64,000 nucleotides of DNA from Actinocatenispora comari. GTDB lineage: Bacteria; Actinomycetota; Actinomycetes; Mycobacteriales; Micromonosporaceae. Of this stretch, positions 1-64,000 are shown piece after piece. The stretch is from positions 124,001 to 188,000 of the forward strand of contig NZ_BOPO01000128.1 in assembly GCF_017312725.1 (NCBI RefSeq), given 5' to 3'. Position numbers and translations under genes: made by a program. The notes below the pieces were generated by a model. It did no database searches. It saw only the letters and a list, made by a program, of their open reading frames with translations, and was not told the DNA's origin. How positions within the stretch are numbered: the first letter of the stretch is position 1; every line of letters begins with the position of its first letter.

Positions 1-578
1 TGCCGATCGCGCCGGCCGAACGCTACGACGTGGTCGTCGACTTCGCCGCCGTACCGGTCGGTTCCCGGGTCCGGCTGCGCAACCGGCTCGGTACCGGCCG
101 GACCCGCGAGGTGCTGGCGTTCCGGGTCGCCCGCAAGGCCGCCGACCGCAGCCGGATCCCGCGGGTACTGTCCCGCGACCTGCCGACGTGGCACCGCGGC
201 GACGCCGTCCGGGTCCGCGACTTCGCGTTCCGGGCCGGCCGGATGGACAGCGGGCACGGATGGCTGATCGGCGGGCTGCCGTTCGATCCGGCCCGGTCGG
301 ACGTCACCGCCCGGCTCGGCGACGTCGAGGTGTGGCGGCTGATCGCGGACGTGCACCACCCGGTCCACCTGCACCTCGTCGGCTTCCGGGTCCTGTCCCG
401 CGGCGGTCGGCGGCCGCTGCCCACCGACGTAGGCCTCAAGGACACCATCGCGCTGCGCCCGGGCGAGTCGGCGGAGATCATCACCCGCTTCGACGGCTAC
501 CGCGGCCGGTACCTGTTCCACTGCCACAACGCCGAGCACGAGGACATGGGCATGATGGCCAACCTCGACATCGTCTGA
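1..578 (+). CDS. Multicopper oxidase, C-terminal part (5' end outside window)
   Basis: The reading frame is open from the left edge (first full codon at base 3), so only about the last 191 residues are present. Two copper-ligand motifs are visible: HHPVHLHLVGF (about residue 117) and FHCHNAEHEDMGMM near the C terminus, the HxH and HCHxxxHxxxxM signatures that hold the type 1 and trinuclear copper sites. The family oxidises phenols or metal ions with reduction of O2 to water and is usually exported. The N-terminal cupredoxin domains and any signal peptide lie outside the window. Family call is firm; the substrate (laccase, copper or bilirubin oxidase type) cannot be told. Confidence 0.93.
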   Translation, partial: PIAPAERYDVVVDFAAVPVGSRVRLRNRLGTGRTREVLAFRVARKAADRSRIPRVLSRDLPTWHRGDAVRVRDFAFRAGRMDSGHGWLIGGLPFDPARSDVTARLGDVEVWRLIADVHHPVHLHLVGFRVLSRGGRRPLPTDVGLKDTIALRPGESAEIITRFDGYRGRYLFHCHNAEHEDMGMMANLDIV

Positions 579-589
579 CGCGGCGCCGA

Positions 590-1339
590 TCAGCCGCGCG
601 ACCCGGCGTGGCCGAGCGCGGCGGCCAGCCCGTCCAGCACGTACCCGAGGCGGCGGGCGAACCGCTCGTCCGGCTCGTCGGCCGGGCCGGCACCGACCCG
701 GCCCAGCTGCGGGTGGTCGCCGGCGGCCACGACCCGGTCGAGGTACGCGGCCTGCTGCTCGCGCCAGCCCGCCTCGCTGAGGCCGGCGCGCCGGCGTGCC
801 TCCTGCCGGCCCCACTCGTCCTGAACGAACCCGAGCGTGAACGCGTCGACAGTACCGATCAGGTCGAGCATCCGGTCCGTGGACAGCCCCAGCCCGGCGA
901 CCGCGGCGAGGGCGAACTCGGTACGGGCCAGCGAGTGCGGTCCGAGGCCGGGCCGGGACAGGTAGCCGGCTACCCACGGGTGCTCCCGCACGGTCCGCCG
1001 GGTGGACCGGGCCAGCGTGGTGAGGTCTGCGCGCCAGTCGCCGGACGGTCGATCCGGCAGCGGTGCCGCGCCGACGACCTCGTCCACCATCAGGTCGATC
1101 AGGTCGTCGCGGGTGGCGACGTGCCGGTAGAGCGACATGGTGCCGGCGCCGAGCCGCTTCGCCACCCCGCGCATGGACAGCGCGTCGACGCCCTCGGCGT
1201 CGGCCAGCTCCAGCGCGGCCAGGACGATCCGGGTCGGGCTCAGCGCCGGCTTGGCCCGGTCGGCCCCGTCGGGCAGCCGGGCCCACACCCAGGCAGCCGC
1301 CTGCTCCTCGCGTTCCTGCTTCGCCCGCCGATCCGCCAT
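590..1339 (-). CDS. TetR/AcrR family transcriptional regulator with TetR_C-type ligand domain
   Basis: A 249-residue regulator. The N-terminal helix-turn-helix is clear (ALELADAEGVDALSMRGVAK then LGAGTMSLYRHVATRDDLID), and the C-terminal half resembles the TetR_C domain of tetracycline-type repressors. I chose ATG 1339 (MADRRAKQ) rather than the upstream in-frame start because a GAGG ribosome site sits 8 bases before it. It is divergent from a DrrAB-type exporter, with a tandem-repeat operator array between them, so it most likely represses that exporter and releases it on binding a drug-like ligand. The ligand is unknown. Confidence 0.9.
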   Translation of the reverse strand: MADRRAKQEREEQAAAWVWARLPDGADRAKPALSPTRIVLAALELADAEGVDALSMRGVAKRLGAGTMSLYRHVATRDDLIDLMVDEVVGAAPLPDRPSGDWRADLTTLARSTRRTVREHPWVAGYLSRPGLGPHSLARTEFALAAVAGLGLSTDRMLDLIGTVDAFTLGFVQDEWGRQEARRRAGLSEAGWREQQAAYLDRVVAAGDHPQLGRVGAGPADEPDERFARRLGYVLDGLAAALGHAGSRG

Positions 1340-1389
1340 CGCCCCGCCTCGTCTCGTCTCGCCGCCATCTTGCGTGCAGAGTACGCCAC

Positions 1390-1483
1390 GCGTACGCTGC
1401 ACGCATCAATGCGTACGATGCACGCCTCCGCGTACGATGCACGCCTCCGCGTACGGTGCACGCCTCCGCGTGCGGCGCACGCA
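1390..1483. promoter_or_regulatory. Operator array: tandem 19-bp quasi-palindromic repeats
   Basis: Three adjacent 19-bp units (1411-1429, 1430-1448, 1449-1467) have the form GCGTACGATGCACGCCTCC, the third with one change, flanked by degenerate copies at 1390-1410 and 1468-1483. Each unit is an imperfect palindrome (GCGT...ACGC). The array fills the gap between the tetR-type gene and the ABC exporter, where a TetR operator is expected. One operator per 19 bp would place repressor dimers almost two helical turns apart. Confidence 0.7.
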
Positions 1484-1528
1484 CGAACCGCCGGTGCGAC
1501 CGGCGTACCCGGACCGGGAAGGATCGTC

Positions 1529-2506
1529 ATGCCACCGACAGCGGCACCACCTCCGCTGGCCATCGAGGCCCGCGGCCTCACCAAGCGGTACGGCGCCACC
1601 TGCGCGCTGCGCGGCGTCGACCTGGCCGTGCCCGCCGGTACCGTCTGCGGCCTGCTCGGGCCCAACGGCGCCGGCAAGACCACCGTCGTGCGGATCCTCG
1701 CCACACTGACCCGGCCGGACGCCGGCTCCGCCACGGTCGCCGGGTGCGACGTGGTCGGCCGGCCCGACCAGGTGCGCTACCGGATCGGGCTGGCAGGGCA
1801 GCACGCCGCGGTGGACGGCATCCTCACCGCCCGGGACAACCTGCGGATGTTCGGCCGGCTGTACCACCTGGGTGCACGGCGGGCCCGGGACCGCGCCGAC
1901 CGGCTGCTTGCCCGGTTCGACCTGACGGCGGCGGCCGACCGGCCGGTACGGACGTTCTCCGGCGGAATGCGGCGCCGGCTCGACCTGGCGGCCAGCCTGA
2001 TCCTCGCGCCCGCGGTGCTGTTCCTGGACGAGCCGACCACTGGACTCGACCCGCGCGGCCGCAGCGAGGTGTGGACTGCGGTCCGGCGGCTCGTCACCGA
2101 CGGCACGACGGTCCTGCTGACCACCCAGTACCTGGACGAGGCGGATCGGCTCGCCGACCGCATCGTGCTGGTCGACGACGGTCGGGTGCTGCGCTCCGGT
2201 ACGCCGGCCGAGCTCAAGGCGCAGGCCGGCGGCGAGCGGCTGGAGGTGGTGCTGCGCGATCCGGCCGACCTGGACCGGGCAGTCGCCGCCGTCGCCGCGG
2301 CCACGGACGCCGAGCCGGTACCGCAGCCGGGCGGCGGGCGGCTCGGCGTGGCCGTACCGGACGGGTCGGCCGCGCTGTTCGCCGCGGTCCGGGCGCTCGA
2401 CGCGGCCCGGATCGCCACCGCCGACGTCGGGGTCCGCCGGCCCACCCTGGACGACGTGTTCCTGCGGTTCACCGGGGACGCGGCGGAACGGCAGGGAGCG
2501 GCATGA
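1529..2506 (+). CDS. ABC transporter ATP-binding protein, DrrA-like drug exporter
   Basis: A 325-residue ATPase subunit of an ABC-2 exporter. Walker A is GPNGAGKTT (residues 44-52), the signature is FSGGMRRRLDL, and Walker B is VLFLDEPTTGLDP. The sequence then follows the DrrA pattern, including TTQYLDEADRLADRI and an added C-terminal domain ending near DDVFLRFTG. A GGAAGGA ribosome site lies 6 bases before ATG 1529. The stop overlaps the permease start (ATGA), so the two subunits are translationally coupled. Homologues export anthracyclines and other hydrophobic compounds; the substrate here is unknown. Confidence 0.93.
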   Translation: MPPTAAPPPLAIEARGLTKRYGATCALRGVDLAVPAGTVCGLLGPNGAGKTTVVRILATLTRPDAGSATVAGCDVVGRPDQVRYRIGLAGQHAAVDGILTARDNLRMFGRLYHLGARRARDRADRLLARFDLTAAADRPVRTFSGGMRRRLDLAASLILAPAVLFLDEPTTGLDPRGRSEVWTAVRRLVTDGTTVLLTTQYLDEADRLADRIVLVDDGRVLRSGTPAELKAQAGGERLEVVLRDPADLDRAVAAVAAATDAEPVPQPGGGRLGVAVPDGSAALFAAVRALDAARIATADVGVRRPTLDDVFLRFTGDAAERQGAA

Positions 2507-3336
2507 CGACCCCCTTCGCGCTGCCGGCGGCATCCGCCGGCGCGCTCGCCCGGCTCGGCTGGACGCTGGCGGACGGCTGGACGCTGGCCCGGCGCGAGTT
2601 CGCCCAGCTGCGCCGGCAGCCCAGCGAACTGGTCACCATGCTCGCCGTCCCGGCCATGCTGGTGCTGCTGTTCGGGTACGTGTTCGGCGGCTCCATCCAG
2701 GTGCCGGGCGACGGCGACTACCGGTCGTACCTGATGCCCGGCATGTTCGCGATGGTCGCCCTGCTCGGCGTCGCCAGCAGCGCGACCATGATCGCCACCG
2801 ACATCGGCGCGGGGGTGATGGACCGATTCCGCTCACTGCCGATGGCCCGCTCCGCGGTACCGCTGGGCCGGGCGGTCGCCGACCTGCTCACCGGCGCCGC
2901 CGGGATCGCGGTGATGGCCGGGCTGGGCCTCGCGGTCGGCTGGCGGCCGCACGGCTCGGTGGCCGCCACCGCCGCCGGGTTCGCGCTGGTCCTGCTGCTG
3001 CGGTTCGCGACCACCTGGGTCGGCATCACCATCGGCCTGTCGGTCCCGCCGGCCACGGCCGAGGCGATGGTCCCGGTCGTCTTCCCGGTCACCATGCTGT
3101 CCAACAGCTTCGTCCCCACCGACGGGATGCCGGCGTGGCTGCGCACCGTGTGCGACTGGAACCCGGTCAGCTCGCTCGTCGCGGCCTGCCGGGACCTGTT
3201 CGGCAACCCCGGCGGCGGGCCGCACCCGGCGCTGCCGGAACAGCACCCGGTGGCGGTCACGCTGCTGTGGGCCGGCGTCCTGCTGGCGGTCTTCGTACCG
3301 CTGGCGACGGCCCGGTACCGGGCCAGCGGGCGCTGA
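2503..3336 (+). CDS. ABC-2 type permease, DrrB-like
   Basis: A 277-residue membrane subunit pairing with the upstream ATPase. The N-terminal cytoplasmic segment LARREFAQLRRQPSELVTML is typical of DrrB/ABC-2 permeases, followed by about six hydrophobic segments and the conserved FPVTMLSNSFVP-type stretch near residue 195. The start overlaps the ATPase stop by four bases, the usual arrangement for stoichiometric expression. It probably forms a homodimeric export channel in the plasma membrane. Confidence 0.92.
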   Translation: MTTPFALPAASAGALARLGWTLADGWTLARREFAQLRRQPSELVTMLAVPAMLVLLFGYVFGGSIQVPGDGDYRSYLMPGMFAMVALLGVASSATMIATDIGAGVMDRFRSLPMARSAVPLGRAVADLLTGAAGIAVMAGLGLAVGWRPHGSVAATAAGFALVLLLRFATTWVGITIGLSVPPATAEAMVPVVFPVTMLSNSFVPTDGMPAWLRTVCDWNPVSSLVAACRDLFGNPGGGPHPALPEQHPVAVTLLWAGVLLAVFVPLATARYRASGR

Positions 3337-3364
3337 CCGGCGGCGACGGCGGGAGAATCGGCGG

Positions 3365-4510
3365 ATGGACGGTTCGGTACTCGACCGGGCGCGCGGCGGC
3401 GACGCCAGCGCGTTCCGGGAGCTGGTCGAGCCGTACCGGGGCGAACTGCACCTGCACTGCTACCGGATGCTCGGCTCGCTCGCCGACGCCGAGGACCTGG
3501 TCCAGGAGACGCTGCTCGCGGCGTGGCGCGGGCTGGGCGGCTTCGCCGGCCGCTCCTCGGTTCGCACCTGGCTGTACCGGATCGCCACCAACCGCTGCCG
3601 CAACGCGCTGCGCGACGCGAGCCGGCGCGTGCCGGCCGAACCGGTACCGCCGTTCGTTCCGCCGGCGCCGTCCCGGCGGGCCACGGTGACCTGGCTGCAG
3701 CCGTACCCGGACGCGGCGCTGGACCGGATCGCCGAGCGCGCACCGGACCCGGCCGCCCGGTACCTGAGCCGGGAGACGGTGGAGCTGGCGTTCGTCGCCG
3801 CGGTCCAGCAACTGCCGCCCCGGCAGGCCGCGGTGCTGCTGCTGTGCGACGTCCTCGACTTCGGCCGTACCGACGTCGCGGAGATGCTGGACACCACCCC
3901 GACCGCGGTGAAGGGCGCGCTGCAGCGCGCCCGCGCCGGTCTCACCGCGAACGAGCACCGGCCGGCCGGGCCCGATGCGGGCGAGCGGGCGGTGGCGCGC
4001 CGGTTCGCGGCGGCGTTCACCGCGGACGACGTCGACGGCGTGCTGGCGCTGCTGACCGACGAGGCGTGGCTGGCGATGCCGCCGGCGCCGCACGAGTACC
4101 ACGGTGCGGCGGCGATCCGCGCGTTCCTGGCGGCCAGCGCTCGGGGCCGGGGCGGCCGGCGGCTCCGGCTGGTAACGGTCGGGGCGAACCGGCAGCCCGC
4201 CTTCGCCTGTTACCTGGACGACCGGCCGGCCCCCGCCCGCGCGACACCGGAGGATTCCGCCGCCACGCGTTCGGCAACGCCGGACGGCGCGTGGTCGGTG
4301 ACGCCGGACGGCGCGTGGTCGGTGCCGCCGGACGGCGCGTGGTCGGTGACGCCGGACGGCGCCGAGTCGGTGACGCCGGACGGCGCCGGGCCCGGGACGT
4401 TCGACGGGATCGTGGTGCTCACGCCGGCGGCTGGCCGGATCGAGCGGATCACCCGGTTCCTGGATCCGAGCCTGGCCGCCGCCTTCGGCCTGCCGCCGCA
4501 CCGCGGCTGA
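3365..4510 (+). CDS. ECF sigma factor with C-terminal SnoaL-like domain (TIGR02960 type)
   Basis: A 381-residue sigma-70 family protein. Region 2 is ELHLHCYRMLGSLADAEDLV with RTWLYRIATNRCRNALRD after it; region 4 is QQLPPRQAAVLLLCDVLDFGRTDVAEML. After about residue 205 there is an NTF2/SnoaL-like domain (ARRFAAAFTADDVDGVLALLTDEAWLAMPP), as in ECF41/56-like groups, where the extension tunes sigma activity instead of a membrane anti-sigma factor. No anti-sigma gene is adjacent. The SnoaL domain is interrupted by a 24-bp tandem repeat encoding TPDGAWSV units. GAGAAT ends six bases before the ATG, so the transcript may be leaderless, although GGGAGA could also serve as a ribosome site. Confidence 0.9.
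   Translation: MDGSVLDRARGGDASAFRELVEPYRGELHLHCYRMLGSLADAEDLVQETLLAAWRGLGGFAGRSSVRTWLYRIATNRCRNALRDASRRVPAEPVPPFVPPAPSRRATVTWLQPYPDAALDRIAERAPDPAARYLSRETVELAFVAAVQQLPPRQAAVLLLCDVLDFGRTDVAEMLDTTPTAVKGALQRARAGLTANEHRPAGPDAGERAVARRFAAAFTADDVDGVLALLTDEAWLAMPPAPHEYHGAAAIRAFLAASARGRGGRRLRLVTVGANRQPAFACYLDDRPAPARATPEDSAATRSATPDGAWSVTPDGAWSVPPDGAWSVTPDGAESVTPDGAGPGTFDGIVVLTPAAGRIERITRFLDPSLAAAFGLPPHRG
4277..4396 (+). repeat. In-frame 24-bp tandem repeat inside the ECF sigma gene
   Basis: Five consecutive 24-bp units (4277-4300, 4301-4324, 4325-4348, 4349-4372, 4373-4396), the last two diverging at the 3' side, encode TPDGAWSV-like octapeptides. The period is a multiple of three, so copy-number change would preserve the frame. 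Confidence 0.9.
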
Positions 4511-4618
4511 CCGTTCCGATCCCGCCCGCGCCGGTGTCTGTACCAGTGTGTCCGGGCGGCGTCGTGACGAGGAGACGGCCTGTCCGGGCCTCTTGCCGGC
4601 ACGACACGGGAGGTAGTC

Positions 4619-4984
4619 ATGGATCGAAACAGCACGGCGGTCACGGCCTACTACGAGCTGCTCGCGGGCGGCACGGCGTCGTTCGACCCGGTCCGATTGC
4701 GGCCGCTGCTGGCCGACGACCTGGTCTTCGAGGGCCCGATCGCCGGCCGGGTGGTCGGCGCGGACCGGTTCGTGCACGGGGTCACCGGGTTCGTCGAGAC
4801 GATGCGGGGCATGACGATGCTGCACCGGCTGGCCGGCGACGGCGAGGCGGCCACGCTGTACGACGCGGAGCTGCCCGGTGGCACCGTCCGGTTCGCCGAG
4901 TTCTTTCGGCTCACCGAGGGCCGGATCACCGGCCTCCGGCTGCTGTACGACGCGGACCGGTACCGCGCCGCCGGCGGCCGCTGA
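4619..4984 (+). CDS. SnoaL-like / NTF2-fold small protein
   Basis: A 121-residue protein with the layout of a SnoaL-like polyketide-cyclase fold: AVTAYYELLAGG at the start, LLADDLVFEGPIAGRVVGADRFVHGV in the middle, and a final strand block VRFAEFFRLTEGRITGLRLLYD. GGGAGG precedes ATG 4619 at good spacing. It lies 108 bases after the sigma factor that carries the same fold, so the two may be co-transcribed. The fold covers both enzymes and non-catalytic ligand binders, so no reaction is assigned. Confidence 0.75.
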   Translation: MDRNSTAVTAYYELLAGGTASFDPVRLRPLLADDLVFEGPIAGRVVGADRFVHGVTGFVETMRGMTMLHRLAGDGEAATLYDAELPGGTVRFAEFFRLTEGRITGLRLLYDADRYRAAGGR

Positions 4985-5223
4985 CCCGCTACCAGCCCCC
5001 GCCGTTCGCCCGACTCGCCCGCCGCCCGGCGTCCACGCGACTCGGCCTCGGCCGGGCGGCCGGCGCCCCCAGACCCGACCTGAGCCCGACCCACCCGGCG
5101 CTCGGCTGAGCGGCGCGCGGCTCGACCGGGCCGCGCGGGGTCGTCGGTTCCGGTGACTCGGGGGTCCGGGACCGAGCACCGCCGTAGCGTGACGGTACGG
5201 GGCCGGCGAGCCGGGGAGCGGCG

Positions 5224-6507
5224 GTGGACGGGGCGACGGGGTCGGCGACGGGCCGCGGCACGCTGTCCGGCGCGGGGCTGCTGCGGCTGGTACTGCTCGG
5301 CGCCGCGATCGGCATCCCGGCCGCGTTCGCCGCGGCCGGTTTCCTCGCCCTCGTGCACTTCGGCGAGCACTGGCTGTGGACCGACCTGCCGTCGGCGTTG
5401 CACCACCGCGCCCCACCCTGGTACCTGGTGGTCGGGTTGCCGCTGGTCGGCGCGCTGATCGTGGTCGCGGTGCGGCGGCTGCTGCCGGGCGACGGCGGGC
5501 ACCGGCCGCTGCAGGGGCTCGGGGGTGGGGCGACGCCGGTCGCCGCCGGCCCCGGCGTGGTGCTCGCCGCGCTGGGCACGCTGCCGTTCGGTGCGGTACT
5601 CGGGCCGGAGGCGCCGGTGATCGCGCTCGGTTCGGTGCTGGGCGTCGCGGCGTCCCGGCTGGTACGGCTCGATCCACGGCGCACCGAGGTGCTGGCGCAG
5701 GCGGGGTCGTTCGCGGCGATCTCGGCGCTGTTCGGCGGCCCGGTGGTGGCCGGGATGCTGCTGCTGGAGGGCGGCCTGGCCGCCGGCACGGCGCTGCTGC
5801 CGATGCTGCTGCCCGGCGTGGTGGCCGCCGCGATCGGGTACGTGATCTTCATCGGGTTCGGCAGCTGGGGTGGCCTGAACACCCCCGGTCTGACCGTCCC
5901 GCACCTGCCCGCCTACCAGGGCCTGCACCTGTACGACCTGCTCGTGGCGGTCGCCGTCGGGGTGCTGGCGGCACTGCTGGTCGCCGTGGTGCACCGGGCC
6001 GCGACCCGGGTGGAGCGGCTGCAGCAGCGGCTGGGGATGGCGCCGGTACTGCTCGGTGGCGGCCTGCTGGTGGGTCTGCTCGCGCTGGCCGTCACCTGGT
6101 TCGGCGCGAACTCGGCCGACGTGCTGTTCTCCGGCCAGGCGTCGCTGCCGACGCTGGTCGGCGCGGGCAGCGTCGGCGCGGTGCTGGTGCTGCTCGTCGG
6201 CAAGGCGCTGGCATACGTGGTGAGCCTGGGTTGCGGGTTCCGCGGCGGGCCGATCTTCCCGGCGGTGTTCCTCGGCGTCGCGCTGGCGGCGGTGGCCACG
6301 GTCGGCTTCGGGGTGTCGCCGACGCTCGCGATCGCGGTGGGTACCGCGGCCGGGATGGCGGCGCAGGCCCGGCTGCTGTTCTCGCCGCTGATCTTCGCCA
6401 CGCTGCTGGTCGGCCGCGCCGGTACGGACGCGGTGCCGGCGGCGGTGCTCGCCTCGGCGGCGGCCTGGCTGGTGAGCCGGGCGCTCGCCGGCCGGGAACA
6501 GAATTGA
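5224..6507 (+). CDS. ClC family chloride channel/antiporter
   Basis: A 427-residue membrane protein with ten or more hydrophobic segments. ClC hallmarks are present: GPEAPVIALGS (the GxExP motif with the gating glutamate, about residue 137), GGPVVAGMLLLEGG, and GGPIFPAVFLG (the GxFxP motif, about residue 340). The first selectivity motif, usually GSGIP, reads GGGATP, so the serine chloride ligand is missing. That is known for divergent bacterial ClCs and leaves ion selectivity open. GTG 5224 follows GGGGAG. It stands alone; the next gene has its own promoter. Confidence 0.88.
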   Translation: MDGATGSATGRGTLSGAGLLRLVLLGAAIGIPAAFAAAGFLALVHFGEHWLWTDLPSALHHRAPPWYLVVGLPLVGALIVVAVRRLLPGDGGHRPLQGLGGGATPVAAGPGVVLAALGTLPFGAVLGPEAPVIALGSVLGVAASRLVRLDPRRTEVLAQAGSFAAISALFGGPVVAGMLLLEGGLAAGTALLPMLLPGVVAAAIGYVIFIGFGSWGGLNTPGLTVPHLPAYQGLHLYDLLVAVAVGVLAALLVAVVHRAATRVERLQQRLGMAPVLLGGGLLVGLLALAVTWFGANSADVLFSGQASLPTLVGAGSVGAVLVLLVGKALAYVVSLGCGFRGGPIFPAVFLGVALAAVATVGFGVSPTLAIAVGTAAGMAAQARLLFSPLIFATLLVGRAGTDAVPAAVLASAAAWLVSRALAGREQN

Positions 6508-6541
6508 CAGTGCTTATATAAGCACTGTTATATTGGCGGCG
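6504..6541 (+). promoter_or_regulatory. MarR promoter/operator: perfect 22-bp palindrome between -35 and -10, leaderless start
   Basis: TTGACA (6504-6509) and TATATT (6529-6534) are separated by 19 bases. A perfect 22-bp palindrome, arms ACAGTGCTTAT and ATAAGCACTGT (6507-6528), covers the spacer and part of the -35 box. The predicted start site falls on the GTG at 6541, and no ribosome site precedes it. The layout is that of an autorepressed marR promoter. Confidence 0.85.
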
Positions 6542-7041
6542 TGGCAGACGAACACGGGGACGACCCGACCGAACGCAGCCGGTGGCGACCGGTCCGGCTG
6601 CTGCTGACCGCGGTGGACGACGAGATCGCGACCGTCTACGCCGAGGCGGCGATCGAGGGGCTGCGGCCGACCTGGGTGATGGAGCTGATCCGGCTGCACC
6701 GGCGCGGCCCGATGACCATCGCCGAGCTGGCCCGGTCGGTGCAGGTGACGCACTCCGGGGAGAGCCAGAAGGTGGCCGCGATGCGCGCCGCCGGGCTGGT
6801 CCGCACCGTGCCCGGCCCCGACGCGCGCAGCAAGCGGGTGACGCTCACCGCGAAGGCGACCCGGCTGGTCGACCGGCTCACCGCCGAGTGGGAGGCGACC
6901 GAGGCCGCGATCGAGGAGCTCGAGGACGAGGTGCCGTACCCGCTCAGCCAGGTCGTCACCGACCTCCGGGAAGCGTTGGCGCGCAAGAGCTTCCACGACC
7001 GGATCCGGGACCGACTCGACCGGGACCCGCGATGGGGGTGA
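6541..7041 (+). CDS. MarR family transcriptional regulator
   Basis: A 166-residue winged-helix protein. The DNA-binding core runs from LRPTWVMELIRLHRRGPMTI through ELARSVQVTHSGESQKVAAM to the wing GLVRTVPGPDARSKRVTLT. Helices at both ends would form the dimer interface. It is the first gene of a two-gene unit whose second gene, an MFS exporter, overlaps it by ten bases, and its own promoter holds a perfect palindrome. It most likely represses itself and the pump until a ligand binds. Confidence 0.9.
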   Translation: MADEHGDDPTERSRWRPVRLLLTAVDDEIATVYAEAAIEGLRPTWVMELIRLHRRGPMTIAELARSVQVTHSGESQKVAAMRAAGLVRTVPGPDARSKRVTLTAKATRLVDRLTAEWEATEAAIEELEDEVPYPLSQVVTDLREALARKSFHDRIRDRLDRDPRWG

Positions 7042-8288
7042 GCGGCGCGCTGCTGGACGTCACGCCGCTGCGCACCTCCCCCGCGTACCGGCGGCTCTGG
7101 CTCGGCGGGGTGTTCTCCGGCTTCGGCAGCCAGGCGACCATGGTCGCGGTGCCGTACCAGATGTGGCAGCTGACGCACAGCACCGTGTGGACCGGCGCGG
7201 TCGGGATCGCCCAGGCGGTACCGCTGATCGCGGTCGGCTTCGCCGCCGGCAGCCTGGTGGACCGGGTCGACCGGCGCCGGCTCTACCTGCTCGCGCTGAC
7301 CGGCCAGGCGCTGTGCTCGGTGCTGCTCGCGGTGCAGGGCTTCGCCGGCGTCGTACCGGCGATCGGGGTGCTCGCGATCGTCGCCGTGCAGTACTGCTTC
7401 GTGTCCACCGGCGGCCCCGCGGCCCGCACGTTCATCCCCCGGCTGCTGCCGCCGCAGCAAGTCGCCGCGGGCCTTGCGCTGAGCCGGATCTCGTTCCAGG
7501 GCACCATGCTCGTCGGGCCGGCGGTGGCCGGGCTGATCATCGGCGCCTTCGGCGTCGGCGGCTGCTACCTGATCGACGCGGTCAGCTTCCTGCTCGCCTT
7601 CTACGGCGCGGCCCGGCTGCCCGCGATGCGGCCGGACGGCGAGTCGTCCCGGCCCGGACTGCGCGGCGTCACGGACGGTCTGGCGTTCCTGGTCCGCACC
7701 CCGGTGGTCCGCGGCGCGCTGCTCACCGATCTGGCCGCGACCGTGTTCGCCATGCCGATGAGCCTGTTCCCGATCGTCAACGCGGAGCGGTTCGGCGACG
7801 ACCCCCGCACGTACGGGCTGTTCCTGACCTCGATCGCGGTCGGTGGCGTGGTCGCCTCGGCGCTGTCCGGTACGTTCACCCGCCGGGCCCGGCCCGGCCG
7901 CGCGATGCTCGTCGGCGCCGCCACCTGGGGTGCCGCCCTCGCCGGGTTCGCGGTCGCGCCGAACGCCTGGCTCGGGCTGGGATTCCTGGCGATCGCCGGC
8001 GCCGCCGACACCGTCTCGGTCGTCTCCCGCAGCACCATCGTCCAGCTCGCGACTCCGGACGCGCTGCGCGGCCGGGTCGCCGCGGCCGAGCAGGCGGTCG
8101 GGCAGGCCGGGCCGGACCTGGGCAACCTGCGCGGCGGCCTGGTCGCCGGCTGGACCTCCGGTACCTCGGCGCTGCTGTCCGGCGGGCTCACCTGCCTGGC
8201 CGGGGTCGTCGCCATCGCCCTGACCACGCCGGCGCTGCGCCGCGCCCGTACCGAGCCGGAACCGGTCGCCGAGCCGGCCCGTACCTGA
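7032..8288 (+). CDS. MFS exporter (EntS/tetracycline-type efflux)
   Basis: A 418-residue major facilitator protein with about 12 hydrophobic segments. It starts with LRTSPAYRRLWLGGVFSGFG and carries the loop-2 motif GSLVDRVDRRRLYLL (a variant of GxLaDrxGrkxxl). The central cytoplasmic loop is near residue 200. Overall it resembles EntS-like exporters that extrude siderophores or drugs. ATG 7032 overlaps the MarR stop; a GTG at 7038 is an alternative. Regulation through the upstream palindrome is expected. Confidence 0.88.
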   Translation: MGVSGALLDVTPLRTSPAYRRLWLGGVFSGFGSQATMVAVPYQMWQLTHSTVWTGAVGIAQAVPLIAVGFAAGSLVDRVDRRRLYLLALTGQALCSVLLAVQGFAGVVPAIGVLAIVAVQYCFVSTGGPAARTFIPRLLPPQQVAAGLALSRISFQGTMLVGPAVAGLIIGAFGVGGCYLIDAVSFLLAFYGAARLPAMRPDGESSRPGLRGVTDGLAFLVRTPVVRGALLTDLAATVFAMPMSLFPIVNAERFGDDPRTYGLFLTSIAVGGVVASALSGTFTRRARPGRAMLVGAATWGAALAGFAVAPNAWLGLGFLAIAGAADTVSVVSRSTIVQLATPDALRGRVAAAEQAVGQAGPDLGNLRGGLVAGWTSGTSALLSGGLTCLAGVVAIALTTPALRRARTEPEPVAEPART

Positions 8289-8335
8289 CGTCCGGTGCGC
8301 TACCGGCCTGGGGTTCCTGGCCTATCATGTCGGGT

Positions 8336-8638
8336 ATGTTGCGCCTCGTCATCGGTTGGAGCGGCTGGGGTTGGCTGACCCTGCCGTTCCTGGCCGCCGG
8401 GCTGGTGCTCGGGTTCGTGATCATCGGCGCCTTCGACCCGACGCTCGCCGACGCCGCCGGCACCGTGTGCCTGTTCTCCGGGTGCGTGCCGACCTGGATC
8501 CTCGGCCGCCGGCTCAACCGGGACGCGCCCGACCACACCCTGTACGGGATCCAGATGCAGACGTGGGCCGTGATCTACCTGATCGCCGGGCTGTTCCTCA
8601 CCGCCCTGGTGGTCGTGGAGCTGACCGCCTTCACCTGA
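8336..8638 (+). CDS. Small membrane protein of unknown function
   Basis: A 100-residue protein, MLRLVIGWSGWGWLTLPF..., with two long hydrophobic helices (about residues 13-32 and 80-97) and a polar middle containing ILGRRLNRDAPDHTLYGIQMQ. I do not recognise a named family. ATG 8336 is preceded by TATCAT (8323-8328), a possible -10 seven bases upstream, suggesting a leaderless transcript; an in-frame ATG at 8327 would lie inside that box. It follows the MFS gene by 47 bases. Confidence 0.7.
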   Translation: MLRLVIGWSGWGWLTLPFLAAGLVLGFVIIGAFDPTLADAAGTVCLFSGCVPTWILGRRLNRDAPDHTLYGIQMQTWAVIYLIAGLFLTALVVVELTAFT

Positions 8639-8669
8639 GCCACCACCGAACCCCGGCCCGTCGTCGCGG

Positions 8670-9572
8670 TCAGGCGAGGCTGCGCTGGGCTTGGTCGATG
8701 AGGCGTTGCAGGTGCAGGCCGCGGTGCACGTCGAGGTCGGCGGTCCGGCCGGTGCGGACCGCGGCGGCGAACTCGCGGCGCAGCGTCGCCCAGCGTTCGG
8801 CGTCGTCGGCGGTGTCCGCGGACAGCGCGGCGAAGTCCAGCGACAGCGCGCCGGTCGGGCCGAACAGCTCGAACGTCTCGTACCGGCCGTCGCCGGTGCG
8901 CGGCACCACGCCGGACAGCGCCAGCTGGCTCACCGCGCCGCCGGCGTGCCGGCAGGTCAGCGTCAGGTACCGGCGGGAGTCGCCGGCGGCGGTCACCTGC
9001 TCGATGGTGCCGACGGCGGCGTCCAGCAGGTCCAGCGCGTGCGGGCCGATGTCGTGCAGCGCACCGTGTTCCAGCCGCCAGCCGTGCGCGTAGTCGCCGG
9101 CGATGAACGCCCCGGTCAGCTGGCGCGCCTGCGCGCCGTAGGTGTCGAACGCCGCCGCGCGGGCCAGGAACTCGCGCACCCGCGGCCGGTACCGGTTGCT
9201 CAGCGCCAGCTGGCTGACCACCCCGGCCGCGTCGACCGCCTCGGTCAGCGCGACCGCCTCGGCCAGGGTCAGCCCGATCGGCTTGTCCAGCAGCAGCGCC
9301 TTGCCGGCGCGCGCCGCCTCGACCGCCATCGCCGCCTGCACGTCCGGCGGTACGGCGAACGCGACCGCCTCGCACTGCGCGAGCAGCGCGGCGTAGTCCT
9401 GGTACGCCTCGGTGCCGTGCGCGGCGGCGAGTTCCCGCGCCGCCTCCGGCCGGCGGGCCCAGACGCCGACCAGCTCCGTCTCCGGTCCGCCGGTCAGCAT
9501 CGGCGCGTGCATCCCCCGCGCCCACGGCCCCGCCCCGACCAACCCCACCCGTACCGGCTGTGCCTCAGTCAT
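8670..9572 (-). CDS. Gfo/Idh/MocA family NAD(P)-dependent oxidoreductase
   Basis: A 300-residue dehydrogenase-like protein. The N-terminal Rossmann fold has GLVGAGPWARGMHAPML, and DKPIGLTLAEAVALTEA matches the EKP-type motif with the catalytic lysine (about residue 96). DIGPHALDLLDA near residue 175 is the usual GxHxxD active-site segment. The family oxidises sugars or cyclitols, or reduces biliverdin-like substrates; no neighbour indicates which. TAGGGT lies exactly six bases before ATG 9572 with no ribosome site, so the transcript is probably leaderless. Confidence 0.88.
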   Translation of the reverse strand: MTEAQPVRVGLVGAGPWARGMHAPMLTGGPETELVGVWARRPEAARELAAAHGTEAYQDYAALLAQCEAVAFAVPPDVQAAMAVEAARAGKALLLDKPIGLTLAEAVALTEAVDAAGVVSQLALSNRYRPRVREFLARAAAFDTYGAQARQLTGAFIAGDYAHGWRLEHGALHDIGPHALDLLDAAVGTIEQVTAAGDSRRYLTLTCRHAGGAVSQLALSGVVPRTGDGRYETFELFGPTGALSLDFAALSADTADDAERWATLRREFAAAVRTGRTADLDVHRGLHLQRLIDQAQRSLA

Positions 9573-9631
9573 GCCCCGACCCTACGGTCCGGCGTACCGG
9601 CGGGCGGCGTGACGCCGGGCACCGGCGTTCG

Positions 9632-10450
9632 CTAGCGGCGCTCGGTGAGCCGGACGCTGAGGTCCCAGAGCTGCTGCTGGACGCGCGGGTCGTACGCGTC
9701 CGGGTGCGCCCGCGCCGTCTCGGTGCGGTCGAAGAACTGCCCGGTGACGCCGTCGAGCCGCGGGTCGAGCACGAGCCGGCGGGTCGCCCGCAGCCCGGTC
9801 TCCAGCGAGTCGACGCTGTGCCCCACCGTCTGCAGCACCATCTTGGTCGGCATGTACGTGGCCGGGTGCAGGCTGTTGACCGTCACCCGGCGCGGGTCGA
9901 GCTGGCGGGCGAACACCAGCGCGGTGGTGATCATCGCGAGCTTGGACTGGCCGTACGCGCGGGTGCCGGTGTAGCCGTGTGCCAGGAACGGGTCGTCGAA
10001 GTCGATCGGCGCCTGCCCGAGCGAGGCGACGTCGACGACCCGCGCCGGGGCACCCCGGTCGAGCAGCGGCAGCAGCCGCCGGGTCAGCGCGAACGCGGCG
10101 AGGTGGTTGACCGCGAACCGCAGCTCGTACCCGTCGACGGTGAGCCGGCGGTCGACGCCGTCCGGCTCGCCGCCGCCGACACCGGCGTTGTTGACGAGCA
10201 CCGAGACGTACCTGGTGCGGCTCGCGATCTCGTCCGCGAGCCGGTGCACCTGCGCCAGCTCGGACAGGTCGGCGCGAGCGGTCTGGATGGCGGCCCGCTC
10301 GCCGGCGAGGTCGGCGGCCAGCTCGTCGAGCCGGCGCTGGTCCCGGCCGTGCAGGAGCAGCGTGGTGTCGGGTTCGCGGGCGAGGGCGCCGGCGAGCGCC
10401 CGGCCGAGCCCGTCGGTCGAGCCGGTGATCACGATGATCCGATCGGGCAT
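9632..10450 (-). CDS. Short-chain dehydrogenase/reductase (retinol-dehydrogenase-like)
   Basis: A 272-residue SDR. The cofactor motif is TGSTDGLGRALAGAL (near residue 9), followed by NNAGVGGG and the catalytic YGQSK (Tyr and Lys four apart). The long C-terminal part and ARQLDPRRVTVNSLHPATYMPTKM are typical of the retinol/protochlorophyllide-reductase-like branch. ATG 10450 is chosen over upstream frame extension because GGGAG lies 7 bases before it. The substrate is unknown. Confidence 0.87.
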   Translation of the reverse strand: MPDRIIVITGSTDGLGRALAGALAREPDTTLLLHGRDQRRLDELAADLAGERAAIQTARADLSELAQVHRLADEIASRTRYVSVLVNNAGVGGGEPDGVDRRLTVDGYELRFAVNHLAAFALTRRLLPLLDRGAPARVVDVASLGQAPIDFDDPFLAHGYTGTRAYGQSKLAMITTALVFARQLDPRRVTVNSLHPATYMPTKMVLQTVGHSVDSLETGLRATRRLVLDPRLDGVTGQFFDRTETARAHPDAYDPRVQQQLWDLSVRLTERR

Positions 10451-10577
10451 CCGTCGCTCCCTGCCGCGGTTGTCGGGGCGCGACCGGGGGCCGGGCCGCG
10501 GAGCGCGGGTTCCGGCGACCACCGGTCGACCCGACCAGCCTACCCATTAACGAGACACCACGTCTAGGAATAACCGG

Positions 10578-11540
10578 TCACCCGGTACGGGTGGCCCCGT
10601 GCGCGGCGAACGAGTTGCGGTCACCGGCCCAGGCGCCCCGCGGTACCGCGGTCTCCAGCCGGTCGAGTTCCGCGGCGGTGAGGACGAGGTCCGCCGCGGC
10701 GGCGTTCTCGGCGAGCCGGTCGGCGTTGCGGGTGCCCGGGATCGGTACCACGTCGTCGCCCTGCGCCAGCAGCCAGGCGAGCGCGAGCTGGCCGGAACTG
10801 ACCCCGTGCTCCGCCGCGATCGCCTGGACCTCGCCCAGCAGAGCCAGGTTGCGGTCCCGGTCGGCCCCGGCGTACCGCGGGTCACGGTCCCGGAACGGTG
10901 CGGCGGACGTGGCGCCGGCGAGGATGCCGGAACCGAGCGGCGAGTACGGCACGACACCGATACCCAGCCGGCGCGCGGTCGGCACCACCTCGTCCTCCAC
11001 CTCCCGCCACCACAACGACCACTCGCTCTGTACCGCGGCGATCGGGTGCACGGCCGCAGCGGACGCCAGGTCCGCCGGACTCGGCTCGGAGATCCCGAGA
11101 TGGCGCACCTTGCCGGCTCTCACCAGCGCCGCCATCGCGCCGATCGTGTCCGCCACCGGTACCGCCGGGTCCGGCCGGTGCAGGTAGTAGAGGTCGATGG
11201 TGTCGACGCCGAGCCGGCGCAGCGACGCGTCGCAGTAGCCGGCGACCCGGTCCGGGTGCGCGTCCAGCCGGGTGCCGTCGGCGTCCCGGACGATGCCGAA
11301 CTTGGTGGCCAGAGTGACCTCGTCCCGGCGGGTGGCGAGCAGCCGGGACAGCAGCCGTTCGTTGTGCCCGGCGCCGTAGCTCTGCGCGGTGTCGAGCAGC
11401 GTGACGCCGAGGTCGAGGGCGCGGTGCAGGGTGGCGAGCGAGGCGTCGTCGTCGGCCGGGCCGTACCCCTGGGACATGCCCATGCAGCCGAGCCCGAGGG
11501 CGGAGACGGTCAGCGAGTCGCCGAGTGTGCGTTTCTGCAT
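10578..11540 (-). CDS. Aldo/keto reductase
   Basis: A 320-residue NADPH-dependent carbonyl reductase of the AKR superfamily. TIM-barrel landmarks are LGLGCMGMSQGYG, LLDTAQSYGAGHNERLL (catalytic Asp and Tyr), and VTLATKF (Lys), with IDLYYLHRPDP following. VPIPGTRNADRLAEN near residue 260 binds the NADP phosphate. It resembles the YakC/Tas-like AKRs common in actinobacteria. It is divergent from an XRE-type regulator, 69 bases away, which is a common pairing. Confidence 0.92.
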   Translation of the reverse strand: MQKRTLGDSLTVSALGLGCMGMSQGYGPADDDASLATLHRALDLGVTLLDTAQSYGAGHNERLLSRLLATRRDEVTLATKFGIVRDADGTRLDAHPDRVAGYCDASLRRLGVDTIDLYYLHRPDPAVPVADTIGAMAALVRAGKVRHLGISEPSPADLASAAAVHPIAAVQSEWSLWWREVEDEVVPTARRLGIGVVPYSPLGSGILAGATSAAPFRDRDPRYAGADRDRNLALLGEVQAIAAEHGVSSGQLALAWLLAQGDDVVPIPGTRNADRLAENAAAADLVLTAAELDRLETAVPRGAWAGDRNSFAAHGATRTG

Positions 11541-11609
11541 GACCCCGACGCTAGGACGGCCGTACAGTGGTGTCCCGCTGCCGTTGTTACCAGTACCAGG
11601 AGTACCAGG

Positions 11610-12452
11610 ATGGCGCCGAACCCGCGCGAGCTCGGCGAGCTGCTGCGGTCCCGGCGGGCGCGGCTGAGCCCGGCCGACGTCGGGTTGCCGGCCGGCACCC
11701 GGCGCCGCACCGCCGGGCTGCGCCGCGAGGAGGTCGCCGCGCTCGCCGCGATCTCCCCGACCTACTACACGTTCCTGGAGCAGGGGCGGGCGGTGACGCC
11801 GTCCCGGCAGGTACTCGACGCGCTGGCGAGCGCGCTGCGGCTGGACGAGGGCGAGCGCGCGCACCTGCACGAGCTGGTGCACGGCGCGGCGCCGGCCGCC
11901 GAACCGCCGGCCGCGGAGACGCTCGCACCGGGGCTCGGTGCGCTGGTCGACCGGCTCGACCCGGCCCCGGCGTACGTGACCGGGCGGCGGTTCGACGTGC
12001 TCGCCGCGAACCGCTCGGTCCGTCTACTGTGGACGGACTGGCCGGCGGTGCCGGTCGCCGACCGCAACATCGTCTGGTGGATGTTCACCGACCCGGGCGC
12101 CCGCGACGTGCTCGTCGAGTGGGAGCACGAGGCCGCCGCACTGCTCGGCCGCTACCGGGCCGCCGCCGCGCGCTACCCGGACGATCCGTCGTTCCCGGCA
12201 CTGACCGAGCGGCTGCACGCCGCCAGCGCCGAGGTGCGCGCCTGGTGGCCACGACACCAGATCACCCGCGTCGGCGGCGGCCACAAGCTGCTCCGCCACC
12301 CCACCCTCGGCGAGTTCCGGCTCGACCACCTGGTGCTCACCGTCGCCGACGTCGCCGACCAGAAACTCGTCGCGTTCGACGCACCGGCCGAGATCCTGGC
12401 CCGGCTGGCCAGCCTCCCCGACCCCTCGTCGGCGCACCGGCCGGGAACGTGA
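11610..12452 (+). CDS. XRE family regulator with MmyB-like ligand-binding domain
   Basis: A 280-residue protein. The N-terminal helix-turn-helix reads LGELLRSRRARLSPADVGLP then RRTAGLRREEVAALAAISPT with YYTFLEQGRAVTPS, the highly conserved actinobacterial MmyB-type start. The C-terminal half (WMFTDPGARDVLVEWEHEA, LRHPTLGEFRLDHLVL) is the MmyB-like PAS domain thought to bind a lipid or fatty-acid-like ligand. AGGAG lies 7 bases before the ATG. It probably controls the divergent aldo/keto reductase; a repeated TACCAG/TACCAGG sequence at 11588-11609 is a candidate site. Confidence 0.92.
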   Translation: MAPNPRELGELLRSRRARLSPADVGLPAGTRRRTAGLRREEVAALAAISPTYYTFLEQGRAVTPSRQVLDALASALRLDEGERAHLHELVHGAAPAAEPPAAETLAPGLGALVDRLDPAPAYVTGRRFDVLAANRSVRLLWTDWPAVPVADRNIVWWMFTDPGARDVLVEWEHEAAALLGRYRAAAARYPDDPSFPALTERLHAASAEVRAWWPRHQITRVGGGHKLLRHPTLGEFRLDHLVLTVADVADQKLVAFDAPAEILARLASLPDPSSAHRPGT

Positions 12453-12499
12453 CCCGACCGGCGGATCTGCCGGGCCCGCCGGCGTGCCACGATCGAGCG

Positions 12500-12532
12500 A
12501 TGAACACCGGTTCGGACCAGCCGCGCCGATGA
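12500..12532 (+). CDS. Possible 10-codon upstream ORF coupled to the glycosyltransferase gene
   Basis: ATG 12500 encodes MNTGSDQPRR and its stop overlaps the glycosyltransferase ATG at 12529 (ATGA). CACGAT ends six bases before this ATG, the same spacing as other leaderless starts in the window. Translation of this short frame could load ribosomes for the next gene, which has no ribosome site of its own. It may also be chance. Confidence 0.35.
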   Translation: MNTGSDQPRR

Positions 12533-13623
12533 GGGCGCTGCTGGTCGCCGCACCGCTGCTGGGGCACCTGTTCCCGCTGGTGCCGCTGGCCGACGCGCTG
12601 CGCACCGCGGGCCATCAGGTACGGCTGGCGAGCGCCGGAGCGGCCGCCACCGACGCCGGCGTCGCCGTCGACGACCTGCTCCCCGGCTTCCGGTACCAGC
12701 CGGTCGCGCGCCGGGCCGCGCTGCGCCACCCGCTGCTGGCCCGCGCCGAGCACGCCGGTACCGCCGGGAACCGCGGCGCCGTGATCCGCCTCGCGGAGAT
12801 CAACCGGCGGCTGCGCGCCCCGCTCGCCGACCTGGTGTCGTCGTTCGCCCCGCAGGTCGTGGTGTACGAGCCGAGCGCGCCCATCGCCGCCACCGTTGCC
12901 GCCGAGCACGCGCTGCCCGCGGTACTGCACGAGATCTCGCTGCGCGAGGGGCGGCCGATCGCCGCCGCCATCCTCGCCCGGCTCGGCACGATGGCCGGCA
13001 CCGACCCGATCGGTACGTTCACGGTCGCGCCGGCGAGCCTGGTCGGCGAGCGGCCCGGCTGGCCGATGCGCTACGTGCCGTACGCGGCGGCCGGCGAGCT
13101 GCCCGGCTGGCTACGCGAACCGCCGCCGGACCGGCCGCGCATCCTCGTCACCCGCCCCACCGTCACCGGCCGCCGCCCGGACCGGCTGATGGCCGCCGCC
13201 CTCGCCGCGGCGGCACGGCTGGACGCCGAGGTCGTCCTGGTCCGGCCGGACCGCCGGCTGATGACCCGGCCGCTGCCGGACAACGCCCGCTGGGTCGAGT
13301 GGGTACCGCTGCCGTCCGCGCTGCGCACCGCCGCCGCGCTGGTGCACCACGGCGGCGCCGGCACGATGCTCACCGCCCTCGCCCTCGGCGTACCGCAGCT
13401 GGTACCCGCCGGGCCCGGTGACCGCCGCCACCACGCCATGCTGCTCACCGACCGCGGCGCCGGCCTCGCCGTCGACACCCCCGACCAGCTCACCCCCGAC
13501 ACCCTGGACCGCCTGCTTACCGATGCCGCCCTGCGCACCGCCGCCGCCGAGGTCCGCGCCGAGATCGCCGCCACGCCCGCCCCCGCCACCCTCGTCGACC
13601 GCCTGACCACCCTCACCACCTGA
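12529..13623 (+). CDS. MGT/UGT-type glycosyltransferase
   Basis: A 364-residue GT-B fold enzyme. It begins MRALLVAAPLLGHLFPLVPLA as in macrolide-type glycosyltransferases, and the C-terminal nucleotide-sugar site contains LVHHGGAGTMLTALALGVPQ, matching the HHGGxGT signature of GT1 enzymes. Such enzymes move sugars from dTDP/UDP donors to natural products or lipids. No polyketide or sugar-biosynthesis genes lie nearby, so the acceptor is unknown; inactivation of foreign antibiotics is one possibility. An earlier GTG at 12484 is open but would precede the putative promoter. Confidence 0.87.
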   Translation: MRALLVAAPLLGHLFPLVPLADALRTAGHQVRLASAGAAATDAGVAVDDLLPGFRYQPVARRAALRHPLLARAEHAGTAGNRGAVIRLAEINRRLRAPLADLVSSFAPQVVVYEPSAPIAATVAAEHALPAVLHEISLREGRPIAAAILARLGTMAGTDPIGTFTVAPASLVGERPGWPMRYVPYAAAGELPGWLREPPPDRPRILVTRPTVTGRRPDRLMAAALAAAARLDAEVVLVRPDRRLMTRPLPDNARWVEWVPLPSALRTAAALVHHGGAGTMLTALALGVPQLVPAGPGDRRHHAMLLTDRGAGLAVDTPDQLTPDTLDRLLTDAALRTAAAEVRAEIAATPAPATLVDRLTTLTT

Positions 13624-13731
13624 CGCCCCGGATCCCGTGCACGAACGGCGTCGTGGGGGCGGCACGCTAGCGGGTCGGGCCGGCGGTCCCGTGCGATGAG
13701 ACGGTGTGTTCTCGGTTCGTAGGGTGGGGTG

Positions 13732-14304
13732 GTGCGCGAACGTCGGAGCCTGCCGATGCTGCCCAGCCTGCTGCTGGTCGGCGTCCTCGCGACGGCGCTG
13801 TGGGGCGTGATCACGGTGTACAAGTCGGTCCTCCACTTCGGTGGCGACCGGACCACCGCACACGTCGATCGGTGCGAGGAGCGCAACAGCCGCGGGGGCA
13901 GCACCACGGTCTGCTACGGCACCTGGCGGGACGCGAACGGCACCGAGCACCGCGACGTGATCGCCGGCGCGGGTGCGTCGAGCGCCGGCCGGAACGTGCC
14001 GATCCGCGCGCTGGGCGACAACGCGCAGCTGGACAGCGCGCTGCCGCTGCTGCCGTACCCGATCGTCGAGTTCGTCCTGCTGGTCCCGACGATCGTGCTG
14101 GCCGTCGTCGTGGTCAACCGCCGCTACGGCCGTAACCGGTACGTCGGGCGCGGCCGGCCGCCCTACCCGCCAGGGCCGCCGCCCGGCTCCCTGCCCCAGC
14201 CGCCGGGAACGCCGCCCGGCTCCGTGCCGCGCCGGTGGTACCCGCGGCAGGCCCCGCCCCGTCCCGGCCCGCCGCTCCCGGGGTCACCCCGCCGGCGGTA
14301 CTGA
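13732..14304 (+). CDS. Membrane protein with proline-rich tail (DUF3592-like)
   Basis: A 190-residue protein with two hydrophobic helices (about residues 10-28 and 106-126) flanking an exterior segment with Cys, Gly and Thr (CEERNSRGGSTTVCYGTWRDANG). That layout, two helices around a small beta domain, recalls DUF3592 proteins. The C-terminal 55 residues are proline/glycine-rich (PPGPPPGSLPQPPG). TAGGGT ends six bases before GTG 13732, suggesting a leaderless transcript; GTG 13729 is also in frame. No function can be given. Confidence 0.72.
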   Translation: MRERRSLPMLPSLLLVGVLATALWGVITVYKSVLHFGGDRTTAHVDRCEERNSRGGSTTVCYGTWRDANGTEHRDVIAGAGASSAGRNVPIRALGDNAQLDSALPLLPYPIVEFVLLVPTIVLAVVVVNRRYGRNRYVGRGRPPYPPGPPPGSLPQPPGTPPGSVPRRWYPRQAPPRPGPPLPGSPRRRY

Positions 14305-14620
14305 GTCCCGGACCTCGGCGCCGATCGGGGTGATCGAGAACCTGCGGGGGGTTCGCACCTTGTGGCGATGAGTCGTGCCGCGCGTGCCCACCGTCGGCTA
14401 CGACGACGAGGCGCACGCGCTGGGGACACCGCGCAGCTCGCGACCCACTCGACCCGGATGACCGTCTCGTCGGTGCCGACCGTGCTGTTGTGGGCGGTGA
14501 CGCTCGGGCTGGCGGTAGCGGTGGTACGCCGGCGGTGGGCACGGCTGGCGTGAAAGATGTCTCAGCCTGTGGATGGCGGCTTCGGGTTCGGCCGGGTGAT
14601 GACGTAACGTGGCGGCCGAT
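14305..14620. other. Intergenic stretch, possible decayed coding remnant
   Basis: No convincing gene. A 63-codon frame at 14362-14553 ends in a membrane-helix-like segment (TVLLWAVTLGLAVAVVRRRW), and a different frame just upstream reads VGYDDEAHALG. This could be a frameshifted remnant of a small membrane protein like the one before it, but the support is weak. TAACGT at 14605-14610 is a possible -10 for the leuA leader. Confidence 0.3.
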
Positions 14621-14668
14621 ATGTTCCGCGGCCTGCTTCTCCTTCGCTGCCGCGACGAGGCCCGTTAG
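14621..14668 (+). CDS. leuA leader peptide (MFRGLLLLRCRDEAR)
   Basis: A 15-codon frame with four consecutive leucine codons CTG CTT CTC CTT (14633-14644); CTT and CTC are otherwise uncommon in this GTG/CTG-biased genome. It sits about 300 bases before leuA, at the start of a leader with competing hairpins. Leucine-rich leader peptides before leuA are established for Actinobacteria. Scarce leucyl-tRNA would stall the ribosome on these codons and alter folding downstream. I see no strong ribosome site; TAACGT ends ten bases upstream, so the RNA may start just before the ATG. Confidence 0.8.
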   Translation: MFRGLLLLRCRDEAR

Positions 14669-14695
14669 AGGCTGGCACCTCGTCGCGGAGGTGCC
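14650..14695 (+). promoter_or_regulatory. Alternative leader hairpins of the leuA attenuator
   Basis: CCGCGACGAGG (14650-14660, within the leader ORF) can pair perfectly with CCTCGTCGCGG (14678-14688). The second arm overlaps a competing perfect stem, GGCACCTC (14674-14681) with GAGGTGCC (14688-14695). A ribosome held at the leucine codons, about 5-17 bases upstream, would mask the first arm and favour the second stem. Confidence 0.7.
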
Positions 14696-14715
14696 GCGTG
14701 CCGGTCGTTCCTGGT

Positions 14716-16706
<1,991 letters not shown>

Positions 16707-16712
16707 TCGCCG

Positions 16713-16740
16713 GTGCGGCGGCCGTCCGCGGCCGCCGCAC
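16713..16740 (+). terminator. leuA terminator hairpin
   Basis: GTGCGGCGGCCG (16713-16724) and CGGCCGCCGCAC (16729-16740) form a perfect 12-bp stem with loop TCCG, starting six bases after the leuA stop. There is no U tract, as is common for actinobacterial terminators. Confidence 0.8.
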
Positions 16741-16783
16741 CCGCCGGCGCACCGACACAGCGCGCCGGCACCCGGCCGCACGC

Positions 16784-16885
16784 CGAGCCGGCGCCGCTTC
16801 TGCACCCGGCTACGGCCCGAGCCGGCGCCGCGTGGCACCCGGCTGCGGGCCGAGCCGGCGCCGCGTGCGTACCGGCTCGGGGCCG
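16784..16885. repeat. Degenerate 33-34 bp tandem repeat downstream of leuA
   Basis: CGAGCCGGCGCCGC recurs at 16784, 16818 and 16851, each copy followed by a similar CACCCGGCT-type stretch. The array lies between the leuA terminator and the end of a convergent SDR gene. No coding function is seen. Confidence 0.7.
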
Positions 16886-16907
16886 GGGCGGCGGGCGGCA
16901 ACGGCGG

Positions 16908-17648
16908 TCAGAGTCCGCCGGTGGCCAGCACGATCTGTCCGGTGATCCAGCGGGCGTCCGGTCCGACCAGCATCCCGACCACGTCGGCGATGTCGGCGGG
17001 CTCGCCCAGCCGTCGCAGCGGGGTGATCGCCGGGACGCCGGCGAGCGCCTCGGCGGTGTTGCTGCGCCGCAGCAGATCGGTGTCGGTGGCGCCCGGGCAG
17101 ACCGCGTTGACGGTGATGCCGCGCGGGCCGAGTTCGGCCGCGGCGACCTTGGTGAGCTGTTCGACCGCGCCCTTGCTGGCGGCGTAGCTGGCGATGCCCG
17201 GCGCCGTGCGCACCGTGTTGAGCGTGGACAGGTTGACGATCCGGCCGCCGTCGCGCATGGTCCGTGCCGCGTGCCGCAGGGTCAGGAACACGGTGCGCGC
17301 GTTGACCGTCATGATGCTGTCCCACAGCGCTTCGTCGGTGTCGGCGAGCGGCGTGGGCGGGGTCTCCGCGGCGGCGTTGTTGACCAGGATGTCCAGCCCG
17401 TCGAGGTGCTCGGCGGCGGTGGCCAGCAGGCGGTCGACGGCGCCCGGCTCGGCGAGGTCGGCGCGGACCGGATGCGCCCGGCCGCCGGCCTCGCGTACCT
17501 CGGCGGCGACCTCGTTCGCCGCCTCGGTGCTGGTGGCGTAGTTGAAGACGACGGTCGCACCGTCGGCGGCAAGCCGCCGCACGATCGCCCGCCCGATTCC
17601 GCGTGAGCCGCCGGTGACGACGGCGCCCTTGCCCGACAGTACGGCCAT
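16908..17648 (-). CDS. SDR family oxidoreductase (FabG-like)
   Basis: A 246-residue classical SDR: TGGSRGIGRAIVRRL for NAD(P), NNAAAE, the serine in NLSTLNT, and the active-site YAASK pair. It ends RWITGQIVLATGGL, where a 'VDGG' is usual. The family reduces carbonyls or oxidises alcohols; the substrate is unknown. TAACGT lies six bases before ATG 17648 with no ribosome site, so the mRNA is probably leaderless. A 28-bp inverted repeat sits in the divergent region just upstream. Confidence 0.9.
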   Translation of the reverse strand: MAVLSGKGAVVTGGSRGIGRAIVRRLAADGATVVFNYATSTEAANEVAAEVREAGGRAHPVRADLAEPGAVDRLLATAAEHLDGLDILVNNAAAETPPTPLADTDEALWDSIMTVNARTVFLTLRHAARTMRDGGRIVNLSTLNTVRTAPGIASYAASKGAVEQLTKVAAAELGPRGITVNAVCPGATDTDLLRRSNTAEALAGVPAITPLRRLGEPADIADVVGMLVGPDARWITGQIVLATGGL

Positions 17649-17668
17649 TCGGTCACGTTACGCCCGGG

Positions 17669-17696
17669 CCGGTGTCCACCGTCCGGTGGACACCGG
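17669..17696. promoter_or_regulatory. Inverted repeat in a divergent promoter region
   Basis: CCGGTGTCCACC (17669-17680) and GGTGGACACCGG (17685-17696) are perfect complements separated by GTCC. The dyad lies between the SDR gene (start 17648, minus) and the next gene (start 17749, plus). It is a good candidate operator for an unidentified regulator; no transcription factor gene is adjacent. Confidence 0.6.
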
Positions 17697-17748
17697 CGTC
17701 GAGGATCGGTCGACGGTGCGGCGCCGCGAGTGCGGCGATGCTGGCCGC

Positions 17749-18198
17749 ATGACGCATCTCAAGGACGACGAACTGGTACCGGAGCTGTCCCGGCAACTCG
17801 GCGAACCGCTGCTGGCGGCGTCGTACGCGCGGGTCGACACGGTGCTGGGGCTGACCCGGCTGCTGTCCCCGCTGGGCAACTACCTGATCGCCCGGCCGGC
17901 GGCCCGGGCCGCCGCGCACAAGATCACCGAACGCACCGAGGTACCGCTGGACGCCGCGATGATCCTCGGCCTCACCGCCGCGGCGCTGCACGTCTGGCGG
18001 GCCGACCCGATGCTCAACCGGGTGGGTGAGCACGTCGGCGAGGTGTCCCTGGACCGGATCACCGAGCTGACCGTCGCCCCGGGCCGCAGCTGGCATCCGA
18101 TCCGGATCGTGCTGACCGACGGCGAGAAGATCGAGGTCGAGGGTCGCGGCGCGGTGCACCTGCTGGGCTCGGAGTACGCCCGGCTCCGGGCGAGTTGA
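17749..18198 (+). CDS. Hypothetical protein
   Basis: A 149-residue protein of unknown function. It has a moderately hydrophobic centre (IARPAARAAAHKITERTEV, then AAMILGLTAAALHVW) and a C-terminal strand-rich part (GEVSLDRITELTVAPGRSW, IRIVLTDGEKIEVEG) that looks like a small beta domain, perhaps PH-like. ATG 17749 has no ribosome site; GATGCT six bases upstream could be a -10. It is followed closely by a sensor kinase, but that gene appears to have its own start. Confidence 0.6.
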   Translation: MTHLKDDELVPELSRQLGEPLLAASYARVDTVLGLTRLLSPLGNYLIARPAARAAAHKITERTEVPLDAAMILGLTAAALHVWRADPMLNRVGEHVGEVSLDRITELTVAPGRSWHPIRIVLTDGEKIEVEGRGAVHLLGSEYARLRAS

Positions 18199-18220
18199 TC
18201 CGGTACCGCATGCTTGTCCG

Positions 18221-19399
18221 GTGCCGCCCCCACCAGCCCTCGCGCCAGCGTCCGAGCCGGCGGTGCACGCGTGGACGAGGGGAGCGATCTTCCGCGACGC
18301 GTACTACGGCCTCGTGATGGTCGGCGCGCTCGCCGGCGTCTGGCACTCGGGGGCAGGCGACGGTCGCCTCGTCGCGCTGGCCTCGCTGGTCGCGCTGACC
18401 GGCTGGTACTGCCTGGTCGGCCGGCGGGCGGTGCGCTCCCGGCCGGTGTCGGCCCGGACCGCCTGCTACCAGCTCGTCGCGCTGGCGCTGGTGATCGTCG
18501 CGCAGACGGCGACGCTGTCCAGCTCGTTCCTGCTGTTCGCGCTGATCCCGCAGGTGTTCATGCTGCTGCCGCTGCGCTGGGCGGTGCTCGCCGCCCTCGC
18601 CGGCAACGTGGTCCCGGTGGCCACGCTGACCGGGGAGGACGCGTACCCGGGGCTCGCGGTGGCCGGGGTGACGGTGGTGGTGCTGGTGTTCGCGGCCTAC
18701 TTCGGGTGGTGGATCCAGCGGATCATCCAGCAGAGTCGGGAACGGGCCGACCTGCTCGCCCAGCTCGCCGACGCGCGGGCGGAGCTCGCCGCCGCGGAGC
18801 GCTCGGCCGGCGCGCTGGCCGAGCGGCAGCGGCTGTCGACGGAGATCCACGACACCCTGGCGCAGGGCTTCACCAGCATCCTGATGCTGCTGCAGGCGGC
18901 CGAGGCGGCGCCGCCGGAGCAGGCGAAGGTACACCTGGACCGGGCCGCGCGGGCGGCGCGGGAGAACCTCGCGGAGGCCCGCGCCCTGGTCGCCGCCGAG
19001 CCGCCGACGAACCTGACCGGTGCCTCGCTGCCGGACGCGCTGCGCCGGCTGGCCGGCCGGCTCGGCGAGGAGACCGGCATCGACGCCGGCTGGGAGCTCG
19101 TCGGCGAGCCGCGGCCGCTGCCCGCCGGTACGGAGGTGGTCGTGTTGCGGTGCGCCCAGGAGTCGCTGACCAACGTGCGCCGGCACGCCCGCGCGGCGAC
19201 CGCGAGCCTGCGCCTGCGGTACCTGCCGGACGCGGTGCGGCTGACCGTGTCCGACGACGGCGTCGGGTTCGATCCGGCCGCCGCGGCCGGCTTCGGCCTG
19301 CACGGCATGCGGGAACGCGTCGCGCAGGTCGGCGGCCGGCTCTCGATCAGCAGTACCGCGGGGCACGGCAGCACGCTGACCGTGGACGTGCCGGCATGA
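18221..19399 (+). CDS. Sensor histidine kinase, NarL/LiaS-type (HisKA_3)
   Basis: A 392-residue kinase. The N-terminal 165 residues hold about five membrane helices, followed by a coiled linker (SRERADLLAQLADARAELAAA). The phosphoacceptor region is RLSTEIHDTLAQGFTSILML with His near residue 211. The ATPase domain has CAQESLTNVRRHARA (N box), SDDGVGFDP and GFGLHGMRERV (G boxes). The stop overlaps the response-regulator start by ATGA. CATGCT ends six bases before GTG 18221, suggesting a leaderless mRNA. The signal is unknown. Confidence 0.9.
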   Translation: MPPPPALAPASEPAVHAWTRGAIFRDAYYGLVMVGALAGVWHSGAGDGRLVALASLVALTGWYCLVGRRAVRSRPVSARTACYQLVALALVIVAQTATLSSSFLLFALIPQVFMLLPLRWAVLAALAGNVVPVATLTGEDAYPGLAVAGVTVVVLVFAAYFGWWIQRIIQQSRERADLLAQLADARAELAAAERSAGALAERQRLSTEIHDTLAQGFTSILMLLQAAEAAPPEQAKVHLDRAARAARENLAEARALVAAEPPTNLTGASLPDALRRLAGRLGEETGIDAGWELVGEPRPLPAGTEVVVLRCAQESLTNVRRHARAATASLRLRYLPDAVRLTVSDDGVGFDPAAAAGFGLHGMRERVAQVGGRLSISSTAGHGSTLTVDVPA

Positions 19400-20016
19400 T
19401 CCGGGTGCTGCTGGTCGACGACCATCCGGTGGTACGGGAGGGGCTGCGCGGCATGCTCGGCGCCGAGGCCGACATCGAGGTGGTCGGCGAGGCCGGGTCG
19501 GCGGCCGAGGCGGTCGTCGCCGCCCGCGCGTGCGACCCGGACGTGGTGCTGATGGACCTGCGAATGCCGAACGGCGACGGCGTCGCCGCCACCCTGGCGG
19601 TGCTCGCGCAGCAGCCCCGGTGCCGCGTCGTCGTGCTCACCACGTACGAGAACGACGCCGACATCCTGCGCGCGGTGGAGGCCGGCGCGACCGGGTACCT
19701 GCTCAAGGACGCCGGCCGGGCCGAGCTGGCGCAGGCGATCCGGGCGGCGGCGCGCGGCGAGACGGTGCTCGCACCGTCGGTCGCCGCGAAGCTGGTGTCC
19801 CGGCTGCGCTCGCCGGTCGGCCTGACCTCGCGCGAGATCGAGGTGTTGCGGCTGGTCGGCGCCGGCCGGACGAACGCGGAGATCGGCCGGGCGCTGCTGA
19901 TCAGCGAGGCGACGGTCAAGACGCACCTGCTGCGCACGTTCGGCAAGCTCGGCGTCTCGGACCGCACCGCCGCCGTCACCGCCGCGCTGGAACGCGGCAT
20001 CCTCCCGCCGTACTGA
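19396..20016 (+). CDS. LuxR/NarL family response regulator
   Basis: A 206-residue partner of the upstream kinase. The receiver domain begins MIRVLLVDDHPVVREGLRGM, with the phosphoacceptor Asp in DVVLMDLRMP (residue 54), then TTYENDADI and LLKDAGR (conserved Thr and Lys). The C-terminal HTH reads LTSREIEVLRLVGAGRTNAE and ISEATVKTHLLRTFGKLGV. It is translationally coupled to the kinase. The secreted nuclease gene starting 148 bases downstream on the same strand is a plausible target. Confidence 0.93.
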   Translation: MIRVLLVDDHPVVREGLRGMLGAEADIEVVGEAGSAAEAVVAARACDPDVVLMDLRMPNGDGVAATLAVLAQQPRCRVVVLTTYENDADILRAVEAGATGYLLKDAGRAELAQAIRAAARGETVLAPSVAAKLVSRLRSPVGLTSREIEVLRLVGAGRTNAEIGRALLISEATVKTHLLRTFGKLGVSDRTAAVTAALERGILPPY

Positions 20017-20163
20017 CCGGTCGCGACCGGCGGCCGGGACCGTGCCCGGTAGCCGGACGACGCCGTTCGGTAACCGGTTATTAGGTAATTGTCCCCTCCC
20101 GTACGCGGTCGAAAACGTGCATGATGCCCTCAAGGTATGAAGTTTCATGACGGAGGAGGACAG

Positions 20164-20796
20164 ATGCGAATCCGAACCGTGCTCGGCGCCGTCGCGGCCG
20201 CCGGCACCCTCGCGGCGATCGGGGTGGCCGGTCCCGCCCAGGCGTACCCGCCGGCCCCGCCGTCGGCGACCGAATCCGCGGCGCACCTGGCCACCCTGAC
20301 CGTCGCGGCGCCGGGCTCGATGGACGGGTACAGCCGGGACAAGTTCCCGCACTGGATCAGCCAGGGCGACAACTGCAACACCCGCGAGGTCGTGCTCAAG
20401 CGCGACGGCAACGGCGTCACCGTCGGCACCGACTGCTACCCGACCGCCGGTTCCTGGTACAGCGTGTACGACAAGACCACCACCACCGACCCGAGCAAGG
20501 TGCAGATCGACCACGTCGTACCACTCGCGGACGCGTGGCGCTCCGGCGCGGCGAGCTGGACCACGGCGAAGCGGCAGGACTTCGCGAACGACCTGACCGA
20601 CCCCCAGCTGATCGCGGTGTCGGCGTCGAGCAACGAGTCCAAGGGCGACCAGGACCCGTCGCAGTGGAAGCCGCCGAACACCGGCGAGTGGTGCTACTAC
20701 GCGCGCAACTGGATCCAGGTCAAGTACGTCTGGAAGCTGACGATCACCAGCGCCGAGAAGTCCGCGCTGAGCGACATGCTCACCAACCACTGCTGA
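20164..20796 (+). CDS. Secreted HNH-family nuclease (DUF1524/GmrSD-C-like)
   Basis: A 210-residue exported protein. Residues 1-27 form a signal peptide (MRIRTVLGAVAAAGTLAAIG ... AQA before YPP). The mature part has the conserved layout of actinobacterial secreted HNH proteins: a CNTREVVLKRD segment, DCYPTAGSW, the catalytic IDHVVPLADAWRSGA with the His of the HNH core, then ASSNESKGDQDPSQW and a final cysteine. ATG 20164 has GGAGGAGG ahead. It likely degrades DNA outside the cell for nutrition or defence. It follows a two-component system and ends at a strong terminator. Confidence 0.88.
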   Translation: MRIRTVLGAVAAAGTLAAIGVAGPAQAYPPAPPSATESAAHLATLTVAAPGSMDGYSRDKFPHWISQGDNCNTREVVLKRDGNGVTVGTDCYPTAGSWYSVYDKTTTTDPSKVQIDHVVPLADAWRSGAASWTTAKRQDFANDLTDPQLIAVSASSNESKGDQDPSQWKPPNTGEWCYYARNWIQVKYVWKLTITSAEKSALSDMLTNHC

Positions 20797-20805
20797 CCCG
20801 GCCGG

Positions 20806-20839
20806 CGGATGTCCGGCGGGCCCGCGCGCCGGACATCCG
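20806..20839 (+). terminator. Terminator after the HNH nuclease
   Basis: CGGATGTCCGGCG (20806-20818) pairs perfectly with CGCCGGACATCCG (20827-20839), a 13-bp stem with an 8-base loop, nine bases after the stop. CGACAAAA follows, without a true U tract. Confidence 0.8.
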
Positions 20840-20883
20840 ACAAAACCTGGCGAGTCGCCGTGGCGCCCGGCACGATCGGCGCC

Positions 20884-21153
20884 ATGAGCCACACGTACTC
20901 GGGAGACTTCAGCACCGGCCAGGGCGGCGTGTTCACCGACGAGGTCGGGGTGATCACCGGCCCGGTGACGCTGCGTACCACGGTGGACGACGAGCGGCGG
21001 CTGGTCGTGCAGGTGCAGTACCAGGGCGCCGACGAGTGGTACACGGTGAAGGGCGGCAGCTGCACGCTGCACGACGGGGCCGACGCCGAGCCGGTGCACC
21101 AGCTGGTCCTCGCCGTCCTGGCCCGCGGCGGCGAGGGCGACCGCCCGCACTGA
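20884..21153 (+). CDS. Small hypothetical protein
   Basis: An 89-residue protein (MSHTYSGDFSTGQGGVFTDE...). It is predicted mostly beta, with alternating strands (VGVITGPVTLRTTVDDERRL, VVQVQYQGADEWYTVKGG) and no signal peptide, cysteine pair or membrane helix. I do not recognise the family. CACGAT seven bases before the ATG may be a -10. Convergent with a broken aldolase gene; the two coding ends abut. Confidence 0.6.
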   Translation: MSHTYSGDFSTGQGGVFTDEVGVITGPVTLRTTVDDERRLVVQVQYQGADEWYTVKGGSCTLHDGADAEPVHQLVLAVLARGGEGDRPH

Positions 21154-21794
21154 TCAGCGGCGCGGTTGACCGTAGCGGGCGAGGCGACCGGTGACGGCGG
21201 TGAGTTCCGCGTCGTCGAGCAGCTTCGGGCTGCGGCCGGTGCCGAGCACCCGCAGCGCCACGTCGCAGACGTACTCCAGGTAGACCGCCCGCTCGTACGC
21301 GGCGGCGAGGGTGTCACCGAGGGTCACGGCGCCGTGGTTGGCGAGCAGCACGCCGGTGCCGTCGCCGAGCGCGGCCAGCACGTTCTCGGCCAGCTGCGGG
21401 GTGCCGTAGCTGGCGTACCGCGCGACCCGCACCCGCCCGCCGAACATCCCAGGTAGTAGTGCACCGGCGGGACCTCGTCGACCAGGCAGGACAGCGCGGT
21501 GGCGGCGACCGAGTGGGTGTGCACGACCGCGCCGGCCGGGTGGGCCGCGTAGCAGGCCAGGTGCATCGGCGCCTCGCTGGTCGGGGCGAGCGGCGCCTGC
21601 ACCGGCGTACCGTCCAGCCGGTGCACGCCGACCTGGTCGGCGGTCAGGGTGCCGTAGTCGACGCCGGACGGGGTCACCGCGACCAGGTCACCGGCCCGCA
21701 CGCTGACGTTCCCGGCGGTACCGACGACCAGCCGCTCGGCCACCAGCCGGCGGCACACCGCCACCACCTCGGCCCGCTCGTCCGCCAGCAGCAT
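21154..21794 (-). pseudogene. Class II aldolase/adducin family (fuculose-phosphate aldolase-like), single-base frameshift
   Basis: Two frames together make one complete class II aldolase of about 213 residues. The 5' part (from ATG 21794) has TAGNVSVRAGDLVAVTPSGV and the zinc ligands in AVVHTHSVAATALS, then runs to VHYYLG. The 3' part resumes MFGGRVRVARYASYG and has the third zinc His in LLANHGAVTLG. The expected join YYLAMFGG needs one more base: CTGGCGATG has become CTGGGATG at 21445-21450. It is therefore disrupted by one deleted base, unless this is a sequencing error. No ribosomal slippage signal is seen. Confidence 0.88.
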
Positions 21795-21900
21795 CGCATC
21801 GTCCTCTCCAGCCGAGGTCGTCCGACCCCGAGCCAGGTCGCCCGCGGTCCCGGCACCGCCCGGCCGCTCGGAGCGAACCGGCGCCGTCCGGCCGGCGCGG

Positions 21901-23421
21901 TCAGGCGCCGCCGTGCGAGCGGTCGGGTTCGACCGGCGGCCCGGTGACCGGGCAGGTCACCCGGGACGCCGAGGCTCGCTCGGCAGGCAGCCGGCGGGTG
22001 GGGCGCAGCAGCGCCACCGACAGCACGGTACCGGCCACGAGCAGTGCGGCGCAGATCAGCATCGCGATGCGGAACCCGTGGTCGAACGCGGCCGGTTCCC
22101 GGTACGCGGCGCCGGACAGGCCGGCCGCCAGCGGCAGCGCGGCGACCGCGAGCAGGCCGGCGGCACGGGCGACGGCGTTGTTGACGCCGCTGGCGATGCC
22201 GGCGTGCCGCTCGTCCGCGGCGGCCAGTACGGTCGCGGTCAGCGGCGCGACCACCACGGTCATGCCCAGGCCGACCACCACGATCGCCGGCAGCACGTCG
22301 GTCAGGTAGTGCGCGTGCGGGCCGATCCGCAGCGTCAGCAGCATGCCGACCGCGGTCAGCGCCGGCCCGACGATCAGCTGGGTACGCGGACCGATCCGCT
22401 GCGCGACCCGCCCGGAGGTGGCCGACAGGGCCAGCATGATCAGCGTGAACGGCAGCAGCGACACGCCGGCCGCGAAGGCCGAGTAGCCGGAGACCGTCTG
22501 CAGTTGCAGGACGACGAAGAACATCAGCCCGCTGAGGCCGGCGTACACCGCGAAGGTGACCGCGTTGATCGTGCTGAAGGTGCGGGAGCGGAACAGGTCC
22601 AGCGGCATCATCGGGTTGGCCACCCGCCGCTGCCGCAGCAGGAACACCACCAGCGCGGCGACGCCGAGTACGCCGGCGATCAGCCCGACCGGCCGGCCCG
22701 CCGCGTCGGTCGGCTGCACCAGCGCGTAGGTCAGGCCGGCCAGACCGAGCGCGCACAGCACCGCGCCGAGCACGTCGAACCGCCCGGTGTCCCCCGGGTC
22801 CCGGCTCTCCGGCACGTACCGCAGGGTGACCGCGACGGCCACCGCGGCGAGCGGCAGGTTCAGGTAGAACACGAACCGCCAGCTGGCCGCGTCGACCAGC
22901 CAGCCGCCGACGAGCGGCCCGATCGCGGTGGCCACGCCGCCCAGGCCGGACCAGGCGCCGATCGCCCGGGCCCGGTCGTCCTTGCGGAACGTGGCCTGGA
23001 TCAGCGCCAGCGAGCCCGGGGTGAGCAGCGCGCCGCCGACGCCCTGCAGCAGCCGGGCCCCGATCAGCACCTCGATCGACGGTGCCAGGCCGCACAGCGC
23101 CGAGGCGGCGGCGAACCAGACGGTGCCGATCACGAAGATCCGGCGCCGCCCGTACCGGTCGCCGAGCGAGCCGCCGAGCAGGATCAGCGCCGCCAGGGTG
23201 AGCGTGTAGCCGGTGATCGTCCACTGTAGACCGGACAGTTCGGCGTGCAGGTCGGCGCCGATGTGCGGCAGCGCGACGTTGACGACCGTGCCGTCCAGCA
23301 TCGCCATCCCGGACGCGAGCACGGTCGCGAGCAGCACGCCACGGCCGGTACCGGAGGAGAACGCGACCGAACCGGCGACACCCCGGGGCGCGGCACGGTC
23401 GGCGCGGACAGCATCGCCCAT
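21901..23421 (-). CDS. MFS drug exporter, DHA2 family (EmrB/QacA-like)
   Basis: A 506-residue membrane protein with 14 predicted helices, the DHA2 layout. The start has ASGMAMLDGTVVNVALPHIG, the motif-D1-like segment typical of EmrB/QacA; loop 2 has GGSLGDRYGRRRIFVIG; and helix 5 carries the antiporter motif region AIGAWSGLGGVATAIGPLVG. It probably exports cationic drugs or dyes by proton antiport. Starts at ATG 23421 and ATG 23433 are both possible; neither has a strong ribosome site. No adjacent TetR or MarR gene is present. Confidence 0.9.
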   Translation of the reverse strand: MGDAVRADRAAPRGVAGSVAFSSGTGRGVLLATVLASGMAMLDGTVVNVALPHIGADLHAELSGLQWTITGYTLTLAALILLGGSLGDRYGRRRIFVIGTVWFAAASALCGLAPSIEVLIGARLLQGVGGALLTPGSLALIQATFRKDDRARAIGAWSGLGGVATAIGPLVGGWLVDAASWRFVFYLNLPLAAVAVAVTLRYVPESRDPGDTGRFDVLGAVLCALGLAGLTYALVQPTDAAGRPVGLIAGVLGVAALVVFLLRQRRVANPMMPLDLFRSRTFSTINAVTFAVYAGLSGLMFFVVLQLQTVSGYSAFAAGVSLLPFTLIMLALSATSGRVAQRIGPRTQLIVGPALTAVGMLLTLRIGPHAHYLTDVLPAIVVVGLGMTVVVAPLTATVLAAADERHAGIASGVNNAVARAAGLLAVAALPLAAGLSGAAYREPAAFDHGFRIAMLICAALLVAGTVLSVALLRPTRRLPAERASASRVTCPVTGPPVEPDRSHGGA

Positions 23422-23702
23422 GCCGCTCACCATGCCATCCCGGCGGCCGGCGTGGCAGCGGGATGGCCGACGGCATCCGTACCGGAACTCTCGGTACCGG
23501 CTGACCGGATGCTGGTTGCCGGCTGGTAACGGCCGCGCCACGCGGGCCACGCAGTGTAAGAATGGTGGGCCGTACATGACTGACCGTTCGTCCGATACCG
23601 GTGCCGGACGGCGGGCTGCCGGACCTCGGCGGCAGGATTCGTCCGACTCGACCAGTGCCGCCGGCGGTTCGTCCGACGTGGCATCGCTTGGGAGGTAAGG
23701 GA
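23422..23702 (+). other. Divergent intergenic region with possible upstream ORF of the importer operon
   Basis: Between the exporter and the importer lies an open frame 23576-23698 (40 codons, Ser/Gly/Arg-rich) whose stop TAA falls inside the GGGAGGTAAGGG ribosome site of the next gene. The 9-mer TTCGTCCGA occurs three times (23587, 23638, 23668). TAAGAAT near 23558 could be a -10. The ORF may be chance, but its overlap with the ribosome site would allow translational coupling. Confidence 0.35.
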
Positions 23703-24662
23703 ATGAGCATCAGCAGGACGGCCGGCGTGCGCCGGCGCGCCGCGCTGGTCGCGGTGCCGCTGCTGGGTGCGTTGCTCGCCGCGGCGGGTTGCAGCGGCAA
23801 CTCCGCGACGCCGAACGCCGGCAGCACGAAGGCCGGCGGCTCCGGCTCGGCCAGTACCGTCGACAAGATCATCAGCTCCGCGCCGGTGGCGTCCAGCCTG
23901 CCGGACAGCCCGACGCTGAAGAAGATCAAGGCAGACGGCAAACTCGTGTACGGCGGGACCGCCTCGGCACCGCTGTTCTCCCTGAAGGACCCGACCTCGG
24001 GCACGCTCACCGGTTTCGACGCCGACCTGGCGAAGATGCTCGCGAAGTACATCACGGGCAAACCGCAGACCGACATGAAGCAGGTGCAGGTCGAGACGCG
24101 CGAGGCGCTGCTGCAGAACCACTCGGTCAACGCGGTGTTCGCGACGTACACGATCACCCCGGAGCGGGCGCAGAAGGTGGCGTTCGCCGGGCCGTACTAC
24201 TCCTCCGGCGACGCGATCCTGGTGAAGAAGGACAACACCTCGATCAAGACGGTCAAGGACCTCAACGGCAAGAAGGTCGCCACCGAGTCCAGCTCGACCG
24301 CGGCGAACGACCTGAAGAAGTTCGCGCCGAAGGCCAAGGTGCAGCTGTTCGAGGAGAACAACGACTGCCTGCAGGCGGTGCAGCAGGGCCGGGTCGACGC
24401 GTACGTGCTGGACCAGGGCATTCTGGTCGGCGACGCGTCCACGAACTCCGACGTCAAGGTGGTCGGCCAGCCGTTCACCGCGGAGCCGTACGGGATCGGC
24501 CTGCCGAAGGACGACCCGGCGTACAAGAAGTTCGTCAACGACTGGCTGACCAAGATCGAGCAGGACGGTACCTGGGCGAAGCTGTGGAAGGCAACCATCG
24601 GCACGGTGGTGTCCGGCAGCGCGCCGGAGCCGCCGAAGCTCGGCTCGGTCGAGGGTTCCTGA
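23703..24662 (+). CDS. Amino-acid ABC transporter substrate-binding lipoprotein (GluB-like)
   Basis: A 319-residue exported lipoprotein. The signal peptide ends in the lipobox LLAAAGC (Cys near residue 26), followed by a Gly/Ser/Thr-rich tether. The mature domain is an SBP_bac_3 fold: GKLVYGGTASAPLFSLKDP, LTGFDADLAKMLAKYI, then TITPERAQKVAFAGPYYSSG and VKDLNGKKVATESSST. These are the glutamate/glutamine-binding family motifs. GGGAGG precedes ATG 23703. Two permease genes follow, but no ATPase gene. Confidence 0.92.
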   Translation: MSISRTAGVRRRAALVAVPLLGALLAAAGCSGNSATPNAGSTKAGGSGSASTVDKIISSAPVASSLPDSPTLKKIKADGKLVYGGTASAPLFSLKDPTSGTLTGFDADLAKMLAKYITGKPQTDMKQVQVETREALLQNHSVNAVFATYTITPERAQKVAFAGPYYSSGDAILVKKDNTSIKTVKDLNGKKVATESSSTAANDLKKFAPKAKVQLFEENNDCLQAVQQGRVDAYVLDQGILVGDASTNSDVKVVGQPFTAEPYGIGLPKDDPAYKKFVNDWLTKIEQDGTWAKLWKATIGTVVSGSAPEPPKLGSVEGS

Positions 24663-24724
24663 GTCCGTCGTAACGGTCGGTCGCCGGCAACGGTGACCGA
24701 CCGGGCAACGCCCCGGAGGCAGCG

Positions 24725-25366
24725 GTGGACATCTTCTCGCACGCCGGCGACCTCGGCCACGGCTTCGTGGCCACCCTGGAGATCGTGCTCGTCGGGTTCG
24801 TCGGCGCGCTGGTGATCGGCACCCTGATCGCGATCTGCCGGATCAGCCCGGTGCTGCCGCTGCGCGCGTTCGGCTGGTTCTACGTCGAGGCGTTCCGCGC
24901 GGTGCCGCTGCTGGTGCTGCTGGTGCTGTGCGTGTTCGGGCTGCCCTGGATCGGCATCGTGCTCTCGCCGTTCTGGTCGGTGTGCCTGGGCATCGCGCTG
25001 TACGCCGGGGCGGTGGTCTGCGAGACGCTGCGCTCCGGCATCCGCGGGGTGCCGTTCGGCCAGGTCGAGGCGGCCCGAGCGATCGGCTTCACGTTCGGCC
25101 AGTCGCTGCGGCACGTGGTGCTGCCGCAGGCGTTCCGGGCGATGGTGCAGCCGTTCGGCAACGTGTTCATCGGCGTGGTGCTCGGCACCTCGCTGTGCGC
25201 GGCGGTCGGCGCGCAGGAACTCACGTACGCGACGAAGGTGCTGAGCCTGTCGGTCGGCTCGCCGCTGGTCTGGTACGGCTGCGCCGCCGTGCTGTACATC
25301 GTGGTGACGCTGGGCAGCGCGTACATCTTCGGCATGATCGAGCGGCGGGTCAGGTTCCAGCGGTGA
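24725..25366 (+). CDS. Amino-acid ABC transporter permease (GluC-like)
   Basis: A 213-residue HisMQ-type permease with about five membrane helices. The Pro-rich YVEAFRAVPLLVLLVL near residue 53 and the EAA loop EAARAIGFTFGQSLRHVVLP (about residues 116-135), which contacts the ATPase, are both well conserved. GTG 24725 follows CGGAGG. It forms a heterodimer with the next gene product for glutamate-type amino acid uptake. Confidence 0.92.
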   Translation: MDIFSHAGDLGHGFVATLEIVLVGFVGALVIGTLIAICRISPVLPLRAFGWFYVEAFRAVPLLVLLVLCVFGLPWIGIVLSPFWSVCLGIALYAGAVVCETLRSGIRGVPFGQVEAARAIGFTFGQSLRHVVLPQAFRAMVQPFGNVFIGVVLGTSLCAAVGAQELTYATKVLSLSVGSPLVWYGCAAVLYIVVTLGSAYIFGMIERRVRFQR

Positions 25367-25385
25367 GCGGCGTGAGGAGCGAGCG

Positions 25386-26246
25386 ATGAGGGGCGTCGAG
25401 CCGGTTCTGTTCGACCGGCCCGGGCCGCGCGGGCGGCGCCGGATCGTCGTGGCCACCGTGCTCGCGGTGCTGGCGCTCGCCGCACTGCTGCTGCTCGCGC
25501 TCCGCCAGTTCGACGTGCACGGGCAGCTCGCGGCGGACAAGTGGCGGCCGTTCACCCAGTGGCCGATCATGAGCTTCCTGCTCAACGGGTTGAAGTACAC
25601 GATCCTGGTGACGCTGCTGTGCACGGTGATCTCGATGCCGGCCGGCGCGGTCATCGCCCTCGGCCGGCTGTCCAGGCGGCGCTGGGTGTCCTGGCCGGCG
25701 GTGGCGTTCACCGAGATCTTCCGGTCGCTGCCGACGATGCTGCTGATCCTGGTGTTCCTGCTGGCGCTGCCGCCGGTCGGGCTCAACCTGCCGACGATCT
25801 GGAAGCTCGCGGTGCCGATCTGCCTGACCGGCTCGGCCACCATCGCCGAGGTGTTCCGGGCCGGCATCCTCGCCCTGGAGCGCGGCCAGACCGAGGCCGC
25901 GTACGCGATCGGCATGCGGTACGGCCAGGCGATGCGGCTGGTGATCCTGCCGCAGGTGATCCGGCCGCTGCTGCCACTGCTGCTGGTGCAGCTGATCAAC
26001 CTGCTGAAGGACTCCACGCTCGGCTACGTGGTGACCTACTCCGAGCTGCTCTACTCCGGCAAGATCCTCGGCGAGTACGTGCACGCGCCGATCCAGACCT
26101 ACCTGGTCGTGGCCGCGCTGTACATGATCGTGAACTGGCTGATCACCCGGCTCGCCCACCTGATCGAGCGGCGGCAGGGTCGGCTGCCCCGCTTCCGTAC
26201 CCGCCGGGTCGACGACGCCACCGCGGTCACCGCCGCCGCCGAGTGA
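25386..26246 (+). CDS. Amino-acid ABC transporter permease (GluD-like)
   Basis: A 286-residue HisMQ-type permease with a longer N terminus than GluC. FTEIFRSLPTMLLILVFL and the EAA loop TEAAYAIGMRYGQAMRLVILP (about residues 169-189) are present, with about six membrane helices. GAGGAGCG precedes ATG 25386. It ends the operon; no GluA-type ATPase follows, so the importer must borrow one encoded elsewhere. Confidence 0.92.
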   Translation: MRGVEPVLFDRPGPRGRRRIVVATVLAVLALAALLLLALRQFDVHGQLAADKWRPFTQWPIMSFLLNGLKYTILVTLLCTVISMPAGAVIALGRLSRRRWVSWPAVAFTEIFRSLPTMLLILVFLLALPPVGLNLPTIWKLAVPICLTGSATIAEVFRAGILALERGQTEAAYAIGMRYGQAMRLVILPQVIRPLLPLLLVQLINLLKDSTLGYVVTYSELLYSGKILGEYVHAPIQTYLVVAALYMIVNWLITRLAHLIERRQGRLPRFRTRRVDDATAVTAAAE

Positions 26247-26264
26247 GGCACCGGGCCGGTCATC

Positions 26265-26648
26265 TCAGTCCTGGCGCCGGAAGGTGTCGGTGTTCGCCAG
26301 TACGGCGTGTGCCCAGGGCAGCTCGATCTCGACGGGCGCGGCGCCCGGCCGAGGGCTCTTGACCGCCCGGTCGGACACGACGTGCCAGGCCAGGTGCAGC
26401 AGGTCGGCGCGCAGCAGCCCGGTGAACGAGGCGATCGCCGCGGGTTCGCCCGCGGTCACGAACGCCACGTGCAGCGCCCTGCCCTTGCTCAGCCCGGTCA
26501 CCGGCACCGTCGTCCGGGCGAACGAGCTGTCGTCCAGTGCGGTGGTGAAGGTGCCCTCGACGTGGCCGTCCCGCGCGTCGGTGATCCGCAGCAGCGAGCC
26601 GTACTCGTTGATCCAGTTTCCGGTCCAGGTGTTCGGCGTGTCATCCAT
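26265..26648 (-). CDS. Avidin/streptavidin family protein without signal peptide
   Basis: A 127-residue protein that aligns across its length with avidin and streptavidin. WTGNWINEYGS matches the WxGxWxNxxGS strand, supplying the biotin ligands Asn14 and Ser18. GTFTTAL matches avidin GTYTTAV (Phe34 for Tyr, Thr36 kept). SFTG matches avidin VFTG (Phe75), AWHV gives Trp88, PWAHA gives Trp112, and TDTF gives Asp121 (streptavidin Asp128). The Trp79/Trp70 position is Phe63. Unlike known family members it has no signal peptide. CAGGCT ends six bases before ATG 26648, suggesting a leaderless mRNA. Biotin binding is likely but possibly weak. Confidence 0.8.
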   Translation of the reverse strand: MDDTPNTWTGNWINEYGSLLRITDARDGHVEGTFTTALDDSSFARTTVPVTGLSKGRALHVAFVTAGEPAAIASFTGLLRADLLHLAWHVVSDRAVKSPRPGAAPVEIELPWAHAVLANTDTFRRQD

Positions 26649-26721
26649 GCGTCCAGCCTGCGGACGGAACCCGGGCGTTGCCGAGTGGCGGGACAGCCAC
26701 CCTGCATGGTTTTCTGGCCAG

Positions 26722-27759
26722 ATGCTGCGCGTGGTCGCCGTGGTGGTGGAACCGCAGGCGTCGTTCGAGCTCGGCTGCGTCGCCGACATCTTCGGCATCC
26801 GGCGGGACGGGATCCCGGACTGGGCGGAGTTCCTGATCGCCGCGGAACGTCCCGGTCCGGTCGGCGCCAAGGCCGGCTACCGGATCGTGGTCGAGCACGG
26901 GTTGGCGGCCGTCGACCGGGCCGACGTCGTGTTCGTCACCGGATGGCCGACGCCCGCCGAACCGTCCCGCGCGCTGACCGACGCGCTGGTGTCCGCGCAC
27001 GCGCGCGGCAGCACCATCGCCGGGCTGTGCTCCGGGACGTACGCGCTGGCTGCGGCCGGCCTGCTGGACGGCCGGACGGCGACCACGCACTGGTCCCAGA
27101 CCGACGACCTGGCCCGGCGGTACCCGCTGGTCCGGGTGACGCCCGACGTGCTGTTCGTGGACCACGGGGACGTGGCGACGAGCGGTGGTGCCGGCGCCGC
27201 GGCGGACCTCGCGCTGCACATCGTCCGCCGCCGTTGCGGGCCCGAACTGGCCGCCACCATCGCCCGCACCATGGTGCTGCCGCCGCACCGGCAGGGCGGG
27301 CAACGCCAGTACGCGATCGATTCGCGGCCACGCCGGCAACCGGACCCGTTCGGCGGGCTGCTCGACTGGTGTGTCGACCACCTGGCCGACGATCTGGGCC
27401 TGACCGCCATGGCCAGGCGGGCCGGGGTCGCGCCACGCACGCTGCACAGGCGGTTCCAGGCACATCTGGGTACGTCGCCGGCGGCCTGGGTTCAGCAGCA
27501 ACGGATCGCCCGGGCGGCCACGCTGCTGCAGACCACCGACCTGCCGGTCGCGTCCGTCGGGGCGGCGGTGGGGATGCGCGACCCGACCAACTTCCGGGCC
27601 CGGTTCCGGGCCGGGACGGGCACCAACCCGAGCGACTACCGCCGGACGTTCGCCGAGCCACGCCGGACACCGAGCGGACCGGCCATCCCGGCGGGCCGGA
27701 CGCCGGTTGCCGGGGCCGGTCAGCGTTCGTCGTCCTCCTCGTCGGCCGGCTCCGGGTAG
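26722..27759 (+). CDS. GlxA-type AraC family regulator with DJ-1/PfpI domain
   Basis: A 345-residue protein. The N-terminal 180 residues are a DJ-1/PfpI (class I amidotransferase-like) fold, with AGLCSGTYALAAAGLLDGRT around the nucleophile-position Cys near residue 108. The C-terminal AraC double helix-turn-helix contains MARRAGVAPRTLHRRFQAHL and VASVGAAVGMRDPTNFRARF. Such proteins act as transcription activators that sense small metabolites. It is divergent from the avidin-like gene (73 bases) and could control it. Its 3' end overlaps the convergent ArsR-type gene by 40 bases. Confidence 0.9.
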   Translation: MLRVVAVVVEPQASFELGCVADIFGIRRDGIPDWAEFLIAAERPGPVGAKAGYRIVVEHGLAAVDRADVVFVTGWPTPAEPSRALTDALVSAHARGSTIAGLCSGTYALAAAGLLDGRTATTHWSQTDDLARRYPLVRVTPDVLFVDHGDVATSGGAGAAADLALHIVRRRCGPELAATIARTMVLPPHRQGGQRQYAIDSRPRRQPDPFGGLLDWCVDHLADDLGLTAMARRAGVAPRTLHRRFQAHLGTSPAAWVQQQRIARAATLLQTTDLPVASVGAAVGMRDPTNFRARFRAGTGTNPSDYRRTFAEPRRTPSGPAIPAGRTPVAGAGQRSSSSSSAGSG

Positions 27760-28307
27760 GCGTACCAGCGGATCCGGACCGAGCGGGAGCCCGGGGGCGC
27801 CTCGTCGACGCGCTGCGCGTACCGGTGCACCAGCTCCAGGTATTCGGCCTCGAAGGCGCGGAACTGCGCCGGTGACAGGTGGGTGCCGGCGCGCGACCAG
27901 GTGGTCATCGGCTTGTCCCGCTCCCAGTGCGCGAGCAGCGTGTCGACCATGGTGCCGATGTCGTGCGCGTCTTCGGCGAGCCGGCGCCGGGTGATCTGCT
28001 CCACCAGCGCGCGGCCGGCCTCGTCCAGGGTGTCCGGGTCGGCGGTCTGCCAGTTGGTGTTGGTGCGCCGCCACCAGCGCTCCCGCCCGTTGCCCCGGTC
28101 GGGCAGGTCCTCGATGTACCCGTACCGCTCGAGCTGGCGCAGGTGGTAGCTGAGGGTGCCGGTGTTCTGCCCGAGCCGCTCCGCGAGCGTGGTGGAGGTG
28201 ACCGTGCCGTCCCGGTCGATCTCGCGGAGGATGCGCCGGCGGAGCGGGTGGGTGAGCGCCTTCAGCGTTTCCGGATCCGCGACACGGTGGCGCATCGGCT
28301 CGGGCAT
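27720..28307 (-). CDS. ArsR-like winged-helix transcriptional regulator (HTH_20)
   Basis: A 195-residue protein. LKALTHPLRRRILREIDRDG starts the winged helix, the recognition region is TTLAERLGQNTGTLSYHLRQ, and the wing follows with ERYGYIEDLPDRGNGRERWW. There are no metal-binding cysteine pairs, so it is not a classical metal sensor. The acidic end (EPADEEDDER) overlaps the convergent neighbour. Divergent from a small membrane protein gene with an 8-4-8 dyad between them, probably its operator. Confidence 0.88.
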   Translation of the reverse strand: MPEPMRHRVADPETLKALTHPLRRRILREIDRDGTVTSTTLAERLGQNTGTLSYHLRQLERYGYIEDLPDRGNGRERWWRRTNTNWQTADPDTLDEAGRALVEQITRRRLAEDAHDIGTMVDTLLAHWERDKPMTTWSRAGTHLSPAQFRAFEAEYLELVHRYAQRVDEAPPGSRSVRIRWYAYPEPADEEDDER

Positions 28308-28323
28308 GTCCCCTAGGTTACAT

Positions 28324-28368
28324 CTACAGACTTTTGTTTGCAGAGGAAGTTCTGCGGATTGCTAGGGT
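28324..28368 (+). promoter_or_regulatory. Dyad operator and promoter between ArsR-like gene and membrane protein gene
   Basis: CTACAGAC (28324-28331), TTTT, GTTTGCAG (28336-28343) forms an 8-4-8 imperfect inverted repeat. It overlaps a possible -35 TTGCAG (28338-28343), with -10 TAGGGT at 28363-28368, 19 bases later. The layout suggests repression of the plus-strand gene by the divergent winged-helix protein. Confidence 0.6.
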
Positions 28369-28396
28369 GGACCCGGGACGAACCGAGGAGGGTCCG

Positions 28397-28786
28397 ATGG
28401 CGCCGAGTACCAGAACGTTTCGGCTGGTCGGCGCCGCCTTCGCGATCGCGGCGGCGGCCATGCTGCCGTGGCTGGCGGTGCTCGCCCGCACCCTGCCGAC
28501 CAGTACCCGGGCGCACAACTGGTCGCTCGCCTGGATCGGCTTCGACGTGCTGCTCGCGCTCGGCCTGGCCGCCACCGGCGCGCTGGCCTGGCGCCGGCAC
28601 CGCGGCGTGGTGGTCACCGCGACCGCCACCGCGACGATGCTCGTCGTCGACGCCTGGTTCGACGTACTGACCTCGGCTCCCGGCGGCGACCTCGACCAGG
28701 CGCTGCTGCTCGCCGCGTGCTGCGAGCTACCGCTCGCGGCCGGCTGCCTCGCCCTCGGCGTCGCCGCCGCCCGCCGCCTGCGCTGA
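28397..28786 (+). CDS. Small four-helix membrane protein
   Basis: A 129-residue integral membrane protein with four predicted helices (FRLVGAAFAIAAAAMLPWLA, SLAWIGFDVLLALGLAATGA, VVVTATATATMLVVDAWFDV, ALLLAACCELPLAAGCLALG). The second and third helices contain Asp in the DVLL and DAWFDV stretches. It resembles unnamed proteins commonly found divergent from ArsR-like regulators in actinobacteria. GAGGAGG lies 7 bases before ATG 28397. Its last 60 bases overlap the convergent TIM-barrel gene. Confidence 0.75.
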   Translation: MAPSTRTFRLVGAAFAIAAAAMLPWLAVLARTLPTSTRAHNWSLAWIGFDVLLALGLAATGALAWRRHRGVVVTATATATMLVVDAWFDVLTSAPGGDLDQALLLAACCELPLAAGCLALGVAAARRLR

Positions 28787-29599
28787 CCGCGCGGTGTCGG
28801 CGATGCGGAGCAGGTCGACGTAACCGGGGAGCACGTCGGCGAGCGGCGCGACCTCCGGGTGCCAGGCGCGCTCCCACTCCAGCGACACCGGCCCGGTGTA
28901 CTCGCGCCGGCGCAGCTGCGCCAGCACCTCGTCGAGCGGCAGCACACCCTCGCCGATCGGTACCGGCGTACTGTCCTCGGCCGACGGCACGTCCTTGACC
29001 TGCACGTACCCCAGCCACGGCGCGACCAGGGCGGCGGAGGTGGCCGGGGTCTCGCCGCCGAGCCAGGTGTGCAGCACGTCCCAGATCACCCCGAGCGGTA
29101 CACCGTCCGATGTGGACAGACCGGCCCGCTCGGTGGCCGCGGCGACCACGCGTACCGCGTCCTCCGCCCGGCGATGCGAGTCGTGCGTCTCCAGCAGCAC
29201 GCCGACGCCCGCGTCGGCGGCGGCGTCGGCCACCGCGGCGAGCCGCCGTACCGCCCGCTCGTCGGCAGCCGGCGACGGTTCACCGCCACCGGGGAACACC
29301 CGCACGTACGGCGCGCCCACCGCCACCGCCGCCGCCAGGTGCCGGCGCAGCTCCGCCACCACCTGCGCGTCGTCCCCCTCGCCGGCCACCCGGATGTACG
29401 AGTCGAGCGCGAGCGCGGTGAGCCCGGCGGCGGCGAGCCGGTCCCGGACCGCGGCCAGTTCCGCGGCGGACAGCCCGGGATGCACCGGCTCGCCGTCGGC
29501 GTAGCGGAACTCGATGCCGGTGCAGCCGCTCGCGGTGGCGAGCTCGATCACCTCGGGCAGCGGCAGTCCCGGGCAGCCGAGGGTGGCGAAGGCGATCAC
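28727..29599 (-). CDS. Sugar phosphate isomerase/epimerase family TIM-barrel protein
   Basis: A 290-residue AP-endonuclease-2-like TIM barrel (xylose isomerase-like). The start MIAFATLGCPGLPLPEVIEL is typical, with the metal ligands expected in GVLLETHDSH (Glu, about residue 137), VIWDVLHTW (Asp, His) and GYVQVKDV, and a final GPVSLEWERAWH (Glu). It lies 106 bases after the lacI-type gene on the same strand, so it belongs to the sugar locus on the other side of that regulator. The substrate is unknown. Confidence 0.85.
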   Translation of the reverse strand: MIAFATLGCPGLPLPEVIELATASGCTGIEFRYADGEPVHPGLSAAELAAVRDRLAAAGLTALALDSYIRVAGEGDDAQVVAELRRHLAAAVAVGAPYVRVFPGGGEPSPAADERAVRRLAAVADAAADAGVGVLLETHDSHRRAEDAVRVVAAATERAGLSTSDGVPLGVIWDVLHTWLGGETPATSAALVAPWLGYVQVKDVPSAEDSTPVPIGEGVLPLDEVLAQLRRREYTGPVSLEWERAWHPEVAPLADVLPGYVDLLRIADTARSAQAAGGGDAEGEAAGRER

Positions 29600-29705
29600 G
29601 TCGGTTCTCCTGTCCGGTGGTGGCGGATCCGGTGCCGCGAGGCGAGGTCCGTGCCGGCGTTCGCCGGCCCGGCGACGCGCGGTCGGTGGCGACGGCGCCG
29701 GCGGG

Positions 29706-30821
29706 TCAGCGTTCCGGGCCGGTCGTGGCGCCGCGGGTCGGCTCGAACGCGGCGGCCCCGTCGCGTACCTGCCGGGTGGCCGGGATCGGCGCGGCCGGCC
29801 GGTGCAGCGCGGCGGTGCTGCCCCGCAGCACCACCTCGGCGTCGACCCGGACCACCTGCGCCGCCTGGCCCTCCCGGCCGGCGAGGGCCAGATCCAGTGC
29901 GCGGGCGCCCATCTCGGCGAGCGGCAGCCGCACCGTGGACAGCGGCGGGGTGAGGTCTCGTACCGTCGGGATGTCGTCGAAGCCGGCGAGCGAGACGTCG
30001 TCGGGCACCCGGATGCCGAGGTCGCGCAGCGCGGCGAGGGCGCCGATGGCCATCACGTCGGACAGCGCCACCACGCAGCTGACCTCGCGCAGCGCGCCGG
30101 ACTCGTGCAGCTTCCGCACCGCGGCGTACCCGCCGTCCCGGGTGAAGCCGCCGTCGGCGACCCGGTGGTTGGGCAGCTTCGCCGCGGCCCGGCCGAGCTC
30201 CTGCCGGAACCCGAGGTACCGGTCCCGCACGGTCAGCAGGTGCTCCGGCCCGGTGACCAGGGCGAACTCGCGGTGGCCGAGTTCCAGCAGGGCACGGGCG
30301 AGGGCACGGGCACCGCCCTGGTTGTCCGGTAGCACGGTGTCGACGTCGAACCGGTGCTGGCTGACCACGGCGACCCGGCCGCCACCCGCGGCGTACGCGG
30401 CGAGCGCGGCGCGCAGCTTCTCGGAGCGTTCCCGGTCGTGGTAGCCGGAACCGGCCAGGATGATCGCCTGCGCGCGCTGCTGGTGCAGCATCCGCACGTA
30501 CGCGAGTTCCCGGTCCGGGTCGCGGAACGTGCAGGACATCATGACGAGCATGTCGTGCTCGGTGGCGCGGCGCATGGCCCCGCCGGCGATGGCGGCGAAG
30601 TACGGGTCGGACACGTCGTGCAGCACCAGGCCGACGCTCGCGGTGTGGCTGCCGGCGAGCGCCTGGGCGTGCGCGTTCGGGGTGTAGTGCAGCGCGCTCG
30701 CGGCGGCGAGCACCTTGTCCCGCAGCTGTGGCCGGACCACCCGGTTGCCGCCGTTGAGCACCCGGGACGCGGTGGCGACCGACACCCCGGCCTGCCGCGC
30801 CACCTCGGCGAGTGTCGCCAC
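29706..30821 (-). CDS. LacI family transcriptional regulator
   Basis: A 371-residue repressor. The N-terminal HTH and hinge read LAEVARQAGVSVATASRVLN and ALHYTPNAHAQAL. The periplasmic-binding-protein-like domain has VGLVLHDVSDPYFAAIAGGA, FDVDTVLPDNQGGARAL and VSLAGFDDIPTVRDLTPPL. I chose GTG 30821 because GGGGAAAGGGG sits upstream, although ATG 30860 is in frame. Two consensus LacI-type operators lie in the divergent promoter of the dehydrogenase operon, so it should repress that operon until a sugar or sugar acid binds. Confidence 0.93.
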   Translation of the reverse strand: MATLAEVARQAGVSVATASRVLNGGNRVVRPQLRDKVLAAASALHYTPNAHAQALAGSHTASVGLVLHDVSDPYFAAIAGGAMRRATEHDMLVMMSCTFRDPDRELAYVRMLHQQRAQAIILAGSGYHDRERSEKLRAALAAYAAGGGRVAVVSQHRFDVDTVLPDNQGGARALARALLELGHREFALVTGPEHLLTVRDRYLGFRQELGRAAAKLPNHRVADGGFTRDGGYAAVRKLHESGALREVSCVVALSDVMAIGALAALRDLGIRVPDDVSLAGFDDIPTVRDLTPPLSTVRLPLAEMGARALDLALAGREGQAAQVVRVDAEVVLRGSTAALHRPAAPIPATRQVRDGAAAFEPTRGATTGPER

Positions 30822-30933
30822 TGCGGTACCCCTTTCCCCGCGTGCATGCGCGCGCGGCATGCCACCCGGTATCACTACCATCCGGCCGGCTCCGCCGTGG
30901 CCCGGGGCCGCGCAACGCGCCCACCGACCGTGC

Positions 30934-30994
30934 TTGACCCGGCCTGGACAGTCAGTCTACGGTACGGCAAGCGCTTTCCAGGCAAGCGTTTACC
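30934..30994 (+). promoter_or_regulatory. Promoter with two tandem LacI-type operators
   Basis: TTGACC (30934-30939) and TACGGT (30958-30963) are 18 bases apart. GGCAAGCGCTTTCC (30966-30979) and GGCAAGCGTTTACC (30981-30994) both match the nnnAAnCGnTTnnn LacI-family operator and are spaced 15 bp, starting three bases after the -10. Binding would block the start site near 30970. GGAGGA and the gene at 31019 follow. Confidence 0.85.
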
Positions 30995-31018
30995 GGAGTA
31001 CGCAGGAGGATCGACCGC

Positions 31019-32158
31019 ATGCCAGTACGTACCGTCGGTATCGCCATGAACGGCGTCACCGGTCGCATGGGCTACCGACAGCACCTCGTCCGCTCGATCC
31101 TCGCCATCCGGGACCAGGGCGGCGTGGAACTCCCGGACGGGACCCGCGTGGTACCGGAGCCGATCCTGGTCGGCCGCAACGAGACCAAGCTGCGCGACAT
31201 CGCCGCCCGGCACGGCCTCGACCGGTACGCCACCGACCTCGCCGCGGTGCTCGCCGAGCCCGACGTCGAGGTGTACTTCGACGCCCAGGTGACCTCCGCC
31301 CGGGAGAAGGGCATCCTCGCCGCGATCGCCGCCGGCAAGCACGTGTACACCGAGAAGCCGCTCGCCGAGTCGGTCGAGGGCGCCCGCACGCTGGCCCGCG
31401 CCGCCCGCGACGCCGGCATCGTCGACGGCGTCGTGATGGACAAGCTGTTCCTGCCCGGCCTGCGCAAGCTGCGCCGGCTGATCGACGGCGGCTTCTTCGG
31501 CCGCATCCTGTCGATCCGCGGCGAGTTCGGCTACTGGGTCTTCGAGGGCGACTGGCAGCCGGCCCAGCGACCGTCCTGGAACTACCGCACCGCGGACGGC
31601 GGCGGCATCGCGCTGGACATGTTCGCGCACTGGAACTACGTGCTGGAGGACCTGTTCGCGCCGGTACGGGCGGTGACCGCGCGGGTCGCCACGCACATCC
31701 CGGAACGCGTGGACGAGTCCGGGCAGACCTACACGGCCGACGCCGACGACGCCGCGTACGGGATCTTCGAGCTGGACGGCGGGATCGTCGCGCAGATCAA
31801 CTCGTCCTGGTGCGTCCGGGTCAACCGGGACGAGCTGGTCGAGTTCCAGGTCGACGGCACCGACGGGTCGGCGGTCGCCGGGCTGCGCCGCTGCCGGTTC
31901 CAGCACCGCGCCGGTACCCCCAAACCGGTGTGGAACCCCGACCTCGCCACCCCGGAGCCGTTCCGCGAGCAGTGGCAGGAGGCACCGGACAACGAGGAGT
32001 TCGACAACGGCTTCAAGGTGCAGTGGGAGCAGTACCTGCGGGCCGTCGTCGCGGGCGAGCCGTTCCGCTACGACTTCGCCGCCGCGGTGCGCGGCGTGCA
32101 ACTCGCCGAGCTGGGCTACGTCAGCTCCCGCGAGGGCCGGCGGGTGGAGATCCCGTGA
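31019..32158 (+). CDS. Gfo/Idh/MocA family oxidoreductase (first gene of DUF993 operon)
   Basis: A 379-residue dehydrogenase. The Rossmann start is unusual (GIAMNGVTGRMGYRQHLVRS), lacking the standard GxGxxG glycine spacing, and is shared by homologues next to DUF993 genes. The catalytic segment is HVYTEKPLAESVEGA (Lys near residue 112), and GGIALDMFAHWNYVLED supplies the active-site Asp/His. GGAGGA precedes ATG 31019. It is coupled by GTGA overlap to the DUF993 gene. It probably oxidises a sugar or sugar acid. Confidence 0.9.
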   Translation: MPVRTVGIAMNGVTGRMGYRQHLVRSILAIRDQGGVELPDGTRVVPEPILVGRNETKLRDIAARHGLDRYATDLAAVLAEPDVEVYFDAQVTSAREKGILAAIAAGKHVYTEKPLAESVEGARTLARAARDAGIVDGVVMDKLFLPGLRKLRRLIDGGFFGRILSIRGEFGYWVFEGDWQPAQRPSWNYRTADGGGIALDMFAHWNYVLEDLFAPVRAVTARVATHIPERVDESGQTYTADADDAAYGIFELDGGIVAQINSSWCVRVNRDELVEFQVDGTDGSAVAGLRRCRFQHRAGTPKPVWNPDLATPEPFREQWQEAPDNEEFDNGFKVQWEQYLRAVVAGEPFRYDFAAAVRGVQLAELGYVSSREGRRVEIP

Positions 32159-33306
32159 CCGGCATCCTGCTGCCCACAGTGGACGGTGGGCTGGCCACCC
32201 ACCGGCTGCGCGAGCCGGTGTCCTGGCCCGGGATCGAGCGGCCGGCAACCTCCCGGGTCGCCTACGCCGCGGCGCATGTCGTCGCCGATCCGTTGGCGGA
32301 CAACACCCCTGGCGCGCCGGCGGTGGTCGACTGGGACGCGACCATCGGGTACCGCCGGCACCTGTGGTCGCTCGGCCTCGGCGTCGCGGACGTGATGGAC
32401 ACCGCGCAGCGCGGCATGGGACTGGACTGGGTCGCCACCCGGGAGCTGATCCGCCGGTCGGCCGCCGCGGCCCGGGACTTCACCGGGCCGGCCCTGCTCG
32501 GCTGCGGCGCCGGTACCGACCAGCTCGGCGACGTGGCCACCCTGGACGAGGTGATCGCCGGGTACGAGGAGCAGCTGGCGGTCGTCGAGGACGCCGGTGC
32601 CACGGTCATCCTGATGTGCAGCCGGCAGCTGGCCCGGATCGCCCGCGGACCGGAGGACTACGCGCGGGTGTACGGCCGGCTGCTCGACCAGGTGCGCCGG
32701 CCGGTGATCCTGCACTGGTTGGGCGCGATGTTCGACCCGGCCCTCGCCGGCTACTGGGGATCGACCGACCTCGCGGTCGCGACGAAGAGCTTCCTGGACA
32801 TCGTGACGGCGCATTCGTCCAGGGTGGACGGTGTCAAGGTCTCGCTGCTCGACGCCGGGCACGAGGTCGCGCTGCGATCCGCGCTCCCGGCCGGGGTACG
32901 GCTCTACACCGGCGACGACTTCAACTACCCGTCGCTGATCGGGTCCGGCTCCGACGCGCTGCTGGGCATCTTCGACCCGATCGCCCCCGCCGCCGCGGCC
33001 GCGCTGCACGCGCTGGACGCCGGCGACCGCGGCCGGTACGACGAGATCCTGGCGCCGACCGTGCCGTTGTCGCGGCACGTGTTCGGCGCCCCGACGTACC
33101 ACTACAAGACCGGGATCGTGTTCCTCGCCTGGCTCAACGGGCACCAAGACGCGTTCACGATGATCGACGGGCGGCAGAACGCACGCAGCGTGGTACATCT
33201 CGCCGAGACGTTCCGGTTGGCCGACGCCGCCGGGCTGCTGCGCGACGGCGAGCTCGCGGTCCGACGGATGCGCGCACTGCTTGCGGTGCACGGGATCGAG
33301 GCCTGA
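32155..33306 (+). CDS. DUF993 family protein (dihydrodipicolinate synthase-like aldolase)
   Basis: A 383-residue TIM-barrel protein. The C-terminal half parallels the DHDPS/NAL class I aldolases: VDGVKVSLLDAGH has a lysine where DHDPS has its Schiff-base Lys (GIKEA), and LYTGDDFNYPSLIGSGSDAL matches the SGDDxxxxPxxxxGxxG strand. The DHDPS YN-P motif is not conserved (ILHWLGAMFDP). It is therefore likely a lyase or dehydratase acting on the product of the neighbouring dehydrogenase. GTG 32155 overlaps the previous stop, and its own stop overlaps the next ATG, so translation of all three genes is coupled. Confidence 0.87.
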   Translation: MTGILLPTVDGGLATHRLREPVSWPGIERPATSRVAYAAAHVVADPLADNTPGAPAVVDWDATIGYRRHLWSLGLGVADVMDTAQRGMGLDWVATRELIRRSAAAARDFTGPALLGCGAGTDQLGDVATLDEVIAGYEEQLAVVEDAGATVILMCSRQLARIARGPEDYARVYGRLLDQVRRPVILHWLGAMFDPALAGYWGSTDLAVATKSFLDIVTAHSSRVDGVKVSLLDAGHEVALRSALPAGVRLYTGDDFNYPSLIGSGSDALLGIFDPIAPAAAAALHALDAGDRGRYDEILAPTVPLSRHVFGAPTYHYKTGIVFLAWLNGHQDAFTMIDGRQNARSVVHLAETFRLADAAGLLRDGELAVRRMRALLAVHGIEA

Positions 33307-34217
33307 TGGCGAGCAACACGGCGGCAGGCCATGGGATCGACGTCGACGTACCGACCGGGGCGCGGGCGACCATCGAGACCCCCGCCGCGGGCGACCCTCG
33401 GCTGTCCCGGCTGTCGCTGAACCAGAAGACCGTGGACCGGCTCGACCTGCCCGCCGCCGTCGACCTGTGCGCCCGGCACGGCATCCCGTCGATCGGGCTG
33501 TGGCGCGAGCCGGTCACCGAGTACGGCGTGGCCGCCGCGGCCAAGCTCGTTCGAGACGCCGGCCTGCGCGTCTCGTCGCTGTGCCGGGGCGGGTTCCTCA
33601 CTGCCGAGGACCGTACGCTGTTCCGCGCGGCGATCCACGCCAACCAACGCGCGATCCGGGAAGCCGCCGAGCTCGGCACCGACACGCTGGTGATGGTCGT
33701 CGGCGGCCTGCCGGACGGCTCGCGCGACCTGGTGGGCGCGCGGGAACGGGTCGCCGACGCCGTCGCGGAACTCGCGCCGTTCGCCGCCGAGCACGGTGTG
33801 CGGCTGGCCCTGGAACCGATGCACCCGATGTTCTGCGCCGACCGCGGCGTTCTGTCCACTGTGGAGGAAGCGGTGACGATGGCGGCGCCGCACCCGGTCT
33901 CGGCGGTCGGCGTGGTGATCGACACGTACCACGTGTGGTGGGATCCGACCGTGGCCACGGCGATCGCGTCGGCCGGGGCCCGGATCGCGTCGTTCCAGGT
34001 GTGCGACTGGGTGGTACCGCTGCCGGCCGACGCGCTGCTCGGCCGCGGGATGATGGGCGACGGGCACATCGACTTCCGGGCGCTGCGCGACATGGTCGAC
34101 AGCGCCGGCTACACCGGCGACATCGAGGTGGAGATCTTCAACGCCGACGTGTGGGCGGCCGACCCGGACGCGACCGCGGCGACCGTGAAACGCCGGTACG
34201 TCAGCGAGGTGCTGTAG
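33306..34217 (+). CDS. Sugar phosphate isomerase/epimerase family TIM-barrel protein
   Basis: A 303-residue xylose isomerase-like barrel. LSLNQKTVDRLDLPAAVDLC begins the domain; LALEPMHPMFCADRG carries the metal-binding Glu, VVIDTYHVWWDP the Asp/His pair, ASFQVCDW the next ligand, and GDIEVEIFNAD the closing Glu. A conserved GRGMMGDGHIDFRAL loop precedes it. The gene overlaps DUF993 by one base. It is the third member of the operon and may isomerise or cleave a keto-sugar. Confidence 0.9.
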   Translation: MASNTAAGHGIDVDVPTGARATIETPAAGDPRLSRLSLNQKTVDRLDLPAAVDLCARHGIPSIGLWREPVTEYGVAAAAKLVRDAGLRVSSLCRGGFLTAEDRTLFRAAIHANQRAIREAAELGTDTLVMVVGGLPDGSRDLVGARERVADAVAELAPFAAEHGVRLALEPMHPMFCADRGVLSTVEEAVTMAAPHPVSAVGVVIDTYHVWWDPTVATAIASAGARIASFQVCDWVVPLPADALLGRGMMGDGHIDFRALRDMVDSAGYTGDIEVEIFNADVWAADPDATAATVKRRYVSEVL

Positions 34218-34226
34218 GACACCTCG

Positions 34227-34268
34227 GCCGCCCCCTCGCGCTGGCGGACCGGGCGCGGGGGGGGCGGC
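34227..34268. terminator. Bidirectional terminator between convergent genes
   Basis: GCCGCCCCCTCGCGC (34227-34241) pairs with GCGCGGGGGGGGCGGC (34253-34268) with one bulge. It sits nine bases after the sugar-operon stop and 25 bases from the end of the convergent gene. Confidence 0.75.
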
Positions 34269-34292
34269 GCGGTGGGGCCGGACCCGGCCCGG

Positions 34293-34655
34293 TCAGGCCG
34301 GGACCTTGTCCAGGAAACCGGCGACCTGCGCGATCCGGCCCTCGTCGTCGATGGCCACCACGTCGAAGCCGATCACGATCGGTTCGGCGCCGTCCGGCCC
34401 GAGGTGCCAGCTGAACCGGGCCAGCTGGTGATGGTCGTCGACCGGCCCGCCGAGGCTGAACCGCAGCCCCGGGAACTGCTGCTGCGCCTCGCCGAGCAGC
34501 GCGTCGATGGCGTCCCGGCCGCGGACGTCGGCGAGCGGGTCGGTGTAGCGCGCGTCGGCGGCGAAGACCTCGTCGACCAGGGCACGCCGCGCGACCGGGT
34601 CGTTCTCGTTCCAGGCGTCGAGGTAGCGGGTCGCCAGCGCGGTGGTGTCTGCCAT
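34293..34655 (-). CDS. SnoaL-like (NTF2-fold) protein
   Basis: A 120-residue protein: MADTTALATRYLDAWNENDP..., EVFAADARYTDPLADVRG, then RFSLGGPVDDHHQLARFSWH and VIGFDVVAIDDEGRIAQVAG. This is the standard SnoaL-like arrangement with a C-terminal GFLDK. AGGAGGA lies 6 bases before ATG 34655. It is transcribed alone, convergent with the sugar operon. The fold does not define a reaction. Confidence 0.85.
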   Translation of the reverse strand: MADTTALATRYLDAWNENDPVARRALVDEVFAADARYTDPLADVRGRDAIDALLGEAQQQFPGLRFSLGGPVDDHHQLARFSWHLGPDGAEPIVIGFDVVAIDDEGRIAQVAGFLDKVPA

Positions 34656-34922
34656 GACTTCCTCCTGTTGTCGGATCGGTGTACCCGACGCTACGGACGC
34701 CACCGGTACCGCCGAATCAGTCACGCATCGGTAATTCACCGGCCACGACCGCCCGATCCGGCGCGCCGCGGCGATCCCGACCCCGGACCGCCGGCCCGAT
34801 CGACGGCCCGTGCGCATCGGCGGACTGCTCGCCGTACGGCCGATTCGCTCGCTCCGTCGACCGGCAACGCCGCGGCCGATTTCCGCCAGCCAAGCCGCGG
34901 CCGCCGGCCGCAGACTGGCGAC

Positions 34923-35600
34923 ATGGAGTACGAGAACCACCACACGCCGATCGCCCCGAGCATCCTGTACTGGGGCACCCCGGTCGTCCTGCTGTCCACC
35001 GAGAACCCGGACGGTACGGCCAATCTCGCCCCGATGTCGTCGGCGTTCTGGCTCGGCTGGCGCGGCGTGCTCGGCCTCGGCGCCGGCTCGCAGACCGCTC
35101 GAAACCTGCGCCGTACCGGGGAGTGCGTGCTGAACCTGCCGTCCGACGAGCAGGCCGACGCGGTCGACCGGCTCGCCCTCACCACCGGCAACCCGTGCCT
35201 GTCGGCGGGCAAGGCCACGCGCGGCTACCGGTACCAGCCGGACAAGTTCGGCGCCGCGGGGCTCACGCCGGTACCGTCGGAAACCGTTGCGCCACCACGC
35301 GTCGCCGAGTGCCCCGTCGCCATGGAGGCGACGCTCGCCACGGCGCACCCGATCGCGGACGACAACGAGCAGGAGCGCGGCGCGATCGTGGCGTTCGAGG
35401 TGGTGGTCCGCCGGGTCTGGGTACACGACGAGATCCGCGCCACCGACCGGCCCGACCACGTCGACCCCGACGCCTGGCGGCCGCTGATCATGAGCTTCCA
35501 GCAGCTGTACCGGCGGGGGCCGCGGGCCCGCTCGTCCCGCCTCGCCACCATCCCCGAGCAGCTCTACCGGGACAGCGAGTACGTCCCCGTCGCGACTTGA
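34923..35600 (+). CDS. Flavin reductase-like FMN-binding split-barrel protein
   Basis: A 225-residue protein. The N-terminal core (SILYWGTPVVLLSTENPDGT, NLAPMSSAFWLGWRGVLGLG, SQTARNLRRTGECVLNLPS) matches the flavin-reductase-like domain that binds FMN on a split beta barrel. The C-terminal part (GAIVAFEVVVRRVWVHDEI) is longer than in simple flavin reductases. CAGACT ends six bases before ATG 34923 and no ribosome site is seen, so it is probably leaderless. It may supply reduced flavin to a monooxygenase or act as an NAD(P)H oxidoreductase. Confidence 0.87.
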   Translation: MEYENHHTPIAPSILYWGTPVVLLSTENPDGTANLAPMSSAFWLGWRGVLGLGAGSQTARNLRRTGECVLNLPSDEQADAVDRLALTTGNPCLSAGKATRGYRYQPDKFGAAGLTPVPSETVAPPRVAECPVAMEATLATAHPIADDNEQERGAIVAFEVVVRRVWVHDEIRATDRPDHVDPDAWRPLIMSFQQLYRRGPRARSSRLATIPEQLYRDSEYVPVAT

Positions 35601-35628
35601 CCTTGACGTGCGGGTCAGGGTCTACGGT
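35597..35628 (+). promoter_or_regulatory. MerR-type promoter with 20-bp spacer and dyad
   Basis: TTGACC (35597-35602) and TACGGT (35623-35628) are 20 bases apart, longer than optimal as in promoters activated by MerR proteins. GACCTTGAC (35599-35607) and GTCAGGGTC (35614-35622) form a near-perfect dyad across that spacer. The -10 ends six bases before ATG 35635. A MerR gene lies downstream in the same unit. Confidence 0.78.
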
Positions 35629-35634
35629 CGCCGC

Positions 35635-36486
35635 ATGAGCGAACGCGCGGCACTCCGGCAGCTACCCGACGAGCCTTCCGACGGGGGCACCGCACCCGGC
35701 GGGGCACCACTCGAAGGCGCCGCGCCAGCCGGGAAACCCCTGGCCGGCAAGGCGGTCGTCGTCACCGGCGGCGGTACCGGCATCGGCCGGGCCACCGCCC
35801 GGCTGTTCGCCGCCGAGGGCGCCGAGGTGCTCATCACCGGGCGCACCGAACGCACCCTGGCCGAGACCGCGGACGGCATGCCCGGGATGCGTACCGTGGT
35901 CGCGGACGTGGCCGCACCGGACGGGCCGGCGGCGATCGTCGACGCCGCGGTCGACCGGCTGGGGCGCATCGACGTGCTGGTCAACAACGCCGCGATCGTC
36001 CGGCCGGCGCGGCTCGGCGAGATCGACCGGCGCGCCGCCGAGGCCGAACTCGACACGAACCTGCTCGGCCCGGTCTTCCTGACCCAGCACGCACTTCCGC
36101 ACCTGGCGTCCGGCGCGGTGATCGTCAACGTCACGTCGAACGGCCCGCATCACGGCTGGCCGGGCAACTCGGTGTACGGCTCGACGAAGGTGGCGCTCGA
36201 CTTCCTCACCTACACCTGGGCCGCCGAACTCGCCGGGCGCGGCATCCGGGTGGTGTCGGTCGCGCCGGGCATCACCGCCACCCCGGTACTGGCACACGCC
36301 GGGTTCAGCGCCGACCGCATCGCCGCCGAGGCGCCGCGCGCGATCGAGCGGATCCCGCTCGGCCGGATCGCCGAGCCGGCCGAGATAGCGTGGTGGATCG
36401 TCGCGATGGCGCGACCGGAGGCGAGCTACCTGACCGGCCAGGTGCTGCGGGTCGACGGCGGCCTCAACCATGCGGGTACGTTCTGA
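35635..36486 (+). CDS. SDR family oxidoreductase
   Basis: A 283-residue SDR with a 36-residue Gly/Pro/Ala-rich N-terminal extension before the fold. The cofactor motif is TGGGTGIGRATARLF, followed by NNAAIV, the catalytic Ser in VTSNG, and YGSTK. It ends LTGQVLRVDGG as in typical 3-oxoacyl reductase-like SDRs. The start lies six bases after the -10 of a MerR-type promoter. A MerR regulator follows 58 bases downstream, so the pair is probably one regulated unit. Confidence 0.9.
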   Translation: MSERAALRQLPDEPSDGGTAPGGAPLEGAAPAGKPLAGKAVVVTGGGTGIGRATARLFAAEGAEVLITGRTERTLAETADGMPGMRTVVADVAAPDGPAAIVDAAVDRLGRIDVLVNNAAIVRPARLGEIDRRAAEAELDTNLLGPVFLTQHALPHLASGAVIVNVTSNGPHHGWPGNSVYGSTKVALDFLTYTWAAELAGRGIRVVSVAPGITATPVLAHAGFSADRIAAEAPRAIERIPLGRIAEPAEIAWWIVAMARPEASYLTGQVLRVDGGLNHAGTF

Positions 36487-36544
36487 CGGCGGTGACCGCC
36501 GCCACGGTCACGGGCCCCGGACGGGGCTGTCGAGGGGGAGTGCG

Positions 36545-36904
36545 GTGCGCATCGGAGAACTGGCCCGGCAGACCGGCGCGACCCGGCGTGCCCTGCGGCT
36601 GTACGAGTCGCACGGCCTGCTGACCGCCGACCGCGGGTCGAACGGCTACCGGCACTACGGCGCGGCGGCCACCCGGAAGGTGGCGAACATCCGGCGGCTG
36701 CAGGCGGCGGGCTTCACCCTGGCCGAGATCGCCGACTTCCTGCCCTGCCTGGACGGTGACCTGACCGCGGTGTGCCCGGCCAGCGCGCCGACGATCGCCC
36801 GCAAGCTCGCCGCCGTACAGCGGGAGCTGGATGCGCTCACGGTGCTCCGGGACCGGCTGGCCGGCCTGCTCGACCACGCCGCCGAACCGGCCCGGTCCGC
36901 CTGA
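36545..36904 (+). CDS. MerR family transcriptional regulator
   Basis: A 119-residue regulator. MRIGELARQTGATRRALRLYESHGLL is the canonical MerR start, followed by NGYRHYG and the second recognition region (NIRRLQAAGFTLAEIADFLPC). The C-terminal coiled coil (ARKLAAVQRELDALTVLRDRL) mediates dimerisation. It has Cys in FLPCLDG and VCPAS, a spacing also seen in redox- or metal-responsive MerR proteins, though no ligand can be assigned. It likely activates the long-spacer promoter upstream of the SDR gene. Confidence 0.92.
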   Translation: MRIGELARQTGATRRALRLYESHGLLTADRGSNGYRHYGAAATRKVANIRRLQAAGFTLAEIADFLPCLDGDLTAVCPASAPTIARKLAAVQRELDALTVLRDRLAGLLDHAAEPARSA

Positions 36905-37057
36905 CGGGGCCGAACAGCACGGCGCCGTTGCTGCCGGCTGTCGGAGCCGGGACGCAGCTGCGGCGCCGGAGCTGCCCGCCCGCCTGTCGGAACCGGGTCA
37001 CCGTGCCGGCGCCGTTGCAGCCGGCCGGGCCCGGCCGAGCCGGAAAGCCGGTCGGCG

Positions 37058-38071
37058 TCAGTCCGTTGTGGACAGGCGCACCAGCATCTTGCCGATGTTG
37101 CCGCCGCGCATCATGTCCAGAAACGCCGCCGGCGCGTTGGTCAGGCCGTCGGCGAAGGTCTCCCGGTAGGACAGCTCGCCGCCGGCCAACCAGCCACCGG
37201 CCCGCTCGACGAACTCGCCGCGCAGGTCGCCGTGGTCGCGGACGAGGAACCCGCGCAGGGTCAGCCGCCAGCCGATCAACCGGGCCAGGTTGCGCGGCGC
37301 GGCGGCCGGCTCGGTGTCGTTGTACCCGGAGATCATTCCGCAGATCGCGGCCCGCCCGAACCGGTTCATCGACCCGATCGCGGCCTCCAGGTGCTCGCCG
37401 CCCACGTTGTCGAAGTACACGTCGATGCCGTCCGGCGCGGCCGCCCGCAGCTGCCGCGCCACCGGCCCGTCGTGGTAGTCGAACGCGGCGTCGAAGCCCA
37501 GCTCGTCGGTCAGGTAGCGGACCTTCTCCGCCGACCCGGCCGAACCGACGACCCGGCCGGCCCCGAGCAGCCGGGCGAACTGGCCCACCGCGCTGCCGAC
37601 CGCACCGGCCGCGCCGGACACGAACACCGTCTCGCCCGGCCGGAGCCGCGCCACCCCGACCAGCCCCGCGTACGCGGTCAGCCCGGTCATGCCGAGGATG
37701 CCCAGGTAGGTGGAGACCGGCGCCGCGGCCGGGTCGACCCGCACCGCATGATCGGCGTCGAGCAGCGCGTAGTCACGCCAGCCGAGGCCGTGCAGCACCG
37801 TGTCGCCCACCGACCACCGCGGCGAGCGCGACTCGACGACCTCGCCGATCGCGCCGCCCTCCAGCGCCTTCCCCACCTCGAACGGCGCCACGTACGACTC
37901 GACGTCGTTCATCCGGCCCCGCATGTACGGGTCGACCGACATCAGCGTGTTGCGCACCAACACCTGCCCGTCGGCCGGCGCCGGCACCTCGACCGTGGCC
38001 AGTTCGAACGTCTCCGCGGTGGGCCAGCCGTCCGGCCGCGCCGCCAACCTGATCTCCCGCCCAGCTGTCAT
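37058..38071 (-). CDS. NADP-dependent oxidoreductase, MDR family (CurA/PTGR-like)
   Basis: A 337-residue zinc-free medium-chain reductase. It has NTLMSVDPYMRGRMND, LGILGMTGLTAYAGL, and the NADP site VFVSGAAGAVGSAVGQFARL (AAGxxGxxxG), then YFDNVGGEHLEAAI. These are the leukotriene B4 12-hydroxydehydrogenase/curcumin reductase motifs; members reduce alpha,beta-unsaturated carbonyls. TAGCCT lies exactly six bases before ATG 38071, so the mRNA is likely leaderless. It is downstream of recR on the same strand but has its own promoter. Confidence 0.92.
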   Translation of the reverse strand: MTAGREIRLAARPDGWPTAETFELATVEVPAPADGQVLVRNTLMSVDPYMRGRMNDVESYVAPFEVGKALEGGAIGEVVESRSPRWSVGDTVLHGLGWRDYALLDADHAVRVDPAAAPVSTYLGILGMTGLTAYAGLVGVARLRPGETVFVSGAAGAVGSAVGQFARLLGAGRVVGSAGSAEKVRYLTDELGFDAAFDYHDGPVARQLRAAAPDGIDVYFDNVGGEHLEAAIGSMNRFGRAAICGMISGYNDTEPAAAPRNLARLIGWRLTLRGFLVRDHGDLRGEFVERAGGWLAGGELSYRETFADGLTNAPAAFLDMMRGGNIGKMLVRLSTTD

Positions 38072-38104
38072 GCCACCAGGCTATTGCGCTCCCGGCGCCG
38101 TGGC

Positions 38105-38704
38105 TCAGACGTCGACGGAGCGGCGCCCCTCGAACGCCCGCCCCAGCGTGATCTCGTCCGCGTACTCCAGATCGCCGCCGACCGGCAGCCCGGACGCGAT
38201 GCGCGTCACCGCGATCCCCATCGGCTTCACCAGCAGCGCGAGGTACGTCGCGGTCGCCTCGCCCTCGGTGTTCGGGTCGGTGGCGAGGATCAGCTCGGTC
38301 ACCGCCCCCGACTGCAACCGGGTCATCAGCTCCCGGATCCGCAGGTTGTCCGGGCCGACGCCCTCCAGCGGGTTGATCGCCCCGCCGAGCACGTGGTACC
38401 GGCCGCGGAACTCACCGGTGCGCTCGATCGCGACGACGTCCTTGGGCTCCTCCACCACGCACAGCACCTCGTCGGTGCGCCGCGCGTCCCGGCAGATCCG
38501 GCACTCGTCGGCCTCGGCCACGTTGAAGCAGGTGCGGCAGAACCGCACCTGGTCCTTGACCCGGGTCAGCGCCGCCGACAGCCGGGTGACGTCCTCCCGG
38601 TCGGCGGCGAGCACGTGGAACGCGATGCGCTGCGCGCTCTTCGGACCGACCCCGGGCAACCGCCCGAGCTCGTCGATCAGATCCTGGATGGCGCCCTCGT
38701 ACAC
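38105..38704 (-). CDS. recR: Recombination protein RecR
   Basis: A 199-residue protein of the RecFOR pathway, which loads RecA at single-strand gaps. It shows the helix-hairpin-helix ([20 protein letters not shown]), a four-cysteine zinc finger (Cys56, 59, 68, 71), and the Toprim domain ([33 protein letters not shown]). Length and order are standard. GTG 38704 is the start; it follows ybaB by nine bases in the usual dnaX-ybaB-recR order. Confidence 0.97.
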
Positions 38705-38713
38705 CGGGCGGTC

Positions 38714-39058
38714 CTAGAAGCCCAGACCGGGCATGCCACCGGCCATCCCGCCGAGGCCGCCCGCGATCGGACCCATCTTCTCCTGCTGCACCTTGCGCGC
38801 CTCCTCGGTGGCGCTGCGCACCGCCGCGACGATCAGGTCCTGCAGGGTCTCGATGTCCTCCGGATCGACCACCTTCGGGTCGATCTCGATGCTGCGCAAC
38901 TCGGCGCTTCCGGTCACCGTCGCGGTCACCAGGCCGCCACCGGCGCTGCCCTTGACCTCGGTGTCCGCCAACTCCTCCTGCGCCGAAGCCAGCTGCTCCT
39001 GCATCTTTTGTGCTTGCTTGAGCAGTTCCTGAAGGTTCGGCTGCCCGCCACCCGGCAT
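38714..39058 (-). CDS. YbaB/EbfC family nucleoid-associated protein
   Basis: A 114-residue DNA-binding dimer of the YbaB family. [19 protein letters not shown] and [20 protein letters not shown] are characteristic, with a Gly/Met-rich tail ([15 protein letters not shown]) typical of actinobacterial members. GAGGAG lies 8 bases before ATG 39058. It is always linked to dnaX and recR, and is believed to bridge DNA and assist repair or chromosome organisation. Confidence 0.95.
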
Positions 39059-39381
39059 CACGGCGACTCCTCGAAGTTGTCGGCTCTGCGGTCTGTCCCT
39101 GCCGAGCGTAGCCGGCGCAACGCAGCACCACCCGCGCCGCCCGCTCCCGCCAGCACGCACCGCCCGCCACCCGGCACGCACCGGCAGCCCCGTGCCAGAG
39201 CCCGCGCGCCGGCTCCGGTCGCCCGCTCTCGGGTCGCAAGGACCACTGCCCGCTCGCTGCCGGCCGGCCATCTCGACGTCGCGGCGTCGCGGCGTCGCGG
39301 CGTCGCCTGTAGCCCAGCACTCGAGCTGCCCTCCGCACGCTGTCGCCTGGAGCTCGGCCCGCTGGGCCGGAGGTTCTCGCC
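39059..39381. other. Intergenic region between dnaX and ybaB with an 8-bp microsatellite
   Basis: 323 bases without a convincing gene. At 39277-39306 the 8-mer CGTCGCGG occurs three times in tandem plus a partial copy. dnaX and ybaB are normally close together, so this gap is long. It presumably carries the promoter for ybaB-recR, but I cannot define one. Confidence 0.6.
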
Positions 39382-41946
39382 CTAGTCGATCTGTTCCGCG
39401 CCGAGCTTCTGTACCAGCAGCGACACCGCCCGGTCCTCGACGCTGACCGGCTTGGGCGCGCTGGCCGGGTCGAACGGCTCGTCGGTCGGCTCGTCGCCGG
39501 GCGCGAACCCATCGAGCGCCGGCGCCGCCGTGCTCGGGCCGGCCGGCCGGGCCGGCGCCGGGGCCACCGCGGTCGCCGCACCGCCAGCGGTCGGACCCGC
39601 GCCACCCATGCTGGCCGGTACCGGATCGTCCGGCGAGAAGTCGGTCGGCCCGTCCGGCAGCCAGTCCGGCGCGCTGGCCGGCCGCGGCATGGTCGCCACC
39701 GCGCCGTCCGGCCGCGTGCTGCCGCTTCCGGGCGCGCCGGGAGCGAACCCGCCCGTCGGCGAGCCGGCACTCGCGACCGGCGCGCTTCCGGCGACCGCAC
39801 CGAGCCCGGCCGGGGCCGCTACCGATCCGGTCGGGGCCGAACCGCCCGGCGCGGCACCGGTCGATGCGGCACCGGTCGGTCCCGTACCGTTCCCGGACGG
39901 TTCCGCCGCGGCACCGCCGCCACCCGCGGGACCGGCACCACCACCGGCACCGCTCTCGGGCGGCGCAGCGGCGGAGCCACCCGGGCGAGCGATCTCCGGC
40001 CAGCCACCGGCGTCGTTCGCGGCCGGCGCCGACGAACCGGACGGGGCCGGCGGCGGCGCGGCCGGAGCCGGCGGGGCGGCGGTCGGCGGGGCTGCGGCCG
40101 GCGGCGTGGCGGCCGGCGGGGCGCTGCTGGGCGGCGCCGGCCGGCTCGACGCCGCCGGGTTCGCCTCGCAGCGAATCCGCAACCGGCGATGCAGTACGGC
40201 GTGCACCGCGTCCTGGATCACCGACGCCAGGTTGTCGTCGTTGAGCCGCGCCGCGGTGCCGGCGTTGCGCGCCTTGAGGACCAGGGTGTCGCCGTCCAGC
40301 GCGTACGGCCCGGCGTTCTGCCCGAGGATCGCCCACACCATCTGGCGCCGCCGCTTCACCTCCGCCAGCACCGCGCTCCAGTGCGTCTCGACGGTGGCCA
40401 GGTCCACGTCACCGGACGCGGCCGGGGCGGCAGCGGCACCGCCGGCCGCCGGCGCCGCCGGCGCAGGTGGCGCCGGCGCAGGTGGCGCCGAGACCGGCTC
40501 CGCCGCGACCGGCACGGGCTCGGCCGCCGGGGCGGGCGCAGGCACCGGCGCGGACGGCGCGGCCACGCTGGACGCAGGTCCTGCGGCCTGCGCCGGCACC
40601 GACGCCGTCGCGGCCGGGGCGGCGCTCGACCCAGCCGGGGCGGCCGCACTCGAACCGGTTGCCGAGGAGGCCGAGTTCGAACCGGCCGGGGAGGCCGGGC
40701 TCGGCGCGGCCGGTGCGGCGGGTGCAGCCGGCGCGGCCGGTGCAAGCGGTGCGGGCGGTGCGGCGACGATCGGCACCGCGCCGCCGGCGGCGATCCGGTG
40801 CTCCAGCGTCTCCAGCCGTTGCAGCAGGTCGGCGGTGCTGTCGCCGGCGGGCAGCAGCATCCGGGCGCAGAGCACCTCCAGCACCAGCCGGGGCGAGGTG
40901 GCACCGCGCATCGAGGCCAGGCCCTCGTGCAGGATGTCGGCCATCCGGGACAGCGTGGCCGGGCCGAGCCGCTGCGCCTGCGCGGTGAGCCGGTCCACCT
41001 CGTCCGGTGGAACCGCGAGCAGGCCCTTGCCGGCGGCGTCCGGCACCTGGTTGAGCACGATCAGATCGCGCAGCCGTTCCAGCAGGTCGGAAGCGAACCG
41101 GCGGGGATCGTGGCCGGCCTCGACGACCCGGTCGACCGCGCCGAACAGCCCGGCACCGTCCGAGGTGGCCAGCGCGTCGACGGCGGCGTCGATCAGCTCC
41201 ACGTCGGTCACGCCGAGCAGCGCGACCGCCCGCGGATAGCTCACCCCGGACTCGTCGGCGCCGGCGAGCAGCTGATCCATGATCGACTGGGCGTCCCGGA
41301 CCGAGCCGCCGCCCGCGCGCACGACCAGCGGAAACACCGCCGGATCGACCTTGACGCCCTCCTTGGCGCAGATCAGCTCCAGGTGCTCGCGCATCACCCC
41401 GGGCGGCACCAGCCGGAACGGGTAATGGTGGGTACGCGACTTGATCGTGCCGAGAACCTTGTCCGGTTCGGTGGTCGCGAACACGAACATCACGTATTCG
41501 GGTGGTTCCTCGACCAGCTTGAGCAGCGCGTTGAACCCGGCCGACGAGACCATGTGCGCCTCGTCGATCACGTACACCTTGTAGCGGCTGTTGACCGGGG
41601 CGAAGAACGCCTTCTCGCGCAGCTCGCGGGCGTCGTCGACGCCGCCGTGACTGGCCGCGTCGATCTCGATCACGTCGATCGAACCCGGCCCGTCCGGCGC
41701 GAGTGCCCGGCACGAGTCGCACTCGCCGCACGGCTCCGGCGTCGGCCCCTTCGCGCAGTTCACCGAGCGGGCCAGGATCCGGGCGCTGGACGTCTTGCCG
41801 CAGCCGCGCGGCCCGCTGAACAGGTAGGCGTGGTTGAGCTTGTCGTTGCGCAACGCCGCCATCAGCGGCTCGGTGACCTGCTCCTGGCCGAACACCTCGG
41901 CGAAGGTGCGCGGCCGATACTTCCGGTACAACGCGATGTTCGGCAC
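39382..41946 (-). CDS. dnaX: DNA polymerase III subunit gamma/tau
   Basis: An 854-residue clamp-loader subunit. The AAA+ domain has GPRGCGKT (residues 45-52), a zinc module (Cys64, 73, 76, 79), DEAH (128-131) and the sensor [16 protein letters not shown]. Domain III follows, then about 400 residues of Ala/Pro/Ser-rich low-complexity sequence interrupted by a conserved block ([20 protein letters not shown], residues about 520-600). The end [18 protein letters not shown] is conserved in actinobacteria. I chose GTG 41946 ([12 protein letters not shown]). No frameshift site for a shorter gamma form is evident. Confidence 0.97.
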
Positions 41947-42102
41947 CGGCGTCTCGCCCCCTCTCCGAGACCCACTGGTGGCCCCGGAGCCGAAGTCTAG
42001 GTCAGCCGACCGACACCATCCGCCCGGCGCGGCCGGGTGGGTGACGGTGGGCGGTGCGACACCCGACACGGCGGCTCGGAGCGGCCGGATGCGGGCACGA
42101 AA

Positions 42103-42190
42103 GGGCCCCCCGTGCACCCGTGAGAGCTCGCGTACCCTTGCTGCCTTCCGGCCCTGGGGGAGTTGACGAGATGCACGCCGCACGAGGGGC
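42103..42190 (-). ncRNA. ffs: Signal recognition particle 4.5S-type RNA
   Basis: The minus strand contains the SRP core GGCCGGAAGGCAGCAAGGG (about 42131-42150), with the GGAA tetraloop that binds Ffh. The ends pair: CCCCTCGTGC at the 5' side with GCACGGGGGG at the 3' side, and GCATCTCGTCAACTCCCCC against the opposite arm. Size and position next to dnaX match the short actinobacterial SRP RNA. The exact ends are estimated from the closing stem. Confidence 0.93.
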
Positions 42191-42293
42191 TGGCGACTAC
42201 TGTACAGGGCACGCGGCGGCCGAACCCACCCGCATGCGGCGCCCGGCGGTACCGGCTGGATACCTCCCCGCGCGGGCCGGTATCGTGTCCCGC

Positions 42294-42378
42294 GGAGGAT
42301 TCGCCTAGTGGCCTAGGGCGCACGCTTGGAAAGCGTGTTGGGTTCACACCCTCACGAGTTCGAATCTCGTATCCTCCG
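42294..42378 (+). tRNA. tRNA-Ser (anticodon GGA)
   Basis: The acceptor stem GGAGGAT (42294-42300) pairs with ATCCTCC (42371-42377), with discriminator G. The anticodon loop TTGGAAA has GGA at 42328-42330, reading UCC/UCU. A long variable arm (about 42338-42353) marks it as class II tRNA-Ser, and GAGTTCGAATCTC is the T arm. CCA is not encoded. Confidence 0.96.
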
Positions 42379-42396
42379 CCGCCTGAACAGGCAAAA

Positions 42397-42432
42397 CGCC
42401 GGGCCGGCACCCCTCGGGGCGCCGGCCCGGCG
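42397..42432 (+). terminator. Terminator after tRNA-Ser
   Basis: CGCCGGGCCGGC (42397-42408) pairs perfectly with GCCGGCCCGGCG (42421-42432), with inner CCCC/GGGG extending the stem. It begins 18 bases after the tRNA. Confidence 0.85.
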
Positions 42433-42503
42433 TCGTCCGGCCGGCGATGGCGGGGCACCGGAAAAGGCGGGCGCACCGGGAGTTGCGCGCCGGAACTGGT
42501 CGA

Positions 42504-42692
42504 ATGCCGAAACTCGCCTGCCGGTGCGGCTACGTCCACAACCTGTCGCCGATTCCCGACGACGGACTCCAGGTGCTCCCCGACCGGCTCCTCCACCCGT
42601 CCGAGCGCACGCGCGCGAGTTGCACGCCGCGGGCGGCTGACCGCGTCCGCGGGCCGGAAATCCGGCGGATCGGCACGGCGGGCCGGTGCTAG
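42504..42692 (+). CDS. Possible small CxC protein, perhaps decayed at its 3' end
   Basis: ATG 42504 opens [20 protein letters not shown], which looks like the start of a small zinc-ribbon-type protein (CxC and LSPIP). The following residues ([20 protein letters not shown]) lose that character, as if the frame had shifted after about residue 30. GGAACTGG lies upstream. It may be a short real gene, a truncated remnant, or chance. The region otherwise holds only the tRNA terminator and the riboswitch promoter. Confidence 0.3.
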
Positions 42693-42702
42693 GTTGTCTG
42701 CC

Positions 42703-42820
42703 GCGGTCGTGAGTGCCAGTGCGAAGCCCCGGCTTGCTGGCCGGCAACCCTCGCAGGACGCGGGTGGGGTGCCCCGGGTGATGACCGGGTCCAGCACGCG
42801 GTGTGCCGGGCAAGCCGCGC
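42703..42820 (+). ncRNA. SAM-IV riboswitch
   Basis: The stretch holds the SAM-IV hallmark order: GGTC...GAGTGCCAG, AAGCCCCGGCTTGCTGGCC, GGCAACCCTCGC, GGTGGGGTGCCCCGGGTGA, then GACC closing the outer stem (42705-42708 with 42783-42786). GGCTTGC (42731-42737) can form the second pseudoknot with GCAAGCC (42810-42816). TAGGTT (42690-42695) is a -10 placing the start at about 42702. S-adenosylmethionine binding should reduce expression of the next gene, probably by hiding its GGAGG at 42824-42828. Confidence 0.9.
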
Positions 42821-42834
42821 GACCGGAGGCAACC

Positions 42835-43506
42835 GTGCCGTACCCGAACGAGACCTCGTCCCGCCCGACCTCGGCCGTGCCGGAGTTCCGGCTCGTCGGC
42901 CCGGAGCTCGTCGGTGAACGGGTCCGGCTGGAACCGATGAGCCACCGCCACGTCGAGGGGCTGGCCGAGGCCGCCGAGCAGGACCGCAGCCGGTACTCCT
43001 ACACCTGGGTGCCACGGGCCGACGAGGTCGAGGGGTACGTGGCGGCGCAGCTGGCGCGGGCCGCGGCCGGCCGGCTCGCCCCGTACGTGCAGATCGACGT
43101 GGCGACCGGGCGGATCGTCGGGGCCACCGCGTACTGGGATCCGCGGCCGTGGCCGGACGGCACCGGGTTGTGCGCGATCGAGGTCGGCTTCACCTGGCTG
43201 GCCGGCTCGGCGCAGGGCACGGGCATCAACACCGAGGCGAAGCTGCTGCTGTTCGAGCACGCGTTCACGCGGTGGCAGGTGGCCCGGCTCGACCTGAAGA
43301 CCGATGCCCGCAACACCCGGTCGCGGCGCGCCATCGAGAGCGTCGGCGGCCGGTTCGAGGGCGTGCTGCGGAGCTGGTCGCGGTCGTGGGCGCCGGGCGA
43401 GGACGGTCGGCTGCGCGACTCGGCCATCTTCTCCATCATCGCGGCCGAGTGGCCCGACTGCCGCGCCCGCCTCACCGCCCGCCTGGCCGCCCGCCCCGCG
43501 CGCTGA
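42835..43506 (+). CDS. GNAT family N-acetyltransferase (RimJ/RimL-like) under a SAM-IV riboswitch
   Basis: A 223-residue acetyltransferase. [20 protein letters not shown] is the usual RimJ/L start, [20 protein letters not shown] is the acetyl-CoA-binding region (motif A variant QGTGIN), and [20 protein letters not shown] with [12 protein letters not shown] forms motif B. GGAGG sits 6 bases before GTG 42835. It is the only gene directly after the SAM riboswitch, so its expression should follow S-adenosylmethionine levels. The acceptor is unknown; protein N-termini or a sulfur amino acid analogue are possibilities. Confidence 0.9.
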
Positions 43507-43535
43507 CGCCACCCGAGCCCGAGGTGGCGACCGAG

Positions 43536-43886
43536 CTACGGGGCGTGCAGGGGTGGGTGGATCGCGGCGATCTTCTTGGGGACGCACATCAGCCAGGCGT
43601 CGAGGACCAGTTCGCGCATCTCGGGCACGTCGACGGCGGCCAGCCGCACCCGCACCCAGTTGAACCGCTCGTCGGACGGCAGCGGCGGCAGGAACTTCTC
43701 CGGCTCGCCGGCGACCAGCGCGTCCCGTTCGTCCTTCGGGTAGCCGAAGCCCATGATCGTCTCGTCCCGGGACAGCGCCGCGTAGACGATGCGGCCGACC
43801 CGGAACTTGACCCGGTCGTACACCAGGGCCTCGGTGGTGCGAGGCAGCCGGGTGGCCCAGCTGCGCACGTCGTCGACGGTGACCAT
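43536..43886 (-). CDS. MmcQ/YjbR family protein
   Basis: A 116-residue protein with the YjbR fold (CyaY-like). MVTVDDVRSWATRLPRTTEA, VKFRVGRIVYAALSRDE, and the end RELVLDAWLMCVPKK match the family. YjbR proteins bind DNA double-helix surfaces or act as accessory proteins, but the role is unproven. TAGACC ends six bases before ATG 43886 and no ribosome site is present, so it is probably leaderless. Convergent with the GNAT gene, divergent from the polymerase gene. Confidence 0.88.
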   Translation of the reverse strand: MVTVDDVRSWATRLPRTTEALVYDRVKFRVGRIVYAALSRDETIMGFGYPKDERDALVAGEPEKFLPPLPSDERFNWVRVRLAAVDVPEMRELVLDAWLMCVPKKIAAIHPPLHAP

Positions 43887-43934
43887 GCGTCCGGTCTACG
43901 CCCGGGGACCGACAGTTTCGCGGGAGAATGGTGC

Positions 43935-44951
43935 GTGGCCCGCTGGGTACTGCACGTCGACCTGGACCAGTTCGTCGCGGCGGTGGAGATCCTGCGTCGA
44001 CCGGAGCTGCGCGGACTGCCGGTGGTGGTCGGCGGCGACGGCGACCCGAGCCGGCGCGGCGTGGTGAGCACCGCGTCGTACCAGGCCCGGCGGTACGGCG
44101 TGCACTCCGGGCAGCCGTTGCGCACCGCGGCACGGCTGTGCCCGGACGCGGTGTTCCTGCCGGTCGACCGGGAGGCGTACGAGGCGGCCTCGGCGACGGT
44201 GATGGCCACGCTGCGCGGCTTCGACGCGATCGTCCAGGTGCTCGGCTGGGACGAGGCGTTCCTCGCCGTGGACACCGACGACCCGGCCGCGGTCGCCACC
44301 GAGATCCAGCGCCGGGTGCGCGCGGCGACCGCGCTGGACTGCACCGTCGGCATCGGTACCAACCGGATCCAGGCCAAGCTCGCCACCGGCTTCGGCAAGC
44401 CCGCCGGGATCTTCACCATCACCCCCGACACCTGGTACGGCCTGCTCGGCGACCGGCCGCCGGACGCGCTGTGGGGCATCGGTGCGAAGACGGCGAAACG
44501 GTTGGCGGCGCTCGGGATCACGACGGTGGCGGGGCTGGCCGGTACCGACCCGGGCACGCTCGCGGACGCGTTCGGCCCGGCGACCGGGCCGTGGCTGGTA
44601 CGGCTGGCCCGCGGGGCGGACGACGGCACGGTGACCGACGCGCCGCACGTGCCGCGGTCCCGCAGCCGGGAAACCACGTACCAGGAGGATCTGGCCGACT
44701 GGGCGCAGGTGCGGCGGGAGGTGGCCCGGCTGGCCCGGCTGGTCGCCGCCGACGCCGCCGAGTTGCGGGTGGCGCGGGTGGTGGTGAAGGTGCGGTACGC
44801 CCCGTTCCACACGCACGCCCACGGGCACTCCCTGGCCGAGCCGACGACCGACGCCGACCGGATCGAAACGGCGGCGCTCGCCGCCCTCGACGACTTCGCC
44901 GCCGACCGCCCGGTCCGGCTCCTCGGCGTACGCGCGGAGTTCCCGCGCTGA
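43935..44951 (+). CDS. dinB: Y-family DNA polymerase (DNA polymerase IV-like)
   Basis: A 338-residue translesion polymerase. The first catalytic motif is LHVDLDQFVAAVEILRRPEL (Asp8, within residues 6-25), the second is LGWDEAFLAV with the Asp-Glu pair, where most family members have SIDEAFL-type residues. IGTNRIQAKLATGFGKPAG binds the primer, WGIGAKTAKRLAALGI is the helix-hairpin-helix, and the little-finger domain follows. No beta-clamp-binding tail is obvious. GTG 43935 is the likely start. It copies damaged DNA at low fidelity. Confidence 0.88.
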   Translation: MARWVLHVDLDQFVAAVEILRRPELRGLPVVVGGDGDPSRRGVVSTASYQARRYGVHSGQPLRTAARLCPDAVFLPVDREAYEAASATVMATLRGFDAIVQVLGWDEAFLAVDTDDPAAVATEIQRRVRAATALDCTVGIGTNRIQAKLATGFGKPAGIFTITPDTWYGLLGDRPPDALWGIGAKTAKRLAALGITTVAGLAGTDPGTLADAFGPATGPWLVRLARGADDGTVTDAPHVPRSRSRETTYQEDLADWAQVRREVARLARLVAADAAELRVARVVVKVRYAPFHTHAHGHSLAEPTTDADRIETAALAALDDFAADRPVRLLGVRAEFPR

Positions 44952-45104
44952 TCCGCCGCGGTCGACGCGTCAGGGGGACGGCGCCGGCGCTTCCGTTGGT
45001 ACGACGGGGAAAGCGGTGCCGGCACGCGTCGGCCCACTGTCCATTGTGGAGCTACGGTCGGTGGTCGTGGCATGCGAAGCGGCCCGAATGGGTATGGCTC
45101 TGGC

Positions 45105-45269
45105 ATGCAGACACTCAATGTCGTGCTGTTGATCGCATCGGTCCTGTTCCTGGTGCTGGGCGGGATCAGCTACAGCCATCGGCGAACCCGCAAGGTCCGC
45201 TGGGAGTGGCTCGGCATCGCCTGCCTGGTGGCGACGATGTTGGTGAGCAAGCTCGCTGCGCTGTTCTGA
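45105..45269 (+). CDS. Small membrane protein
   Basis: A 54-residue protein with two hydrophobic segments (LNVVLLIASVLFLVLGGISY and EWLGIACLVATMLVSKLAAL) around a basic loop (SHRRTRKVRW). TATGGC (45093-45098) ends six bases before ATG 45105, so the transcript is probably leaderless; an in-frame ATG at 45072 lies upstream of that promoter. No family is recognised. Confidence 0.6.
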   Translation: MQTLNVVLLIASVLFLVLGGISYSHRRTRKVRWEWLGIACLVATMLVSKLAALF

Positions 45270-45374
45270 TCCGCCGCGCACCGCCCCTCCCCAGCCGGCA
45301 TCGACGGCGTACCCAGGCGCCGGTGCCGGGCCCGCCGGCGTCACCCGGCGGCCGCACCACCCCCGGAGGCACCC

Positions 45375-46325
45375 ATGCTGTTGCTCCACAACGAGGACGC
45401 CGGTACCAGCGACGCCGAGTCGATCGCGACCGGCGAGAAGATCATCGGTACGCCGGTCACCCGGGTCGCGGTCTCGGCCGGTACCGGGCTCGACCCGATC
45501 CTGGCCGAACACACCGACGAGGACGTGATCGTCGCCGGGGGCGACGGATCGCTGCACGCCCTGCTCCGCGCGCTGTACCGGCGGGACGAGCTCGGCCGGC
45601 GGCGTGTCGGGCTGCTCCCGCTCGGTACCGGCAACGACTTCGCCCGCGGCAGCGGGATCCCGCTGGACGTCACGGCGGCGGCCGGCGTCGTCCGGGACGG
45701 CGCCACCCGTACCACCGACCTGATCGTGGACGACACCGGCGACGTCGTGGTGAACGCGGCGCACGTCGGGGTCGGCGCCGACGCCGCGGACAGCGCCCGC
45801 CCGCTCAAGCCGCACGTGGGCCCGGCCGCCTTCCCGATCGGTGCGATGATCGCCGGTCTGGTCCGGCCCGGCAAGCGGCTGACCGTGGTCATCGACGGTC
45901 GTACGGTCACGCATCCGCGGCACCGCAACCTGATGGTGGCGGTCTCCAACGCGCCGACGATCGCCGGCGGCAGCGCACTGCTCAGCCCGGACGCGTCCGT
46001 GCACGACGGCCGGATGCACGTGACGATCTCGCAGGCGACCGGGCCGATCGCGCGGATCGGTTACGCCCTGCGGCTGCTGCGCGGCCGGCACGTCGACTCG
46101 CTCGACGTCATCCACGGCCCGGCGGACCGGGTGCTGGTGGCCGGCGAGTCCTTCCGGGTCAACGCGGACGGCGAGCTCTCCGCGCCGACCGTCAGCCGGT
46201 CCTGGCGGGTACTCCCGGGCGCCTGGCGCCTGTTCGTGCCGGCCGACCGCGCGACGGGCCGGCAGCCGGCGGCCGAAGCCGCCGGCGAAGCTGGCCCGGG
46301 TACGGAGGCGGAGGTGCGACGGTGA
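45375..46325 (+). CDS. Diacylglycerol kinase-family lipid kinase
   Basis: A 316-residue protein of the DagK/YegS catalytic family. VIVAGGDGSLHALLRALYR is the nucleotide-binding GGDGS motif, and LLPLGTGNDFARGSGIP is the characteristic second motif. The C-terminal part (MVAVSNAPTIAGGSALLSPD) completes the fold. It probably phosphorylates a lipid such as diacylglycerol or a related compound. GGAGG precedes ATG 45375, and the stop overlaps the following DUF1206 gene (GTGA). Confidence 0.9.
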   Translation: MLLLHNEDAGTSDAESIATGEKIIGTPVTRVAVSAGTGLDPILAEHTDEDVIVAGGDGSLHALLRALYRRDELGRRRVGLLPLGTGNDFARGSGIPLDVTAAAGVVRDGATRTTDLIVDDTGDVVVNAAHVGVGADAADSARPLKPHVGPAAFPIGAMIAGLVRPGKRLTVVIDGRTVTHPRHRNLMVAVSNAPTIAGGSALLSPDASVHDGRMHVTISQATGPIARIGYALRLLRGRHVDSLDVIHGPADRVLVAGESFRVNADGELSAPTVSRSWRVLPGAWRLFVPADRATGRQPAAEAAGEAGPGTEAEVRR

Positions 46326-47146
46326 CCGCGATCCGGTGGCCGTGGCGGCACGCGCCCACCCACCACCGTCAGGTGCTGATGCGCCGCGTCGGCCGGGCGG
46401 GCTACGCCGCGTACGGGGCGATCCACCTGCTGGTCGCCTGGCTCGCGGTGCAGATCGCGTTCGGCGGCTCGGGCCGGTCGGCCGACGCCGGCGGCGCGCT
46501 CGCCACCCTGGCCGGCGCCGCGTTCGGCCGGGTACTGCTCGCGATCCTCACCGTGGGGCTGCTGCTGCTGACCCTGTGGCGGCTCGCCGAGGCTGTCTGG
46601 GGCGAACCCGGCCACGGTGACCATCCCGGCACGAAGCGGCGGCTGACGTCGATCGCGCAGGCGATCTGCTTCGCCGCGCTGACCGCGACCACGGCGCGAA
46701 CGGTGCTGTCCGACCGCGCGCCGTCCAGCGGGCACAGCGAGCAGCGGGCGACGTCGACCGCGCTGAGCCTGCCGGGCGGCCGGTTCCTGGTCGGCGCGAT
46801 CGGCGTCGGGGTGGTCGCGCTCGGCATCGGCATGCTCTGCTACGGCCTGCTCCGCCGGTTCGAGCGCGCCATGCAACTGGACCGGCTGGGCCACCGGGCC
46901 CGCCGCGCGGTGCTCGCCATCGGCGCGGTCGGGCACGTCGCCAAGGGCGTCGCGTACGGCATCGTCGGCGTGCTGCTGACCATCTCGGCGGTCACCTACC
47001 AGCCGCACCACAGCCGCGGGCTGGACCAGGCGCTGCGGGTACTGGCCGGCCAGCCGCACGGCCGGGTGCTGCTGTGCCTGGTGGCGTTCGGGATCGGCTG
47101 CTTCGGCGTGCTGTGCTTCGTCCGCGCCCGCTACCAGCGACGCTGA
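46322..47146 (+). CDS. DUF1206 membrane protein
   Basis: A 274-residue protein made of three similar hydrophobic repeats, each about two helices long: VGRAGYAAYGAIHLLVAWLA, IAQAICFAALTATTARTVLS and IGAVGHVAKGVAYGIVGVLL are the repeat-type segments with their GxxAxG-like helix packing. This is the DUF1206 layout, of unknown function. It is translationally coupled to the lipid kinase, suggesting a shared membrane-lipid role (inference). Confidence 0.9.
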   Translation: MTAIRWPWRHAPTHHRQVLMRRVGRAGYAAYGAIHLLVAWLAVQIAFGGSGRSADAGGALATLAGAAFGRVLLAILTVGLLLLTLWRLAEAVWGEPGHGDHPGTKRRLTSIAQAICFAALTATTARTVLSDRAPSSGHSEQRATSTALSLPGGRFLVGAIGVGVVALGIGMLCYGLLRRFERAMQLDRLGHRARRAVLAIGAVGHVAKGVAYGIVGVLLTISAVTYQPHHSRGLDQALRVLAGQPHGRVLLCLVAFGIGCFGVLCFVRARYQRR

Positions 47147-47179
47147 GCGATCCCGCACGACGGCACGTCACCGGCGGCG

Positions 47180-48952
47180 TCAGGGGGCGCGTCGCCACCG
47201 GGCGGCCGCGAGCGCCGCGAGCAGCAGTACCAGGCCGGTCGCGGCGACGAGCGCCGGCGGCAGCGGTGCCGCGGTGCCGGGCGCGCGGGTCGCGCCCATG
47301 ACGTCGAGCAGCGGCAGGCCGTTCGCGATCGTGTACCACAGCGGCAGGTACACCGCCGGGAACAACCGCGCGGTGCGGCCGATCGAGCCGAGCGCGAGCG
47401 CCAGCGAGGGAAGGAACACCGCGCCGCCGGCCCACGCCGCGACGCCGACCCCGTCACCGTGCCCGACCAGTACGGCCAGCGGCCCGGCACCGGTCGCCAC
47501 CGCCACCGCGAGCCCGGCGCACCACTGCGCCAGCCGCCGCCGGTACGGCCGGGGCAGCGCGGCGAGCAGCCCGTCGGTGCCGTGCTCGGCGTCCCGGCTG
47601 CCGAGCCGGGACCAGAGCAGGATCGGCCACAGCCAGGCGATCGGCAGCGTCAGCCGGATCCCGCCGGTACCGGCGGCGATGCCGGCCACGACGATCGCCG
47701 CGGCGACCAGCCACCACCACCAGCGCACCCCGGCCAGCAGGATTCGCAGCTCACCCAGTACCAGCCGGGGCAGCACGACGCCGCCCGCCGCGGCCGCCGT
47801 CGTCGGCAACCCGGCGGCGGAACCCGCGGCGTCCGGGACGGCCCGGCCCCCCGCGGCCGTGGCGGGCCGGGCACCGGCGGGTGCGGGGACCGCCAGGGCA
47901 GCCACGACGCCCGCGGGGACCGCCGGGCCACCCCGGAAGCCGCCGGACGGCGCGGCGGGCGAGACGCCTGCGGGCGCGGCGGCGCGGCGGGGACGGACCC
48001 GGGCCGGGTCGAAGCGCGCGAACCAGAACGCCGGGAGCAGCACCAGGACGATCGCGATCATCACGAGGAGCACCCGGGTACCGAGGAAACCGGCCGACGG
48101 TACGAAGCCGTGCCACTCGAAGGTCCGCAGCGGACTGTCCACATAGGTCAGACCGAGGCTGAAGTCGCCGTGCACCCGGGCGTGCTGCGCGACGAGATCG
48201 GCCCGGATCGAGTCGAGCGGTTGCTGCCAGCCCAGGCCGCCGAGCGGCGCGTGCGCGCTCAGACCGCCCACCAGCAGCACCATCCAGGCGAAGAACCAGG
48301 CGACGTTGCCGATCCCGCCGCGCAGCACCGGCACCGTCTCGGTCAGCAGCGCGAGCGCGGCGACGAGAACCAGCACCGGCAGCGCGAACACCAGGTACGG
48401 CAGCAGCAGGCCGACCGGGTCCATCGCGCGCGACTCGCCCCGGATCTGTTGCAGTGCAACAGCGGTGACGACCAGCACGCCGAGCATGCTGGCGAGCACC
48501 ATGACGTTGCTGAGCAACTTGCCGAGCAGGTACCCGGTGGTACGCAACGGGGTCGCGGCGAGCAGCCGGCCGACCCCGGTGCGCTCGTCGCGCGCGATCC
48601 CGCCACGCACCACGAAGAAACCGGCGAACGACAGCCACAGCGCGCCGCCCATCGCGGTCGCGAGACCGACGTAGTCGCTGGTGTAGCGGCCACGGTAGTC
48701 GCCGATCTGCAGCACCGCCCAGTGCGCGTCGGCGCCGGGCAGGATCAGCCAGCCCAGCGCGACGGTCGCCGCGAGCGTCACCAGGAAGGCCGGTCGACGC
48801 ACCCGGTCCCGGAAGTCCGCGGCCGCCACCGCGAGCAGCCCGCCCAGGCCCGGTCGCGCGGCGGTGGCACCGGCGCCTCGCGTACCACCCGTTCGCACGG
48901 CGGTGGCACCGCCGACCGGCGCGCCACCGGGTACCGAGCCGGGCGGCGTCAC
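47180..48952 (-). CDS. ABC-2 type transporter permease, double length
   Basis: A 590-residue membrane protein with about 12 helices in two halves, joined by a Pro/Ala/Gly-rich cytoplasmic linker (about residues 320-380). The first half contains FRDRVRRPAFLVTLAATVAL and the large extracellular loop with IRADLVAQHARVHGDFSLGL. The second begins VLPRLVLGELRILLAGVRWW. GTG 48952 overlaps the ATPase stop. This size and a partner ATPase suggest an exporter or a membrane-stress ABC system. Confidence 0.87.
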   Translation of the reverse strand: MTPPGSVPGGAPVGGATAVRTGGTRGAGATAARPGLGGLLAVAAADFRDRVRRPAFLVTLAATVALGWLILPGADAHWAVLQIGDYRGRYTSDYVGLATAMGGALWLSFAGFFVVRGGIARDERTGVGRLLAATPLRTTGYLLGKLLSNVMVLASMLGVLVVTAVALQQIRGESRAMDPVGLLLPYLVFALPVLVLVAALALLTETVPVLRGGIGNVAWFFAWMVLLVGGLSAHAPLGGLGWQQPLDSIRADLVAQHARVHGDFSLGLTYVDSPLRTFEWHGFVPSAGFLGTRVLLVMIAIVLVLLPAFWFARFDPARVRPRRAAAPAGVSPAAPSGGFRGGPAVPAGVVAALAVPAPAGARPATAAGGRAVPDAAGSAAGLPTTAAAAGGVVLPRLVLGELRILLAGVRWWWWLVAAAIVVAGIAAGTGGIRLTLPIAWLWPILLWSRLGSRDAEHGTDGLLAALPRPYRRRLAQWCAGLAVAVATGAGPLAVLVGHGDGVGVAAWAGGAVFLPSLALALGSIGRTARLFPAVYLPLWYTIANGLPLLDVMGATRAPGTAAPLPPALVAATGLVLLLAALAAARWRRAP

Positions 48953-49836
48953 CGGGTCACCGCCGCGGCCGGTTCGGCGCGGGCGACCGCCTCCAGGTAC
49001 GCATCCTCCAGGTCCGGGTCGACCGCGGTCGCCGCGTCGAACGGCCGTACCGGGCACAGCAGCCGGACGAGCACCCCGTCGGCGCGGTGCGTCGTGCGCG
49101 TGACCCGGAACCGGGCCTGGACCTCGGGCAGCGCCTCGGCCGGCACCACGGCGGTCCACACGTGGCCGGTGACCGCGCCGATCAGCGCCTCCGGCGTACC
49201 GCGGGCGCGCAGCCGGCCGCCGGCCAGGATCGCGATGTCCCGGGCCACCGACTCCACGTCGGACACGATGTGGGTGGACAGGATCACCACCCGGTCGGTG
49301 GCGAGCTCGCTGAGCAGGTTGCGGAACCTGACCCGTTCCTGCGGGTCCAGGCCGGCGGTCGGCTCGTCCACGATCAGCACCGCCGGGTCGCCGAGCAGCG
49401 CCTGCGCGATGCCGACCCGCCGCAGCATCCCACCAGAGTACGTGCCGAGCGGCCGCCGCGCCGCCTCGGTGAGGTTGACGGTGGCGAGCAGCTCGTCGAT
49501 CCGGGCCCGCGCCGGCCGGGCCCGCAGCCCTTTGGCGGCGGCCACATAGCGCAGGAACTCGCGTGCCGACAGCTTCGGGTAGCCGGTGAAGTCCTGCGGC
49601 AGGTAGCCGAGCGAGGTGCGCAACCCGTCCGGCCGGGCCACGACGTCCTGACCGCGGAACAGGATCCGACCCGCGCTCGGCCTGGTCACGGTCGCCGCGA
49701 TGCGCATCAGGCTCGACTTGCCGGCGCCGTTCGGGCCGAGCAGCCCGATCAGGCCGGTGTCCAGCCGCAACGTCACGTCGTCGACCGCGCGCCGGCCACC
49801 CCGGTACACCTTGGTCACGCCGAGCAGTTCGAGCAT
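48949..49836 (-). CDS. ABC transporter ATP-binding protein
   Basis: A 295-residue ATPase. Walker A is LLGPNGAGKSSLMRI, the Q loop is LGYLPQDFTGYPKLSAREFL, the signature YSGGMLRRVGIAQALL, and Walker B VLIVDEPTAGLDP. LSTHIVSDVESVARDIAIL follows as H loop. ATG 49836 overlaps the lipoprotein stop, and the next permease overlaps in turn, so all three genes are coupled. Confidence 0.93.
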   Translation of the reverse strand: MLELLGVTKVYRGGRRAVDDVTLRLDTGLIGLLGPNGAGKSSLMRIAATVTRPSAGRILFRGQDVVARPDGLRTSLGYLPQDFTGYPKLSAREFLRYVAAAKGLRARPARARIDELLATVNLTEAARRPLGTYSGGMLRRVGIAQALLGDPAVLIVDEPTAGLDPQERVRFRNLLSELATDRVVILSTHIVSDVESVARDIAILAGGRLRARGTPEALIGAVTGHVWTAVVPAEALPEVQARFRVTRTTHRADGVLVRLLCPVRPFDAATAVDPDLEDAYLEAVARAEPAAAVTR

Positions 49837-50228
49837 CAGTGGCCGCCGGTCAGCTTGGTGGCACGGCCGTCCCGCAGCACCCGGACGCCACGGGGGACGT
49901 CGACCTGGAACCGTACGTCGCACAGCGCGAGGCCGGTGCAGCCGGCGTCGATGTCGAGCGTGTGCCCGGTCAGCCGCCAGTGCGCGTGCGGGCTGCTGCC
50001 CGGCTTGTGCACGAACCACCGGGTGACCCGCACGTCCCGCCGGTCGGCCGGCACCAGGTCGGTCGGGGTACCGTGCGCCACCACGTTCAGCGTGCTGCCG
50101 GAGAACGGGAACGTCCGGTGCTGCGGCCGCGCGTCCTTGGCGTCGATCGTGCATCCGGCGGTCAGCAGGACGCCGGCGACGATCAGCGGCAGCGCGGCGA
50201 AACGAAGCGGGACAACGGTTGTCGGCAA
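49836..50228 (-). CDS. Lipoprotein with DUF4097-like segment
   Basis: A 130-residue exported lipoprotein. I chose TTG 50228 because GGAGG lies five bases before it and the resulting signal peptide is complete (MPTTVVPLRFAALPLIVAGV then LLTAGC lipobox, Cys near residue 26). The mature part is strand-rich (STLNVVAHGTPTDLV, HTLDIDAGCTGLALC), with a short DUF4097-like adhesin character. It is first in an operon with an ABC transporter. Its promoter holds an 18-bp perfect palindrome. Confidence 0.75.
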   Translation of the reverse strand: MPTTVVPLRFAALPLIVAGVLLTAGCTIDAKDARPQHRTFPFSGSTLNVVAHGTPTDLVPADRRDVRVTRWFVHKPGSSPHAHWRLTGHTLDIDAGCTGLALCDVRFQVDVPRGVRVLRDGRATKLTGGH

Positions 50229-50287
50229 CGGAACCTCCAGGAACGCGACAGGTTCCTGCCAGCCTCCGCCGTCGCCGCGCGCGGCAC

Positions 50288-50305
50288 ATCTGCCGTTCGG
50301 CAGAT
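50288..50305 (-). promoter_or_regulatory. 18-bp perfect palindrome upstream of the lipoprotein-ABC operon
   Basis: ATCTGCCG (50288-50295), TT, CGGCAGAT (50298-50305) forms a perfect inverted repeat 60 bases before the lipoprotein start. It is the likely site for the neighbouring NarL-type response regulator. Confidence 0.6.
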
Positions 50306-50387
50306 ATCCGCCCGCCCGCGGCACCCCGTACCAGCCCACGGCAGCACGGCAATGCCGTCGCGGAAGGCACGCGACATCGCGGGGGGC

Positions 50388-51605
50388 TCAGCGGGGTAGC
50401 ACGGCGTGTACCTGCCAGCCGTCGCCCTGCGGCCCCCAGCGCAGCGTGCCGCCGAGCGCGTCCACCCGGGCCGCCAGGCCGGCGAGCCCGGTGCCGCCGC
50501 GCCCGTACCGCCCCGCTTCGTCCGGCGCGGTCCGCGGCCCGGCTACGCCACCCGGCCGGCGGCGCCGGTGGCCGCCGGCGTCGGTGACGGTGACCGCGAT
50601 CGCGCCGGTACCGGACGGGGCGACGGTCACCGTGGCCCGGGCGCCGGCGGCGGCGTGCCGGCGCACGTTGGTCAGCGCCTCGACGACGATCCGGTACCCG
50701 GTCTGCTGGGTGCTGTCCGCGACCGGACCCAGCGCCTCGTCCAGCCGCAGGGTGGCACCGAACCGATCGGTGACCTCGGTCAGGTCGGCGAGCCGGTACA
50801 GCCGGCGCGGTGGCGTGCCGGTGCGCAGCGACGCGACGGTGCGGTCCATCGAGTCCAGCGCGCGCACCCCGGCGGCCTCGACCCGGCCGAGCAGCTCCCG
50901 CATCTGGTCCGGCCGGTACGCCTGCTCCCACTGCGCGGCCTGCACCTCGACCACGATCCCGGTCAGCTCGTGGGCGACGAAGTCGTGCAGATCGGCGGCA
51001 ACCGACAACCGTTGCGCCGCGAGCAGATCGTCGACCGCGCGGGCCCGCCGTACGGCCAGCAGGCGCAGGTGGAGGCCGAGCCCCGCGGCGCAGGCGGCCG
51101 GGAACATCGACAGCGCGCACAGCAGCGCGACGGCCAGCGCGGCGCTGGCCGGATGCGCCAGCAGCGCCCGGATCGGCAGCAACACCACCGCCAGCGCGGT
51201 CGCCGGCCCGAGCAGTGCCGCCACCCGGCCGGGCGCGCTCCGGATCGTTCGGGTGACCAGTACCAGCAGCGCCGCGTACTCGGGCAGCGCCCACAGCACC
51301 GCGTAGTCCTGCGGGCCGCGGTACGCAGCGTCGACGGCGTACGACAGGGCGCAGGCGACCGCGACCGCGCCGACCAGGAAGCGGCCCCGCCAGCGGACGA
51401 ACGCCACGAACCCGGCCGCCGCCGCGGGCAGCGCGACGAGCAGCGCGGCACCCGCCTCGGTCTTCGCCAGCGGTACCGGGAGCAGCAGCACGACCGCGAG
51501 CGCGACGCCCGCGGCGAGCCGTACCCGGCCACGCCAGGCGGCGGCCTCGCTCCTCGACCGCCCTGCGGCGCCGGCGGCCGGCACCGGCCGACCGGGGTCG
51601 GTCAC
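50388..51605 (-). CDS. Sensor histidine kinase, HisKA_3 type
   Basis: A 405-residue kinase with about six N-terminal membrane helices (residues 25-175). The phosphoacceptor segment is LSVAADLHDFVAHELTGIVV, with His near residue 208. EALTNVRRHAAAGARATVTV is the N box, and RYGRGGTGLAGLAARVDAL the G box, after a proline/arginine-rich insertion (HRRRRPGGVAGPRT). GTG 51605 overlaps the response-regulator stop. It likely controls the downstream lipoprotein/ABC operon. Confidence 0.88.
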   Translation of the reverse strand: MTDPGRPVPAAGAAGRSRSEAAAWRGRVRLAAGVALAVVLLLPVPLAKTEAGAALLVALPAAAAGFVAFVRWRGRFLVGAVAVACALSYAVDAAYRGPQDYAVLWALPEYAALLVLVTRTIRSAPGRVAALLGPATALAVVLLPIRALLAHPASAALAVALLCALSMFPAACAAGLGLHLRLLAVRRARAVDDLLAAQRLSVAADLHDFVAHELTGIVVEVQAAQWEQAYRPDQMRELLGRVEAAGVRALDSMDRTVASLRTGTPPRRLYRLADLTEVTDRFGATLRLDEALGPVADSTQQTGYRIVVEALTNVRRHAAAGARATVTVAPSGTGAIAVTVTDAGGHRRRRPGGVAGPRTAPDEAGRYGRGGTGLAGLAARVDALGGTLRWGPQGDGWQVHAVLPR

Positions 51606-52369
51606 CGGACGTCCCGCGGCGACGGGTAGCCCATCTCCCAGGCGTGCAGCGCGATCCCGACCCGGTTGCGTACCCCGAGCTTGCGCTGGATGCTCGCCAC
51701 GTGCGTCTTCACCGTGCCGGGCGAGATGTACAGCTCGCGCCCGATGTCGGCGTTGGTCCTCCCGGCGGCGACCTGCCCGGCGATCTCGATCTCCCGCTCG
51801 GTCAACGCCTCACCCGGCGGACCGCCGCGCGCCACCCGCCGCCCCGCACCGCCGCCCACCGGGCCGCCTCCCGACCGACCACCGCGGAGGGTGCCCGCAC
51901 CGGCCGGGCCGCCGAGAAGCTGCCGCTCGCCCGCGGCGGGGCCGTCGGCACCGGTGACGTGTCGCAACAGCCGTACCGTCACGGACGGGCTGATCAGGCT
52001 GTCCCCGGCCATCGCGGCCCGGACCGCCTCGATCAGCAGCGCCGGCCCGGACCGCTTCAGCAGGAATCCGGACGCACCGAGCCGCAGCGCCGGGTACACG
52101 TACTCGTCCAGGTCGAACGTGGTGACCACGACCACCCGCACCGGGCGCGGCGCGGCGACCAGCCGCCGGGTGACCTCGATGCCGTCCAACCCGGGCATCC
52201 GGACGTCGACCAGGGCCACGTCCGGCGCCAGCCGCGCCGCCGCGTCGACCGCGGCGAGCCCGTCCGGCGCCTCGCCGACCACCTCGATGTCCGGCTCGCC
52301 GTCCAGCACGCGCCGCAGCCCGCGCCGCACGGCGGCCTGGTCGTCCGCGATCAGTACCCGAATCCCCAC
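51602..52369 (-). CDS. NarL-type response regulator with Gly-rich linker
   Basis: A 255-residue regulator. The receiver starts IRVLIADDQAAVRRGLRRVL, has its phosphoacceptor Asp in DVALVDVRMPGLDG, and LLKRSGPALLI carries the conserved Lys. The HTH is LTEREIEIAGQVAAGRTNAD with ISPGTVKTHVASIQRKLGV. A Gly/Arg-rich stretch of about 45 residues (GGRSGGGPVGGGAGRRVARG) lengthens the linker between the two domains. Start may be GTG 52369 or the upstream GTG 52387. It is coupled to the sensor kinase. Confidence 0.9.
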   Translation of the reverse strand: MGIRVLIADDQAAVRRGLRRVLDGEPDIEVVGEAPDGLAAVDAAARLAPDVALVDVRMPGLDGIEVTRRLVAAPRPVRVVVVTTFDLDEYVYPALRLGASGFLLKRSGPALLIEAVRAAMAGDSLISPSVTVRLLRHVTGADGPAAGERQLLGGPAGAGTLRGGRSGGGPVGGGAGRRVARGGPPGEALTEREIEIAGQVAAGRTNADIGRELYISPGTVKTHVASIQRKLGVRNRVGIALHAWEMGYPSPRDVR

Positions 52370-52421
52370 GCGAAGCCATGCTGCCACGTCCGGTACCGGG
52401 ACCCGTCGCGGAATGCGCCGG

Positions 52422-53426
52422 TCAGCGCGCGATGACCAGCTCGTACGAGTGCAGCCGGGCGGCGTGGTCCCACGCCTGGGTGGTGACCATCAGCTCCTGC
52501 GCGCCGGTTCGGGCGACCAGCTCGGTCAGCTGCTCCGCCACCTGCTTCGGGTCGCCGACGACGGTGTGCTGGCCACGCTGTGCCATCAGCTGCCGGTCCA
52601 GCGACGTGTACGGGTGGTTCGCCGCCTGCTCCGGGCTGGGCAGCGGGCCGGGCCGACCGGTGCGCAGCTGCAGGAACGACAGCTCCTGCGAACTCGCCAT
52701 CCGCCGCGCCTCGTCCTCGGTGTCGGCGCAGAACACCGACACCCCGAGCATCACGTACGGCTCGGCCAGGTCCGGCGACGGCCGGAACGACGACCGGTAC
52801 AGCTCGACCGCCGGCACCGTGTTGTCGCCGGCGAAGTGGTGCGCGAACGAGAACGGCATGCCGAGCGCGCCGGCCAGCTGCGCCGAGTAGCCGGACGAGC
52901 CGAGCAGCCAGATCGGCGGCCGGTACCCCTTGCCGGGCACCGCGGTGATCGCAGCGTACGGGTGGTCGTCCGGGAACTCGCCGTCCAGGAAGCCGATCAG
53001 CTCACCGAGCTGCCGCGGGAACTCGTCGGCGGCGGGCGACGCGTCGCGCCGCAGCGCGTGCGCGGTGACCTGGTCGGTACCGGGCGCCCGGCCGAGGCCG
53101 AGGTCGATCCGCCCGTCGTGCAGCGCGGACAGCATGCCGAACTGCTCGGCCACCACCAGCGGCGCGTGGTTGGGCAGCATCACGCCGCCGGACCCGACCC
53201 GGATGCGTTCCGTCGCGCTCGCCAGGTGCCCGATCAGCACCGGCGGGGACGAACTCGCAATACCCGGCATGTTGTGGTGCTCGGCCACCCAGTACCGGTG
53301 GTAACCGAGCCGTTCCGCCAGCCGGACCAGCTCGACGCTGTTGCGCAACGCGTCGGCCGGCGTCGATCCGTCCGGTACCGGCGCCAGGTCCAGCACCGAC
53401 AGCTTCACCTCGTCAGACACAGCCAC
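52422..53426 (-). CDS. LLM-class flavin-dependent oxidoreductase
   Basis: A 334-residue enzyme of the luciferase-like monooxygenase family (group with MsnO8/YhbW-type members). [40 protein letters not shown] and [20 protein letters not shown] are typical, and [14 protein letters not shown] follows. [20 protein letters not shown] binds flavin phosphate. It uses FMN or F420; the substrate is unknown. GTG 53426 is the chosen start, with a later GTG at 53420 possible. Confidence 0.9.
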
Positions 53427-53528
53427 GTGACGTGCAACGCGCCGCACCCCCGGCGCGTTCCCGCACCCGGGTGGTCGGTAGGCCGGATCACAGCCGGTCC
53501 GGGGCCGGCGAACACGATCCGCGGCCGG

Positions 53529-54572
53529 TCAGTTCGGTGTGGCGGCCAGGTCGGTGAGGAGGCCGCGGGCGTGGCTCGTCAGGTACCACTCGTGCCGGTA
53601 CGTGTCGGCGAAGCCGTCGCCGCCGACCGCCGCCGGCGCGATCTGGCTGGCGTGCGCGGCCATCGCGGCCCGCTTCGCGGCGAGTTCCGCGTCGGTCGCG
53701 GTCAACCGCACCGGAATCTCGTGCCCGGCCCGGCCGTAGTCGCCGGTGTGCCCGCTCGCCGCGTCGATCAGGTGCGTACCGCCGCGTCGGTGCAGGTGGT
53801 CCCGGTCCACCGTCGCCTCGTACGACACGGCGCCGGTCATCGCCGCCGCCAGCGCGCCGATCCGGTGCACCGCAACGTGATCCGGGTGACCGTAGATGCC
53901 GCGGTCGTCGTAGTGCAGCACCGTGTCGGCCCGTTCCGCGTCGATCACCTCGGCGAGCCGCCGGGCCAGCCGGTCGGTACGGCCACGGGCCAGCGCCCGC
54001 GGATGCCGGGCCGACGGCCAACCGACCATGCCCGAGTCGCGCCGGCCGAGCAGCACCAGCCGGGACACGCCGAGCACCTCGGCGGCGTCCTCCAGCTCGG
54101 CCAGCCGGCGGCGGTGCACGGTCTCGCCGGGGCGCAGCGGGGCGAGCCGTTCACCGAGCTCACCGCCGGTGGCCATGACCAGTATCACCCGGGCGCCACG
54201 GTCGGCGAGCCGGCGCATGGTGGCCGCGGTGAAGATCGCCTCGTCGTCGGGGTGCGCGTGCAGCACGACGACGGCCCGTCCGGCCAGCTCGGGCCCACCG
54301 GCAGAGCCGGGCAGCTCAGGCCCGACGGCCCGTCCGGCCGGCTGGGGCCCACCGGCAGAGCCGGGCGGCCCGGCCGCACCAGTGAAGCCGGACAGGCCGC
54401 GCCCGCCGGCGAAGCAGGGCAGGTCCGGGGCGCCGGCGGAGCCGGACAGCTCGGGCCCGGCAGCGGAGCCGGACGGGCCGGGCCCGCCGGCGAAGCCGGA
54501 CAGGTCGGGCGCGCCGGCGGAGGCGGGCACGCGGGTACGGGCAGGGCGGGAGGCACGCAGGGCCGAAGACAT
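53529..54572 (-). CDS. PIG-L family deacetylase (MshB-like) with low-complexity N terminus
   Basis: A 347-residue protein. The catalytic part starts near residue 105: VVLHAHPDDEAIFTAATM (zinc ligands His, Asp, Asp), and HYDDRGIYGHPDHVAVH gives the C-terminal His motif. These belong to the LmbE/PIG-L family, which includes MshB of mycothiol synthesis. Before it lies about 85 residues of repeated Gly/Pro/Ser (SGSAGAPDL, PGSAGGPQP), not known in MshB. A Cys-rich leader peptide precedes the gene. Other members deacetylate different sugars, so the mycothiol link is inference. Confidence 0.85.
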   Translation of the reverse strand: MSSALRASRPARTRVPASAGAPDLSGFAGGPGPSGSAAGPELSGSAGAPDLPCFAGGRGLSGFTGAAGPPGSAGGPQPAGRAVGPELPGSAGGPELAGRAVVVLHAHPDDEAIFTAATMRRLADRGARVILVMATGGELGERLAPLRPGETVHRRRLAELEDAAEVLGVSRLVLLGRRDSGMVGWPSARHPRALARGRTDRLARRLAEVIDAERADTVLHYDDRGIYGHPDHVAVHRIGALAAAMTGAVSYEATVDRDHLHRRGGTHLIDAASGHTGDYGRAGHEIPVRLTATDAELAAKRAAMAAHASQIAPAAVGGDGFADTYRHEWYLTSHARGLLTDLAATPN

Positions 54573-54628
54573 GGGTACGCTCGCTGACTCGACGGGAGCC
54601 CGGTGACGACCGGGCGGGGCGCGGGAGA

Positions 54629-54703
54629 TCAGCGGCAACAACACGGACACGCGGCGGCGACAATCGGCGCGAAGCCGGTCGCGGTGCAGCGCAGGTCCGT
54701 CAT
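54629..54703 (-). CDS. Cysteine-rich leader peptide upstream of the PIG-L deacetylase
   Basis: A 24-codon frame from ATG 54703 starts MTDLRCTATGFAPI and ends in ACPCCCR before TGA. Four of its last six residues are cysteine, encoded TGT CCG TGT TGT TGC. CAGAAT ends eight bases upstream, so the RNA may start just before it. Its stop lies 56 bases before the deacetylase start. Short ORFs ending in cysteine clusters act as cysteine-responsive attenuators in mycobacteria; a similar role here would link a thiol-related enzyme to cysteine supply. Confidence 0.65.
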   Translation of the reverse strand: MTDLRCTATGFAPIVAAACPCCCR

Positions 54704-54847
54704 GACCGGGGATTCTGCCACGCCCATCGCCCGAACCGCCACGACACCCCGACGATCCGCCCACTGGGCGGGACCGTGCCGGCTCGCCGCCGCAGCGCCC
54801 CGACGCGGCCGGCACCGGGACGTCGGCGGCCGACCAGCCGGCGGCTC

Positions 54848-55068
54848 AGGCGGCAGGTTCGGCCGGTCGAGCGCGCGGGGCATCAGGCGGCAGGTTCGGC
54901 CGGTCGAGCGCGCGGGGCATCAGGCGGCAGGTTCGGCCGGTCGAGCGCGCGGGGCATCAGGCGGCAGGTTCGGCCGGTCGAGCGCGCGGGGCATCAGGCG
55001 GCAGGTTCGGCCGGTCGAGCGCGCGGGGCATCAGGCGGCAGGTTCGGCCGGTCGGGCACGCGGCGGTC
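54848..55068. repeat. 37-bp perfect tandem repeat array (minisatellite)
   Basis: Five identical 37-bp units start at 54848, 54885, 54922, 54959 and 54996, with a sixth, diverging copy at 55033-55068 that reaches the VOC gene stop. The unit begins AGGCGGCAGGTTCGGCCGGT. There are no spacers. The period is not a multiple of three, so it is not a protein repeat. Its uniformity implies recent expansion. Confidence 0.95.
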
Positions 55069-55438
55069 AGGCGGCGGCGAGGATCCAACGGTGGCCGAAG
55101 GGGTCGGCGATGCGCCCCATCCGGCCGTACTCGTGGTCGTTCAGCGGAAAGACCTCGGTGCCGCCGGCGTCGAGTGCCCGGCGCCAGACGGCGTCCACGT
55201 CGGGCAGTCGCAGTACCAGGATCACCGGTACCGCCCCGTCCGGTGCGGGATCGACGTCGTCGGCGTCCTTGACGGCGAACTCGCTGCCGCCGACGGACAG
55301 GTCGGCGTGCACGATGCGGCCGCCTTCGCGGTAGCGGCTCAGCTCCGTCGCGCCGAACGCCTGCCGGTAGTAGTCGATGGCGGCGGCCGCGTCGCGGACC
55401 GCCAGGGTCGGTGCCAGCGTGTTGTCCATGCCTGCCAT
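55067..55438 (-). CDS. VOC family (glyoxalase/bleomycin-resistance-like) protein
   Basis: A 123-residue protein with two babbb modules. TLAVRDAAAAIDYYRQAFGA starts the first, with GGRIVHADLSVGGSEFAV, and the second ends FPLNDHEYGRMGRIADPFGHRW, close to PhnB-like proteins. Metal ligands are partly kept (His in IVHADL, Glu/Asp in the DHEYGR stretch). ATG 55438 or ATG 55429 is the start. Its 3' end abuts the tandem-repeat array. No substrate can be inferred. Confidence 0.88.
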   Translation of the reverse strand: MAGMDNTLAPTLAVRDAAAAIDYYRQAFGATELSRYREGGRIVHADLSVGGSEFAVKDADDVDPAPDGAVPVILVLRLPDVDAVWRRALDAGGTEVFPLNDHEYGRMGRIADPFGHRWILAAA

Positions 55439-55483
55439 GGTGACGCCGCGGCCGGCGCCGGTATTGGAAAAACCTGACCGCGG

Positions 55484-56296
55484 TCAGGCCCGTACCGGCA
55501 GGTGGTTGGGCATCCCCGCCGCGCGCGGCCGGTACCGGGTGGGCGTGACCGAGGCGAACGACCGGAAGTCGTGGATCAGGTGCGACTGGTCGACGTACCC
55601 GTGTTCGGCGGCCAGGCCGGCCCAGTCGACCCGGTCCGCGCCGGCGGTTCCCGCCGCGCAGTCGGCGGCGACCCGCTGGAACCGGCGGATCCGCGCGTAC
55701 AGCTTCGGGGTGAAGCCGGTGTGCACGGCGAACCGGCGGGCCAACCCCCGGTCGGTGCGGCCCAACCGGTCCGCGACGGCCGCCACCGGCAGGCCCCGCT
55801 CCAGCCCCACGGCCGCGGCGCCGACGAGCGGATCCGGCCCCGCGGGCCGGTCCCGCAGCCGGTCCAGCAGCAGCTCGGCCAGCGCCGCCAGCCGCCGGCG
55901 CGGGTTCGGCAGGCCGCGCAGCCGCTCGGCGAGCGTCGCCCCGTCCCGCCCCCACAGCTGGTCCAGCGGCAGATCGCCGGTGCCGTCCGGGGTACCGAAG
56001 AACGGGAAGCCGCCGCCCGGCCGGAAGCAGGCGCCGACGACCTGGCGCTGCTCGGCGGTGTCGATGCACAACGGCGCGGCCGACGCCCCGGACACCGTCG
56101 CCGCGGGCAGCCGGTGCACCCGGGCGAAGCCCGGCCCGTCGTACCAGCGCTGCTCGTCTTCGGCGAGGTTGACGATCAGTTGCTGCCGGCCGGTCGGCAG
56201 GGCGAGTTCGAGCGCAGCGTCGAGCGGCTCGTCGTACCAGTACAGGCTCGTGACGAACGGGGCGAGCGGCGCCGGCGGTGGCATCGTCAGCAGCAT
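55484..56296 (-). CDS. AraC-type helix-turn-helix regulator
   Basis: A 270-residue regulator. The N-terminal half (FVTSLYWYDEPLD, GRQQLIVNLAEDEQRWYDGP, GACFRPGGGFPFFG) fits the DUF6597-like sensor domain found before AraC HTHs. The C-terminal HTH has VAAVADRLGRTDRGLARRFA and GYVDQSHLIHDFRSFASVTP with the usual end PTRYRP. Its start is ATG 56296 or 56284. It is just upstream of the VOC gene on the same strand, 45 bases away, and may control it. Confidence 0.88.
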   Translation of the reverse strand: MLLTMPPPAPLAPFVTSLYWYDEPLDAALELALPTGRQQLIVNLAEDEQRWYDGPGFARVHRLPAATVSGASAAPLCIDTAEQRQVVGACFRPGGGFPFFGTPDGTGDLPLDQLWGRDGATLAERLRGLPNPRRRLAALAELLLDRLRDRPAGPDPLVGAAAVGLERGLPVAAVADRLGRTDRGLARRFAVHTGFTPKLYARIRRFQRVAADCAAGTAGADRVDWAGLAAEHGYVDQSHLIHDFRSFASVTPTRYRPRAAGMPNHLPVRA

Positions 56297-56433
56297 CGCC
56301 TGCCAGGTTACGACGCCGCGGACGGTGCGTCCCGAACCGCGGCGCGGCGGCCGCCGGGGCGATGCGCGATCAGCCGGTCGACCCGCCGGGACGACGCGCG
56401 ATCAGCCGGTCGACCCGCGCGGGCGGCGCGCGG

Positions 56434-56643
56434 TCAGCTGGCCGGGGCGAGCGGCCGGCGGTGCTCCTCGACGAGCTCCAGGTCGGCCAGGTTGACCAGC
56501 TCGGCCACCTCGTCCACCGACCGGCACACGGCCACCTGGTAGCCGTTGTGTGACACGCGCAGCAGATCGCGGGGCCGGCCGTCCTCGGCTGCGGTCCCGA
56601 TCATGTGCTCGACGGTCCAGCGACCGTCCCGGCTGCGGTACAT
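56434..56643 (-). CDS. Small hypothetical protein
   Basis: A 69-residue protein (MYRSRDGRWTVEHMIG..., RDLLRVSHNGYQVAVCRSVD). It is predicted alpha/beta with a VAELVNLADLELVEEH helix and has no signal peptide. Its sequence character looks genuine and resembles small proteins frequent in Micromonosporaceae, though no function is known. GAAGG lies just upstream of ATG 56643. The 286 bases between it and the next gene hold no clear gene. Confidence 0.65.
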   Translation of the reverse strand: MYRSRDGRWTVEHMIGTAAEDGRPRDLLRVSHNGYQVAVCRSVDEVAELVNLADLELVEEHRRPLAPAS

Positions 56644-56929
56644 CACCTTCGACGGTAAGCCGGATTCCTTGGCGTGGCCTGGAAAAACGGCTCCGATGTA
56701 ACGGAGGAAACGGCCTGGGCGTTGCCCCGGCCACACTTCTGCCGGTACGGACAACCAACCCCACCGTTCGGCCCATCCACCGACCGTCCGAACGGGCCAG
56801 TCCCGGTGAGGAAACCTGGCAGAACGGCGCCGGGCGCCCGGCACGCCGCCGCACCGGTCGGGCAAAGCGGGCAAGCCACCCAGCGGGCCAGCGGGCCGAG
56901 GTGTCGGACCTCGCTCCTACGATGCCACC

Positions 56930-57703
56930 ATGCCGATGCCCGTTGCCGATCACCTTGCCGTGCTGCGCACCGAGGGACAGCTGCTCGCGGCGGCCGCCGA
57001 CGGTGCCGACCTCGACACACCCGTGCCGACCTGCCCCGGCTGGGCGCTGCGCGACCTGCTCCGGCACATCGGCGGGGTGCACCGGTGGGCCCGCCACTTC
57101 GTCGTCACCGGCCGGGCCGAGGAGTCCAGCGAGCAACTCGACCGGGAGTTGATGGAGACCTGGGGCGACGACGCCGACCTGGTCGAGTGGTTTCGCTCCG
57201 GGCACGCCGAGCTGGTCGGCGCGCTGACCGATGCGCCCGATTCGTTGGCCTGCTGGACGTTCCTGCCGGCGCCGTCCCCGCTGGCGTTCTGGGCCCGGCG
57301 GCAGGCGCACGAGACGGCGATCCACCGGGTCGACGCCCAGGCCGCGGTGGGTCCGGTGACCGGCGTCGCACCGGAGTTCGGCGCCGACGGGCTGGACGAG
57401 CTGCTGCTGCGCTTCCTGGCTCGCCCGCGGTCCCGGCCGGAGTGGGGCGCGCCGGCCCGGCTGGCCCTGACCGCGACCGACCTCGACCGCCGCTGGCTGG
57501 TCGAGGTCTCCGAGTCCGGGGTGCAGGGCGACGCCCGGCCCGACACGGCGGCCTGCGCGGCCGCCGACTGCGCGGTCACGGCGACCGCGTCCGACCTGTA
57601 CCACCTGATGTGGAACCGGCGCGACCACGCCGACCTGGCCGTCACCGGGCGTTCCGACGTGCTCGACCGCTGGCGTGACTGCGTCGCCGTCCGCTGGTCC
57701 TGA
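56930..57703 (+). CDS. Maleylpyruvate isomerase / mycothiol-dependent enzyme family protein
   Basis: A 257-residue protein with the MDMPI N-terminal domain (DinB-like four-helix bundle). VPTCPGWALRDLLRHIGGVH contains the first metal-binding His, and RRQAHETAIHRVDAQAAVGP the HxxxxH-type pair with its Glu. The C-terminal MDMPI domain follows (RWLVEVSESGVQG, VTATASDLYHLMWNRRD). This family uses mycothiol to isomerise or detoxify substrates. TACGAT (56918-56923) ends six bases before ATG 56930, so it is probably leaderless. Confidence 0.9.
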   Translation: MPMPVADHLAVLRTEGQLLAAAADGADLDTPVPTCPGWALRDLLRHIGGVHRWARHFVVTGRAEESSEQLDRELMETWGDDADLVEWFRSGHAELVGALTDAPDSLACWTFLPAPSPLAFWARRQAHETAIHRVDAQAAVGPVTGVAPEFGADGLDELLLRFLARPRSRPEWGAPARLALTATDLDRRWLVEVSESGVQGDARPDTAACAAADCAVTATASDLYHLMWNRRDHADLAVTGRSDVLDRWRDCVAVRWS

Positions 57704-57721
57704 CGCCGGGCGCGCAGCCGG

Positions 57722-58453
57722 TCAGCCGGCGACGCCGACCACCACGAACATGAACGCCATCCCCAGTACGGTCATCCCGAGGGTGAGGCGGCTGGGGTGC
57801 CGGGCGTGCGCCTCGGGCAGGATGTCGCTGGTCGCGATGTAGAGCAGGAAACCGGCGAAGAAGCCGAGATAGAGCCCCAACACCGACTGCGGTACGCGCA
57901 CGAACAGCGTCACCGCCGCACCGGCCACCGGCGCCACCGCGTCCAGGCACAGCAGGGTGAGCGCGCGGCGGCGGGCGTTGCCGTACAGCGAGGTGATGGT
58001 GAAGGTGTTGAAGCCGTCGGCGAAGTCGTGCGCGATGACGGCGAGCGCGACGGTGGCGCCGATCGCGGTGCTGGCCTGGAAGCCGAGACCGATCCCGAGC
58101 CCGTCCATGAAGCTGTGCGCGACGAGCGCGGAGGCGGCGAGGATCCCGACGGTCGGGTAGTGGTGGCCGTGCGACTCGTACTCGTGTTCGTGACCGCGGT
58201 GCACCGCGGTGCCGCGCTCGACGATGTGCAGGGTGAGGAAGCCGGCGGCGAAGGTGATCATCACGGCGGGCACGCCGAGCACGTGGTAGGCGTTCTGCTC
58301 GAACATCTCGGGCAGCAGGTCGAACGCCACGACGCCGAGCAGCACGCCGGCGGCGAGGCCGAGGATCAGGTGCAGCTTGTCTCGCGCCCGGAGCGCGACG
58401 AGGCCACCCGCGAGGGTGGCCACCAGGGACAACAGCGTGACGAGTACCGCCAT
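57722..58453 (-). CDS. ZIP family metal transporter
   Basis: A 243-residue membrane protein with eight predicted helices. The cytoplasmic loop has a His-rich metal site (HRGHEHEYESHGHHYP). Helices IV and V have the binuclear metal motifs HSFMDGLGIGLGFQ and HDFADGFNTFTI. It resembles ZupT/ZIP importers for zinc or iron. ATG 58453 is preferred; ATG 58465 is also in frame. TATGCT precedes it, and a Zur-like sequence overlaps the promoter, so zinc repression is likely. Confidence 0.9.
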   Translation of the reverse strand: MAVLVTLLSLVATLAGGLVALRARDKLHLILGLAAGVLLGVVAFDLLPEMFEQNAYHVLGVPAVMITFAAGFLTLHIVERGTAVHRGHEHEYESHGHHYPTVGILAASALVAHSFMDGLGIGLGFQASTAIGATVALAVIAHDFADGFNTFTITSLYGNARRRALTLLCLDAVAPVAGAAVTLFVRVPQSVLGLYLGFFAGFLLYIATSDILPEAHARHPSRLTLGMTVLGMAFMFVVVGVAG

Positions 58454-58468
58454 GTCGCACAGCATATT

Positions 58469-58483
58469 CGACAACGATTTTCT
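58469..58483 (-). promoter_or_regulatory. Candidate Zur box in the ZIP promoter
   Basis: CGACAACGATTTTCT (plus strand, 58469-58483) matches 12 of 15 positions of the actinobacterial Zur-type dyad TGAAAACGATTTTCA. It lies immediately before the TATGCT -10 of the ZIP gene. No Zur gene is in the window, so this is comparison by eye. Confidence 0.5.
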
Positions 58484-58590
58484 CTTTCACCGCGCCGCCC
58501 CGCGATCTCGATCACTGCCGCGCCGAACTTGCCCAGCTGCGCGACTCGCTCGACTGACACGATCGAGCAAGGCGTTGCTAGGCTGCGGCG

Positions 58591-59187
58591 ATGGCTGGAG
58601 GCAACAACAAGGGCAACCGGGAGGCGCTGCTCGACGGCGCGAAACGGTGCCTGCTGGAGAAGGGCTTCGACCGCAGCTCGGTGCGCGACATCGCGGCGGC
58701 TGCCGGGGTGTCCACCGCGGCGATCGGCTACCACTTCGGATCGCGGGAGAAACTGCTGTTCCAGGCGCTGTTCGCGCTCATCGACGAGTGGGGCGACAGG
58801 TCCGGACGGGCGCTCGTCTCGGCCGACGACCCGGATGCGGACGTGGCGCAGCGCTACGTGCGCAGCTGGGACGAGCTGATCGCGCAGGCGCTCGCGCACC
58901 CCGACCTGTGGCTGACGTCGGTCGACCTGTTCATGCAGGCACGCCGCAACCCGGAGCTGCTGCCACAGCTGGCCGACGGGATGCGGCAGGGGCGCACCGG
59001 CTCCGCCGCGACGATCCTCAGCGTCCCCGAGGGCGAGATCTCCGACGAGGCGGCGGGCACGGTCGGGATGGTGCAGATGGCGCTGATGTCCGGCGTCGTC
59101 ATCCAGGCGCTCGCCGACCCGGAGCACCCGCCGACCGGCGCCTCGGTGCTCGCCGGCATCCGCGCCCTCGCCGAACTCACACAGTGA
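58591..59187 (+). CDS. TetR family transcriptional regulator
   Basis: A 198-residue protein. The HTH is REALLDGAKRCLLEKGFDRS and VRDIAAAAGVSTAAIGYHFG, with SREKLLFQALF after it. The C-terminal part is helical (AQALAHPDLWLTSVDLFMQA). CTGACA (58554-58559) and TAGGCT (58579-58584) are 19 bases apart, with the -10 ending six bases before ATG 58591, so it is probably leaderless. No effector or target is obvious; the ZIP gene is divergent. Confidence 0.9.
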   Translation: MAGGNNKGNREALLDGAKRCLLEKGFDRSSVRDIAAAAGVSTAAIGYHFGSREKLLFQALFALIDEWGDRSGRALVSADDPDADVAQRYVRSWDELIAQALAHPDLWLTSVDLFMQARRNPELLPQLADGMRQGRTGSAATILSVPEGEISDEAAGTVGMVQMALMSGVVIQALADPEHPPTGASVLAGIRALAELTQ

Positions 59188-59265
59188 CGACGGGGCCGCG
59201 ACCACCGTGCCCGGAAGGGAAGCCTCGCGGCAGCCGGGGCGCAGCCACCACCGACCGGAAAACGA

Positions 59266-59300
59266 GCTCGGCCCGCCACCGCGAGGGTGACGGGCCGAGC
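59266..59300 (-). terminator. Intrinsic terminator of ald
   Basis: GCTCGGCCCG..CACC (59266-59280) pairs with GGTG.CGGGCCGAGC (59286-59300), one mismatch. In the minus direction the hairpin is followed by TCGTTTTCC, a U-rich tail, making a recognisable rho-independent terminator for the alanine dehydrogenase gene. Confidence 0.85.
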
Positions 59301-59316
59301 GGGCGTACGGCGACGG

Positions 59317-60432
59317 TCAGGCGAGCACGTCGGCGACGGCGCGGAACGGCAGGCCGTGCGCGGCGGCGACCGGCTCGTTGGTGAGCTGGCCGGCGTGGGT
59401 GTTGAGCCCCTGCGCGAGCGCCGGGTCGTCGGCGAGCGCGGCGCGCCAACCCTTGTCCGCCAACGCCACCGCGTACGGCATGGTCACGTTGGTGAGCGCG
59501 AACGTGGAGGTGTTCGGCACCGCGCCGGGCATGTTCGCGACGCAGTAGAAGATGCTGTCGTGCACCCGGTACGTCGGGTCCGCGTGCGTGGTGGCGCGCG
59601 AGTCCTCGAAGCAGCCGCCCTGGTCGATCGAGATGTCCACCAGCACGCTGCCCGGCCGCATCCGGGACACCAGCTCGTTGCTGACCAGCTTCGGCGCCTT
59701 CGCACCCGGCACCAGCACCGCGCCGATCACCAGGTCGGCGTCGGTGACCTCCTTCTCCAGCTGGAACGCGTTCGAGGCGACGGTGTGGATCCGCCCCTCG
59801 TACCGGTGGTCCAGCTCGCGCAGCTTCTCCACGTTGAGGTCGAGCACCGTCACGTCCGCGCGCATGCCCACCGCGATCTCCACCGCGTTGCTGCCGGCGA
59901 CGCCGGCGCCGAGCACGACGACCTTCGCCGGCGTGACCCCCGGTACGCCGCCGGGCAGCACGCCGCGGCCACCGGCGAACCGCATCAGGTGGTACGCGCC
60001 GACCTGCGGGGCGATCCGGCCGGCGACCTCGCTCATCGGGGCGAGCAGCGGCAGCGAGCGGTCGGCGAGCTGCACCGTCTCGTACGCGACCGAGGTGACC
60101 TTGCGGTCGAGCAGCGCGTCGGTGCACTCCCGGGACGCGGCGAGGTGCAGGTAGGTGAAGAGCACCTGGCCCTCGCGCATCCGGTGGTACTCCTCGGCGA
60201 CCGGCTCCTTGACCTTGAGCACCAGGTCCGCCTCGGCCCACACCGCGTCGGCGGTGTCGCCGATCTTGGCGCCGGCGTGCAGGAACTCGTCGTCCGGGAT
60301 GGACGAGCCGACACCCGCGCCGCGCTCGATGACCACCTCGTGCCCGTGCGTCACCAGTTCGTGCACCCCGGCCGGGGTGATCGCGACCCGGAACTCGTTG
60401 TTCTTGACCTCGCGTGGAACGCCGACCTTCAT
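59317..60432 (-). CDS. ald: Alanine dehydrogenase
   Basis: A 371-residue NAD-dependent enzyme interconverting L-alanine with pyruvate and ammonium. The N terminus MKVGVPREVKNNEFRVAITP contains Arg15; LVLKVKEP has Lys75, and FTYLHLA has His96, the active-site residues known from Mycobacterium Ald. The NAD site is VVVLGAGVAGSNAVEIAVGM, and VLVDISIDQGGCFEDSRATT supplies the catalytic Asp. GGAAGGA precedes ATG 60432. The PucR-type gene just upstream is a likely regulator. A terminator follows. Confidence 0.97.
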   Translation of the reverse strand: MKVGVPREVKNNEFRVAITPAGVHELVTHGHEVVIERGAGVGSSIPDDEFLHAGAKIGDTADAVWAEADLVLKVKEPVAEEYHRMREGQVLFTYLHLAASRECTDALLDRKVTSVAYETVQLADRSLPLLAPMSEVAGRIAPQVGAYHLMRFAGGRGVLPGGVPGVTPAKVVVLGAGVAGSNAVEIAVGMRADVTVLDLNVEKLRELDHRYEGRIHTVASNAFQLEKEVTDADLVIGAVLVPGAKAPKLVSNELVSRMRPGSVLVDISIDQGGCFEDSRATTHADPTYRVHDSIFYCVANMPGAVPNTSTFALTNVTMPYAVALADKGWRAALADDPALAQGLNTHAGQLTNEPVAAAHGLPFRAVADVLA

Positions 60433-60654
60433 GACGCACTGTCCTTCCGACTGCAGGCACCGTTGCCTTGGAGAGGTCGTGCGGATCGGGCTCGACCGAC
60501 CTCTGCTTGAGCTGATCACCGGTTCAACGACACGAGTCGTTCGAGGGTCGTCGGGATACCGACGCCTCTGCGGTAATGGTCCGGCCTGGGGTGACCGTCG
60601 GTCATCGTTCCCGCGAAACGAGCCGGGAGCCGATCATTGTGCGCAGAGCACAAC

Positions 60655-62265
60655 TCAGCCGTGCAACCTGCCCGCATAAAGCTGGATCTGTAGTGCCAAG
60701 CGCACGTCCGGTGCATCCAGGTCCACCGGGAGCGCGGCGCGCAGCCGGCGCATCCGGTAGCGGAAGGTGTTCGGATGGACGTGCAGCTGCCGGCTCGCCG
60801 CCGCCGGATCGGCCGGGTGCGCGAGGTACGCCCGGAGCGTCTCGCCGTACCAGCCGCCGCGCGAGTCGTCCGCGCCGAGCAGCTCGCCGAGCGGCCCGAT
60901 CGCGAGCAGGTCGGCCAGCGGCACCGCGCCGGTGACCAGGTCGAGCACCGCCGCCGCCCAGGAGTCCTCGTGCGCCGCGACCGGCCCGGTGACGAAGCCG
61001 CGGTCGATCAGCCGCAGCAGCGCCGCCGCCTGGCCGGCCGAGCGGTGCAGCTCGCCGAGCCGGTCGACCGGACCGCCGGCCGCGACCCGTACGTCCGGCT
61101 CGGTGCGGGCCAGCTCGGTGCCGAGCTTCGCCAGCCACGGCCAGGAGCCGGTGTCACCGTGCTCGGTCACCACCGCGTACAGCCGGCCCTCGTACTCGGT
61201 GATCGCCGGTCGCCGCCAGCCCCGGCTGCGGCCGATCGACTCCCACAGCGCCTGCAGCCGGTCCGCGTGCCGGGGCGTACCGGGGTGCGGGTCGTCCGGC
61301 GCGGCCAGATCCAGCGCCACCGCCCGGTACGGGCCGGGCGGCAGGGCCAGGTCGGCCGGGTCGTCGGCGCCGGTACCGGACAGGGCGGCGCGCAGCCGGT
61401 CGGCGGCGACCCGGCGGGCCACGTCGGCGGCGGCCCGTACCCGCAGCAGGTGCAGTGCGACCACGCTCGCGGTGTCGGCGAACGCCTGGACCCGCTCCTC
61501 CGGCGGCCGTTCCGGCACCAGCGCCCAGATCGAGCCGAGCAGCTGCCCGGACAGCCGTACCGGCACGATCAGCCGCGGCATCGTCCCGTCCGGCTGCTCC
61601 GGTACGAAGATGGGCTCGGAACCGCTGCCGAGCCGGCGGAACACCCCGCGGGAGCGGAACTGGCGCAGCACGTCGGCGGGCACCCGGCGGCCGACGATGG
61701 TGGACAGCCGCGCGGCGTCCGCCTGCTCCTGCCGCTTCGAGTAGGCGAGCACCCGGGAGAACTCGTCCTCGATGGTCACCGGCGCGTCGATCACCGCGGC
61801 GGCCGCGTCGGCCAGCGTGAACAGGTCCTGGAACGCCGGCGAGTCGACCGAGCCGGCGGGCGCCGCGACGGTACCGGTGTCGACCAGGCTGCGCAGCAGC
61901 CACACCACCTGCGCCCAGGACACCTGCCGGCGGGCGGTCACCAGCGGCAGCCGCAGCTCGCGGGCCCGGGCGCGTACCGCGGGTTCGCGGGCGACGGGCG
62001 GCCGCAGCAGCAGTGCCGCCGCGCCCCGGTCGGCGCAGCGTGCCAGCACCGCGAGCGCCGCCGGCACGTCGTGTACCGCGACGCCGAGGACCAGGTCGCC
62101 GGGATGGATGCGGTCGACGTCGGACGGGTCGGGGTCGGCGACGACGACGTCGCGCACGCCCGGGTCGGCACCGACCTCGACGGGGTCGAGCAGTCCGGGG
62201 CCGAGCGCGTCGAGCACCCACCGCAGCCCGATCACCGCGCCTCCCGCCGTCGTCGTCGCCCCCAT
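60655..62265 (-). CDS. PucR family transcriptional regulator
   Basis: A 536-residue protein. The N-terminal PucR-type domain is LDPVEVGADPGVRDVVVADP with IHPGDLVLGVAVHD; the middle is a GAF-like region (LPLVTARRQVSW, TVEDEFSRVLAYS-type). The C-terminal helix-turn-helix (HTH_30) is LRAYLAHPADPAAASRQLHV followed by HPNTFRYRMRRLRAAL. Proteins of this family often activate amino acid or purine catabolism genes. It lies immediately upstream of ald on the same strand, 222 bases away, so it probably controls alanine utilisation. ATG 62265 is the chosen start. Confidence 0.9.
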   Translation of the reverse strand: MGATTTAGGAVIGLRWVLDALGPGLLDPVEVGADPGVRDVVVADPDPSDVDRIHPGDLVLGVAVHDVPAALAVLARCADRGAAALLLRPPVAREPAVRARARELRLPLVTARRQVSWAQVVWLLRSLVDTGTVAAPAGSVDSPAFQDLFTLADAAAAVIDAPVTIEDEFSRVLAYSKRQEQADAARLSTIVGRRVPADVLRQFRSRGVFRRLGSGSEPIFVPEQPDGTMPRLIVPVRLSGQLLGSIWALVPERPPEERVQAFADTASVVALHLLRVRAAADVARRVAADRLRAALSGTGADDPADLALPPGPYRAVALDLAAPDDPHPGTPRHADRLQALWESIGRSRGWRRPAITEYEGRLYAVVTEHGDTGSWPWLAKLGTELARTEPDVRVAAGGPVDRLGELHRSAGQAAALLRLIDRGFVTGPVAAHEDSWAAAVLDLVTGAVPLADLLAIGPLGELLGADDSRGGWYGETLRAYLAHPADPAAASRQLHVHPNTFRYRMRRLRAALPVDLDAPDVRLALQIQLYAGRLHG

Positions 62266-62349
62266 TCTGTCCCGGTACCACCGTGTACCGGCCGGCGAGC
62301 CGGGTACCCGGTGTGGTGCGGGCGACGGTTTGCGCACGCGCCGATCGGG

Positions 62350-62372
62350 TAATCTGGAATAGTTCCAGATTA
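62350..62372 (+). promoter_or_regulatory. Dyad upstream of the Dps gene
   Basis: TAATCTGGAA (62350-62359), TAG, TTCCAGATTA (62363-62372) is a perfect 10-3-10 inverted repeat, 49 bases before the Dps start. It also fits the 7-1-7 geometry of Fur/PerR-type operators (CTGGAAT A GTTCCAG) with one mismatch. An iron- or peroxide-responsive repressor is the likely reader. Confidence 0.75.
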
Positions 62373-62420
62373 TGACCCGGCCCGCCCGGGTACGAAGACG
62401 GATCACAAGGGGGAGAGATC

Positions 62421-62888
62421 ATGGCAGCCGTCACCGGCCCACTGTCCGACGAGGCCCGCAAGGTCACCGGCGATGCCCTGCAGTCGGCGCTGGTCGACCT
62501 GGTCGACCTGTCGCTGTCGGCCAAGCAGGCGCACTGGAACCTGATCGGGCCGCACTTCCGGTCGCTGCACCTGCAGCTCGACGACGTCGTCGACATCGCC
62601 CGCAAGCACATGGACATCGTCGCGGAGCGGGCCGTCGCGATCGGCGTCAACCCGGACGGCCGCGCCGAGACGATCGCGAAGTCGGCGCACACCAAGCAGC
62701 TGCCCGACGGGTACGTGCAGGACCATGACGTGATCGAGTTCTTCACCAGCCTGCTGGCCGACATCGTGCAGCGGTTCCGCACCCGGGTGCGCGACACCGA
62801 CGAGCCGGACCCGGTCACCCAGGACCTGCTGATCGCGGCGACCCAGGACCTCGAACAGCAGCACTGGATGATCCAGGCCCAGAAGTAG
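62421..62888 (+). CDS. Dps family DNA-protection/ferritin-like protein
   Basis: A 155-residue Dps protein forming 12-mers that oxidise and store iron and coat DNA. The intersubunit ferroxidase residues are in SAKQAHWNLIGPHFRSLHLQ (His) and LDDVVDIARKHMDIVAERAV (Asp, Glu-type). GGGGGAGAG precedes ATG 62421. The C-terminal 15 bp including the stop codon are perfectly duplicated (62874-62888 and 62889-62903), leaving a second identical stop. Its promoter holds the inverted repeat noted separately. Confidence 0.93.
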   Translation: MAAVTGPLSDEARKVTGDALQSALVDLVDLSLSAKQAHWNLIGPHFRSLHLQLDDVVDIARKHMDIVAERAVAIGVNPDGRAETIAKSAHTKQLPDGYVQDHDVIEFFTSLLADIVQRFRTRVRDTDEPDPVTQDLLIAATQDLEQQHWMIQAQK

Positions 62889-62951
62889 CAGGCCCAGAAG
62901 TAGCCGGTACCACCGCGACCGCGGCCCGACGCACCAGCGCGGGCCGCGGCC

Positions 62952-63023
62952 GCCGTGCCGGCCCGATGACCGCGGCCCGGCACGGCATCGCGGATGTGAC
63001 CGCGGCCCGGCACGGCATCGCGG
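62952..63023. repeat. Hairpin and 30-bp direct repeat between convergent genes
   Basis: GCCGTGCCGG (62952-62961) pairs with CCGGCACGGC (62977-62986). The 27-mer beginning TGACCGCGGCCCGGCACGGC is repeated at 62967 and 62997 (period 30). The position between convergent dps and the FadR-type gene suggests a bidirectional terminator. Confidence 0.65.
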
Positions 63024-63068
63024 GCGCGGTCGCGGGGCTGCCCAGCCCCGTCGCTCGTGCGGCTCGGT

Positions 63069-63746
63069 TCAGGCGTCGAACGCGGCGCCGGCGGCGGTCG
63101 GGTCGCCCGCCGCGATCGCCTGGTAGATCTCCCGATGCCGCTCGTACAGCCCGGGCGGCGGCACCGCGTCGGCCGAGTCGGGCCGGTCCGGCCAGACCAG
63201 CTGCGCCTTGCGCAGCGCGCCCACCACGCCGGAGCGCAGCAACGTCAGCGCCGGGCTCGCCGCCGCCGCGATCATCGCCTCGTGGAACTCCTCGTGCGCG
63301 GTCAGCACCGCGTTCGGCCGGTCGTCGCGCATCCCCTCCAGCGCCTGCCGCAGCACCGCGAGCTGGGCCCGGTCGGCCTGCGTGGCCGCCTCCCGGGCGG
63401 CCTGCCGGTCCAGCGCGTCCAGCGCGGTGAACATCGACTCGGCCGGCAGCCCGGAGAACGTCACCGCGACGCCGAGGGTGCGGGTGAGCGCCTGCGGGTT
63501 CAGCGCCTCCACGTACGTGCCGGAGCCGGACCGGCGGCGCAGGATGCCGGCCGACTCCAGGAACCGCAACCGGTCCCGCAGCGCGGTACGGCTGACGCCC
63601 AGGCGGGTGGCAAGCTCGCGCTCGGCCGGCAGCCGCTCGCCCGGCCGGATCTCCCGGATGATCGCGGCGAGCCGCATCGCGAGCGGATCGGCCAGCGCGT
63701 CCGGTGGATCGGCGAGCGGCCCGTCACCCGTGTACCCGTAGCTCAT
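63069..63746 (-). CDS. FadR/GntR family transcriptional regulator
   Basis: A 225-residue regulator. The winged helix is AIIREIRPGERLPAERELAT and LGVSRTALRDRLRFLESAGI followed by LRRRSGSGTYVEAL. The C-terminal FCD-type helical domain has HEEFHEAMIAAAASPALTLL and ERHREIYQAIAAGDPTAAGA, with the metal-binding Asp/His positions. Start is ATG 63746 or ATG 63755. The neighbouring target lies outside the window or is not identifiable; the family usually responds to organic acids. Confidence 0.9.
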   Translation of the reverse strand: MSYGYTGDGPLADPPDALADPLAMRLAAIIREIRPGERLPAERELATRLGVSRTALRDRLRFLESAGILRRRSGSGTYVEALNPQALTRTLGVAVTFSGLPAESMFTALDALDRQAAREAATQADRAQLAVLRQALEGMRDDRPNAVLTAHEEFHEAMIAAAASPALTLLRSGVVGALRKAQLVWPDRPDSADAVPPPGLYERHREIYQAIAAGDPTAAGAAFDA

Positions 63747-63858
63747 GGCCCGCATTGTTCCGTGTACTGAGCGGATGTGCGGCCCCCGCACGGCAGGTTT
63801 GACCGAATCTTGCCCCGCCGGCGCTTTCGATCTTGGACGGCGACCGGGGCCGGACGCG

Positions 63859-63889
63859 ACGAGGCCGCATCGGCGAGCGATGCGGCCTC
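63859..63889. terminator. Perfect hairpin near the right edge
   Basis: CGAGGCCGCATCG (63859-63871) pairs with CGATGCGGCCTCG (63877-63889) around GCGAG. It probably terminates a gene lying outside the window; the remaining bases to the edge hold no clear gene. Confidence 0.6.
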
Positions 63890-64000
63890 GGTACGCAAGC
63901 CCGGGCGGACCCACGACCGCGGAAAGCTTCGTTCTTCCCCCCGTCGTGCAGCCCGCCCGGCTGCCGGTGTCTCGCCCCCCTGGCCGGTGCCACCCCCCAG

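Follow-up and report, generated by a model that had tools for sequence, protein, structure and literature searches.

Leaders with runs of Cys codons were predicted before the cys operons of Mycobacterium and Propionibacterium acnes and before cbs of Bifidobacterium longum (Seliverstov 2005, PMC1262725). Cys-rich leaderless upstream ORFs (uORFs) were then seen by ribosome profiling in 2015 (PMC4633059), and Canestrari et al. 2020 (10.1111/mmi.14498) are cited for the finding that polycysteine leaderless small ORFs (sORFs) are cysteine-responsive attenuators in M. smegmatis (PMC13236596, PMC9031893, and PMC9094748). The attenuation exerted by these sORFs is described as translational (PMC13236596).

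We examined a comparable arrangement in a 64,000-nucleotide stretch of the Actinocatenispora comari genome, which as a whole is called the window. As with the mycobacterial polycysteine sORFs, the leader in the window is a short ORF with consecutive Cys codons that lies directly before its target gene on the same strand. The mycobacterial sORFs are leaderless, and a leaderless start is predicted for the window leader from a −10-like hexamer. The systems differ in target and host: polycysteine sORFs have been reported from mycobacteria, whereas the target here is a PIG-L paralog in Actinocatenispora, Jiangellaceae, and other hosts, where a cysteine response is predicted. The predicted cys and cbs leaders of Seliverstov likewise have their Cys-codon runs near the stop, and no terminator was found for them, but their target genes are different. 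The window leader resembles the polycysteine attenuators and is very probably one of them. In the literature searched, whose range ended short of the Canestrari target list, we found no paper joining PIG-L, a leader peptide, and cysteine.

Table 1. Positions of the leader, its proposed control elements, and the PIG-L gene in the window
Feature	Position	Strand	Remarks
Leader ORF MTDLRCTATGFAPIVAAACPCCCR	54703-54629	minus	24 codons, ATG start, TGA stop, by translation
Cys-codon cluster TGT CCG TGT TGT TGC (leader codons 19-23)	54635..54649	minus	Proposed sensor
CGCTGA (final Arg codon and stop of leader)	54629..54634	minus	RNA folding; predicted partner TCAGCG before PIG-L start
−10-like hexamer CAGAAT, within TGGCAGAAT	54712..54717	minus	8 bases before leader ATG, from sequence
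GC-rich spacer hairpin GCCCGGTCGTCACCGGGC	54598..54615	minus	Predicted by RNA folding; enclosed by predicted helix
Element GTCGAGTCAGCGAGC just before PIG-L start	54579..54593	minus	Genus-conserved, partly in L021/L023; presumed sequestered initiation region
PIG-L/LmbE family deacetylase or amidase gene	54572-53529	minus	Third paralog, neither MshB nor Mca

The initial annotation had described a 24-codon ORF with a Cys-rich end directly upstream of a deacetylase ORF, with a 56-base gap between them, and translation of both ORFs bore this out: the spacer from the leader stop to the PIG-L ATG (54572) is 56 bases. Across both strands of the window, two distinct ORFs of 10 to 45 aa carry a Cys cluster near the C terminus (598 starts counted), and only the window leader has a −10-like box before its start. 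The pattern TGYTGYTGYCGNTGA has nine matches in the 7.96-Mb genome of the host, three of which have an in-frame ATG or GTG within 150 bases; apart from the window leader, none of them showed a −10-like box before the start codon when inspected by eye. We found no match of the window leader to a known leader-peptide family. The family leader_Rv2334A (NF042939, Rv2334A family Cys-rich leader peptide) is likewise Cys rich, and when its model was compared with ten of our leaders, the best hit was that of Phytoactinopolyspora (E value, 7.8e-4; 19.5 bits), under the 35-bit cut-off, with no match for the window leader or the eight other leaders tested.

The leader is kept before the orthologous gene in all four Actinocatenispora genomes (the host's own included), both as an open frame and as a Cys cluster. 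Two congeners, whose PIG-L proteins are 94 and 96% identical to that of the window, differ little in the leader region. The fourth, Actinocatenispora rupis (L007, the same locus as L022), has 80% protein identity, a 133-base spacer, and diverged flanks; its leader encodes MTYPRSIVTGPAPIVAAACACCCR, and the locus retains the box GTGGCAGAAT, the leader ATG, and the element GTCGAGTCAG[C/T]GAGC before the PIG-L start. One further close ortholog (L021; 69% identity) turned up among 250 genomes of the family; of the five genomes that matched at E values up to 1e-40, the other four were those of Actinocatenispora itself. Scanning genome contigs gave 13 loci, and of the 14 examined once L021 was added, six had a leader with a C-terminal Cys cluster: L021, L023, L022, L025, L026 (Phytoactinopolyspora alkaliphila), and L027, with L021 and L023 apparently representing a single locus of one metagenome-assembled genome (MAG).

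To extend the sample, we ran a profile search over 394 genomes of the class, which returned 54 matches in 53 genomes; 30 of the 54 loci were retrieved. Leaders were present in 23 of the 24 retrieved loci scoring at least 275 bits and in none of the six scoring 246 bits or less, where the low-scoring L072 has a chance C-x-C ORF that does not end in a cluster. The single exception among the high scorers, L045, has the same sequence context as the Actinokineospora locus L024, directly after a P450-like ORF. A sample of 396 genomes from the phylum contributed two more distant loci, L086 (267 bits) and L087 (228 bits), both without a leader, and 13 genomes from the order of G346 contributed no additional loci.

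Taken over distinct sequences, one PIG-L clade has 32 members, and upstream of 29 of them is a leader ORF of 15 to 29 codons with Cys codons clustered at its end. The hosts of the clade are Actinocatenispora, another genus of Micromonosporaceae, Jiangellaceae, two "Frankiales" MAGs, and one further family. When a tree was built from 55 distinct PIG-L proteins, every one of the 29 rows with a leader fell within one group of 32 (support, 87/94). The same group was retained (support, 96/86) in a second tree, to which L034 (partial), L086, and L087 were added and from which three long-branch rows (L018 to L020) were removed; the three added rows fell outside it. On both trees, the leader label requires 3 changes, compared with a mean of 18.6 after shuffling, although the leader rows are often close kin, 20 of the 29 coming from a single family, f22. 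We take f22 to be Jiangellaceae because its member G473 carries the P. alkaliphila locus.

In the controls, no Cys-cluster ORF preceded the 13 other PIG-L loci examined in the genus (L008 to L020, orthologs being counted per genome) or 13 lower-scoring PIG-L loci (L030 to L034, L068 to L073, L086, and L087). Nor did one precede any of 11 genes for MshB or Mca from six further genomes with leaders, a count that excludes L099, a twelfth region cut off by its contig. The same Cys-cluster criterion returned nothing at L024, L028, L029, or L045, the first three of which are the clade members that lack the cluster. Lack of conservation of the ORF or of its cysteines had been named in advance as grounds for abandoning the idea of a circuit; both are instead conserved across families and tied to this deacetylase clade. 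Of the initial annotation, it is supported that a conserved Cys-rich leader goes with the deacetylase gene and that a link of this gene to cysteine supply is probable.

Two of the clade members without the cluster have features of their own. In Actinokineospora (L024), the ortholog starts about 10 bases past the stop of the P450-like ORF, as judged by eye, and with this ORF just upstream and the leader missing, the gene has seemingly been absorbed into another operon. The ortholog at L029 (AVDCRST_MAG41; L029:1-660) is preceded by a different candidate leaderless leader, MIVDGSYWVGRRAHHFDQRCR, which has a single Cys and no NCBIfam match. Its RR-H-D-CR layout is reminiscent of the NCBI "putative leader peptide" type of Streptomyces.

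The leaders themselves are probably translated from leaderless transcripts. Of the 29 leader loci, 27 have a −10-like hexamer whose second base is A and whose sixth is T, ending 7 to 8 bases upstream of the start codon (in L021, spacing was measured from the first of two ATGs). It occurs in variants such as CAGAAT, CAGACT, and CACAAT, usually preceded by TGG; in L065 and L067, none lies at leaderless distance. At such spacing there is no room for a Shine-Dalgarno sequence or other ribosome-binding site ahead of the start, which is GTG in 21 loci and ATG in 8. In the window, the hexamer position suggests that transcription starts at the leader ATG or within 1 to 2 bases of it. Leaderless transcripts are reported to make up 17% of the total in Streptomyces lividans (PMC8079986). 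The pattern GTGGCANANTN{6,9}RTG has six matches in the host genome, all of which open onto open frames, versus four for the reversed control. One of the six frames is the leader; the other five range in length from 132 codons to 300 or more, and three of these five resemble NUDIX or GNAT proteins in translations read by eye.

To establish what the leader might control, we compared the window protein with models of described PIG-L enzymes. It matches PF02585 at 93 bits (gathering score, 28.2) but scores only 113 bits on the MshB model TIGR03445 and 91 bits on the Mca model TIGR03446, below their equivalog cut-offs of 224.35 and 277.15, respectively. Every one of the nine aligned orthologs hits both models, at E values up to 1e-5. 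Separate genes in the host genome score 342 on the MshB model and 456 on the Mca model, and each of the ten leader-bearing genomes tested encodes two further proteins, one passing the cut-off for MshB and the other that for Mca, whereas the leader-bearing gene in those genomes reaches 107 to 125 bits for MshB and 78 to 90 bits for Mca. MshB-like and Mca-like rows also lie outside the leader-bearing group in the trees. Identity with MshB or Mca is therefore ruled out by the subthreshold scores, the separate clade, and the genuine copies elsewhere, and the step from MshB-like sequence to mycothiol synthesis that was taken in the initial annotation is not supported.

The window protein nevertheless shares the PIG-L family with these enzymes of mycothiol metabolism, which differ from it in forming their own clades, in having cut-offs far above its scores, and in having no Cys leader detected before their genes. 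The catalytic residues described for MshB are His13, Asp15, Asp16, Arg68, Asp95, Tyr142, His144, Asp146, and His147 (PMC4101496). When the ortholog profile was aligned to solved MshB chains, all nine were matched, so that the metal ligands and catalytic residues are the same, and the ligands (MshB His13, Asp16, and His147) and the general base Asp15 are invariant in alignment A2. With these residues intact, the product should be an active enzyme. PIG-L enzymes employ a metal ion, and their relatives include Mca, an amidase that splits mycothiol conjugates (PMC4101496). Since amidases are found among the relatives, a salvage amidase is a reasonable guess for the window paralog, but only a guess.

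We then considered how the leader could act on its target. Within Actinocatenispora and in L021/L023, the CGCTGA formed by the final Arg codon and the stop is predicted to pair with TCAGCG. Among the Jiangellaceae loci, CAGCAGG lies ahead of the PIG-L start and does not vary in the 18 that were aligned (of 20; L059 and L060 were left out). It is exactly complementary to CCTGCTG, which in 16 of the 20 contains the cluster's first Cys codon. The paired bases are nearly invariant there and yield no evidence of covariation. The leader end was predicted to pair with the initiation region more strongly than the mean of spacer shuffles in 28 of the 29 loci, but in only 9 of the 29 was the observed pairing reached by at most 5 of 100 shuffles. 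In a stricter duplex test of 17 representatives, five gave values of <0.05, the window locus gave 0.23, and L025, L065, and L067 showed no signal; the locus's own pairing was better than all cross-clade swaps in only 4 of the 17. Sequestration of the initiation site by the leader end is thus the favoured model, with mixed structural support. Predicted pairing of the Cys and stop codons with the sequence before PIG-L suggests translational attenuation. When the window locus was folded with its 5' part masked, the result suggested that stalling at the cluster's first Cys codon would not reach the core of the helix and that a ribosome would have to sit on the later Cys codons to open it, a point against the model. 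The region 54400-54900 has no intrinsic terminator-like site, which rules out attenuation by an intrinsic terminator, and no Rfam family matched in 53400-55500 at E values up to 1.

The account that we consider likely is that of a leaderless, cysteine-sensing attenuator in which the PIG-L start is sequestered unless a ribosome stalls on the leader, and in which the enzyme is of a salvage type. The transcript would start at the leader ATG, and ribosomes reading the 24-codon leader would meet the run of Cys codons just before the stop. When Cys-tRNA is plentiful, the ribosome would finish and depart, allowing the Cys and stop region to pair with the sequence before PIG-L and hide its start. When Cys-tRNA is scarce, the ribosome would stall on the Cys codons, the region would stay single stranded, and PIG-L would be translated. 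The gene would thus probably be induced when the cell is short of cysteine. The enzyme would most likely be a metal-dependent N-acyl amino-sugar hydrolase that aids cysteine recovery or the reuse of a thiol-linked metabolite, its substrate being speculative.

Cysteine could also be sensed at the level of transcription, through attenuation or Rho polarity: a ribosome on the leader would shield the RNA, and fast reading of the leader would let Rho or pausing terminate transcription in the spacer. Rho was proposed by Seliverstov for the mycobacterial cys leaders without terminators (PMC1262725), the window locus has no intrinsic terminator either, and several spacers appear C rich by eye. We nonetheless think this improbable, as the spacers are short for Rho loading (40 to 73 bases in 28 of the 29 loci and 133 in one) and the conserved element lies directly before the PIG-L start, pointing to control of initiation. 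It is very unlikely that cysteine level is irrelevant and that leader translation is simply required for PIG-L expression through termination-reinitiation coupling. Leaderless uORFs close before genes can deliver ribosomes (PMC4633059), and no AGGAGG is obvious ahead of PIG-L in the window, but coupling leaves unexplained why the clusters in 29 loci consist of Cys codons and adjoin the stop.

The peptide itself might be the functional product, a small Cys-rich protein that binds a metal or takes part in redox chemistry together with PIG-L. Cys-rich tails are capable of binding metals. PIG-L enzymes, for their part, use a metal ion (PMC4101496). Against this highly improbable reading, leader peptides have little in common between families beyond the terminal Cys cluster, and although 20 of the 29 are 23 aa long, two are only 15 aa. 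A variable sequence with a constant length and terminal cluster is expected if the codons matter. The codons are moreover mostly the otherwise rarer TGT, which makes up 85 of the 117 Cys codons in the last nine leader codons but 75 of 418 in 193 flanking genes, a comparison between related rows whose P value is not a true probability. Together, the divergence, the 15-aa leaders, and the TGT bias suggest that the codons or the RNA matter rather than a folded product. That the ORF arose by chance and has no function has next to no probability: short ORFs abound in GC-rich DNA, as the number of starts counted in the window illustrates, but the leader is conserved across several families and absent from the controls.

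The preponderance of TGT in leaders, while TGC dominates the flanking genes, is seen in the Jiangellaceae loci L047 to L064 and in the other leader loci. It could slow decoding or serve RNA pairing.

If the leader does read Cys-tRNA, the PIG-L clade would be expected to work in the cysteine economy, a role that similarity to MshB had not settled. Making more cysteine acceptor when cysteine is scarce would be an odd polarity, and induction at scarcity fits better with recovering cysteine or recycling a thiol-linked amino sugar. As a more specific and tentative proposal, which we regard as unlikely, several actinobacterial families would have a third, unrecognized, thiol-linked PIG-L amidase, gated by Cys-tRNA through the polycysteine leader, that splits mycothiol, one of its conjugates, or some other N-acyl-cysteine store and so sets free cysteine or a fragment containing it. 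If so, the cell would tap its own thiol buffer once cysteine for translation runs out. The regulatory logic is already known, but here it appears to be aimed at an orphan enzyme, which makes the function of the third PIG-L paralog testable. Our data also suggest that polycysteine attenuators reach several actinobacterial families and a gene beyond textbook sulfur assimilation and that polycysteine leaders may serve as a guide to further hidden cysteine-related genes.

We also investigated the surroundings of the gene. Neighborhoods were called at 18 of 21 loci, all but the window slice, L022, and L028, and the neighbors in the window were read separately; the names P450, MurB, adenosine deaminase, NUDIX, and GNAT, for neighbors and for the other box genes, were read from translations. 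In the window, the PIG-L gene is flanked on the same strand by genes for a glyoxalase-family protein and a luciferase-like monooxygenase. The surroundings of ten Jiangellaceae loci are unlike those of the window and largely common to one another, with the next called downstream gene on the opposite strand in nine of the ten. No sulfur gene adjoining the PIG-L gene was recognized among the neighbors in the window and the called loci. As neighbors differ between families while the leader stays, the leader seems to travel with the PIG-L gene and not with a larger operon.

The window locus contains two sets of repeats. A 37-base tandem repeat (54846-55075; 6.2 copies; 97% match) separates the upstream glyoxalase-family gene from the leader promoter and was not seen by eye in the 600 to 700 bases upstream of the catalytic motif in L005, L006, and L007. 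An in-frame 27-base repeat (54280-54528) extends the N terminus of the window PIG-L gene. The catalytic motif lies 374 bases from the leader stop in the window, compared with 159 to 187 bases in the three congeneric orthologs.

Outside the clade, the leader of S. lividans metNIQ is leaderless and ends in CMCRRMCAF; it has been discussed for its Met and Thr content (PMC8079986, Table 4) and might equally sense cysteine.
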